37,294 bases of DNA from Actinomycetes bacterium (GTDB taxonomy: Bacteria; Actinomycetota; Acidimicrobiia; Acidimicrobiales; Aldehydirespiratoraceae), in NCBI GenBank assembly GCA_024276495.1, contig JAJRXC010000046.1, positions 1-37,294 on the forward strand, written 5' to 3'. The position numbers and the translations under genes were made by a program. The notes beneath the pieces are model-generated. The model saw only the letters and a list, made by a program, of their open reading frames with translations, was not told where the DNA came from and searched no databases. Positions within the stretch are counted from its first letter, which is position 1. Each line of letters starts with the position of its first letter. Shown one piece after another: positions 1 to 37,294 of the stretch.

Positions 1-75
1 CCGTCCGTCGGTCCCGCTTTCCCCTTCGGCGGGTGCCCGGCCCGGATGGGTCGTCACCGCTCTCCCGAGACGCCC
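1..75 (-). promoter_or_regulatory. Glycine riboswitch, second aptamer (partial, cut by left edge)
   Basis: Read on the minus strand, this stretch repeats the start of the first aptamer. GGGAGAG lies at 66-60 and the conserved GCCGAAGGGG core at 30-21, followed by AAAGC. The 3' part of the fold, the CTCTCAGG-containing strand, would lie beyond base 1 and cannot be seen. Placement a few bases downstream of a complete glycine aptamer is the classical tandem arrangement. Tandem glycine riboswitches usually control glycine cleavage genes (gcvT, gcvH, gcvP) or glycine/alanine transporters, so such a gene is expected to the left of this window; that is inference. Confidence 0.75.
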
Positions 76-77
76 AC

Positions 78-170
78 GCGATGACGGTCGGGGTGCCTGA
101 GAGGTTCCCGGGGAGGTTGCTCCTTCGGCGGATCCGATGTTCGGGAACGGCGGATCACTCTCCCGTCGCC
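78..170 (-). promoter_or_regulatory. Glycine riboswitch, first aptamer (complete)
   Basis: On the minus strand the conserved glycine aptamer blocks appear in order: GACGGGAGAG (167-158), GCCGAAGGAGCAA (129-117) and CTCTCAGGCACC (103-92), closed by GACCGTC (89-83). The GGAGAG strand and the CTCTC strand pair as expected for the conserved helix, and GCCGAAGG-GCAA is the signature internal hairpin region. The second aptamer starts after a short linker, so the whole is a tandem switch transcribed leftwards. No coding region on either strand over 1-257 has convincing codon bias, which fits a non-coding leader. Confidence 0.85.
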
Positions 171-188
171 GCAGACGACGTGATCGGA

Positions 189-194
189 AAGGTA
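189..194 (-). promoter_or_regulatory. Candidate -10 element of the glycine riboswitch transcript
   Basis: TACCTT on the minus strand (194-189) would start RNA at about 182, some 12 nt before the first aptamer. No convincing -35 hexamer is visible at 16-18 bp, so this is a weak call resting on position only. Confidence 0.3.
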
Positions 195-257
195 ACAGTG
201 GATCGGGTCGAAATCGCGAATCGGGCGTGGGTTGCGGCCCCTGCCGGACCGTGCCGG

Positions 258-1043
258 TCAGCTCAGCTCCACCAGCAGCGCCACCATGGAGACGGCGTTG
301 ACGAGCATGTGGGCCACGATCGACGCGCCGATGCGGCCGGTGACGAGCCGACCGGTGCCGAGCGCCATCCCGAGCACGAAGACGATCGACGTGCGCAACG
401 GTTCGAGATGGACGATCGCGAAGACGCCGCTGGTGGCGGCCAGGATGGCGTAGGGGTGCATGCCCCGCTTCTCCAGCGCGCTCCACCACAAGCCGCGATA
501 GACGAGCTCCTCGATGACCGGGATCAGGGTCGCCGCGAGGATCGCGAAGAGATAGATCCAGACGGTGAGGCCGTCCCCGGCCTCCGACTCCTGCACCAGG
601 TCCGCGGCGGCAGCCGTCGGCTCACGGTCGAGCAGCTCGACGATCGCGGTTGCGGTGAGCCCGGCCGCGACGAGGCCGACCAGGCCGAGACCGATCCCGA
701 TGGGGAGGTCGACGGCCCCGACGCGCAGCCCGAAGTCCGCGCCGACCCCGCGGCCACGGGCCCGGCCCAGCCAGAGGATGTAGGCGAACTGGACGACCGC
801 AGGAGAGATGACGGCGACCGGGAGCCAGGCGCCGTCGAGGCCGTCGGCGCTCGACCGGGAGACGGCGATCAGGCCCGCGACGAGCGAGACACCGAAGAAG
901 ATGCCCATCGACACGAACGCCTCGCCCAGGCCCCAACGGCACCGGTCGTGGTCGTACGTGGTCGTCGGCACGCCACCGGCGGCCCGAACCGGCGGGGGCG
1001 GGAGCCGAGGGGGCGGAGGCGGCGGGGGAGGCAACGGCGCCAT
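258..1043 (-). CDS. CPBP-family intramembrane metalloprotease
   Basis: A 261-residue polytopic membrane protein of the CPBP (CaaX protease and bacteriocin-processing; Abi) family. After a proline-rich cytoplasmic N-terminus (residues 1-20, with an eight-proline run) come several hydrophobic segments. The three family motifs are present: EELVYRG with E178, E179 and R183, FAIVHL with H212, and HMLVNA with H245 and N249. These would form a membrane-embedded zinc site. Substrates of bacterial members are mostly unknown; some act in bacteriocin immunity or protein secretion. The ATG at 1043 is favoured because a minus-strand TAGGGT (1058-1053) lies 9 nt upstream and no Shine-Dalgarno is seen. The gene is divergent from the DUF35 operon and ends about 90 bp before the riboswitch, so it may be monocistronic. 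Confidence 0.85.
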   Translation of the reverse strand: MAPLPPPPPPPPRLPPPPVRAAGGVPTTTYDHDRCRWGLGEAFVSMGIFFGVSLVAGLIAVSRSSADGLDGAWLPVAVISPAVVQFAYILWLGRARGRGVGADFGLRVGAVDLPIGIGLGLVGLVAAGLTATAIVELLDREPTAAAADLVQESEAGDGLTVWIYLFAILAATLIPVIEELVYRGLWWSALEKRGMHPYAILAATSGVFAIVHLEPLRTSIVFVLGMALGTGRLVTGRIGASIVAHMLVNAVSMVALLVELS

Positions 1044-1052
1044 GGTCGTCTC

Positions 1053-1058
1053 ACCCTA
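1053..1058 (-). promoter_or_regulatory. -10 element for the CPBP protease gene
   Basis: TAGGGT on the minus strand, 9 nt before the ATG at 1043, predicts a transcript starting at or within a few bases of the start codon. Confidence 0.45.
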
Positions 1059-1099
1059 GAGCAGGACCGGCGTTCATGGTCGGTGCCCTCAACCGGTAC

Positions 1100-1116
1100 T
1101 CTGACGGAGCGTCAGA
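1100..1116. promoter_or_regulatory. Perfect inverted repeat, probable repressor operator
   Basis: TCTGACG-GAG-CGTCAGA has 7-bp perfect arms and a 3-bp spacer. It lies in the 89-bp region between the divergent CPBP gene and the DUF35 operon, 17 bp before the DUF35 start. A possible plus-strand -10, TACTCT (1097-1102), overlaps the left arm, so a bound protein would block the start of transcription. Size and spacing suit a TetR-family dimer, the usual class controlling actinobacterial acyl-CoA operons. No regulator gene is adjacent, so the ligand and protein are unknown. Confidence 0.6.
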
Positions 1117-1132
1117 TTCCCGAGGGGGCTGT

Positions 1133-1585
1133 GTGGGCAAGACCAGAGTGCCGGCAGTGGAAGGCATGTTCACCATCGACGACGAGCCGCATCTGATCGG
1201 CGGCAAGGTCCCCGGACGCGACACGTACTTCTTCCCGAAGCACGTCGCCGGCGGCGATCCCGCGATGGGCGAACCCTATGAGCTCGAGGAGGTGGCGCTG
1301 TCGCGAACCGGGCGGGTCTGGTCCTACACGACCAGCGACTATCCGCCGCCGCCCCCGTTCGTCGCGAACACCGACCCCTACGTGCCGATCACCGTCGCCG
1401 CCGTGGAGTTGGAGAAGGAACAGATGGTCGTCCTCGGCCAATGCGTCGCCGGCATCACGCCGAACGATCTCACCATCGGCACCGAGATGGAGCTCGTCGT
1501 CGACACGCTCTACGAAGACGACGACAACGAGTATCTGGTGTGGAAGTGGAAACCGCTCGACCCGGACGCGGAAGGTGGCGGCTGA
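1133..1585 (+). CDS. DUF35 (OB-fold) acyl-CoA-associated protein lacking zinc ribbon cysteines
   Basis: A 150-residue protein starting at GTG 1133, with GAGGGGG five bases upstream; earlier in-frame starts overlap the operator-like repeat. It matches the DUF35/ChsH2-C layout: a short N-terminal element ending in TYFFPK, then an OB-fold with the SRTGRVWSYTT strand and a PYVPITVAAVEL strand. In most family members the N-terminal element is a zinc ribbon with CxxCG pairs. Here the equivalent segment reads GGKVPGRDTYFFPK and has no cysteines. DUF35 proteins bind CoA esters and partner thiolase-like lipid transfer enzymes, including the Ltp2 aldolase of sterol side-chain degradation. The next gene, overlapping by one base, encodes exactly such a partner. 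Confidence 0.8.
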   Translation: MGKTRVPAVEGMFTIDDEPHLIGGKVPGRDTYFFPKHVAGGDPAMGEPYELEEVALSRTGRVWSYTTSDYPPPPPFVANTDPYVPITVAAVELEKEQMVVLGQCVAGITPNDLTIGTEMELVVDTLYEDDDNEYLVWKWKPLDPDAEGGG

Positions 1586-2772
1586 TGGACGAGATCGCGA
1601 TCCTGGGGGTGGGAATGCACCCGTGGGGCAAGTGGGGGCGCAACTTCACCGAGTACGGCACCGCGGCGGCCCGCGACGCCCTCGCCGACGCCGGTGTCGA
1701 CTGGAACGACGTCGGCTTCGTGTCCGGCGCCATCACGGTTCGTTGCGGCTATCCCGGCTACGTCGCCGGCTCGACGTTCGCCCAGGCCCTCGGCTTCAAC
1801 GGTGCCCAGGTCGCGTCGTCGTACGCGGCGTGTGCGTCCGGCGCCACCGCGTTGCAGGTCGCCCGGGGCCAGATCCTCTCCGGCGCCACCGATGTGGCGC
1901 TGGTGGTCGGGGCCGACACGACACCCAAGGGATTTCTCGCTCCCAACGAGGGTGATCGCCCGAACGACATGGACTGGTTGCGGTTCAAGCTGGTCGGGGC
2001 GACGAACCCTGTCTACTTCGGGCTTCAGGCCCGTCGTCGCATGGATCTCTACGGTGCGACCTCCGACGACTTCGCCCGGGTCAAGGTGAAGAACTCACGC
2101 CATTCGGTCCACAACCCGAGGGCGCGGTTCACCAAGGAGTACGACATCGACGATGTCCGCAACTCGCCGGTCGTCTCCGATCCGCTGCGCCTGCTCGACA
2201 TCTGCGCGACGTCGGATGGCGGCGCGGCGCTCGTCGTCTCGTCGATGGACTACGCCCGGGCCCACGGACATGACCAACCGGTCCGCGTCGCCGGGATCTC
2301 CACCGTCACCCCGACCTTCCCCGACACCACGATCGACCTGCCCTACATCGCCACCGACTCGGCCGGAGCCACCGCGCGGCCCGACCGCGGGTTCAAGCAG
2401 TCGATCGGCGATCGGGTCTACGCCGAGGCCGGGCTCGGTCCCGACGACATCGAGGTCGCCGAGGTCTACGACCTGTCGTCGGCTCTCGAGCTCGACTGGT
2501 ACGAACAGCTCGGGTTCTGTGCCGAAGGGGAAGCCGAACGCCTTCTCAACGACGGCGTCACGACGCTCGGCGGCCGACTCCCCGTCAATCCCAGCGGCGG
2601 GCTGGGAGCGTTCGGCGAGGCCGTTCCGGCCCAGGCGATCGCCCAGGTCTGCGAGCTCACCTGGCAGCTCCGAGGCCAGGCCGAAGGCCGACAGGTCGAG
2701 GGGGCCCGGGTGGGAATCACCGCCAATCAGGGCCTGTTCGGCCATGGTTCGTCGGTGCTGGTGCGAGTATGA
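1585..2772 (+). CDS. Thiolase-fold lipid transfer protein, Ltp2-like (possible retro-aldolase)
   Basis: A 395-residue thiolase-superfamily enzyme; the ATG at 1585 overlaps the DUF35 stop as TGATG, indicating translational coupling. The N-terminal half has the nucleophile-region motif AACASGATAL; the C-terminal half has NPSGG. The usual catalytic GHP after the glycine-rich loop reads GEA here (GLGAFGEAVPA). The C-terminal catalytic Cys motif is replaced by TANQGLFGHGSS. A true thiolase needs those residues. The pattern instead fits the SCP-x/Ltp2 group, in which Ltp2 with a DUF35 partner performs retro-aldol cleavage of a beta-hydroxyacyl-CoA in sterol side-chain breakdown. The DUF35 gene before it and the hydratase after it support that reading, but the substrate is not evident. 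Family membership is sure; aldolase activity is inference. Confidence 0.85.
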   Translation: MDEIAILGVGMHPWGKWGRNFTEYGTAAARDALADAGVDWNDVGFVSGAITVRCGYPGYVAGSTFAQALGFNGAQVASSYAACASGATALQVARGQILSGATDVALVVGADTTPKGFLAPNEGDRPNDMDWLRFKLVGATNPVYFGLQARRRMDLYGATSDDFARVKVKNSRHSVHNPRARFTKEYDIDDVRNSPVVSDPLRLLDICATSDGGAALVVSSMDYARAHGHDQPVRVAGISTVTPTFPDTTIDLPYIATDSAGATARPDRGFKQSIGDRVYAEAGLGPDDIEVAEVYDLSSALELDWYEQLGFCAEGEAERLLNDGVTTLGGRLPVNPSGGLGAFGEAVPAQAIAQVCELTWQLRGQAEGRQVEGARVGITANQGLFGHGSSVLVRV

Positions 2773-3533
2773 CGATCCACGAGTCGCTCGACGAGCGTGG
2801 CGTGCTCGAGCTGGTGATGGACAACCCGACCGTCAACGCGCTGCCGATCGCCGACACCCGCCGACTGGCCGAGGTGCTCGACGGTGTCGGACGACGAGCG
2901 GAGGTCACCGCGGTGATCCTGACCGCCACCGGCCGCGGGTTCTGCGCCGGGGTCGACATCAAGGAGATGCAGGCGCTGCCGGACAACGACGGCATCCTCG
3001 GCGTGAACCAGGCCTGCTTCGATGCGTTCCGGGCGGTCTACGAGTGCGCCGTCCCGGTGATCTGCGCGGTCAACGACTTCTGTCTCGGAACCGGCATCGG
3101 CCTGGCCGGCAGCGCCGACATCGTGATCGCGGCACAAGGGGCGCGCTTCGGGTTGCCGGAGGTCGACAACGGCGCGCTCGGCGCGGCAACCCACCTCGGT
3201 CGACTCGTCCCCGAGAAGCATCTGCGCTGGATGCTCTACAGCTGCGAACCGGTCGCGGCCGAGAAGCTGGAGGAGTGGGGCACCGTCTTGCGGGTCGTCC
3301 CGTTGGCCGAGTTGATGGACACCGCCCGTGAGCTCGCGGCGGTGATCGCCGCGAAGCATCCGGTCGTCATGCGAGCCGCCAAGCGGTCGCTGAACGGGAT
3401 CGATGACGACCCGAGCCGGAGCTACCGCTACGAGCAGGGGTTCACCTTCGAGCTCAACCTCCATGGTCTCGGCGAAGAGGCCCGAGCGGCGTTCTTGAAA
3501 GGTGAGCGGCCGCCGAACCCGGCCGGAGAGTAG
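2769..3533 (+). CDS. Enoyl-CoA hydratase/isomerase (crotonase) family protein
   Basis: A 254-residue crotonase-fold protein; its ATG overlaps the preceding stop (ATGA). The oxyanion-hole segments GFCAGVDIKE (residues 57-66) and CLGTGIGLAGSADIVIA (105-121) are clear. Of the two classical hydratase glutamates, one is kept (E131, in GLPEVDNG) and the other is replaced by glycine (G111, in GTGIGLA). The protein could therefore be an isomerase, hydrolase or variant hydratase rather than a standard hydratase. In the operon it would supply or process the acyl-CoA handled by the Ltp2-like enzyme. It ends 12 bp before the convergent anti-sigma gene. Confidence 0.88.
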   Translation: MTIHESLDERGVLELVMDNPTVNALPIADTRRLAEVLDGVGRRAEVTAVILTATGRGFCAGVDIKEMQALPDNDGILGVNQACFDAFRAVYECAVPVICAVNDFCLGTGIGLAGSADIVIAAQGARFGLPEVDNGALGAATHLGRLVPEKHLRWMLYSCEPVAAEKLEEWGTVLRVVPLAELMDTARELAAVIAAKHPVVMRAAKRSLNGIDDDPSRSYRYEQGFTFELNLHGLGEEARAAFLKGERPPNPAGE

Positions 3534-3545
3534 GGCTGCCGCCGG

Positions 3546-3818
3546 CTACTCGTCGCCGGAGGTCAGCTGCTCGCCGAAGGCTCGCAAGCGGTCGATCGCC
3601 GCCGTGTCGACTTCCGGCAACTTGGCGGCGAGCGAGGCCTTGATCCGACGATAGGTCTCGACCTCGAGCCCGCAGTCCCGGCAGGCTTCGAGGTGCTTCG
3701 CGATCTTGTCGGCGAAGCCCGGCTCGACGTCGTCGTCGAGATAGCTCTGCAGCACCTTGCCGACCTCGCGGCAGTTCACTTCCGGACGGTGGCGTCGGGT
3801 GCGGGCGCGGCGGATCAT
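3546..3818 (-). CDS. Zinc-binding anti-sigma factor (RsrA-like)
   Basis: A 90-residue ZAS-family protein. The motif H42-x3-C46-x2-C49 (KHLEACRDCG) plus the upstream C16 matches the redox-sensing zinc site of Streptomyces RsrA and mycobacterial RshA. Such proteins hold their sigma factor until disulfide stress oxidises the cysteines and releases zinc. The histidine normally four residues after the first cysteine is glycine here (CREVG). Its ATG overlaps the stop of the sigma gene (positions 3815-3818), so the pair is translationally coupled. The basic N-terminus (residues 1-12) precedes the conserved domain; a later start cannot be excluded, although the overlap favours this one. Confidence 0.9.
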   Translation of the reverse strand: MIRRARTRRHRPEVNCREVGKVLQSYLDDDVEPGFADKIAKHLEACRDCGLEVETYRRIKASLAAKLPEVDTAAIDRLRAFGEQLTSGDE

Positions 3819-4375
3819 GTCGGTCGTCCGTTCACGTAGGCACCGCTCGCTTCGAGATGTTTGCGGATCCGGGTCCGGGCCCGGTGGAGGCGGCTCATGA
3901 TCGTTCCCGTCGGAACGCCGATGATCTCCGCGGCCTCGGCATAGGAGAGCCCCTGGATGTCGACGAGATCCACCACCTCCCGGAACTTGTCGGGGAGCGC
4001 CCCGACCGCCTTCTCGACGGCCGCGTCGAACTCGGACTCGACGACGAGGGCCTCGGGTCCGAGATCCTGGGAGTCCTCGTCGGCGAGTCGTTCCATGGCC
4101 GCGTCGGGGTCACGCAACAGCTCCGGCCGTTTGCGGCGCACCCGGTTGATCTGGGCGTTGCGCATGATCGTCAACAGCCAGGCACGTGGATGACGGCCGT
4201 CGAAACGCAGGATGGCCCGGTAGGCCCGTAGCATCGTGTCCTGAACGAGATCCTCCGCATCGGTCGGGTTTCTGGTGATGGAGCGGGCGACCCGGTAGAG
4301 CACTTCCAGTTCCGGGACGACGTAGCGGTCGAACGCGGCCTTTTGGGCCAGTTCGTCGACGGCGGGCTCGGACAT
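3815..4375 (-). CDS. sigR: ECF RNA polymerase sigma factor, SigR/SigH type
   Basis: A 186-residue group IV sigma factor. Region 2 contains [16 protein letters not shown] and [10 protein letters not shown]; region 4 contains [20 protein letters not shown]. The distribution of residues, the linked ZAS anti-sigma and the SigR-type promoter in the divergent region identify it as the thiol-oxidative-stress sigma factor (SigR in Streptomyces, SigH in mycobacteria). The start at ATG 4375 (MSEPAVDEL) agrees with family length; a longer reading upstream has no conserved residues. A minus-strand TAGCTT (4389-4384) lies 8 nt before the ATG, suggesting a leaderless housekeeping transcript. No SigR-type promoter is seen on this side. 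Confidence 0.92.
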
Positions 4376-4383
4376 ACGTCGCG

Positions 4384-4389
4384 AAGCTA
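4384..4389 (-). promoter_or_regulatory. -10 element for the sigR gene
   Basis: TAGCTT on the minus strand, 8 nt before the sigR ATG; fits the leaderless pattern seen across the window. Confidence 0.45.
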
Positions 4390-4420
4390 TCAATCGGTGC
4401 ACCCCAATCGGGGCGCAGCC

Positions 4421-4447
4421 GGGAATGGCCGACGGGCCGCACGGGTT
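4421..4447 (+). promoter_or_regulatory. SigR/SigH-type promoter (GGGAAT-N18-GTT)
   Basis: GGGAAT at 4421-4426 is followed, after exactly 18 bases, by GTT at 4445-4447. This equals the published Streptomyces SigR consensus GGAAT-N18-GTT. It points away from sigR and ends 8 bases before the ATG at 4456, so transcription would begin at or just before that start codon. Confidence 0.75.
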
Positions 4448-4455
4448 TCGCCGCC

Positions 4456-4638
4456 ATGGGACGGATGCACCGGGCCCGGTGGGCCACGGCCCTCGAGGGG
4501 CTTCTCGACGACGAGATCGATGCCGGTCGGGTCGAGCGCGTCCTGGCCCATCTCGAGGAGTGCCCCGACTGCCTGCGAGAGCTCGAGATGTTGATCGAGA
4601 TCCAACAGTCCCTCGGCCGTCTTCTCGGCGTCTTGTAG
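4456..4638 (+). CDS. Small zinc-finger protein resembling an anti-sigma domain
   Basis: A 60-residue protein with the ZAS core H32-x3-C36-x2-C39 (AHLEECPDC) flanked by predicted helices: [13 protein letters not shown] before and [13 protein letters not shown] after. It lacks the N-terminal cysteine and most of the length of RsrA, so it looks like a minimal ZAS domain. It is transcribed divergently from sigR, behind a SigR-type promoter, with no Shine-Dalgarno, so it is probably induced by SigR and translated from a leaderless mRNA. A plausible role is a second, inducible brake or redox buffer on SigR; binding to SigR is inference. It ends 62 bp before the globin gene. Confidence 0.75.
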
Positions 4639-4687
4639 CGGCGATCTCGACGACTCGCCGGATGCCGGATCGCCGACGGGGGAGCGG

Positions 4688-4693
4688 TAGCGT
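4688..4693 (+). promoter_or_regulatory. -10 element for the truncated globin gene
   Basis: TAGCGT, 7 nt before ATG 4701, with no ribosome-binding site between them. Confidence 0.45.
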
Positions 4694-4700
4694 CGATCGC

Positions 4701-5120
4701 ATGAGCGACTCCGGCCGGGAAGTGAGTGTGCACGACGTCGTCGGGAGCGACTTCTTCGCGGATCTCGTCGAGCGGTTCTATGTCGGCGTCGCCGACGACG
4801 AGCTGTTGCGGTCGATGTATCCCGTCGATCTCGCCGGCGCCAAGGCCCGACTGGCGATGTTTCTGGTGCAGTACTGGGGTGGACCGACGACCTACAGCGA
4901 GAATCGTGGGCATCCTCGGCTGCGCATGCGCCACATGCCGTTCAAGATCGACGAAGCGGCTCGTGACGCGTGGCTGCGGCACATGCTCGCCGCGCTGGAC
5001 GAGACGGCCGCGGCCCGTGAAACCCCGCCGATCGTGGTCGACGCCGTCAGGGAGTACTTCGTGCGTTCGGCCGACTTCCTCCGCAACACGCCCGAGCCGC
5101 CGCCCACGCAGAGCGTGTAA
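4701..5120 (+). CDS. glbO: Truncated haemoglobin, group II (HbO-like)
   Basis: A 139-residue 2/2 globin. Characteristic HbO features are [11 protein letters not shown] in helix B/C, the motif [24 protein letters not shown] containing the proximal histidine, and ARDAWLRHM carrying the conserved group II tryptophan. Group II truncated globins bind oxygen tightly and are linked to oxidative and nitrosative stress and respiration. ATG 4701 is chosen because conservation begins soon after it and a TAGCGT -10 lies 7 nt upstream. It sits beside the redox sigma locus but has its own promoter-like element. Confidence 0.92.
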
Positions 5121-5201
5121 TTTGCCGCGCTGCGTCGACAAGATGGGCGGATGGCCCGATATTTCAGGGGACAGAGGGGGTCATGACCGGCGGAAATGCT
5201 T

Positions 5202-5228
5202 GACTCGCGTCCGCTTTTCGACTCGCGT
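5202..5228 (+). repeat. Direct repeat GACTCGCGT, two copies 18 bp apart
   Basis: GACTCGCGT occurs at 5202-5210 and 5220-5228, about 60 bp before the HU-like gene. The first copy overlaps a TTGACT (5200-5205) that could be a -35 hexamer, but no good -10 lies at the right distance. The 18-bp period places the copies on nearly the same helix face, as for a tandem activator site. Confidence 0.35.
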
Positions 5229-5284
5229 GTGATTCACAAGCCCGCGAAAGCCGTGGATTTCACAACGCAGTACAGGAGCACATC

Positions 5285-5566
5285 ATGAACAAGGGTGAAC
5301 TAGTCGCCGCAATGGCCGACAGCGCTGGTGTCAGCCAGAAAGACGCCGGAGCCTGCCTCGACGCGATGTTCGAAATCATCGCCGATCAGGTCAGCGCCGG
5401 AAACGAAGTCGCCATCACCGGATGGCTCAAGGCGGAGCGGGCCAACACCTCGGCTCGCACCGGCCGCAACCCGCAGACCGGTGAGACGATCCAGGTTCCG
5501 GCCGGCACCCGCACCAAGCTGACCGTCGGATCGAAGTTGAAGGCCGCGGGCAAGAGCCGTCGCTGA
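5285..5566 (+). CDS. hup: HU-family DNA-binding protein
   Basis: A 93-residue HU/IHF-fold protein. It begins MNKGELVAAMADSAG, typical of the dimerising helices, and contains the arm signature SARTGRNPQTGETIQVPAG followed by LKAA. It bends and compacts DNA as a dimer. It lacks the long lysine-rich tail of mycobacterial and streptomycete HU, ending simply in GKSRR. AGGAG at 5274-5278 gives a clear ribosome-binding site six bases before ATG 5285, unlike many neighbours. The 164-bp upstream gap holds the direct repeats and presumably the promoter. Confidence 0.92.
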   Translation: MNKGELVAAMADSAGVSQKDAGACLDAMFEIIADQVSAGNEVAITGWLKAERANTSARTGRNPQTGETIQVPAGTRTKLTVGSKLKAAGKSRR

Positions 5567-5591
5567 TTCGTCTCGGCGTACACCGCTCTGA

Positions 5592-5617
5592 CCGGGGGTG
5601 GCCACGGCCACCCCCGG
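5592..5617 (+). terminator. Strong GC hairpin after the HU gene
   Basis: A perfect 11-bp stem, CCGGGGGTGGC (5592-5602) and GCCACCCCCGG (5607-5617), with loop CACG, 25 bp after the HU stop. There is no T tract, as is common for actinobacterial terminators. It also covers an in-frame GTG at 5598, which argues against that codon as the fabZ start. Confidence 0.55.
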
Positions 5618-5634
5618 CGCGCGTCCCGACCGAT

Positions 5635-5640
5635 TAGGTT
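5635..5640 (+). promoter_or_regulatory. -10 element for fabZ
   Basis: TAGGTT, 8 nt before ATG 5649, predicts a leaderless fabZ transcript. Confidence 0.45.
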
Positions 5641-5648
5641 CGGCCCTC

Positions 5649-6077
5649 ATGATGCTGCCGAAGCCCGAAGCCGTCCTGCCCCACCGCGCGCCGTTCCTCT
5701 TCGTCGACGAGGTCACCGCGCTCGAACCGGGCGTGTCCGCCTCCGGCGTGTGGCGCCTGACCGGCGAGGAGGCGTTCTTCGGCGGGCACTTTCCCGGCCG
5801 CCCGACGCTACCCGGTGTCTTGATGTGTGAGGCCATCGCCCAGGTGGGCGCGATCGCGTTGTTGACCGACGATCGCTACGCCGGAAAGCTCCCGCTGTTC
5901 GGCGGTCTCGACAAGGCCCGTTTCCGTCGCCAGGTCGGCCCCGGCGACGAGCTGACCATCGACGTCGAGATGACCCGCCTGTCGGCCCGGGCGGGCAAGG
6001 GAACCGGTCGAGCCGGCGTCGACGGTGAGCTCGCGACGTCGTGTGAGCTCATGTTCGTCATCGTCGACGCCCAGTAG
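5649..6077 (+). CDS. fabZ: 3-hydroxyacyl-ACP dehydratase FabZ
   Basis: A 142-residue hot-dog-fold dehydratase that removes water from 3-hydroxyacyl-ACP in type II fatty-acid synthesis. The signature PHRAPFLFVDEV opens the protein. The catalytic histidine lies in GGHFPGRPTLPGV (H47) and the catalytic glutamate in MCEAIAQVGA (E61). Two ATGs in a row (5649, 5652) are possible starts; an upstream GTG lies inside the terminator hairpin. It is convergent with fabF (22 bp between stops), so it belongs functionally with the fab operon but has its own promoter. Confidence 0.92.
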   Translation: MMLPKPEAVLPHRAPFLFVDEVTALEPGVSASGVWRLTGEEAFFGGHFPGRPTLPGVLMCEAIAQVGAIALLTDDRYAGKLPLFGGLDKARFRRQVGPGDELTIDVEMTRLSARAGKGTGRAGVDGELATSCELMFVIVDAQ

Positions 6078-6099
6078 CGCCGCGTCCTCGCGGCGGAAC

Positions 6100-7272
6100 T
6101 CAGCCGGGGCCGAGAACGAGAGTGCCGTTGTGCCCGCCGAAGCCGAAGCTGTTCGACAAGGCCGGACCGGGCGTCCAGGGGCGGGGCTCGCCGACGACCA
6201 GGTCGAGGGCGGGAATCTCCGGATCGGGGGTCTCGTGGCCCGCGGTGGGCGGAATGAGGCGTTCTCGCATGGCCAGCAGCACCGCCACGGCCTCGAGGGC
6301 ACCGGCACCGCCGAGGGCATGGCCGGTGACGCCCTTCGTGGAGGTGATGGCGGGGCCCGGGATCCCGAAGACCTTCGCCACCGCGGCGGCCTCCGCCGCG
6401 TCGTTCTTGTCGGTCGACGTGCCGTGGGCGTTGATGTGGACGATGTCGTCGGCGGTGAGACCGGCGTCGTCGAGCGCGAGGCGCATGCAATTGATCGCGC
6501 CGGTGCCGCCCGGCGCGGGCGCCGTGATGTGGTGCGCATCGGCGGTCGAGGCCGAACCGAGGACCTCGCCGACGATGGTGGCCCCGCGGGCGCGGGCCCG
6601 GTCCCATTCCTCGAGGACGAGCACTGCGGCGCCTTCGGCCATGACGAAGCCGTCTCGGTCGAGGTCGAAGGGGCGGCTCACGCCGGAGTTCGAGAGGGCG
6701 GTCATGTTCGCGAAGCCGGCGACCGCGGTGGCGGTGAACGGAGCTTCGCTGCCCCCCGCCAGCACCGCGTCGCAGCGGCCGTCGGCGATCATTCGGGCGG
6801 CGTTGCCGATCGCATGCGTGCCGGCCGCACACGCGGTGACGGTGTTCTCGCACGGACCCTGCCAGCCGAACCGCATCGAGAGGGTCGCCGCGGCGGCGTT
6901 GGCCATCATCATCGGAACGAGGAAGGGGGACACCCGACGCTCACCGCGCTCGAGCCGCACCTCGATCTGGGATTCGAGGGTCTGCAGGCCGCCGACGCCG
7001 GTTCCGATGAAGGTGCCGCGGCGGGCCGGGTCCGCGTCGAGTTCGCCGGCCTGCGAGAGCGCCTCTTCGGCGGCGACCACCGCGAACTGTGAGAAGCGGT
7101 CGGCGCGGCGGGCCGCCTTGGCGTTGTCGAACCAGGGGGCCGGGTCGAAGTCGTCGAGGGTCCGTGGACCGACCGGCGCCGGTGAACACAGACCATCGAA
7201 GAACGCGTCGACCCCGACACCGCAGGGCGCGATCACGCCCATCCCGGTGATGGCCACCCGGCGCCCCAACAT
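6100..7272 (-). CDS. fabF: Beta-ketoacyl-ACP synthase II (FabF)
   Basis: A 390-residue condensing enzyme extending acyl-ACP with malonyl-ACP. The Cys-His-His triad is intact: C148 in TVTACAAGTHAIG, H283 in NAHGTSTDKND and H318 in GVTGHALGGAGA. Length is slightly below the usual 410. The ATG at 7272 overlaps the acpP stop by one base (TGATG), so it is the last, translationally coupled gene of the fabD-fabH-fabG-acpP-fabF operon. A longer upstream reading runs through acpP in another frame and lacks conservation. Confidence 0.95.
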   Translation of the reverse strand: MLGRRVAITGMGVIAPCGVGVDAFFDGLCSPAPVGPRTLDDFDPAPWFDNAKAARRADRFSQFAVVAAEEALSQAGELDADPARRGTFIGTGVGGLQTLESQIEVRLERGERRVSPFLVPMMMANAAAATLSMRFGWQGPCENTVTACAAGTHAIGNAARMIADGRCDAVLAGGSEAPFTATAVAGFANMTALSNSGVSRPFDLDRDGFVMAEGAAVLVLEEWDRARARGATIVGEVLGSASTADAHHITAPAPGGTGAINCMRLALDDAGLTADDIVHINAHGTSTDKNDAAEAAAVAKVFGIPGPAITSTKGVTGHALGGAGALEAVAVLLAMRERLIPPTAGHETPDPEIPALDLVVGEPRPWTPGPALSNSFGFGGHNGTLVLGPG

Positions 7273-7502
7273 CAGAGCTTCGACACCACGAGGTTGTAGG
7301 CGCCCTGGATGTCGGTGACGCCCTCGAGCTCCTCTTCTTCGACGTTGACGTCGAACTCCTCCTCGAGCGCCATGACCAATTCGACGAGGTCGAGGCTGTC
7401 GGCGTCGAGTGACTCGAATGTCGCCTCTGGGACGATCTTGTCGTCCTCGACGGACAAGACGTCGACGGCGCATTTCTTGAAACGCTCGAAGTTGTCACTC
7501 AC
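7272..7502 (-). CDS. acpP: Acyl carrier protein
   Basis: A 76-residue acidic helical protein with the phosphopantetheine site DADSLDLVEL; S36 receives the prosthetic group. The acidic helix II (VMALEEEFDV) is the usual docking surface for Fab enzymes. It sits between fabG and fabF, one base overlapping the latter. The 51-bp gap to fabG contains GGAG (minus strand, 7516-7513), ten bases before the ATG, as ribosome-binding site. Confidence 0.95.
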   Translation of the reverse strand: MSDNFERFKKCAVDVLSVEDDKIVPEATFESLDADSLDLVELVMALEEEFDVNVEEEELEGVTDIQGAYNLVVSKL

Positions 7503-7553
7503 TTGATTTCTCCATTGCTGGTGGGGATGTCGAGACTAGCCAGGTTGACCTGG

Positions 7554-8294
7554 TCAGCCCATGGAAAGGCCGCCATCGACGGGAAGCACGGTACCGGTGA
7601 TGTAGCCGGCCTCCTCGGATGCGAGGAAGGCGATGGCGGCGGAGATCTCGTCGGTCGCCCCGAGACGACCGAGGGGGACCATCGAGCGCATCGCCGCTCG
7701 TTGATCATCGGTCAGCGCCGCCATCATGTCGGTCTCGATGGGCCCGGGCGCGACGACGTTCACCGTGATGTTGCGGCTCGCGAACTCCTTCGCCAGCGAC
7801 CGGGCGAGCCCGATCAAGCCGGCTTTCGACGCCGCGTAGTTGGCCTGGCCCGCCTGTCCGCCGAGACCGACGACCGACGAGACGAAGACGATGCGGCCGA
7901 ACCGGGCCCGCATCATCCCCTTCACGACTCGTCTGGCGACGCGGAAGCCGCCGGTGAGGTTGGCGTCGAGCACATCGGTGAAGTCCTCGTCCTTCATTCG
8001 AAGGACGAGGCCGTCTCGGGTGATGCCGGCGTTGCTGACGAGGATCTCGACCGGGCCGAGGGCCTCCTCCACCGCATCGACCGCCGAGTCGACCGAATCG
8101 CCGTCGGTCACGTCGCACGTGACGACGGTAAGCCCGGCGGCGTCGTCGGCGTGGCCGCTTCGGGAGGTGATCGCGACGCGATGGCCGGCGGCCTGGAACC
8201 GCTTGGCGGTCGCGAGGCCGATGCCGCGGTTGCCGCCGGTCACGAGGACGACCCGGCCGGCGGCCCCGTCGTGGTCGGGGGTGGGGGCGCTCAC
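7554..8294 (-). CDS. fabG: 3-oxoacyl-ACP reductase FabG
   Basis: A 246-residue short-chain dehydrogenase/reductase. The NADPH-binding TGGNRGIG is at residues 19-26, NAG at 88-90, and the catalytic S140, Y153 and K157 lie in VSSVVG and NYAASKAG. The C-terminal PGPIETDM and GYITGTVLPVDGG motifs are typical of FabG. The GTG start at 8294 overlaps the fabH stop as GTGA; longer upstream readings run through fabH in the wrong frame. It performs the NADPH-dependent ketoreduction step of the same operon. Confidence 0.93.
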   Translation of the reverse strand: MSAPTPDHDGAAGRVVLVTGGNRGIGLATAKRFQAAGHRVAITSRSGHADDAAGLTVVTCDVTDGDSVDSAVDAVEEALGPVEILVSNAGITRDGLVLRMKDEDFTDVLDANLTGGFRVARRVVKGMMRARFGRIVFVSSVVGLGGQAGQANYAASKAGLIGLARSLAKEFASRNITVNVVAPGPIETDMMAALTDDQRAAMRSMVPLGRLGATDEISAAIAFLASEEAGYITGTVLPVDGGLSMG

Positions 8295-9211
8295 CAGCGC
8301 ACCACCACGGAGCCCCAGGCCATCCCGGCGCCGAACCCGGACATCAGCACGATCCGGCCGGGCGCAAGCGCGCCGTCGGCCTCGGCTCTGGCCATCGCGA
8401 GCGGGATCGACGCCCCGGAGGTGTTGCCGGTTGTCTCGAGCACGTTGTGGGTCTTCTCCATCGGGATTCCGAGGCGTTGACAGACGGCCTCGATGATGCG
8501 GATGTTGGCTTGGTGGGGAAGGACGACGTCGACGTCGTCGGCGCCGATTCCGGCTTTCTCCAACACGTTCTCGACGGAGCGGGTCACCGCCCGAACCGCC
8601 TTCTTGAAGACCTCGCGGCCCTCCATCTGGATCTTGGCGTCGTGATCGCAGTAGAGGATGGACGCCAGGTTGCCGTCGGCTCCCAGGTCGAACGCCAGCA
8701 TCTCTCCCTGGACGTGACGTTCCATGACCACCGCCGCGGCCCCGTCGCCGAACAGGATCGCCGTGCCGCGGTCGGTCCAGTCGGTGATGCTCGACATCGA
8801 GTCGCTGCCGATGAGCAGGACCCGGTCGGGCCCGGTCGGTGCGACCATCATGCCGTAGGCGGCCACGTAGCCGTAGGCGAACCCCGCACAGACCGCGTTG
8901 ACGTCGAAGGCGCCGCACCCGAGCCCGAGGCTCGACTGGACGACGGCCGACGTCGCCGGGAAGGTCTGGTCGGGGGTGGTGGTGCACAAGATCAGCAGCT
9001 CGATGTCGGCCGGGGAGATGTCGGCCGCCTTCAGCGCGTTGGCCCCTGCTTCGATGGCCATCTCCGACGTGATCCCGTCGACGTGCCGGGATCCGATCCC
9101 GGCCCGGGCCCGGATCCACTCGTCGGACGTGTCCATGACCCGGGACAGGTCGTCGTTGGTGACGATCCGCTCCGGGAGCGCGGTGCCGATGCCTCTGATG
9201 CGGATGGCCAC
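8291..9211 (-). CDS. fabH: Beta-ketoacyl-ACP synthase III (FabH)
   Basis: A 306-residue initiating condensing enzyme, joining an acyl-CoA primer to malonyl-ACP. The catalytic triad is C108 (NAVCAGFAYG), H233 (LPHQANIRI) and N263 (TGNTSGASIP). EWIRARAGIGSRH near the N-terminus is also diagnostic. GTG 9211 starts one base after the fabD stop and fits the family N-terminus (IRIRGIGTALPE); the longer reading overlaps fabD and is not conserved. Primer specificity (straight or branched) cannot be read from sequence alone. Confidence 0.93.
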   Translation of the reverse strand: MAIRIRGIGTALPERIVTNDDLSRVMDTSDEWIRARAGIGSRHVDGITSEMAIEAGANALKAADISPADIELLILCTTTPDQTFPATSAVVQSSLGLGCGAFDVNAVCAGFAYGYVAAYGMMVAPTGPDRVLLIGSDSMSSITDWTDRGTAILFGDGAAAVVMERHVQGEMLAFDLGADGNLASILYCDHDAKIQMEGREVFKKAVRAVTRSVENVLEKAGIGADDVDVVLPHQANIRIIEAVCQRLGIPMEKTHNVLETTGNTSGASIPLAMARAEADGALAPGRIVLMSGFGAGMAWGSVVVRW

Positions 9212-9212
9212 G

Positions 9213-10388
9213 TCAGCGGGTCCGCAACCAGGCGATCGGCTGACGGGAGCCGACCCGCTCACCTTCCAACGCGAGCACCCCCATGACCTCACCGGCGAAG
9301 GAGCTGACGACGTCCTCGTTGCCGACCGTCCCGATCACATCGCCGACCGCGATCGCGAGGCCCGGCTCGACACCGGCGCCGAGTGTGAACACTCCGGTGC
9401 AGGGCGAGACGACGAGCCGTTCGGTCGCGAAGAGGTGCTCGCCTTCGAGAACGCCCGCGTCGGTCTGGGCCGGACCGGCGAGCTGCTCGAGCAGCCCGTC
9501 GAGGTCGGCCGGCGTGGCGATGTTGATCCGGTTGCCGGTTTTCACGGTCCGTTTCACGAGGCCCGTCAACACCGTGCCGGGGCCGAGCTCGACATAGGTG
9601 GTGAAACCGTCGACGTCGAGGGTCCGCAGGGTCTGGCGCCAGCGAACCGGGGAGCACAGCTGGGCGCCGAGGAGGTCGGGCCAATCGCTCGGATCGGTGT
9701 GGGCGCAGCCGTCGACATTGGCATAGACCGGCTGCTCCGGCGCACGGAACTCCACCTGGTCGATCGCCTTGCGGAGACGATCGCGGGCTGGGGCCATCAG
9801 TGGCGTGTGGAACGCCCCGCCGACGGGAAGACGCATCGCCCGCTTGGCGCCGAGCTCCTTGGCGATCACGCAGGCCCGGTCGAGGTCGTCGGGGGTACCG
9901 GCGATCACCACCTGGCCGGCTGCGTTGTAGTTGGCGATCCAGACGTCGCCGGCCGTGCGCTGACAGGCGATGTCGACCTGGTCGTCGTCGAGCCCGAGCA
10001 GGGCGGCCATCGTGCCGTCCTGCTCGTCGGCCGCGGCCTGCATCGCGTCGCCGCGCTCGTTCACGAGGCGAACGGCGTCGGCGAAGTCGAGGGCGCCGGC
10101 CGCGGTCAGCGCGGAGTACTCGCCGAGGCTGTGCCCGGCGTGGGCGACGGCCTCGGCCCCCAGTCGGCTCACGGCATCGAGCACCACCATCGATGTCACG
10201 AAGGTCGCCAGTTGGGCGTTGCGGGTCATCGTGAGCTCGTCGGCGTCGGTGTCCAACAGGAGCCGGGCCACGTCGCGATCGACCGCCTCGCTCGCCTCGT
10301 CGACGAGTTCCCAGGAGGGATGGTCCGCCCAGGCGGAACCCATGCCCGGGGCTTGCGAGCCCTGTCCCGGGTAGGTGAACACGATCAT
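9213..10388 (-). CDS. fabD: Malonyl-CoA:ACP transacylase FabD with C-terminal biotinyl/lipoyl-like domain
   Basis: A 391-residue protein; ordinary FabD is about 310. Residues 1-300 are a normal transacylase: FTYPGQGSQAPGMG, the nucleophile S87 in GHSLGEYSAL, and catalytic H194 in GGAFHTPLM. After an Ala/Gly/Pro linker, residues 325-391 read like a biotinyl/lipoyl barrel: VVSPCTGVF, then the GLAIAVGDVIGTVG half, then SFAGEVMGVLALEGERVG and QPIAWL. The lysine-bearing hairpin tip is replaced by GNEDVV, so no biotin or lipoate can attach there. The domain may be structural or a docking module. ATG 10388 has GGAGG seven to twelve bases upstream on its strand. It is the first gene of the fab operon and faces the 10464-10485 palindrome. 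Confidence 0.92.
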   Translation of the reverse strand: MIVFTYPGQGSQAPGMGSAWADHPSWELVDEASEAVDRDVARLLLDTDADELTMTRNAQLATFVTSMVVLDAVSRLGAEAVAHAGHSLGEYSALTAAGALDFADAVRLVNERGDAMQAAADEQDGTMAALLGLDDDQVDIACQRTAGDVWIANYNAAGQVVIAGTPDDLDRACVIAKELGAKRAMRLPVGGAFHTPLMAPARDRLRKAIDQVEFRAPEQPVYANVDGCAHTDPSDWPDLLGAQLCSPVRWRQTLRTLDVDGFTTYVELGPGTVLTGLVKRTVKTGNRINIATPADLDGLLEQLAGPAQTDAGVLEGEHLFATERLVVSPCTGVFTLGAGVEPGLAIAVGDVIGTVGNEDVVSSFAGEVMGVLALEGERVGSRQPIAWLRTR

Positions 10389-10463
10389 GTGGAGCCTCCG
10401 CGGCGATTGGTGCGCCATTCTGACCCATGGCGCTGCGACTTGGTTTCGTTACTCGGGGGTAAA

Positions 10464-10485
10464 CCGCGTGACCTCCGTCACGCGG
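10464..10485. promoter_or_regulatory. 22-bp perfect inverted repeat upstream of fabD
   Basis: CCGCGTGAC-CTCC-GTCACGCGG has 9-bp perfect arms. It contains CGTGA-N6-TCACG, close to the Crp/Fnr-family consensus TGTGA-N6-TCACA. It lies 76-97 bp before the fabD start on the minus strand and 8 bp beyond the end of the small membrane protein gene, so a bound regulator would act on fabD. The protein is unknown; a fatty-acid regulator of the TetR or GntR class is the alternative. Confidence 0.6.
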
Positions 10486-10492
10486 CGCGAGC

Positions 10493-10651
10493 TCATTGGG
10501 GGCCGGCCGGCGACGACACGGTGTCGTCGCCGTGACTGGGCCAGTTGTGGAGATCGTTCTCGTGACGGCGGATCGACAGCTCCCGGACGACGGCGACCAG
10601 CACCAGGACCACACCGAGACGCAGGATTCGGGAACGAGTGCGGGGCGACAT
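10493..10651 (-). CDS. Small single-span membrane protein, unknown function
   Basis: A 52-residue reading frame, below usual annotation size. It starts MSPRTRSRILR, followed by a hydrophobic helix LGVVLVLVAVV and a polar tail containing RRHENDLHNWP. Positive charges before the helix predict an outside C-terminus. ATG 10651 has a minus-strand TAGCCT 7 nt upstream and no ribosome-binding site, matching the leaderless pattern. It is on the same strand as fabD, 104 bp before it, with the palindrome between. I do not recognise a family; the clean topology and promoter make it more than a chance frame. Confidence 0.5.
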   Translation of the reverse strand: MSPRTRSRILRLGVVLVLVAVVRELSIRRHENDLHNWPSHGDDTVSSPAGPQ

Positions 10652-10684
10652 CGGGAGAAGGCTACGCTGCGCGGAGTCATCCTC

Positions 10685-10768
10685 GCCCGGGTGGTGGAAT
10701 TGGCAGACACGACGGACTCAAAATCCGTTGCTTTCACGAGCGTGCGGGTTCAAGTCCCGCCCCGGGCA
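10685..10768 (+). tRNA. tRNA-Leu (anticodon CAA)
   Basis: An 84-nt class II tRNA. The acceptor stem pairs GCCCGGG (10685-10691) with CCCGGGC (10761-10767), the discriminator base is A, and CCA is not encoded (the DNA continues CCG). The anticodon arm ACGGA-CTCAAAA-TCCGT carries CAA, reading UUG leucine codons. A long variable arm and the GGTTCAAGTCC T-loop confirm the class. UUG is a rare codon in such a GC-rich genome. TACGCT at 10663-10668 may be its -10. Confidence 0.95.
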
Positions 10769-10827
10769 CCGACGCGGCGTCGGTCGGCGATCTTCCCGAA
10801 CCCGACCCGACGTGCCATGCTCCGCCC

Positions 10828-11280
10828 ATGAGCGAACGAATCGTTTCCCGTTCACGTGTGATCGACGCCACCCCCGAGGCGATCTTCTCGATCGTCGCGA
10901 GCCCGGCCGGCCACGCCCGCATCGACGGGTCCGGTTCGGTGCGCGCCGCGGTCTCGGGACCGGAGCGGCTCGAGCTGGGTTCGAAGTTCCGCATGGACAT
11001 GAAGATGGGTGTGCCCTACCGGATCTCCTCGACGGTCGTCGAATACGAGGAGAACCGGCTCATCGCCTGGGCCCACCTCGGCAAGCACCGATGGCGATTC
11101 GAGCTCGAACCGGTCGAAGAGGGAACCCGGGTGACCCACTCCTTCGACTGGTCGACGGCCCGGGTCCCGAAGTTCATCGAGCTCGCCGGGTACCCGAAGA
11201 AGCACCCGGCGAACATCGAGCGCACCCTCGCCCGCCTCGACGAGATCGTCACCGGAGAAGGCCCACGCGACGAGAAATGA
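10828..11280 (+). CDS. SRPBCC (START/Bet v 1-like) family protein
   Basis: A 150-residue helix-grip protein of the polyketide cyclase/dehydrase-like SRPBCC superfamily. It opens with the typical strand SRVIDATPEAIFSIVA and has the EENRLIAWAH and GTRVTHSFDW strands, then a C-terminal helix (NIERTLARLDEIV). Such proteins bind hydrophobic ligands in a cavity; the ligand is not predictable here. ATG 10828 is preceded by CATGCT six bases upstream, a near match to the leaderless -10 pattern. It lies just after tRNA-Leu. Confidence 0.85.
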   Translation: MSERIVSRSRVIDATPEAIFSIVASPAGHARIDGSGSVRAAVSGPERLELGSKFRMDMKMGVPYRISSTVVEYEENRLIAWAHLGKHRWRFELEPVEEGTRVTHSFDWSTARVPKFIELAGYPKKHPANIERTLARLDEIVTGEGPRDEK

Positions 11281-11315
11281 CGCCGGGTGGAGGAGTGGAG
11301 TCGGGCACCGTCTTC

Positions 11316-11321
11316 TATGGT
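11316..11321 (+). promoter_or_regulatory. -10 element for the coiled-coil/ANTAR operon
   Basis: TATGGT, 6 nt before ATG 11328; leaderless pattern. Confidence 0.4.
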
Positions 11322-11327
11322 GACCAC

Positions 11328-11630
11328 ATGGCGCCGTCAGGGACGAAACCCCAGGTAGAACGGAAGCTTCGTCGCGTCAGTGAGCAACTGAAGGCGTTGC
11401 GAGACGATCTTCGGGTGACCGAGGAGCATCTGGCCCAACTCTCCGATGAGGAAGAGGACGCCCGGATTCGTGCCCTCGTGTCGGAAACTCCGCTCGCCGA
11501 GAAGGAGCATCGCAAGGCGGCCCGCCACGCCGAACGGCTCCGCTCGTCACGTATGAAGGCGATCCGCAAGATCGCCGATCTCGAACGCGAGCAGGACGAT
11601 CTGCTGGACCGGCTGACCGCGTCGACGTGA
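11328..11630 (+). CDS. Coiled-coil protein of unknown function
   Basis: A 100-residue, almost entirely helical, highly charged protein (KPQVERKLRRVSEQLKAL, later EKEHRKAARHAERL and IADLEREQDDLLDRL). Heptad-like leucine spacing suggests a coiled coil. An alternative ATG at 11277 overlaps the previous stop, but TATGGT six bases before ATG 11328 and absence of sequence conservation before it favour the shorter form. Its stop overlaps the GTG of the ANTAR regulator (GTGA), so the two are co-translated and may work together. No function can be assigned. Confidence 0.8.
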   Translation: MAPSGTKPQVERKLRRVSEQLKALRDDLRVTEEHLAQLSDEEEDARIRALVSETPLAEKEHRKAARHAERLRSSRMKAIRKIADLEREQDDLLDRLTAST

Positions 11631-12208
11631 GCGACACGCCGACAGTGGTGGTCGCCGAGGACGAGTCGATCATTCGGCTCGATCTCGTGGAGACGCTCCG
11701 GGCCGAGGGCTACGACGTGGTTGCCGACACCGGGCGGGGCGACGACGCGGTCGACCTCGTCATCGAACACCGCCCGGACCTCGCCCTGCTCGACGTCAAG
11801 ATGCCGGGCATCGACGGCATCGAGGCCACCCGCAGAATCGCGGCCGAGAAGACGACCGCGGTCGTGCTGCTGACCGCGTTCAGCCATCGAGACCTGGTCG
11901 ACCAGGCGACCGATGCCGGCGCGATGGCCTATCTCGTCAAGCCCTACCAGCGGGCTGATCTGGTGCCGGCGATCGAAACGGCCTTGGCGAGGTTCCGGGA
12001 GTTCCGCTCACTGGAGACGCAGGTGGAGGATCTCGCCGAACAGCTGGAGGTCCGCAAGCTGGTCGACCGGGCGAAGGGTCGCCTCATCGACGATCACGCC
12101 ATGACCGAGGCCGATGCCTTCCGGTTCCTGCAACGACAGGCGATGTCGAGTCGGCGGACGATGGCGGCCGTCGCGAACGACGTCGTCGCCGGCACGCTCA
12201 CGCCCTGA
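11627..12208 (+). CDS. pdtaR: ANTAR-domain response regulator (PdtaR-like)
   Basis: A 193-residue two-domain regulator. The receiver domain has the acidic pair E11/D12, phospho-acceptor D56 (LALLDVKMPGIDG), T83 and K105 (YLVKPY). Residues 130-185 form the ANTAR RNA-binding domain (LVDRAKGRLIDDHAMTEADA, then FRFLQRQAMSSRRTM). ANTAR proteins bind paired hairpins in mRNA leaders and stop termination; in mycobacteria PdtaR pairs with the PdtaS kinase. No kinase is adjacent here. GTG 11627 overlaps the coiled-coil gene's stop. Confidence 0.93.
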   Translation: MSDTPTVVVAEDESIIRLDLVETLRAEGYDVVADTGRGDDAVDLVIEHRPDLALLDVKMPGIDGIEATRRIAAEKTTAVVLLTAFSHRDLVDQATDAGAMAYLVKPYQRADLVPAIETALARFREFRSLETQVEDLAEQLEVRKLVDRAKGRLIDDHAMTEADAFRFLQRQAMSSRRTMAAVANDVVAGTLTP

Positions 12209-12218
12209 CCACGAGCGC

Positions 12219-12224
12219 TAGGGT
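12219..12224 (+). promoter_or_regulatory. -10 element for polA
   Basis: TAGGGT, 8 nt before ATG 12233 and no Shine-Dalgarno; leaderless pattern. Confidence 0.45.
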
Positions 12225-12232
12225 CGCCGCCA

Positions 12233-14887
12233 ATGGCCAAAGTGATGCTCATCGACGGGAACTCGCTCACGTACCGCGCGTTCTTCGCGCTCCCCACCGA
12301 CATGGCGACCGCCTCGGGGCAGGTGACCAACGCCGTCTTCGGGTTCACGTCGATGCTCATCAACTTGATGAAGGACCACACCCCCGACCGGATCGGCGTC
12401 GCCTTCGATCGACCCGAACCGACGTTTCGTCACGAGATGACGCCGAGCTACAAGGCCCAGCGCGAGTCGGCGCCCGACATCCTCCGCCAACAGATGGGGC
12501 TGGTGCGCGAAGTCCTCGACGCCTTGAGGATCCCGTCGATCGACGTCGTCGGCTACGAAGCCGACGACATCATCGCCACCCTGGCCACCGCCGGTCGCGA
12601 CCGGGGCGACGACGTCATCGTCGTCACCGGCGACCGTGACAGCTACCAGCTGGTCGAAGACCCCCACATCAAGGTGCTCTACAACCTGCGGGGCGTGTCG
12701 GACTACGCGCTCTACGACGAAGCCGGGATTCGCGAGCGCACAGGGGTGCGGCCGGTCGACTACGTGCAGTACGCGGCCCTGCGGGGCGACAAGTCCGACA
12801 ACCTGCCCGGTGTTCCCGGGGTGGGCGAGAAGACGGCGGCGAAGCTGATCAACGAGCGGGGCGGGATCGACGGCATCTACGAGTCGCTCGACGATCTCAC
12901 CCCGAAGCTCCGGGAGAACCTCGCGGCGAACGAGGCGACGGTGCGCAACAACCTCGAGATGATGGTCCTGATCCGCGACGTCGAGCTTCCCGTCGGCATC
13001 GACGACCTCACCCGGGGCGTGCACGACAGCGACGAAGTCCGCAAGCTCTTCGACTTCCTCGAGTTCCGGACCCTCCACACTCGATTGGCCGACGTGCTCG
13101 GCGACGAGGCGGGGCCCGCGGCCGAAGTCCTCGAAGCCGAGGTGACCACCTTCTCGACCCCGACCGAGGCGGTCGACGCGCTCGGTGCGGCGGCCGGTGC
13201 ATCCGGTGTGCTCGCCCTCGCCGTCCCCGAGGGCGGCATCGACGACGGCCTCGCCTTCGTCATCGACGGCGCGGCGGCCGAGGTCGGCTTCGTGCCCGGC
13301 TCGCTGTTGACCGATCCGAAGGTGGCCGACGCGCTGCGACGTCTGCTCGGTCCCGACGGGCGGCCGGTCGCGATGCACGGCGCGAAACCGACCGCCCGCC
13401 GGCTGCTCGATCTCGACATCGATCTGCGGGATCTGCGGGTCGACACCCGCCTCGCGGCGTACCTCCTCGATCCGGCCGACAGCCGCTACGACCTCGGAGA
13501 GCTCCTCTTGCGCTACGCCGGCCTCGAGATGCCCGACTCCGGCCCACCCGACGGCCAGCTCGATCTCGACGGTGATCGAGAGGACACCGCGGCCGAGCCC
13601 TGCCGCGCCGCCCTCGCCGTCGACCGGCTGGTCGAGCCGCTTCGCGACGCGATGGAGGCGCAGGGTCTGAGCGGGCTCCACGACGATCTCGAGGTGCCGC
13701 TCGTGCGGGTCCTGGCCCGAATGGAGCATCTGGGTATCGGTGTCGACCCCGATGTCCTCGTCGCGATCCGAGACGAGCTGACCGCGGAGACCGACGAGCT
13801 CCGAGCCGCCGTGATCGCCGACGCCGGCCACGACTTCAACGTCAACTCCACCAAACAACTCCGCGAGGTTCTCTTCGACGAGCTCGGTCTGACGCCACAC
13901 AAGAAGACGAAGACCGGGTACAGCACCGATGCCCAGTCATTGGAGAAGATGCGCGACGAACACCCCATCGTCGAGCACCTGCTGGCCTACCGTGAGGTGG
14001 AGAAGCTCCGTTCGACGTACGGCGAGGGTCTCGTCGCCGAAGTCGGCCCCGGCAACCGGATCAGGGCGACCTTCAACCAGACGGTCGCCCGCACCGGCCG
14101 GCTCAGCTCCGACGCACCGAACCTGCACAACATTCCGGTGCGGTCCGATCGGGGACGCGTGTTTCGGACCGCGTTCGTGGCGCCGCCCGGCCACAAGCTG
14201 CTCATCGCCGACTACAACCAGATCGAACTTCGCTGCATCGCCCATCTCGCCCAGGACCCGGGCCTGATCGAGGCGTTCGAGGCCGGCGACGACATCCACA
14301 CGGCAACCGCGGCGAAGGTCTTCCACATCGACCCCGACGAGGTCGGGGTCGAGGAGCGGTCGAAGGCGAAGATGGTGTCCTATGGGCTCGCCTACGGCAT
14401 GGAGGCCTACGGCCTCGCCCAGCGGCTCAACATCGCGGTCTCCGAAGCCGCGGAGATCCTCGACAACTACTTCGTCGCGTTCCCCGCGGTGAAGCAGTAC
14501 ATGGACGACACCGTGGCCGAGGCGCGCGAGCGGGGCTACACCGAGACCCTTTTCGGGCGACGACGTCAGATCCCGGAGCTGGCGTCGGGCAATCGCCAGG
14601 TCCGCCAGGCCGGGGAACGTCAGGCGATGAACGCCGGCATCCAGGGCCTCGCGGCCGACATCTTCAAGGTCGCGCTCGTGCGTCTCGATCGTCGGATCGA
14701 CGATGCGGGCCTCGAGTCACGGATCGTTCTGCAGGTCCACGACGAGATCATCGTCGAGGCGCCCGATTCGGAGGTCGACGAGGCCTCCGAGCTGATCCGT
14801 TCCACGATGCGCGATGCCTTCGAGCTGTGCGTTCCCCTCGAGGTCGACCTGAAGGTGGCGACCACCTGGGCCGACGCCAAGGGCTGA
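12233..14887 (+). CDS. polA: DNA polymerase I
   Basis: An 884-residue family A polymerase for Okazaki-fragment processing and repair gap filling. Residues 1-290 are the 5' nuclease (LIDGNSLTYRAFFALP, VTGDRDSYQLV, GDKSDNLPGVPGVGEKT near 184). Residues 300-480 occupy the 3'-5' exonuclease position, but the DxE metal motif is absent (ALAVPEGG in its place), so proofreading is probably lost, as in other actinobacterial PolA. The polymerase motifs are A, DYNQIELR (660-667); B, RSKAKMVSYGLAYG (709 on); and C, VHDE (H836, D837, E838). Its upstream neighbour ends 24 bp before. Confidence 0.97.
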   Translation: MAKVMLIDGNSLTYRAFFALPTDMATASGQVTNAVFGFTSMLINLMKDHTPDRIGVAFDRPEPTFRHEMTPSYKAQRESAPDILRQQMGLVREVLDALRIPSIDVVGYEADDIIATLATAGRDRGDDVIVVTGDRDSYQLVEDPHIKVLYNLRGVSDYALYDEAGIRERTGVRPVDYVQYAALRGDKSDNLPGVPGVGEKTAAKLINERGGIDGIYESLDDLTPKLRENLAANEATVRNNLEMMVLIRDVELPVGIDDLTRGVHDSDEVRKLFDFLEFRTLHTRLADVLGDEAGPAAEVLEAEVTTFSTPTEAVDALGAAAGASGVLALAVPEGGIDDGLAFVIDGAAAEVGFVPGSLLTDPKVADALRRLLGPDGRPVAMHGAKPTARRLLDLDIDLRDLRVDTRLAAYLLDPADSRYDLGELLLRYAGLEMPDSGPPDGQLDLDGDREDTAAEPCRAALAVDRLVEPLRDAMEAQGLSGLHDDLEVPLVRVLARMEHLGIGVDPDVLVAIRDELTAETDELRAAVIADAGHDFNVNSTKQLREVLFDELGLTPHKKTKTGYSTDAQSLEKMRDEHPIVEHLLAYREVEKLRSTYGEGLVAEVGPGNRIRATFNQTVARTGRLSSDAPNLHNIPVRSDRGRVFRTAFVAPPGHKLLIADYNQIELRCIAHLAQDPGLIEAFEAGDDIHTATAAKVFHIDPDEVGVEERSKAKMVSYGLAYGMEAYGLAQRLNIAVSEAAEILDNYFVAFPAVKQYMDDTVAEARERGYTETLFGRRRQIPELASGNRQVRQAGERQAMNAGIQGLAADIFKVALVRLDRRIDDAGLESRIVLQVHDEIIVEAPDSEVDEASELIRSTMRDAFELCVPLEVDLKVATTWADAKG

Positions 14888-14920
14888 GCCGGGGACGGCG
14901 GGGTGGGCGAGAATCAGGGC

Positions 14921-15664
14921 ATGGATGCAGCGGCGCGCGGCCACTGGTTCGAGACGCTGGCCGATCACATGGGGCCCGCCTATCTGCGTTACTCGTTCAC
15001 CAAGGGCACCGGGAAGGAGATCGACACCCTGGTCGACCGGCTGGGGATCGAACCCGGCATCCGCATCCTTGATGTGGGCTGCGGGCCGGGGCGCCATGCC
15101 AACGAGCTCGGCCGCCGGGGATTCGAGGTGCACGGCATCGACATCAGCCGGACCTTTCTCGACCTCGCCGCCCGGGATGCGCCCCCCGGCGTGACCTATG
15201 AGCGACGCGACGCCCGTGACCTGCCGTTCACCACCGAGTTCGACCTCGTCATCTCCGTGTGCCAGGGGGCGTTCGGACTCGCCGATGGGCCGGCCGCCGG
15301 ACCGCGCCCGGATCCCGATCTCGACATCCTGGCCGGCATGGCTCGCGCGGTGCGACCGGGTGGGACGGTCGTGTTCACCGCGTTCAACGCCTACCTGCAG
15401 GTGGCCAACCTGCACCCGGGCAACGACTTCGATGCGACCCGCGGCGTGCACCGTGAGACGACCGAGATCCGCGGCCCCGACGGGTCGCCCACGACAACGG
15501 ATCTCTGGACGACGTGTTTCACCCCCCGTGAGCTCCGCCTCATGTGCAGCCGGGTCGGTCTCGAAGTGCGCTCGATCGATGCCGTCGAGCCCGGTCGCTG
15601 GCACCCACGCCCTCCCGATGTCGACACGCCGGAGTTCTTGGTCATCGCCACCGGTAGCATCTGA
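14921..15664 (+). CDS. Class I SAM-dependent methyltransferase
   Basis: A 247-residue Rossmann-fold methyltransferase. Motif I is ILDVGCGPGRHANELGRRG, followed by an acidic motif II (VHGIDIS), motif post-II (YERRDARDLPF) and FDLVISVCQGAFG. The C-terminal half carries family-typical insertions (TRGVHRETTEIRGPDG). The methyl acceptor is not predictable. ATG 14921 (MDAAARGHWF) is preferred over a GTG 18 bases upstream, because GAGAAT lies exactly 6 nt before it and the family N-terminus fits. It lies between polA and rpsA. Confidence 0.88.
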   Translation: MDAAARGHWFETLADHMGPAYLRYSFTKGTGKEIDTLVDRLGIEPGIRILDVGCGPGRHANELGRRGFEVHGIDISRTFLDLAARDAPPGVTYERRDARDLPFTTEFDLVISVCQGAFGLADGPAAGPRPDPDLDILAGMARAVRPGGTVVFTAFNAYLQVANLHPGNDFDATRGVHRETTEIRGPDGSPTTTDLWTTCFTPRELRLMCSRVGLEVRSIDAVEPGRWHPRPPDVDTPEFLVIATGSI

Positions 15665-15667
15665 GGG

Positions 15668-15682
15668 CTGTCTTTCTGACAG
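15668..15682 (+). promoter_or_regulatory. Short hairpin in the rpsA leader
   Basis: CTGTC (15668-15672) and GACAG (15678-15682) with loop TTTCT lie just after the methyltransferase stop. The site could be a weak terminator or part of the rpsA 5' leader. It is too short to say which. Confidence 0.3.
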
Positions 15683-15732
15683 GCCGTGCGGATCCGATAT
15701 CCACCCGGCAACCCGATCCGACGAGAAAAAGC

Positions 15733-17199
15733 ATGTCTGACACCGCGACCCCCGAGGCCACGAGTGAGTCCCAGTTCGGGACCTTCGACGCCGAGGGCAA
15801 CTACATCCCCCGCCAGATCGTCGACGCCGACCTCGGTGGCGTCGACATCGAAGAGGCCTACACGAGCACGATGGTGCTCGTCGAAGACGGACAGCTTGTC
15901 ACCGGCACCGTCGTCCGGGTCGACCAGGACGAGGTCCTGCTCGACATCGGCTACAAGTCCGAAGGTGTGATCCCGAGCCGCGAGCTCTCGATTCGCAACG
16001 ACGTCGACCCCAACGAGGTCGTGTCGATGGGCGACTCGATCGAGGCGCTCGTCATCACCAAGGAAGACAAGGAAGGACGACTCGTCCTCTCCAAGAAGCG
16101 GGCCCAGTACGAACGGGCCTGGGGCAAGATCGAGGAGATCAAGGAAGCCGAGGGCATGGTGAAGGGCCCGGTGATCGAGGTCGTCAAGGGCGGCCTGATC
16201 ATCGACATCGGCCTCCGCGGCTTCCTGCCGGCCTCGCTCGTCGAGTTGCGCCGCGTGCGCGACCTCCAGCCCTACGTGGGCAAGGAGCTCGAAGCCAAGA
16301 TCATCGAGCTCGACAAGAACCGCAACAATGTCGTGCTCTCCCGCCGGGCCTGGCTCGAGGAGACCCAAAAGGAGCAGCGCGAGGCGTTCCTCGACAACCT
16401 CAAGCCGGGCGAGCGACGCTCCGGCGTGGTGTCGTCGGTGGTCAACTTCGGTGCGTTCGTCGACCTCGGCGGCATGGACGGTCTCGTCCACGTGTCCGAG
16501 CTGTCGTGGAAGCACGTCGACCATCCGAGCTCGGTCGTCACCGTGGGCGACGAGATCGAGGTCGAGGTGCTCGAGGTCGATCTCGACCGCGAACGCATCA
16601 GCCTCTCCCTGAAGGCCACGCAGCAGGATCCGTGGCAGGAGTTCGCCGGATCCCACCGGGTCGGCGAGCTCGTCTACGGTCGGGTCACCAAGCTCGTGCC
16701 GTTCGGCTCGTTCGTCCAGGTCGGCGACGGCATCGAGGGTCTCGTCCACATCTCGGAGATGTCGGCGCACCACGTCGATCTCCCCGAGCAGGTCGTCACC
16801 CCCGGCGAGGAGCTCTGGGTCAAGATCATCGATCTCGATCTCCAGCGTCGCCGGATCAGCTTGTCGATCAAGCAGGCCGCCGAGGGGGGTCAAGTTGCCG
16901 CCGAGTACCAGGAGCACTTCTGCGATCACGCCTACGACGCCGAGGGCAACTATCTCGGCGACGAGAGCTCCGAAGGCCAACAGGCCTGGGAGGAGTACTA
17001 CGCCGACGCCGAGGAAGACGCGCCGGCCGCGGGCACCACCGGGACCGACGAGGACGGCAACGAGTACGAATACGTCGAAGAAGAGGTCGAGGTGGAAGTC
17101 GAGGTCGACGACGTCGCCGAGGCGCTCGAGACCGACGGCACCACCGAGGCCGCTCCGGCGGCCGAGGCCGTCGTCGAGGAGCCCGCCGAAGAGAGCTGA
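15733..17199 (+). CDS. rpsA: 30S ribosomal protein S1
   Basis: A 488-residue protein with four S1 RNA-binding domains: about residues 52-122 (GTVVRVDQDEVLLDIG), 138-208, 224-292 (GVVSSVVNFGAFVDLGGMDG) and 309-380 (GRVTKLVPFGSFVQVGDG). E. coli S1 has six; four is normal for actinobacteria. After residue 381 an acidic tail runs to the end (YEYVEEEVEVEVEVDD), rich in Glu, Asp and Ala. S1 helps initiate translation of structured leaders. ATG 15733 is preceded by GAGAAAAAG, a weak purine-rich site. A hairpin with a short T run follows at 17247. Confidence 0.96.
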   Translation: MSDTATPEATSESQFGTFDAEGNYIPRQIVDADLGGVDIEEAYTSTMVLVEDGQLVTGTVVRVDQDEVLLDIGYKSEGVIPSRELSIRNDVDPNEVVSMGDSIEALVITKEDKEGRLVLSKKRAQYERAWGKIEEIKEAEGMVKGPVIEVVKGGLIIDIGLRGFLPASLVELRRVRDLQPYVGKELEAKIIELDKNRNNVVLSRRAWLEETQKEQREAFLDNLKPGERRSGVVSSVVNFGAFVDLGGMDGLVHVSELSWKHVDHPSSVVTVGDEIEVEVLEVDLDRERISLSLKATQQDPWQEFAGSHRVGELVYGRVTKLVPFGSFVQVGDGIEGLVHISEMSAHHVDLPEQVVTPGEELWVKIIDLDLQRRRISLSIKQAAEGGQVAAEYQEHFCDHAYDAEGNYLGDESSEGQQAWEEYYADAEEDAPAAGTTGTDEDGNEYEYVEEEVEVEVEVDDVAEALETDGTTEAAPAAEAVVEEPAEES

Positions 17200-17246
17200 T
17201 CGGCGTCTCAACCGGTCCCATTCGGGCCGTCGACACGTTTCGAGGA

Positions 17247-17270
17247 ACGGGCGCCCCACGGGGCGTCCGT
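17247..17270 (+). terminator. Hairpin terminator after rpsA
   Basis: An 11-bp stem with one G-T pair, ACGGGCGCCCC (17247-17257) and GGGGCGTCCGT (17260-17270), is followed by TTTC, 48 bp after the rpsA stop. It separates rpsA from the pilus locus. Confidence 0.65.
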
Positions 17271-17335
17271 TTCGCGTCCTGCGTTGCCCGCGGGCCCGCT
17301 CGATGCAAGGAACCGGACGTCGTGATCAAGAAGTG

Positions 17336-17440
17336 AACGGCACACGCCGTTGAGAGGAGAGTCCTCCGGGCGCACGACCCGCGCCGGGACCGAAGTCCCG
17401 GGCCGAACGCCTCAACTCCGAGGTGGCGCTTCCGACAGGG
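17336..17440 (+). promoter_or_regulatory. Structured leader upstream of the Tad pilus operon
   Basis: Within about 100 bases several short hairpins follow each other: AACGGC-ACAC-GCCGTT, GAGGA-GAG-TCCTC, CGGG-CGCACGA-CCCG and CGGGAC-CGAA-GTCCCG, the last with a stable tetraloop. No open frame with good codon bias covers them. They may be the 5' untranslated region of cpaB. I recognise no known riboswitch, and at this GC content some hairpins arise by chance. Confidence 0.35.
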
Positions 17441-17476
17441 GGACCGCAGAAGGTCACTCCCACCAATGAGGTTCCC

Positions 17477-18469
17477 GTGAGTTCTCGTAAGACGCTCATC
17501 CTGATCGCAGCAATCGGCGTCGGCGTGTTCGCCGGCATCGCCTTGCTCAACTACGTGCGAGGTATCGAACGTGACGTCTACGACGACGCGCAGCCGGTCG
17601 AAGTGCTGATCGCCACCGCCGACATCGCCAAGGGCACGCCGGCCGCCGACGCCTTCAACTCGATCGACGTGACGGAGGTGCCCCTGAAGATCCGGCCGGC
17701 CACCTTCATCTCCCCCGACAACACCGATCCCATCACCGGACTCGTCGCCCAAAGCGACATTCCCCGGAACCAGATCATCGTCTCGGGCCTGTTCGTCGAC
17801 CCGACCATCATCCAACAGACCCTGCGGGATCAGATCCCCGACGGCAACGTCGCGATCTCGATGGAGATCGACACCACCCGCGCGGTCGGCGGCTACCTCC
17901 AACCCGGTGACGAGGTCAACATGTTGATCAACCACCAGGGTGAGTGTCTGGCGCCGGAGGACGAGACGGAGCTGACCGAGGAGCAGCAACTCGCGCTCGA
18001 CTTCGGTGAGTCGGTGACGGTCACCGGATTCGGTGCGTCCGTCACCGATGAGGTCTTCTGCACCTACACCCAGCCGGCCCGCTACCTGTACCAGCGGGTC
18101 GAGATCCTCGCGATCGGCGCCCGTCAGGCGCTCGTGACCGGTGAGACCAGCACCACCGCGCTGACGCCGCAGGGCGGCACGATCACGTTCCTGGTTCCGA
18201 ACGAGGCCGCGCAGCTGCTGGCCTCGGTGTCGCCCGAGGACGTCTACCTGACCCTGCTTCCCGAAACGTACGAGGGTGAGGTGCTGCCGGCGCTCACCGA
18301 GAGCCTGATGAGCAACCGAACCCCCGCCGAGCTCTCGGGCTGCTCCACGCCCTACGGGCCGGACGGCTTCATCGAGGGCGACAGCGCGCTGGTCGGTGAC
18401 GCCGGCGATGCGTTCGCCGACTTCGTCCGAGGACACTGCGTGCCGATCTGGACCGAAGACGGAGAGTGA
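17477..18469 (+). CDS. cpaB: Flp pilus assembly protein CpaB (SAF domain)
   Basis: A 330-residue membrane-anchored protein. A transmembrane helix (LILIAAIGVGVFAGIALL) lies right after the start and is followed by a SAF-like domain beginning VEVLIATADIAKGTPAADAF and continuing ITGLVAQSDIPRNQIIVSGL, with GGYLQPGDEVNMLI later. CpaB/RcpC proteins act on the outer side of the membrane in Tad pilus assembly. GTG 17477 is chosen because GAGG sits five bases upstream; another GTG at 17423 adds 18 residues without conservation. Four cysteines are visible in the exported part. It opens the tad locus and its stop abuts tadZ. Confidence 0.85.
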   Translation: MSSRKTLILIAAIGVGVFAGIALLNYVRGIERDVYDDAQPVEVLIATADIAKGTPAADAFNSIDVTEVPLKIRPATFISPDNTDPITGLVAQSDIPRNQIIVSGLFVDPTIIQQTLRDQIPDGNVAISMEIDTTRAVGGYLQPGDEVNMLINHQGECLAPEDETELTEEQQLALDFGESVTVTGFGASVTDEVFCTYTQPARYLYQRVEILAIGARQALVTGETSTTALTPQGGTITFLVPNEAAQLLASVSPEDVYLTLLPETYEGEVLPALTESLMSNRTPAELSGCSTPYGPDGFIEGDSALVGDAGDAFADFVRGHCVPIWTEDGE

Positions 18470-18474
18470 GTCAA

Positions 18475-19761
18475 ATGTCGAGCTTCTTCACCGACGACAC
18501 GAGCGCCGACGCGATGAGCGCGGGGCCCGCGGGCGAAGCGTCGGTCCCTGACATCCCCGTTGGCGCGGGTGCTGTCTCGGGCTCGACCCCATCTCCTTCG
18601 GTCAACCTCGTGGTCATCGACCCCGACGATGTCGCCCGCAACCGGATCGCCGAGCTGCTCGGCAGCGATGTGAGCAGCTTCCCGGTGATCGAGGACCTCG
18701 TTCCGTACCTGAACGGCGAGCCGATGGTGATCGTGCTCGGACCGAGTGCCGCCGTCGACGGCACACTCGGCTCCGTCGAGCGGGTTCTCCAGGCCCACCG
18801 GGAGCTCGGCGCGATCCTCGTCGCCGAGGAGCTCACCACCAACCTCTTGCAACAAGCGCTGCGTTCCGGAGTGAAGGACGTGCTGGCCCATCCGGCCGAC
18901 GCGATGCAGCTCCAGGAAGCGGTCGCCCGGGTGACGTCGTCGCTCACCTCGTCCCCGACGGCGCCGGTCGCCGGTGACGAGCTCTTCGAAGACGACGGCG
19001 AGGCCGGCCAGGTCATCACCGTCTTCTCGACGAAGGGCGGCGCGGGCAAGTCGATGATCGCCACGAACCTCGGCGTGACGTTGGCGCAACGCTCCGACAA
19101 GCCGGTGTGTCTCGTCGATGCCGATCTCCAGTTCGGCGACATCGCGGTGATGCTCAAGCTCTCGCCGCAGCACACCATCGTCGACGCGGTCAGCTCCCTC
19201 GACCGCCTCGACGCGAGCCTGCTCCAGAACCTGCTCGTGACCCACGAGTCATCGGGCCTGCTGATCCTCCCGGCGCCGCTCGAACCCGCGTTCGCCGACC
19301 AGATCGGCGCGACGGAGATGATGCAGATCGTGGAAGTGCTCCGGCGCTTCTGCTCCCACGTCATCGTCGACACGCCGGCGTACTTCAACGACGTCGTCCT
19401 CGGGATGATCGAGATCAGCGACGATGTCCTGCTGGTGGCCGGCATGGACATCCCGAACATCAAGAACGTCAAGATCGGACTCCAGACGCTGCGCCTCCTC
19501 AACACCCCGATGGAGAAGCTCCATCTCGTGTTGAATCGTGCGAACTCGAAGGTCAAGCTCGATGTCACCGAGGTGGAACGCACGCTGCAGGTCAGCGCCG
19601 ACATCCTCATCCCCAGCGACATCGTCGTGCCCCAATCGGTCAACCGGGGAGTTCCCGTCGTCCAGAGCTCACCTCGCTCCGGCGTCGCCAAGTCGCTCGA
19701 AGAGATGGCCACCATGTTCGCCCCCGCGCTCAGCGGGAAGGGCAGGGGCCGCAAGAAGTAA
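18475..19761 (+). CDS. tadZ: Pilus positioning ATPase TadZ/CpaE
   Basis: A 428-residue protein. A variable Ser/Ala-rich N-terminus precedes a receiver-like domain (VNLVVIDPDDVARNRI to about residue 160) that lacks the phospho-acceptor context of a working receiver. Then comes a MinD/ParA-type ATPase with deviant Walker A (FSTKGGAGKSMIATNL), CLVDADLQFGD and HVIVDTPAYF. TadZ marks the cell site where the pilus machine assembles. ATG 18475 has GGAG ten bases upstream; a GTG at 18466 overlaps the cpaB stop and is a possible alternative. Confidence 0.9.
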   Translation: MSSFFTDDTSADAMSAGPAGEASVPDIPVGAGAVSGSTPSPSVNLVVIDPDDVARNRIAELLGSDVSSFPVIEDLVPYLNGEPMVIVLGPSAAVDGTLGSVERVLQAHRELGAILVAEELTTNLLQQALRSGVKDVLAHPADAMQLQEAVARVTSSLTSSPTAPVAGDELFEDDGEAGQVITVFSTKGGAGKSMIATNLGVTLAQRSDKPVCLVDADLQFGDIAVMLKLSPQHTIVDAVSSLDRLDASLLQNLLVTHESSGLLILPAPLEPAFADQIGATEMMQIVEVLRRFCSHVIVDTPAYFNDVVLGMIEISDDVLLVAGMDIPNIKNVKIGLQTLRLLNTPMEKLHLVLNRANSKVKLDVTEVERTLQVSADILIPSDIVVPQSVNRGVPVVQSSPRSGVAKSLEEMATMFAPALSGKGRGRKK

Positions 19762-19884
19762 CACCCAGGCCGGGCGCGTCGCCGTCCGACCCTCTCGCCG
19801 ACGCCGGGACGACCGGCACCGACGAACCCATGTCAACCGACCACAAGTGATCCGGGCGCCGGGCCCGGGAGGAATTCTGCCAAC

Positions 19885-21306
19885 ATGAGTCTCTACAAGC
19901 GTCTCCACGAGGTCCAGCAGGGAGCCGAGGACGACGGGGCCGCCGACGCGGGCTCGCCGGGTGGCGCCCAGGGCGGCCTCGCCGCGGCCGCGCAGGCCGC
20001 CGGACCCGCGGCCCGGCGAGACCCGGTGCTCGACGAGCTTCGCCAGCGGATCCACCACAGCCTCATCGAGGAGCTCGGTCCGATCCTCTACGACAGTCGG
20101 ATGTCGGAGGAGGATCTTCGCAAGAAGGTCCACGAGCAGCTCCACCAGGCGTTGGCGCTCGAGCGGGCCCCCCTGTCGGCGTCCGACAAGGCCCAGCTCA
20201 TCCAGGACGTGTCGGACGACATCTTGGGCTACGGGCCGATCGATCCGCTGCTGCGCGACGACGACGTCACCGAGATCATGGTCAACGGCCCGGAATCGGT
20301 CTATGTGGAACGTGAGGGCAAGCTGACGAAGGACCCGGTGACCTTCGTCGACGAGGCGCATCTGCGCCGGATCATCGACAAGATCGTCGGCCAGGTCGGC
20401 CGGCGGATCGACGAGTCGACCCCGATGTGCGATGCCCGTCTCCCCGACGGCTCCCGCGTCAACGCGATCATCTCTCCGCTGACGATCGGCGGGCCGTTCC
20501 TGACGATCCGCAAGTTCAAGGCCGATCCGCTGCAGGTCGACGACCTGATCCGGTTCGGCACGATGGACGCCAACGCCGCCCGCTTCCTGCAGGCCTGCGT
20601 GGTGGGACGTCTCAACATGATCGTCTCCGGCGGCACCGGCACCGGCAAGACGACGACGCTCAACGTCATGTCGTCGTTCATTCCGGAGACGGAACGCATC
20701 GTCACCGTCGAGGACGCGAAGGAGCTGCAGCTCCACCAGGATCACGTTCTCTGCCTCGAGACCCGGCCGCCCAACATCGAGGGGCGCGGCGCAGTGACCA
20801 TCCGCGACCTCGTGAAGAACTCCCTTCGTATGCGGCCCGACCGCATCGTCGTTGGCGAGTGCCGTGGTGGCGAAGCGCTCGACATGCTCCAGGCCATGAA
20901 CACCGGCCATGACGGCTCGCTGACCACGGTGCACGCCAACACCCCACGCGACACGCTCAGCCGGCTCGAGACCCTGACCCTCATGGCCGGGTTCGACCTG
21001 CCGGTTCGGGCCATCCGCGAGCAGATGGCGTCGGCGATCGACGTGATCGTGCAGATCGCGCGGTTGCGGGACGGCTCCCGTCGCATCACCCACATCACGG
21101 AGGTGCAGGGCATGGAGGGCGACGTGATCACCCTCCAGGACATCTTCTTGTTCGACTTCAGCGCTGGGGTCGACGACAACGGTCGCTACCGCGGCGTGTT
21201 GAAGCCGAGCGGCATCCGACCCAAGTTCGCGGAGAAGCTCACCGCCGAAGGCATCCGGCTCGGCGCCGAGACGTTCCAGCCCAGCGGTGGCGTGGGGGTC
21301 GCGTGA
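19885..21306 (+). CDS. tadA: Pilus assembly ATPase TadA/CpaF
   Basis: A 473-residue type II/IV secretion ATPase that powers Flp pilus assembly. After an Ala/Gly-rich N-terminus and an all-helical region comes the ATPase core: GYGPIDPLLRDDDVTEIMVN, Walker A SGGTGTGKTTTLN, the Asp-box TVEDAKELQL, Walker B RIVVGECRGGEALDM, and the His box SLTTVHANTPRDTL. GGGAGGA lies 11 bases before ATG 19885, rather far. The 123-bp gap after tadZ shows no gene and is rich in GC repeats such as GGGCGCCGGGCCCGGG. The stop overlaps the next GTG. Confidence 0.95.
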   Translation: MSLYKRLHEVQQGAEDDGAADAGSPGGAQGGLAAAAQAAGPAARRDPVLDELRQRIHHSLIEELGPILYDSRMSEEDLRKKVHEQLHQALALERAPLSASDKAQLIQDVSDDILGYGPIDPLLRDDDVTEIMVNGPESVYVEREGKLTKDPVTFVDEAHLRRIIDKIVGQVGRRIDESTPMCDARLPDGSRVNAIISPLTIGGPFLTIRKFKADPLQVDDLIRFGTMDANAARFLQACVVGRLNMIVSGGTGTGKTTTLNVMSSFIPETERIVTVEDAKELQLHQDHVLCLETRPPNIEGRGAVTIRDLVKNSLRMRPDRIVVGECRGGEALDMLQAMNTGHDGSLTTVHANTPRDTLSRLETLTLMAGFDLPVRAIREQMASAIDVIVQIARLRDGSRRITHITEVQGMEGDVITLQDIFLFDFSAGVDDNGRYRGVLKPSGIRPKFAEKLTAEGIRLGAETFQPSGGVGVA

Positions 21307-23264
21307 CCACCCGATCCATCACCGGACCTCGCAGCGCCGGAGGGCGCGCCGCGATGGCGCTGCTGGCCGGACTGCTGCTCATCGGCGGGGCGCTCCAGTT
21401 CTCCGTGGCTGCCGCGCAGGACGGCGACGCGGTGGCGACCGCTCCCCCCGAACTGCTCCTGATCGATGCCGGCTCGTCGCCCTACGTTCTGATCCGCTCC
21501 GGTGCGGCACCGGCCGACGTCACCATCACGATCGGTGACGAGGAAGCGACCGTCGACCGTCCGGTCGTCATCGCCGACAGCGGGTTGCCGGTCCAGACCG
21601 CGATCGTAATCGACAACGCGAGTGCGGCCGACGACGTGCTCGAGCCGTTCCTCGCCGCGGCCCGGGCGTACATCGACAATGCCGGCCCGAACGAGGACAT
21701 CTCGATCTGGACCTCCGGCGGCGTATCACGTCTGCGCGTCGGCTTGAGCAACGACCACGAACGCACCGCCGAGATCGTTTCGGGCATCGTCAGCGCGAAC
21801 GGTACGAGCCTTCTCTACGACACGATCCGCGACGCCGCATCGGAGCTCACCGACTCCGGTGCCGGGGCGACCAACGTGATCGTCTTCGCCGCCACCATCG
21901 ACGGGGGTTCGGCCACCACCGCGGCCGAGGCCCGTGGCGCGGTGCAGGCGGTCGACGGCTCGGCCTTCGCGGTCGCCACGAGCGACGTCGTCGTGAGCGC
22001 CATGAGCACCCTGGTGTCGTCGACCTACGGCGGCGCGTTCGCGTCGACCGATGATCCCGAGGAGATCGCGGGCTACGGCACGTCGGTCTCCCAGGTCGTC
22101 AACGGCACCTGGATGATCCCGTTCGAGTCGGTGCAACTTCTCGACGAGAACCAGATCGCCATCACCATCGACGGCACCGAGATCCGGGCGTCGTATGCCG
22201 GAGGTTCGCGCACCTCGGGACGGGCGCTCGCACCGTTCACCGAGCGGGGCGACACCGGAATTCCGGGCTTCGGGTTCCTCGCCGGTGAGACCGGCCGCAC
22301 CCTCGGCCTCGTCTTCGGTGCGGTTGCCGCCGGGCTCGGCGCGTTCGCCGTCGTTCTGCTGCTCCAGAAGGACGAATCGAACCTGACGAGCGTGCTGAAC
22401 GCGTACAGCGACCCGTACGGGACGACGCCGGTCGTCGAGGACGAAGACCGCGGCATGTCGAAGAACGCCCTGCTGAAACGGGCCGTGGAGCTGACGGAGG
22501 ACCTGGCCGAGCGCCGGGGAATGCTGTCGCGTCTCGAAGCGACGCTGGAACGGGCCGACCTGCCCCTTCGCGCCGGCGAGGCGCTGACCGCAGCCGCCGG
22601 CATCGCCGTCGCCTTCATGGTCGTCGGGCTGCTCCTCATCGGAAACATGATGGGCATGCTGGTGTTCGCGATCATCGGCGTCCTGATCCCGGGCTTCACC
22701 GTCCGGGTCAAAGCGGCCCGCCGCCGCAAGGCCTTCATGGCCCAGCTCCCCGACACGTTGACGTTGCTGTCGTCGACGCTCAAGGCCGGCTACTCGTTCA
22801 TGCAGGGCGTCGAGGCGGTCTCCCAGGAGATCGAGGACCCGATGGGCGGCGAGCTGCGCCGCATCGTGACCGAAGCCCAGTTGGGCCGCCCGCTCGAGGA
22901 TGCCATGGACGCCTCCGCCGAACGGATGGACTCGCCGGACTTCTCCTGGGCGGTCATGGCCGTCAAGATCCAACGGGAGGTCGGCGGCAACCTCTCGGAG
23001 CTGCTCCTCACCGTCGCCGAGACGATGACCGAACGTGAACGGCTCCGCCGTGACATCGCATCGCTCACCGCCGAGGGAAAGATGAGCGCCATCGTGCTCG
23101 GCGCGCTTCCGATCCTTCTCGGGATGGCCATGTGGGCCATGAACCCCGAGTACATCAACACCCTCTTCACCGACAGTTTCGGCAAGGTGCTGCTGGGTCT
23201 GTCCGTCTTCGCCGTCCTCGCGGGTTTCGCGTGGATGAAGAAGATCATCAACATCGACATCTGA
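21303..23264 (+). CDS. tadB: TadB pilus platform protein with N-terminal exported VWA-like domain
   Basis: A 653-residue protein; ordinary TadB is about 300. Residues 17-38 are a signal or anchor helix. Residues 95-270 look like a von Willebrand A domain: TAIVIDNASAADD in place of DxSxS, ANGTSLLYDTIRDAA with the MIDAS threonine (T168), and NVIVFAATIDGGS. The first MIDAS serines are alanines, so metal binding may be weak. A second helix (residues 331-354) follows, then the type II secretion F domain typical of TadB (QLPDTLTLLSSTLKAGYSF, VMAVKIQREVGGNLSELL) with its membrane helices. GTG 21303 overlaps the tadA stop (GTGA). The fused domain would lie outside the membrane and might contact the growing pilus. 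Confidence 0.88.
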   Translation: MTTRSITGPRSAGGRAAMALLAGLLLIGGALQFSVAAAQDGDAVATAPPELLLIDAGSSPYVLIRSGAAPADVTITIGDEEATVDRPVVIADSGLPVQTAIVIDNASAADDVLEPFLAAARAYIDNAGPNEDISIWTSGGVSRLRVGLSNDHERTAEIVSGIVSANGTSLLYDTIRDAASELTDSGAGATNVIVFAATIDGGSATTAAEARGAVQAVDGSAFAVATSDVVVSAMSTLVSSTYGGAFASTDDPEEIAGYGTSVSQVVNGTWMIPFESVQLLDENQIAITIDGTEIRASYAGGSRTSGRALAPFTERGDTGIPGFGFLAGETGRTLGLVFGAVAAGLGAFAVVLLLQKDESNLTSVLNAYSDPYGTTPVVEDEDRGMSKNALLKRAVELTEDLAERRGMLSRLEATLERADLPLRAGEALTAAAGIAVAFMVVGLLLIGNMMGMLVFAIIGVLIPGFTVRVKAARRRKAFMAQLPDTLTLLSSTLKAGYSFMQGVEAVSQEIEDPMGGELRRIVTEAQLGRPLEDAMDASAERMDSPDFSWAVMAVKIQREVGGNLSELLLTVAETMTERERLRRDIASLTAEGKMSAIVLGALPILLGMAMWAMNPEYINTLFTDSFGKVLLGLSVFAVLAGFAWMKKIINIDI

Positions 23265-23271
23265 GGAAGCC

Positions 23272-24201
23272 GTGTTCGAACTGTCTCCCCAAATCGCCGC
23301 CGCCCTCATCGGTGGCGGAGTCGCGCTCGCCATCTGGGCGATCGCGTCACAGGCCCACGACAAGTCGGTGGTGCGCGAGTCGCTGCGGGCCCTCGAGGAC
23401 TACGAGGTCGAGAGCGTCCGGGATCAGGAACTGCTCAACCCGCTGGCCCAGCGCGCCTTCCTCCCGATCCTGAGCGCGTTGACCAGCGTCGGTCGCCGCC
23501 TGACCCCGGTCGGCTATGTCGACGGCGTTCGCCACAAGTTCATCCTCTCGGGTCGGCCGTCGGCCGCCCAGATCGACCGCTTTCTCGCGATCCGGGTGAT
23601 CACGGTCGTGCTCGTGCCGGTCTCGTTCTGGTTCTTCTACATCTGGAACCCGCTGGCCATCACGGGCAAGACACAGCTGGCCGCCACCGCGCTCGCGGGT
23701 CTTGCCCTGCTCGTCGGCCCCGACGCCCGACTCAACCGGGCCGTCGCCGACCGACAAAAGGAGATCCTGCGCGGCCTGCCCGACATCATCGACCTCCTGG
23801 TGATCAGCGTGGAAGCCGGGCTCGGGTTCGAGCAGGCGCTGCAGCGCACGATCGTCTCGGTTCCCGGTGAGCTGAGCGACGAGTTCTCCCGGATGCTCGG
23901 TGAGGTCCGGGCCGGCTCGACCCGGGCCGATTCGATGCGGGCGATGGAAGCCCGCATCGAGGTACCCGAGGTGCGAAGCTTCGTTCTCGCCATCCTCCAG
24001 GCGGACACCTTCGGGGTGTCGATCGGACGGGTGCTGCGGGGCCAGGCCGAGGAGATGCGCATCAAGCGTCGTCAGATCGCCCAGGAGAAGGCCCAGAAGG
24101 CGCCGGTCAAGATGCTGATCCCGATGGTGTTCTGCATCTTCCCCGCCTTGTTCACCGTGGTGCTCGGTCCGGCCATGATCCGGATCATGGCCAACTTCTG
24201 A
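23272..24201 (+). CDS. tadC: Pilus platform protein TadC
   Basis: A 309-residue inner-membrane protein with the type II secretion F domain (LRGLPDIIDLLVISVEAGLG, ILQADTFGVSIGRVLRGQAE, KAPVKMLIPMVFCIFPA) and three to four membrane helices. It forms the assembly platform with TadB. GTG 23272 has GAGGAA a few bases upstream and starts 7 bp after the tadB stop, so it is in the same operon. Next gene starts 19 bp downstream. Confidence 0.9.
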   Translation: MFELSPQIAAALIGGGVALAIWAIASQAHDKSVVRESLRALEDYEVESVRDQELLNPLAQRAFLPILSALTSVGRRLTPVGYVDGVRHKFILSGRPSAAQIDRFLAIRVITVVLVPVSFWFFYIWNPLAITGKTQLAATALAGLALLVGPDARLNRAVADRQKEILRGLPDIIDLLVISVEAGLGFEQALQRTIVSVPGELSDEFSRMLGEVRAGSTRADSMRAMEARIEVPEVRSFVLAILQADTFGVSIGRVLRGQAEEMRIKRRQIAQEKAQKAPVKMLIPMVFCIFPALFTVVLGPAMIRIMANF

Positions 24202-24220
24202 CCTGCCATCGCCGCAACCG

Positions 24221-25690
24221 ATGACCCTCACCGAGTCGCTCGATGCGCCGCCGGTCGGCGGTGACACCGGCGACGACCCCGAACGCCGTCCGCCGCGACG
24301 ACAACTGGACCTCGGGGTCTTCTGCGGACTCGCCGTTGCCCTGATCGGCCTGGGCCTCGGCGCGTCCCGCATCGGCGACAACAGCTTCCTCACCCACCTC
24401 GCGACCGGTCGGGAGATGCTGGAATCGGGAATCGTCCGAAACGATGTGTTCACGTGGACGTCGCCCGGCGAGAGCATCGTCGTGCAGTCGTGGCTCGCGT
24501 CGCTGATCTACGGGCTCGTGGACGCGGCCGGCGGGTTCTACGGGCTGCGGGTCCTGACCGCCGTGCTGGCCGCGACCGTCGCGGCCGCGGCGTGGCGGCT
24601 GACCCGGGCGAACGCCGCCATCGTCACCCGGCTCCTCATCATGGCGCCGCTCCTCGCGATCGGGCGGACGAACTGGAGCGAACGCCCGCTCCTCATCGCG
24701 TTCGTGCTCTTCGCCGCCACGATGCTGGTCGTCGAGGGCGACGGCCGGCCACGCGGCCTGGTGGCCGTGGGTGCGGTGTGGATCAACGTGCACGGGAGCT
24801 GGCCCCTCGGCATCGTCTATCTCGTGGCGCGGATCGCCGGTGGTCTCGGCGATCGCGAGTCGGTGCAGCGGGAGTGGGCGGCGCTGCGTGCGCTCGGCGC
24901 CGGCATCCTCATCGGCGGCGTCGTCAACCCCTACGGCCCGGCCATGCTGGCCTTCCCCCTGCGCCTGCTCGGGCGCCAGGAGGTGCTCTCGAACGTCGTC
25001 GAGTGGCAGTCACCGTCGTTCGACAGCACCTGGACCCGGGCGTTCCTGCTCCTCGTCCTCGCATCGGTCGCCGCGCTGACGCGTCGGCCACGCTGGCGCG
25101 ACGCGCTCCCCATGATGGTGTTCGTCGCCGCCGCGCTGATCGGTCGACGCAACATCGCGCTCGCCGCGCTCGTCGTCCTCCCCCTCCTGGCCAGAGGGCT
25201 CCCGGCCCTCGGACGGCTCTACGCGTCGCGTACCAGCAACGCGATCCATCTCGGTGCCGTCGCCTTCGTCGGGCTTCTCGGGGCGCTTCCGCTGATCGCG
25301 GTGCGGAGCCCCCACGTCGACCTGGGTCGATACCCCGACGATGCCGTCACCGCGATGGAAATGGATCTCGGCCTGGTGCCGGGCGAGACCCGCATCATCC
25401 ATCCCGACTATGTCGGCAACTATCTCGACATCCGCTACGGCGCCGCCGGTGCCACCTGGATCGACGACCGCTTCGAGCTGCACGACCCGTCGCTGGTCGC
25501 GGACTATCTCGTGCTTCTCGACGGGGCGCCGGAGTGGGAGTCGGTGCTCGACCGCTACGACGCCGAAGCGATCCTGTGGCCCCGAGATCACGTCCTGGTC
25601 GAGCTGGCCACGAAGGTGGGGGAGTGGACGACGGTCTGGCGCGACGACGACTGGGTCGTCCTGTGTGCCCCCGACGACCCCTCATGTTGA
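24221..25690 (+). CDS. Polytopic membrane protein, GT-C glycosyltransferase-like, unknown function
   Basis: A 489-residue protein with about ten hydrophobic segments and a C-terminal soluble part (from about residue 375, WIDDRFELHDPS to the end). The first loop, FLTHLATGREMLESGIVRND followed by VFTWTSPGES and QSWLAS, matches a large family of uncharacterised bacterial membrane proteins that resemble GT-C (dolichol-phosphate-mannose-type) transferases. The GT-C acidic motif is not obvious (RIGDN precedes the loop), so enzymatic activity is uncertain. Position directly after tadC, with 19 bp between, suggests cotranscription; a role in modifying pilin or surface material is speculation. Confidence 0.7.
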   Translation: MTLTESLDAPPVGGDTGDDPERRPPRRQLDLGVFCGLAVALIGLGLGASRIGDNSFLTHLATGREMLESGIVRNDVFTWTSPGESIVVQSWLASLIYGLVDAAGGFYGLRVLTAVLAATVAAAAWRLTRANAAIVTRLLIMAPLLAIGRTNWSERPLLIAFVLFAATMLVVEGDGRPRGLVAVGAVWINVHGSWPLGIVYLVARIAGGLGDRESVQREWAALRALGAGILIGGVVNPYGPAMLAFPLRLLGRQEVLSNVVEWQSPSFDSTWTRAFLLLVLASVAALTRRPRWRDALPMMVFVAAALIGRRNIALAALVVLPLLARGLPALGRLYASRTSNAIHLGAVAFVGLLGALPLIAVRSPHVDLGRYPDDAVTAMEMDLGLVPGETRIIHPDYVGNYLDIRYGAAGATWIDDRFELHDPSLVADYLVLLDGAPEWESVLDRYDAEAILWPRDHVLVELATKVGEWTTVWRDDDWVVLCAPDDPSC

Positions 25691-25784
25691 CCCTCACGTG
25701 GCCGGTCAAGTCCTTGCCTGGGGAACCCGGCTGCCGATGGAGCCGAGAGCAACGCTGCGTGGACGAGATGTCGTGGAGTGAAGA

Positions 25785-27602
25785 GTGGACATGATGAGCG
25801 ATCTCCAGACGCCCACCGAGGCGTCGACGGCCGACGCCGAACGCCTGCGGCAACCTGTCTCGCATCGCGCCAACTCCTGGATGCGCCCGCTGGCCCGCAT
25901 CGGACGGGCGAGCGACGGCTACGAGGTCGACGGGCTCGGGGCCGGACTCAACGACCGTGTCGACCGGGTCGCGGCCTTCGCCCCGGCGATCCTGGCCATC
26001 CGCTGGGGCATGACGGTCGTGTCCGTCGCCCTCTCGGCCTCGGCGTTCGTCAACGCCGACTGGGAGATCGTCCTGTGGTGCATGGTCGTCGTCAGCTACA
26101 CCGTCATCCGCACGGTGAGCCCGCTTCGCTACATCGGCGATCTTCGCTCGTTGGTCCAGGTCGTGCTGGAGATCGCCATCCACGTCGGCGCCGTCGCGGC
26201 GACGGACTTCTGGGAATCACCGTTCGTCTTCTCCCTGATGACCGCGATCATCGTGGCCGGCTTCGCTCGGGGCTTCGGCTTCGGACTTCGAATCGCGATC
26301 GGCGCGGCGCTGGCGCTGAGCATCGGCGACGCCGCCCGTTCCAACTACGAGCTCCAGGATCTGCGCATCAGCCTGCAGTGGTCGGCCGTCCTCCTCCTCG
26401 TCGGTGTGGTCGCGGGCTATGCCCGTCGGATCAGCGGCGAGGCCGACCTGCAACATTCGCTGGCCCTCGATCGCCTCGACCGGCTGTCCGACGCCAACGC
26501 CTTGCTCTTCTCGTTGCACCGCGTCGCCCAGACGCTTCCGGCATCACTCGACCTCGGCGAGGTCCTCGACACGACGGTGTCGCGCCTGCGCGGTCTCGTC
26601 GACTTCGACGCCGTCGCCATCCTCGTGTTCGACGACACCGATGCGAGCTGGCAGGTGATCCGGCGCGAGGGGGCGGCGCTGCCGGCCCGGCTGGGCCCCA
26701 CCGAGCTTCCCCGGCCGCTGATGGATGCCATGTCGAGCAACCGCATGATCGAGGAACCCGACCTGTCCCAACCCCGCGGACCGGGCATCTCCCCGATGTC
26801 GTCGTCGGGGATCTACACCGTGCTCCCGGCTCGGGGATCGATCATCGGGTTGCTGGCGGTCGAATCACGCCGGCCGGCCGCGTTCGGTCGCCGCGACATC
26901 GAGTTGTTGAACGGGTTCGTGGAACCGGTCGCCCTCGCGATCGACAACGCCCGCTGGTTCAGTCGCCTCCGCACGGTCGGCGCCGACGAGGAACGAACCC
27001 GCATCGCCAGAGACCTCCACGACAACATCGGCCAGTCGCTCGCCTACCTGGCGTTCGAGCTCGATCGGTTGGTGACGAAGGAGAGCCGCGGTGAAGAGCT
27101 CGGCGATTCCCTCGAACAGCTCCGCAGTGATCTCCGGGGCGTGATCGGCGAGGTCCGGGACACGCTCTACGACCTGCGGACCGATGTCTCCGACCAGCTC
27201 GAGATCGGCGAGGTCCTCGAGCAGTTCAGCGCCCGACTGATGGAACGAACCGAGCTCGACATCCGCGTCTACGCCGATCGCAGCGGCACCCGTCTCCCCC
27301 TCCTCCAGGAGCGGGAGATGTGGCGGATCGCCCAGGAAGCGCTCGTCAACGTCGAACGCCACGCCGAGGCCCGCGGTGTCGCTGTGCGCTGGCGTTGTGA
27401 CGGCGAGGCAGCCGCGCTGGAGATCGCCGATGACGGGAAGGGATTCCCCGAGGGGAAGGCCGGCCGGCTCGACTCGTACGGGATCATGGGGATGCGCGAG
27501 CGGGCGTCGTCGATCGGGGCGACGCTGGAGGTGCACTCCGAAGAGGGTCGGGGCACCGTCGTGCGCTGCTTTCTGCCTTCCGATCGCAACGGTCGGCGAT
27601 GA
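25785..27602 (+). CDS. Membrane sensor histidine kinase, NarL/DegS type (HisKA_3)
   Basis: A 605-residue kinase. About six membrane helices span residues 60-215. A GAF-like domain (about 235-395; FDAVAILVFDDTDASWQVI) follows. The HisKA_3 motif ERTRIARDLHDNIGQSLAY carries H412. The C-terminal ATPase domain has N-box EALVNVERHAEA and G-box ADDGKGFPEG, with GIMGMRERA. GTG 25785 is chosen because GGAG sits six bases upstream; ATGs at 25791 and 25794 are alternatives. The partner regulator lies 152 bp downstream. The pair stands between tadC and the flp pilin, so pilus control is the likely output. Confidence 0.92.
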   Translation: MDMMSDLQTPTEASTADAERLRQPVSHRANSWMRPLARIGRASDGYEVDGLGAGLNDRVDRVAAFAPAILAIRWGMTVVSVALSASAFVNADWEIVLWCMVVVSYTVIRTVSPLRYIGDLRSLVQVVLEIAIHVGAVAATDFWESPFVFSLMTAIIVAGFARGFGFGLRIAIGAALALSIGDAARSNYELQDLRISLQWSAVLLLVGVVAGYARRISGEADLQHSLALDRLDRLSDANALLFSLHRVAQTLPASLDLGEVLDTTVSRLRGLVDFDAVAILVFDDTDASWQVIRREGAALPARLGPTELPRPLMDAMSSNRMIEEPDLSQPRGPGISPMSSSGIYTVLPARGSIIGLLAVESRRPAAFGRRDIELLNGFVEPVALAIDNARWFSRLRTVGADEERTRIARDLHDNIGQSLAYLAFELDRLVTKESRGEELGDSLEQLRSDLRGVIGEVRDTLYDLRTDVSDQLEIGEVLEQFSARLMERTELDIRVYADRSGTRLPLLQEREMWRIAQEALVNVERHAEARGVAVRWRCDGEAAALEIADDGKGFPEGKAGRLDSYGIMGMRERASSIGATLEVHSEEGRGTVVRCFLPSDRNGRR

Positions 27603-27623
27603 AAGTGACCAAAGGAATCTCAC

Positions 27624-27728
27624 GGTCGGTGGGCGGATCACGGCGCGATGCCTAATGAACCGGGTCGACCGACCGATGGAACCTCGGGCCGGACAGGGTC
27701 CGAAAACAGTTGGCGACCAGACCGGTCG
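27624..27728. promoter_or_regulatory. Cluster of GGTCG/CGACC half-sites between kinase and regulator genes
   Basis: Half-sites GGTCG occur at 27624, 27663 and 27724, and CGACC at 27666, 27670 and 27714, giving GGTCGACCGACC and the inverted repeat CGACC-AGACC-GGTCG (27714-27728). One or none would be expected in 150 bp. The cluster lies just before the response regulator gene and might be its own binding site. No clear promoter hexamers can be named. Confidence 0.35.
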
Positions 27729-27754
27729 TCAGGATTTCGAGGAAATCAGCCAAG

Positions 27755-28399
27755 ATGACCATTCGATTGATGCTCGCCGATGACCACCGGATGCTCCGGG
27801 AAGGCCTGAGTCGCTCGATGTCGGAGCATGGCTTCGATGTCGTCGGCGAGGCCCGCGACGGAGTCGAGGCGGTGAACATGGCGTACTCCCTCACCCCGGA
27901 CGTGGTCCTCATGGATGTGTCCATGCCGGAGATGGACGGCGTCGAGGCGTGCCGACAGGTGCGGGCGGCGGTACCCGGCACGAAGATCGTGATGCTCACG
28001 ATGCATGCCGATCAGGACGTGCTGGCCAACGCGATCCGCGCCGGTGCGTGTGGATATCTGGTCAAGGACTGCTCGACCGAGGAGATCGCCGATGCCGTTC
28101 GCATGGCATCCAACGGCGACACGGCCCTGTCCCCCCAGCTGGCCGCATCGATGCTCGACGAGGTCCGCAAGCTCGACCAGGCACCGACTCGCGAAGAACG
28201 GGTCGTCACCAAGCGTGAGGAAGAGGTGCTGCAGCTGATCGCCGACGGGTGTTCGACCTCGGAGGTCGCCGAGCAGATGTACATCTCCCAAAAGACGGTG
28301 AAGAACCATCTCGCCTCGATCTACCAGAAGCTCGACGCCCGCGATCGCACGCAGGCCGTGCTCCAGGCCGTCCGCATGGGCATCGTCTCCCTCGAGTAG
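27755..28399 (+). CDS. NarL/LuxR-family response regulator
   Basis: A 214-residue regulator. The receiver domain has D9/D10, phospho-acceptor D54 (VVLMDVSMPEMDG), T82 and K104 (YLVKD). Residues 150-214 are a LuxR-type helix-turn-helix (EEEVLQLIADGCSTSEVAEQ, ISQKTVKNHLASIYQKL). It is the evident partner of the upstream kinase. ATG 27755 (MTIRLMLADDH) fits the family start; GAGGAAA lies about 12 bases upstream, rather far. A perfect 11-bp hairpin at 28444 follows, then the flp pilin gene. Confidence 0.94.
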   Translation: MTIRLMLADDHRMLREGLSRSMSEHGFDVVGEARDGVEAVNMAYSLTPDVVLMDVSMPEMDGVEACRQVRAAVPGTKIVMLTMHADQDVLANAIRAGACGYLVKDCSTEEIADAVRMASNGDTALSPQLAASMLDEVRKLDQAPTREERVVTKREEEVLQLIADGCSTSEVAEQMYISQKTVKNHLASIYQKLDARDRTQAVLQAVRMGIVSLE

Positions 28400-28443
28400 T
28401 CGGCCCCTCGGAACTCGGGCTCCGGCCCGCGGAGTGACCCCTC

Positions 28444-28467
28444 GACGCCGCCCCTCGGGGCGGCGTC
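28444..28467 (+). terminator. Perfect GC hairpin after the response regulator gene
   Basis: GACGCCGCCCC (28444-28454) and GGGGCGGCGTC (28457-28467) pair over 11 bp, 44 bp after the regulator's stop. No T run follows. It separates the two-component genes from flp, which should then have its own promoter. Confidence 0.6.
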
Positions 28468-28577
28468 TCCGCGTCGGCTGCCTCGGCCGAACGGCACGGA
28501 CCCGGGACCTCTGGCCCTCGGGTTGGGCCGAACGGTCCATCCAGGGCCGCGATGCCCATGTCGAAGGAACCAGTAGG

Positions 28578-28612
28578 GCCTCCGTGCCGAACGCGGAGGC
28601 GACAACCGGGAG
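28578..28612 (+). promoter_or_regulatory. Hairpin and ribosome-binding site in the flp leader
   Basis: A 7-bp stem, GCCTCCG (28578-28584) with CGGAGGC (28594-28600), and a 9-base loop precede the Shine-Dalgarno GGGAG (28608-28612), 8 bases before the flp ATG. The left arm contains CTCC, which could instead pair with the GGAG of the ribosome site, so a translation switch is conceivable. No known riboswitch class is recognised. Confidence 0.3.
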
Positions 28613-28620
28613 TCCACCCC

Positions 28621-28830
28621 ATGAACCGCCATTCAGCCGACCGCTGTGACCGAATCGGAGGTGCCACCCGATTCGGCGCCGAGCAGAGGGGCGCCGCCCT
28701 GGTCGAATACGTCCTGTTGCTGTCGCTCATCGTTCTCGTCACCTTGGCCGGGGTGTCGGCGTTCGGCGGCTCGGTCGGCGACAGCGTCGACGACTCGGCC
28801 AGTCGGGTGGTCGCCGCCGGCAACGGATGA
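28621..28830 (+). CDS. flp: Flp-type pilin
   Basis: A 69-residue prepilin. A charged leader (residues 1-24) ends in EQRG, followed by AALVEYVLLLSLIVLVTLAG. This is the class III prepilin signal: cleavage after G24 leaves a mature protein with Glu5 and Tyr6, the hallmark of Flp pilins. The mature form is about 45 residues. It is the fibre subunit assembled by the TadA/B/C machine encoded upstream. No prepilin peptidase (TadV/CpaA) is in this window. ATG 28621 has GGGAG 8 bases upstream. Confidence 0.9.
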   Translation: MNRHSADRCDRIGGATRFGAEQRGAALVEYVLLLSLIVLVTLAGVSAFGGSVGDSVDDSASRVVAAGNG

Positions 28831-28869
28831 TCGTCCGCCCGGTGTAGGACACCATCGGGACTCGCGGGG

Positions 28870-28875
28870 TACCGT
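28870..28875 (+). promoter_or_regulatory. -10 element for coaE
   Basis: TACCGT, 6 nt before GTG 28882; leaderless pattern. Confidence 0.45.
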
Positions 28876-28881
28876 CCCGCC

Positions 28882-29499
28882 GTGATCGAGATCGGGTTGA
28901 CGGGTGGCATCGGGAGTGGCAAGTCGACGGTGGCCGATGGGCTCGTGGCCCGCGGCGCCGTGTTGATCGACGCCGACCGGATCGTGCGGGATCTCCAGCG
29001 CCCGGGAGAGCCCGTCTTCGTGGCGATGGTCGAACGCTGGGGCGACTCGATCCTCGACGACGCCGGTGAGCTCGATCGGGCTGCGGTCGCGGCGATCGTG
29101 TTCGCCGACGAGGACGAGCTGAAGGCGTTGAACGACATCGTCCACCCCGCTGTCGGCGAGGAGATGGTGCGGCGGCGCGAGGCGGTCGAGGGCACCGACG
29201 CGATCGTGGTGCTCGACATCCCGTTGCTGGTCAGGGCCGACGGGGAGTCGATCGCCGATCAGTACGCCGACCTCGCGGGGATCGTCGTCGTCGACATCGA
29301 TCCCGATCTGGCGGTCTCGCGCCTGGTCGGCCAGCGCGGCTTCGACGAGGCGGACGCGCGGCGTCGCATCGCGAACCAGGCGAGTCGTGCGGCCCGAAAC
29401 GCGGTCGCCGACAAGGTGATCGACAACTCGGGCGACCTGGCCGCGTTGGAGCGACAGATCGACGAGGTGTGGGCCTGGATGTCGGCGCTCGCGAGCTAG
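28882..29499 (+). CDS. coaE: Dephospho-CoA kinase
   Basis: A 205-residue P-loop kinase for the last step of coenzyme A synthesis, phosphorylating the ribose 3'-OH of dephospho-CoA. It starts MIEIGLTGGIGSGKSTVADG (P-loop near 8-17), and has LIDADRIVRDLQRPG, VLDIPLLV and DADARRRIANQ-like lid residues (EADARRRIANQ). It lacks the C-terminal UPF0157 extension found in mycobacterial CoaE. GTG 28882 is 6 nt after TACCGT. Its stop directly abuts the convergent stalk-protein gene. Confidence 0.95.
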   Translation: MIEIGLTGGIGSGKSTVADGLVARGAVLIDADRIVRDLQRPGEPVFVAMVERWGDSILDDAGELDRAAVAAIVFADEDELKALNDIVHPAVGEEMVRRREAVEGTDAIVVLDIPLLVRADGESIADQYADLAGIVVVDIDPDLAVSRLVGQRGFDEADARRRIANQASRAARNAVADKVIDNSGDLAALERQIDEVWAWMSALAS

Positions 29500-30282
29500 C
29501 TACTCGCAGATGTCGCCGGCCCGCCAGCCGACCTGGAAGAAGGGGGTGGTCCCGTCGAGTCCGTCGGCGCGGTAGCTCCCGTCGGGGTGATTGACGAAGG
29601 TCACCCCGAAGATGTCGACCGGGTTGATCGCGACGCCGAGGGCGGCGGCGACCTCGTTGCCGCTCTGGCCCCATGCCACACCGTCGTGGAGCACGATGTC
29701 GTCGGGAGTGGGACCGTCGGGGTCGAAGAATCCGGCGAGACCGCGGCGATACGACCATCCGGCGAGTTGCTCGGGCCGGTCCCAGCGATCGAACCGGATG
29801 CGGAGGTTGCCGTAGTCGACCACCCGTTCGTGGTCGTCGGGGCCGCCGTCGAGTGGGCAGCCGGCGTTCCACCCGGAGTCGAAGTCGGGAGCGCCGTAGA
29901 TCGCGTTCATCGCGGCGAGGACGTCGGCCACCGGGGTTCCCGGGGGGAGGCCGAGGATCTCTCCGGTGGTGACGTCGGCGACCGGAGGTGGATCGGTCGG
30001 TGTCGACGTCGTGGTGGTGCTCGCGGTGGTCGTCGGGGCGGTGGTCGTCGTGGTCGTGGGGGCGACGGTGGTCGATGATGCGGCGGCGGTCGTGGTCGTG
30101 GTCGGTGGCGCCGTCGTCGACGTGGGGGCCGCCTGGTCGGCGGCGGAGGTCGTCGGCGCCTCGGCCGCCACGGTCGTCGTGTCGGGCCCGTCGTCGCCGA
30201 GCAGGGCGACGGCGCCCACACCGACGAGGATCCCCACCAGCAGGATCACGACCGCGACGAGAACTCGTTCTCTTCGTGACAT
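29500..30282 (-). CDS. Membrane-anchored surface protein with Thr-rich stalk
   Basis: A 260-residue exported protein of unknown function. Residues 1-6 are basic, residues 8-28 form a membrane helix ([21 protein letters not shown]) with no lipobox cysteine, and residues 34-98 are a low-complexity Thr/Ala/Pro/Ser stalk that could be O-mannosylated. The C-terminal domain (residues 100-260) starts [20 protein letters not shown], has cysteines at 143 and 259 that may form a disulfide, and repeats the TPxxDI/VGWRAGD type of strand. Similar stalked proteins occur in Acidimicrobiia. A minus-strand CAGGCT (30294-30289) 6 nt before the ATG suggests a leaderless transcript divergent from uvrB. Confidence 0.75.
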
Positions 30283-30308
30283 GAGAGCAGCCTGTCACAC
30301 CACCTCGG

Positions 30309-30314
30309 TAGGTT
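30309..30314 (+). promoter_or_regulatory. -10 element for uvrB
   Basis: TAGGTT, 6 nt before ATG 30321; only 38 bp separate the two divergent start codons. Confidence 0.45.
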
Positions 30315-30320
30315 GGCGCG

Positions 30321-32366
30321 ATGGCGCCCGTTTCCACCCCTTCTGCTCGAACGCCGCTGAAGGTGGTCTCCTCGTTTCAGCCCGCCGGTGATCAGCCGGC
30401 GGCGATCGAGGCGCTGGCGGCCGGGATCGCACGCGGCGATCGATTCCAGACCCTCCTCGGCATCACCGGATCGGGAAAGAGCGCCACGATCGCGTGGACG
30501 ATCGAGCGGGTCCAACGGCCGACCCTGGTCCTGGCCCCCAACAAGTCCCTGGCCGCCCAGCTCGCCAACGAGCTCAAGGAGCTCTTCCCGGAGAACCGGG
30601 TCGAGTACTTCGTCAGCTACTACGACTACTACCAGCCCGAGGCCTACATGCCCTCGAGCGACACCTACATCGAGAAGGACTCCTCGGTCAACGACGAGAT
30701 CGACCGGCTCCGGCACTCCGCCACCAGCTCACTGCTCACGCGCCGCGACACCATCGTCGTGGCCTCCGTCTCCGCCATCTACGGCCTGGGGTCCCCCGAG
30801 GAGTACGAGACCCAGCTGTTGGTCCTGCGCACCGGTGAGATCCACGACCAGCGTTCGATCCTGCGGCGCCTCGTCGACCTGCAGTACGAACGCAACGACA
30901 TGAACCTCGTCCGGGGCAAGTTCCGGGTTCGGGGCGACACGATCGAGATCCACCCGGCCTACGACGAGACCGCGGTACGAGTGGAGTTGTTCGGCGACGA
31001 GGTCGAGCAGATCACCGTGGTCGATCCACTGACCGGTGAACGCCTCGAGACGTTGGAGGACCTCGTGGTGTTCCCCGCGACCCACTACGCCACCAGCACC
31101 GAACGGATGGTCGCGGCGATCGCCCGAATCGAGGAGGAGCTGGCCGACCGTCTCCGCACCTTCGAAAAGGAAGGAAAGCTGCTCGAGGCCCAACGCCTCC
31201 GGATGCGGACCGACTACGACCTGGAGATGATGCAGGAGCTCGGCTACTGCAACGGCATCGAGAACTACTCCGCCCCGATCGACGGACGGAGTCCGGGTGA
31301 ACCGCCCTACACCCTGCTCGACTACTTCCCCGACGACTTCTTGATGGTCATCGACGAGTCCCATGTCGCGGTACCGCAGCTTCACGGGCAATACGAGGGG
31401 GATCGCAGCCGGAAGGCCACCCTGATCGATCACGGCTTTCGGCTGCCGTCCGCGGCCGACAACCGGCCGCTCCAGTTCGAGGAGGTGATGGCGCGACTCA
31501 ACCAGGTCGTCTTCTTGTCGGCCACACCCGGCGCCTATGAGCTCGAGGTGTCGACCCAGGTCGTCGAGCAGATCGTGCGGCCCACCGGCCTCATCGATCC
31601 GGAGGTGATCGTCAAACCCACGAAGGGCCAGATCGACGATCTCCAGGAGCTGATCCAGGGCCGGGTCCAGCGCCACGAGCGGGTCCTCGTCACGACCCTC
31701 ACCAAGAAGATGGCCGAGGACCTCACCGACTACCTGCTCGAGTCGGGGGTGCGGGTCCGCTATCTGCACAGCGAGGTCGACACCATCCAGCGCATCGAGA
31801 TCCTGCGGGATCTGCGGCTCGGCGAGTTCGACGTGCTCGTCGGGATCAACCTGCTTCGTGAGGGTCTCGATCTTCCCGAAGTGTCGCTAGTCGCGATTCT
31901 CGATGCCGACAAGGAGGGGTTCCTCCGCAGTGACACATCGCTGATCCAGATGATCGGTCGGGCGGCGAGAAATGTCGCCGGACAGGTCATCATGTACGCC
32001 GATCGCATGACCGATTCGATGCAGCGGGCCATCTCGGAGACGATGCGGCGCCGAGGGGTGCAGGAGGCCTACAACCTCGAGCACGGCATCGACCCCACGT
32101 CGATCCGCAAGGAGATCACCGACATCTTGTGGATGATCCGACCCGCCGCCGAGCGGGCCCCGGTTCCCGAGGCGCTGTCGGAGCTCGGAAGCCGGCGGCG
32201 GGCGACCGACGACCTCTCCGACCTGCCCGAGGACGAGCTCGAGCGACTGATCCGCACCCTCGAGCTCGAGATGCGCGACGCGGCGATCGATCTTCGATTC
32301 GAGTACGCGGCGCGCCTGCGCGACGAGATCAAGGATCTCAAGCGCGAACTGCGCGAGATGCGCTGA
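30321..32366 (+). CDS. uvrB: Excinuclease ABC subunit B
   Basis: A 681-residue DNA helicase-like subunit that verifies damage and loads UvrC. Walker A is [12 protein letters not shown] (about 46-57). The damage-probing beta-hairpin is [20 protein letters not shown]. Other marks are [34 protein letters not shown] and MIGRAARN. The C-terminal UVR domain ([18 protein letters not shown]) binds UvrC. The start agrees with the family, and a TAGGTT lies 6 nt upstream without a Shine-Dalgarno. No SOS box is seen here, in contrast to uvrA. Confidence 0.97.
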
Positions 32367-32405
32367 GAACGCTCCACAACGAAGCGGGCGCGCCGATAGA
32401 CGCGG

Positions 32406-34145
32406 GTGACAACGACGACTGACGGTGCCGGCGCGCAGCCGGCCGCTTCCGTGGGCGCCACTTCCGGCGTGCCCGTGCCGTCGGGGTCGACACCGGCGTG
32501 GTACCTGCGGATCGGGCCGTCGGTCGTCGTTATGGCGGTCGTGTTGTTCCTCGTCGCCCAACTGGCCGACCCCGATGGCTACCTGAGCACCGATGTGGGC
32601 GGAAAGACCGCGACCATCGAGGTGATCGTCGAGAACGGCCCCCGCGCCCCCGACCTCGGATACTGGGCCGAGAGCCTCGACCCCGACGGACGTCTGTACC
32701 CGATGTGGTCGACCGCTCGGATCGACGGCGCCTGGGTGAACGTCACCACGCTCCCGATGCTCTATCTCGCCGCGCCACTGTGGAAGCTCGGTGGGGCCCG
32801 AATGGCCGTTCTCATCCCCGTGCTGGGCACCGTCCTAGCGGCGGCGGGGGCCGCGGCGATCGCCCGTCGACTCGACGGGCGGCGACATCAACGGGCGGCG
32901 GCCTTCTGGCTCGTGGGGCTCGCCTCCCCGGCGACCGTCTACGCCCTCGATTTCTGGGAGCACAGCCTCGGCCTCGGCCTCGTTCTGTGGGGCATGGTCG
33001 CCGTCGTCGACTCGAGCTCCCGCTTCCGCGTCGCGCCCTGGCTCCCGATCGCGGCGGGCCTCGCGTTCTCGACCGCCGCGGCGTTGCGCCAGGAGGCGCT
33101 CGTGTACGGATTCCTCGCCGGAGTCGTGCTCGTCGGCCGGCTTGTCTCGTGGGGCCGCCCGTTGACCGCGATCATCCGGGGATCGGCGATGCTGGCCGGG
33201 ACGGCGGCCGGTCTGCTCGCCAACGCCGCGTTCGAATGGTGGGTGTTCGGAACGACCCTGCGAGCCGGACGCGGCGGCGGCACCGCGGCCGCCGCGGGAA
33301 CCGACCTCGTCGTTCGGGCCCAGGAGGCCGTGATCACCGGAATCGGCCCGCTGTCGGGCACGAACGCGTCGGCCCTCCTGCTCGCCGGGGTGCTCCTCGG
33401 CCTCCTGCTCGCGATCGGACACAACGCCGATCGTCCGTTCCTCGACCAACGGGTGATCTGGGCGGGTCTGGGCGCGGTCGCGTTGCTCGTCGTGCTCGAC
33501 CTGATCATCGACGGCATGCGGTTCATCCCCGGACTGGCGGCAACCACGCCGCTGGCGGTCCTCGGCATCGTGCGGGGTGGTCGCACCGGGCCACGACGGA
33601 TCGTCACCGCGGTGTCGGTTCTCGCCCTCCCTCTCGTCTGGCTGACCCAGTTCGCCGGGGGAGCGACGGCCCAGTGGGGCGGCCGCTACACCTTGCCCAG
33701 CGCGGTGATGCTCATGGTGGTCGCGATCGTCTCATACGACCGGGGCCGCGCCCGTGAGACCCTTCGGATCCTCGCCGTCGCCGGCTTCGTGATCACGATG
33801 ATCGGCGTGGGTTGGACGGTGGTGCGAACCCGCGGATTTGCCGACGCGTCACGGGCGCTCGCGGATCGACCCGAGGAGGCGTTGGTGTTTCGCGATCCGT
33901 TCCTCGCCCGTGAACCGGGCCCTCTCGGCCTCGACGAGCAGTGGCTTGCCGCGCCGACGCCCGAACTTCTCCGGGAGGCCTCAGAGGTCCTCGCCGGCGC
34001 CGGGATCGAGGAGGTCGGCTATGTCGATTTCGACATCGGCCGAGCCGTTCCCGATCTTCCCGGGTACGTCGTCGTCGGCGAGTCGACCATTCCCCTCGTG
34101 AACGATCTGCGCCTGCGGGTGGTGTCGCTCGAACGCGAAGGCTGA
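32406..34145 (+). CDS. Large polytopic membrane protein, GT-C-like, unknown function
   Basis: A 579-residue protein with about eleven membrane helices. A Thr/Ala/Pro-rich N-terminus (residues 1-30) precedes the first helix, and a C-terminal soluble domain follows the last (from about 475; [17 protein letters not shown]). The large first loop ([20 protein letters not shown], then [18 protein letters not shown]) contains acidic residues typical of GT-C glycosyltransferases, and RQEALVYGF lies in a later loop. Activity is not provable from sequence. GTG 32406 begins 39 bp after uvrB, preceded by GATAGA, so it may share the uvrB transcript or have its own start. Confidence 0.7.
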
Positions 34146-34159
34146 CGAACACGTGTTCG
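34146..34159. promoter_or_regulatory. LexA (SOS) box upstream of uvrA
   Basis: CGAACACGTGTTCG is a perfect 14-bp palindrome matching the Gram-positive/actinobacterial LexA operator pattern CGAAC-N4-GTTCG. It starts at the base after the preceding stop codon and lies 16 bp before the uvrA -10, so it covers the -35 position. LexA bound here would shut off uvrA until DNA damage triggers its self-cleavage. Confidence 0.85.
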
Positions 34160-34175
34160 GCACGCTTCCTGCCGA

Positions 34176-34181
34176 TAGAGT
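34176..34181 (+). promoter_or_regulatory. -10 element for uvrA
   Basis: TAGAGT, 6 nt before GTG 34188 and 16 bp after the LexA box. Confidence 0.5.
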
Positions 34182-34187
34182 GCCGCC

Positions 34188-37028
34188 GTGGCCGATCGAC
34201 TCATCATCCAGGGTGCGCGCGAACACAATCTCCGAGACGTCGATCTCGAGCTGCCGCGCGACAAGCTCATCGTCTTCACCGGCCTCTCGGGTTCCGGGAA
34301 ATCGTCTCTCGCCTTCGACACCATCTACGCCGAAGGTCAGCGGCGCTATGTGGAATCGTTGAGTGCCTACGCCCGCCAGTTCCTGGGCCAGATGGACAAG
34401 CCCGATGTCGACTTCATCGAAGGTCTGTCGCCTGCGATCTCGATCGATCAGAAGAGCGCGTCGAGAAACCCGCGCTCGACGGTCGGCACCGTCACCGAGA
34501 TCTACGACTACCTCCGGTTGCTGTTCGCTCGCATCGGGGTTCCCCACGATCCCGAGACCGGCGAGGAGCTGGTTCGCCAGACTCCGCAGCAGATCGTCGA
34601 CAAGATCCTGGCCATGGAGGAGGGCACCCGTTTCCAGGTGCTCGCCCCGGTCGTCAGGGGCCGCAAGGGGACCTACGACACCTTGTTGTCCGATCTCGCC
34701 GGTCAGGGGTTCGCCCGGGCGATCGTCGACGGCGAGCCGGTGGAGCTCGCCGACGAGATCGCCCTCGAGCTCGAACGCTACGAAACCCACGATGTGTCGG
34801 TCGTCGTCGACCGATTGGTCCTCAAGGAGGGGATCGAGCGGCGGTTGACCGATTCGATCGAGACCGCGCTCACCCTCACCGGGGGCGTCGCCGAGATGCA
34901 GATCGTGCCCCGCGACGGCGGCGAGCCGCGCACGATCGTGTTCAGCCAGCACCTGTCCCGCCCCTCCGACGGCAAGTCGTTCGAGGAGCTCGCCCCCCGC
35001 AACTTCTCGTTCAACTCGCCCTACGGTGCGTGCCCGCACTGCGACGGGCTCGGGACCGTCTTCGAGGTCGACTCCCGGCTCGTGGTTCCCGACGAGGATG
35101 CGACGGTCGAAGGCGGCGCGATCAGTCCGTGGGCCGGAGGCCGCAGCCGCTACTTCTCACGGCTCGTGCAGTCGATCTGCGAGGAATACGCGATCCCGCT
35201 CGACGAACCATGGCGGTCACTCTCGAAGAAGCAGCGTGATCTGTTGCTCCACGGCAAAGGGGTGAAGGGCCGAATCCAGGTCCGCTACAAGAACCGCTAC
35301 GGGCGTACCCGCACCTATCAGGCGAAGTACGAGGGTGTGCTCCCGTACCTGATGCGTCGTCACGACGAGGCGGAGACCGACGCGGCCCGCGACACCATCG
35401 AGGGCTACATGCGGCAGGTCGCGTGCACCGAATGCGGCGGGTCCCGACTCAACCCGCTCTCGCTGGCGGTGACCATCGACGGGCACTCGATCCACGACCT
35501 GTGTGCGATGTCGATCGCCGACGCGGCCAAGAGCCTCGGCCAGCTCCAGCTCTCCGAACGGGATTCGATCATCGCCGAGCAGGTGTTGAAGGAGGTCAAC
35601 TCCCGTCTCGGGTTCCTGCTCGACGTCGGGCTCGACTATCTGAGCATGTCGCGCTCGGCCGCCACACTGGCCGGTGGCGAGGCCCAACGGATCCGGTTGG
35701 CCTCCCAGGTCGGATCCGGCCTGGTCGGTGTGCTCTACGTCCTCGACGAGCCGTCGATCGGTCTGCACCAACGAGACAACCAACGCCTGATCGAGACGCT
35801 TCTGCGGATGCGGGATCTCGGCAACACGGTGCTGGTGGTCGAGCACGACGAGGACACGATGAAGGTCGCCGACCATGTCGTCGACATCGGGCCCGGCGCC
35901 GGAGAGCACGGTGGCGAGATCGTGCACTCGGGCACCTTCAAGCAGTTGCTGAAGAACTCCAAGTCGATCACGGGCCAGTATCTGTCCGGCAAGCGGCAGA
36001 TCAAGGTTCCCGGGGCCCGTCGAATCGGCGACGGCAACATCTTGCGGGTCAAGGGGGCTCGGGAGAACAACCTGAAGAACCTCGATGTCGAGTTCCCGCT
36101 GGGCAAGTTCATCTGCGTGTCGGGGGTTTCCGGATCGGGCAAGTCGACGCTCGTGAGCGACATCCTCCACCGGGCGCTGATGCAACACATCTACTCGTCG
36201 AAGGTGCCGCCGGGCCTGCACACCCGGGTGGAGGGGATCGAGCATCTCGACAAGGTCATCGCGATCGACCAGTCGCCCATCGGTCGCACGCCCCGCTCGA
36301 ACCCCGCCACCTACACGGGGGTCTTCGACCACGTCCGCAAACTCTTCGCCCAGACCCAGGAGGCGAAGGTCCGCGGCTACCTCCCTGGCCGCTTCTCGTT
36401 CAACGTGAAGGGTGGGCGCTGCGAGGCATGTCAGGGCGACGGCACCATCAAGATCGAGATGCACTTCCTACCCGACGTCTATGTGCAGTGCGAGGTGTGC
36501 AAGGGCAAGCGCTACAACCGCGACACCCTCGAGATCGAGTTCAAGGGCAAGAACATCTCCGAGGTGCTCGGCTTGCCGTGTGAGGAAGCGCTCGACTTCT
36601 TCTCGAACCAGCCGGTGATCTCCCGCCACATGCAGACCCTCGTCGATGTCGGTCTCGGCTACGTCCGGCTCGGCCAACCGGCACCCACGCTGTCGGGCGG
36701 CGAGGCGCAGCGGGTCAAGCTCGCCAGCGAGCTGGCCAAACGATCGACCGGCCACACGATCTACATCCTCGACGAACCGACCACCGGCCTGCATTTCGAG
36801 GACATTCGCAAACTCCTCGGCGTGCTCGGTCGCCTGGTCGACCAGGGCAACACGGTGGTCGTCATCGAACACAACCTCGATGTGCTCAAGACCGCCGACT
36901 GGTTGATCGACCTGGGTCCCGAGGGCGGCTCGGGTGGTGGGAGCGTCGTGGTGACGGGCACTCCCGAAGCGGTGGCGGAGACGCCGGAGAGCTACACCGG
37001 GCAGTTTCTCGCTCCCTTGCTGACCTGA
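34188..37028 (+). CDS. uvrA: Excinuclease ABC subunit A
   Basis: A 946-residue tandem ABC ATPase that finds bulky DNA lesions and hands them to UvrB. The first Walker A is [12 protein letters not shown] (about 31-42) and the second [12 protein letters not shown] (about 645-656). Zinc modules are CPHCDGLG with [12 protein letters not shown] in the first half, and [16 protein letters not shown] with [10 protein letters not shown] in the second. ABC signatures are [12 protein letters not shown] and [12 protein letters not shown], with Walker [14 protein letters not shown] and [15 protein letters not shown] 34188 fits the family N-terminus. Regulation by LexA is predicted from the box at 34146. 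Confidence 0.97.
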
Positions 37029-37064
37029 CCCGTTGTCGACCTGACCCGTTGTCGACCTGACCCC
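37024..37064 (+). repeat. 16-bp tandem repeat, two and a half copies, spanning the uvrA stop
   Basis: CCTGACCCGTTGTCGA occurs at 37024-37039 and 37040-37055, followed by a partial copy (CCTGACCC). The first copy contains the uvrA stop codon. Because 16 is not a multiple of three, the TGA in successive copies falls in all three frames. The repeat probably arose by slippage. Confidence 0.85.
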
Positions 37065-37129
37065 GCGGGCTGTACGGGCGGCCCCGCGGCCGAGCTTGAT
37101 TCGATCGGCTCGTGTGCCGATAGAACCCC

Positions 37130-37294
37130 ATGACGACAGCGATCGAGGAAGCGGCCCGTCTCGAGCACGAACGCGCCTTCCACGACGAGCGCTACCGGTT
37201 CGATCCCCGCGCCCCCCAGGACCGGTTCTATCTCGGCGTGCAGGAGTCGGAGGCCGATTTCCACCGGCTCGTGGATCGCTTCGGCCCCGGTGAC
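37130..37294 (+). CDS. Partial gene at the right edge, possible methyltransferase
   Basis: An open frame from ATG 37130 to the window end (55 codons, no stop) has strong G/C third-position bias, so it is probably real. The visible start is acidic and helical (TTAIEEAARLEHERAFHDER) and continues with DRFYLGVQESEADFHRLVDR. Some class I methyltransferases start in this way just before motif I, but that motif lies beyond the edge. GATAGA lies five bases before the ATG, similar to other starts here. Product assignment is a guess. Confidence 0.5.
   Translation, partial: MTTAIEEAARLEHERAFHDERYRFDPRAPQDRFYLGVQESEADFHRLVDRFGPGD

Follow-up and report, generated by a model that had tools for sequence, protein, structure and literature searches.

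A second, HHCC-type zinc anti-sigma-like protein divergent from an ECF sigma factor gene as a candidate anti-sigma brake

The window analysed here, a stretch of 37,294 nucleotides from an Actinomycetes bacterium of the Aldehydirespiratoraceae, carries an ECF sigma factor gene adjoined by two genes for small zinc anti-sigma (ZAS)-like proteins, ZAS1 downstream of it and ZAS2 divergent from it, and the 60-aa ZAS2 is of the HHCC type and is preceded by a SigR-type promoter of its own. We consider it fairly probable, from sequence comparison, that ZAS2 is an anti-sigma brake on the window sigma factor, a role that would entail both binding of this sigma factor and induction by it. The more specific reading, that two ZAS proteins of opposite redox behaviour act on one ECF sigma factor and that ZAS2 is the oxidant-blind, sigma-induced HHCC member of the pair, is advanced tentatively and by analogy with characterised relatives.

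The locus, its promoter and its distribution

The sigma factor gene (3815..4375, minus strand) encodes 186 aa with Sigma70_r2 and Sigma70_r4_2 domains, and its stop codon is overlapped by the start codon of ZAS1 (3546..3818, minus strand), a 90-aa CHCC zinc anti-sigma-like protein (zf-HC2, 28.2 bits) found where the initial annotation had placed a ZAS-like partner. On the plus strand, ZAS2 (4456..4638) matches Pfam zf-HC2 at 29.6 bits (cutoff 22.2) and has a zinc motif, H32-x3-C36-x2-C39, that substantiates the 60-residue H-x3-C-x2-C reading frame described in that annotation. A TAGCTT on the minus strand (4384..4389), 8 nt 5' of the sigma gene ATG, is a possible housekeeping -10 element of the sigma gene. 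Beyond ZAS2 lie a bacterial globin gene (4701..5120, plus strand; Bac_globin, 103.9 bits), which we leave out of the circuit, and a gene for an HU-type DNA-binding protein (5285..5566, plus strand; Bac_DNA_binding, 86.1 bits). Among the 33 loci with 2.5 kb of upstream sequence, the divergent side of the sigma locus carries a globin gene in 11 and an HU gene in 23, and a ZAS2-globin operon is not general, given these 11 of 33 loci and a gap of ~1.4 kb in L036.

The initial annotation named the sigma gene sigR, and this label did not survive comparison with the family model. Against TIGR02947 (SigR/SigH), the window sigma factor scores 115 bits (cutoff 251.55), and the best match in the same genome (G000) is a gene elsewhere, G000:C79:87372-87908, which reaches 245 bits, itself just below the cutoff, and has an RsrA-like gene of the CHCC type after it; SigR orthology of the window sigma factor was rejected on these scores. 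The solved chain closest to the window sigma factor is 5zx2_F, a SigH (E 1.2e-29).

The promoter of ZAS2, GGGAATGGCCGACGGGCCGCACGGGTT at 4421..4447 on the plus strand, is an exact instance of GGGAAT-N18-GTT, with a -35 element GGGAAT at 4421-4426 and a -10 element GGGTT at 4443-4447. Compared with the SigR-type consensus GGGAAT(G/C)-N16-(C/G)GTTG (PMC3489674), the window reads GGGAATG-N16-GGTTT, and the last base is the sole mismatch. Since the GTT ends 8 nt 5' of the ATG at 4456, the mRNA of ZAS2 is probably leaderless. Judged by this window only, the motif hardly exceeds chance, as GGGAAT-N16..20-GTT occurs twice where 0.42 are expected and 5 of 100 shuffles contain two or more. It stands above chance because it is conserved across related loci: a form of GGAA(T)-N15..17-(G)GGTT with at least 8 of 10 bases matching lies 7-10 nt 5' of the start in 40 of the 42 ZAS2 ORFs that we collected, a count to be read with the relatedness of these loci in mind, as they do not represent 42 independent events, whereas 500 rounds of shuffling of the upstream sequences averaged 0.016 such cases and never exceeded 1. 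The exact sequence GGAAT...GGGTT is found in 27 of the 42 upstream regions, and the two that fall outside the count (L197 and L213) have a GGATT variant. At L017, the promoter and the ORF have decayed together. The initial annotation was borne out on two points: a SigR-type motif stands ahead of the small ORF, and this ORF encodes a second, minimal ZAS-like protein and diverges from the gene of an ECF sigma factor.

To place the locus among its relatives, sigma factors were gathered from 100 related genomes, a named genome collection, and 397 genomes of the order, 83 of which gave a sigma match at 1e-45. This yielded 100 distinct sigma loci (sigma identity no lower than 50 percent across 126 residues or more, one locus per distinct N-terminal part), of which the window is one and in which the near-identical L050 and L051 are both counted. 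The initial annotation had proposed a search for the divergent layout in related genomes, and the layout recurs: a divergent ZAS2-like ORF is present in 41 of the 100 loci, 39 of them with the promoter 7-10 nt from the start, although 4 of these 39 promoter-bearing ORFs failed a loose helix-1 filter and were counted as ZAS2 anyway. One further ZAS2, at L283, belongs to a genome with the sigma gene but is located apart from that gene; it has its own promoter and brings the total to 42. In the other 59 loci, ZAS2 is missing or was not recognised; L056, with the promoter and an ORF whose zinc motif is broken, and L020, with the promoter and a 15-codon ORF, went uncounted. On a quick sigma tree, the presence of ZAS2 requires at least 18 changes.

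At closer range, ZAS2 was found in 10 of 10 sigma-carrying and in 0 of 20 sigma-lacking genomes of the same genus or family (Fisher p 3e-8, with genomes that are not phylogenetically independent). These were drawn as 10 of the 13 genomes with a strong full-length sigma match and 20 of the 37 without one, and G025 (the genome of L017, with its decayed ZAS2), G026, G031 and G030 (a partial sigma match) were left out. One of the 20 sigma-lacking genomes, G009, has a weak ZAS2 match beside a SigR-type gene. Among the close relatives, the ZAS2 gene is under purifying selection, as dN/dS lies between 0.12 and 0.37 in all 15 pairs of six close-relative sequences.

Zinc ligands and predicted fold

The two ZAS proteins differ in their predicted zinc chemistry. 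The pattern C-x24..26-H-x3-C-x2-C (CHCC) occurs in 62 of the 63 distinct ZAS1 proteins collected (tblastn E 1e-10 or better, stop codon present). The H-x3-C-x2-C motif is found in 42 of 42 ZAS2, a count that holds by construction since the relatives were gathered by the same motif. What distinguishes them is a conserved N-terminal His, absent from the initial annotation, which makes ZAS2 an HHCC-type protein: by alignment, it replaces the N-terminal Cys of ZAS1 in 41 of 42 cases, at the aligned Cys column in 30 and one column earlier in 11, among them the window, where H5 is the predicted fourth ligand. The exception, L193, has a His-Cys pair near the expected ligand position. When a fixed spacing is imposed instead, the N-terminal His is recovered in 37 of 42, and four of the five failures are shifted by at least one residue in the alignment. 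The fourth ZAS ligand has been described as a His or Cys separated by 24-25 residues (PMC6432622) and as lying '23-26 amino acids N-terminal' (PMC4960319); H5 of the window, with 26 residues between the ligands, is one above the narrower range.

The nature of this residue may bear directly on the response to oxidants. Rajasekar and colleagues (PMC4960319) report that oxidative release requires the N-terminal Cys of RsrA and that an RsrA Cys11His variant is still bound to sigma-R under H2O2, despite zinc loss and formation of the Cys41-Cys44 disulfide, and also that this variant forms a weaker complex with sigma-R, with the off-rate rising from 0.0027 to 0.064 per s. As ZAS2 has a His in place of the sensing Cys, the RsrA analogy implies that it should hold sigma under disulfide stress and that oxidants should not release it. 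RslA, an HHCC protein, is reported to be oxidant-responsive and is in this respect an exception among HHCC proteins (PMC2877774).

The AlphaFold2 model of ZAS2 (mean pLDDT 88.7) consists of three helices, at residues 3-17, 23-35 and 37-59, and has no helix IV, one helix fewer than the four-helix ZAS domain. ZAS1 was modelled with four helices at low confidence (pLDDT 55.9). Asp18 is invariant in the alignment of all 42 ZAS2 and presumably occupies the position of RseA D11, an equivalence that we take from a structural alignment with MucA together with the MucA and RseA sequences. RseA D11 contacts sigma region 4. Class I anti-sigma domains engage this region with helices 1-3 and region 2 with helix 4, helix IV of relatives being thought to block core binding (PMC7406223). 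Lacking helix IV, the ZAS2 of the window may therefore be a weak inhibitor. In the longer ZAS2 relatives, the C-terminal segment aligns with the corresponding part of ZAS1, and length varies, with 17 of 40 scored loci encoding ZAS2 of up to 70 aa and 23 encoding longer forms (L217, where a contig end cuts the ORF, is omitted and L283 is off the tree); the length class requires at least 7 changes on the quick sigma tree. Tentatively, as part of the same joint reading, the window could be one of several lineages in which ZAS2 has been pared down to three helices that clamp sigma region 4.

Among the nearest folds to the ZAS2 model are anti-sigma domains whose structures were determined in complex with a sigma partner, namely RsiW (Z 7.4), MucA (Z 7.3) and RslA with sigma-L region 4 (Z 6.4), and the DdvA structure follows at Z 3.7; for small helical folds, Z values of 3.7-7.4 could reflect a shared arrangement only, and Foldseek with this small helical model returned no match at E 0.001 or better. 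The ZAS2 sequence profile finds DdvA, 3hug_B (titled RslA), RsiW and ChrR, and the ZAS1 and ZAS2 profiles align with each other at E 9e-21. On the RsrA model TIGR03988, ZAS2 scores 31 bits and ZAS1 29.6 bits, both below the curated cutoff of 62.5.

Proposed circuit, rival readings and known systems

The circuit that we propose draws on the gene, its promoter, its conservation, the ligand difference and the co-occurrence with sigma, together with the predicted three-helix model. In reducing cells, ZAS1, the CHCC protein encoded with the sigma gene, would hold sigma, and disulfide stress would oxidise ZAS1 and set sigma free, a step suggested by the RsrA family. Free sigma would then drive the ZAS2 promoter and give rise to a probably leaderless ZAS2 mRNA, a step suggested by the promoter evidence. 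ZAS2 would in turn re-capture sigma via region 4 and, not being released by oxidant, would limit or end the response while the stress lasts, giving a pulse or a ceiling. If the proposal is true, the circuit would use the redox behaviour of anti-sigma factors as one of its parts: exchanging a single zinc ligand would convert a sensor that lets go into a brake that stays on, and both would have been placed by evolution under one sigma factor. ZAS2 would then be a natural counterpart of the RsrA Cys11His experiment and, at 60 aa, a very small clamp for sigma. A rule would follow: leaderless, sigma-driven HHCC paralogues beside CHCC partners would mark self-limiting redox regulons.

The small size of ZAS2 also admits the opposite sign of action, in which it would dock on region 4 and exclude ZAS1 with core binding left unblocked, or would bind ZAS1 itself, so that positive feedback would result. 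The missing helix IV and the forms of up to 70 aa at 17 of the 40 scored loci would suit such a decoy, and a Methylobacterium NepR paralogue has been proposed to act via a partner other than sigma (PMC4814048). However, the promoter and RNAP surfaces of sigma-L region 4 are occluded when RslA is bound to it (PMC2877774), and docking on region 4 alone should therefore still inhibit, while the 23 longer forms have room for helix IV; we regard this reading as unlikely. It is likewise improbable that ZAS2 targets another sigma factor, such as the SigR-like protein at G000:C79, and thereby mediates cross-talk between two redox regulons. The GGAAT-N-GTT motif may be common to both regulons, and SigR-like and RsrA-like genes reside in the same genome as ZAS2, but ZAS2 tracks the window sigma factor in the 10 of 10 versus 0 of 20 comparison, and in G009, G023, G024 and G028, which have a SigR-like gene with a ZAS neighbour, the ZAS2 match is below threshold or weak.

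The initial annotation also allowed for zinc or thiol buffering, and a function of this kind, or another small-protein function with ZAS2 as a mere regulon member, is compatible with a small protein that carries a zinc-site motif and with the release of zinc by oxidised RsrA (PMC4960319). One zinc per 60 aa would nevertheless make for poor buffering, the invariant Asp18 is not a zinc ligand, and ZAS2 is stably linked to one sigma locus; the co-occurrence with sigma and the invariant Asp18 fit an anti-sigma role better, which weakens the buffering proposal and leaves it quite improbable. That the ORF and motif arose by chance and have no function is scarcely credible: the motif is barely above chance in the window and GC-rich DNA has many open frames, but conservation contradicts this reading, both in the dN/dS values of all 15 pairs and in the promoter kept at 40 of 42 loci.

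Read as an anti-sigma brake, ZAS2 can be set beside several characterised systems. The locus resembles SigR/RsrA of Streptomyces and SigH/RshA of mycobacteria and corynebacteria in pairing an ECF sigma factor with a CHCC ZAS protein encoded downstream, and in the promoter type and the thiol-redox targets, and it differs from them in that the window sigma factor falls below the family cutoff, with another gene of the genome fitting better, and in the addition of a second, divergent, HHCC-type ZAS with its own promoter. The NepR system is a partner switch that involves another protein family and is not known to involve zinc. Its paralogues (in Methylobacterium, and RsiA1/RsiA2 of Sinorhizobium) are comparable in that a single stress sigma system has more than one anti-sigma-type protein, of which one is induced by sigma (PMC4814048). 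ChrR of Rhodobacter shares the HHCC zinc site and a three-helix zinc core (PMC6432622; profile match to 2q1z_B at E 0.0017), but it has a helix IV and a cupin sensor domain, whereas the ZAS2 of the window is the bare three-helix core. RslA of M. tuberculosis is likewise of the HHCC type, and its structure in complex with sigma region 4 matches the ZAS2 model with an rmsd of 3.1 over 55 residues, at the Z of 6.4 given above, yet unlike ZAS2 of the window, it is membrane-anchored and is the anti-sigma factor of SigL (PMC2877774).

The initial annotation knew of no description of the circuit, and this stands in part. Feedback through a sigma-driven anti-sigma factor is already known from C. glutamicum, where rshA has a SigH-driven promoter and free sigma raises its own anti-sigma factor, enabling shut-down (PMC3489674). 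There, the factor raised is the same redox-sensing anti-sigma factor, whereas the window has a separate paralogue that lacks the sensing Cys. What appears to be new here is the second ZAS of other zinc chemistry: among the matches listed from freely accessible literature, judged by titles and abstract openings, none was found to describe a CHCC ZAS and an HHCC ZAS acting together on one sigma factor.

Genes behind the motif

The motif also lies 5-12 nt 5' of the sigma gene start in 46 of the 100 distinct loci, with an exact match in 32 (against an average of 0.2 and at most 2 in shuffled sequences), which suggests that sigma factors of the window type are autoregulated and so points to them as readers of the motif. 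In the close relatives L005-L017, L036 and L040, no ECF-type site was found facing the sigma gene, and a TANNNT resembling the TAGCTT of the window was seen by eye in close relatives. Self-regulation of SigR by the same motif was considered and rejected, as 19 of 20 SigR-type loci are without it in the 500 bases upstream; the remaining locus has the motif 219 nt upstream, and the L141 frame is truncated.

Across the order, where 194 genomes gave a match to the motif with a placed start codon, there are 220 such sites in the 83 sigma-carrying genomes (2.65 each, sigma loci included) against 160 in the 314 genomes without this sigma factor (0.51 each). Several genes behind the motif in sigma-carrying genomes relate to thiol redox: a glutaredoxin-family gene (PF00462) starts right after it in G174, G355, G340 and G376, and a thioredoxin-fold lipoprotein-like gene (PF00578, PF00085) follows it in G174, G355, G340 and G348, a DsbD_TM membrane protein gene in G147, and a pyridine nucleotide-disulfide oxidoreductase gene in G093 and G223. 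A SigR-like job for the window sigma factor is plausible because of these genes, and together with the motif before the sigma gene, they make induction under disulfide stress plausible as well. DUF3179 proteins (G174, G355), ZAS1 (G340) and ZAS2 are also encoded behind the motif. The DUF3179 genes (PF11376, 345 and 352 bits) lie near the sigma locus in L279 (G174:C2) and L280 (G355:C67), and the ZAS1 gene with its own sigma-type promoter in L281 (G340:C29) is reminiscent of rshA of C. glutamicum. Many sites in remoter genomes precede genes without a clear theme, such as those for HD-domain and VTT-domain proteins. In G017, which is without the window sigma factor, the motif precedes an Rv2466c-like gene, and the motif alone therefore cannot separate the window sigma factor from SigR.

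Within the window genus, the ZAS2 site is present in five of seven genomes; G001, which is 66 percent complete, and G002 have neither this site nor a strong sigma match. The ZAS2 promoter is the only site with N16-17 spacing that was seen to recur in the genus, N15 having been searched in the window genome only. Among the glutaredoxin-like genes of the genus, two of six (L288, L289) have GGAA(C/T)-N-GTT-like sites by script, and GGAAG variants were seen by eye before others, including one in G002; these sites may belong to SigR, because G002, without the window sigma factor, has a variant.

In the window genome, GGAAT-N15..17-GGGTT occurs at six sites, three of them 8-9 nt 5' of a plausible gene start, namely those of ZAS2, a nitroreductase on C50 and a Crp-type regulator on C71. 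At the C102 site, an ATG lies 8 nt after the motif with no ORF of 40 aa, and a 415-aa ORF starts 52 nt after the motif; the start 16-60 nt after the C5 site is unconvincing, and the C75 site has no start among those listed. The Crp-type regulator (L120; PF00027 69 bits, PF13545), which begins 9 nt after a GGAAT-N15-GGGTT site (G000:C71:96567-96591, minus strand), is a possible further member of the regulon of the window sigma factor. The nitroreductase (L119, G000:C50, near 29632-29656) is of the Rv2466c type, with GGAAT-N15-GGGTT 9 nt 5' of its GTG, and an in-frame TGA, possibly a selenocysteine codon, takes the place of the first Cys codon of its CPWC motif (DPI*PWC); PF22234 matches the part after the TGA at 120 bits. 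Thioredoxin-like genes of the genus likewise have an in-frame TGA at the first Cys of CxxC (WFWAPW*TRC, APH*PTC), in 11 of the 16 loci returned (L290, L291, L292, L294-L297, L301-L304), and this TGA looks like a selenocysteine codon (UxxC); L301 has a second TGA, and L303 is the copy in the window genome (G000:C99:114227-114403).
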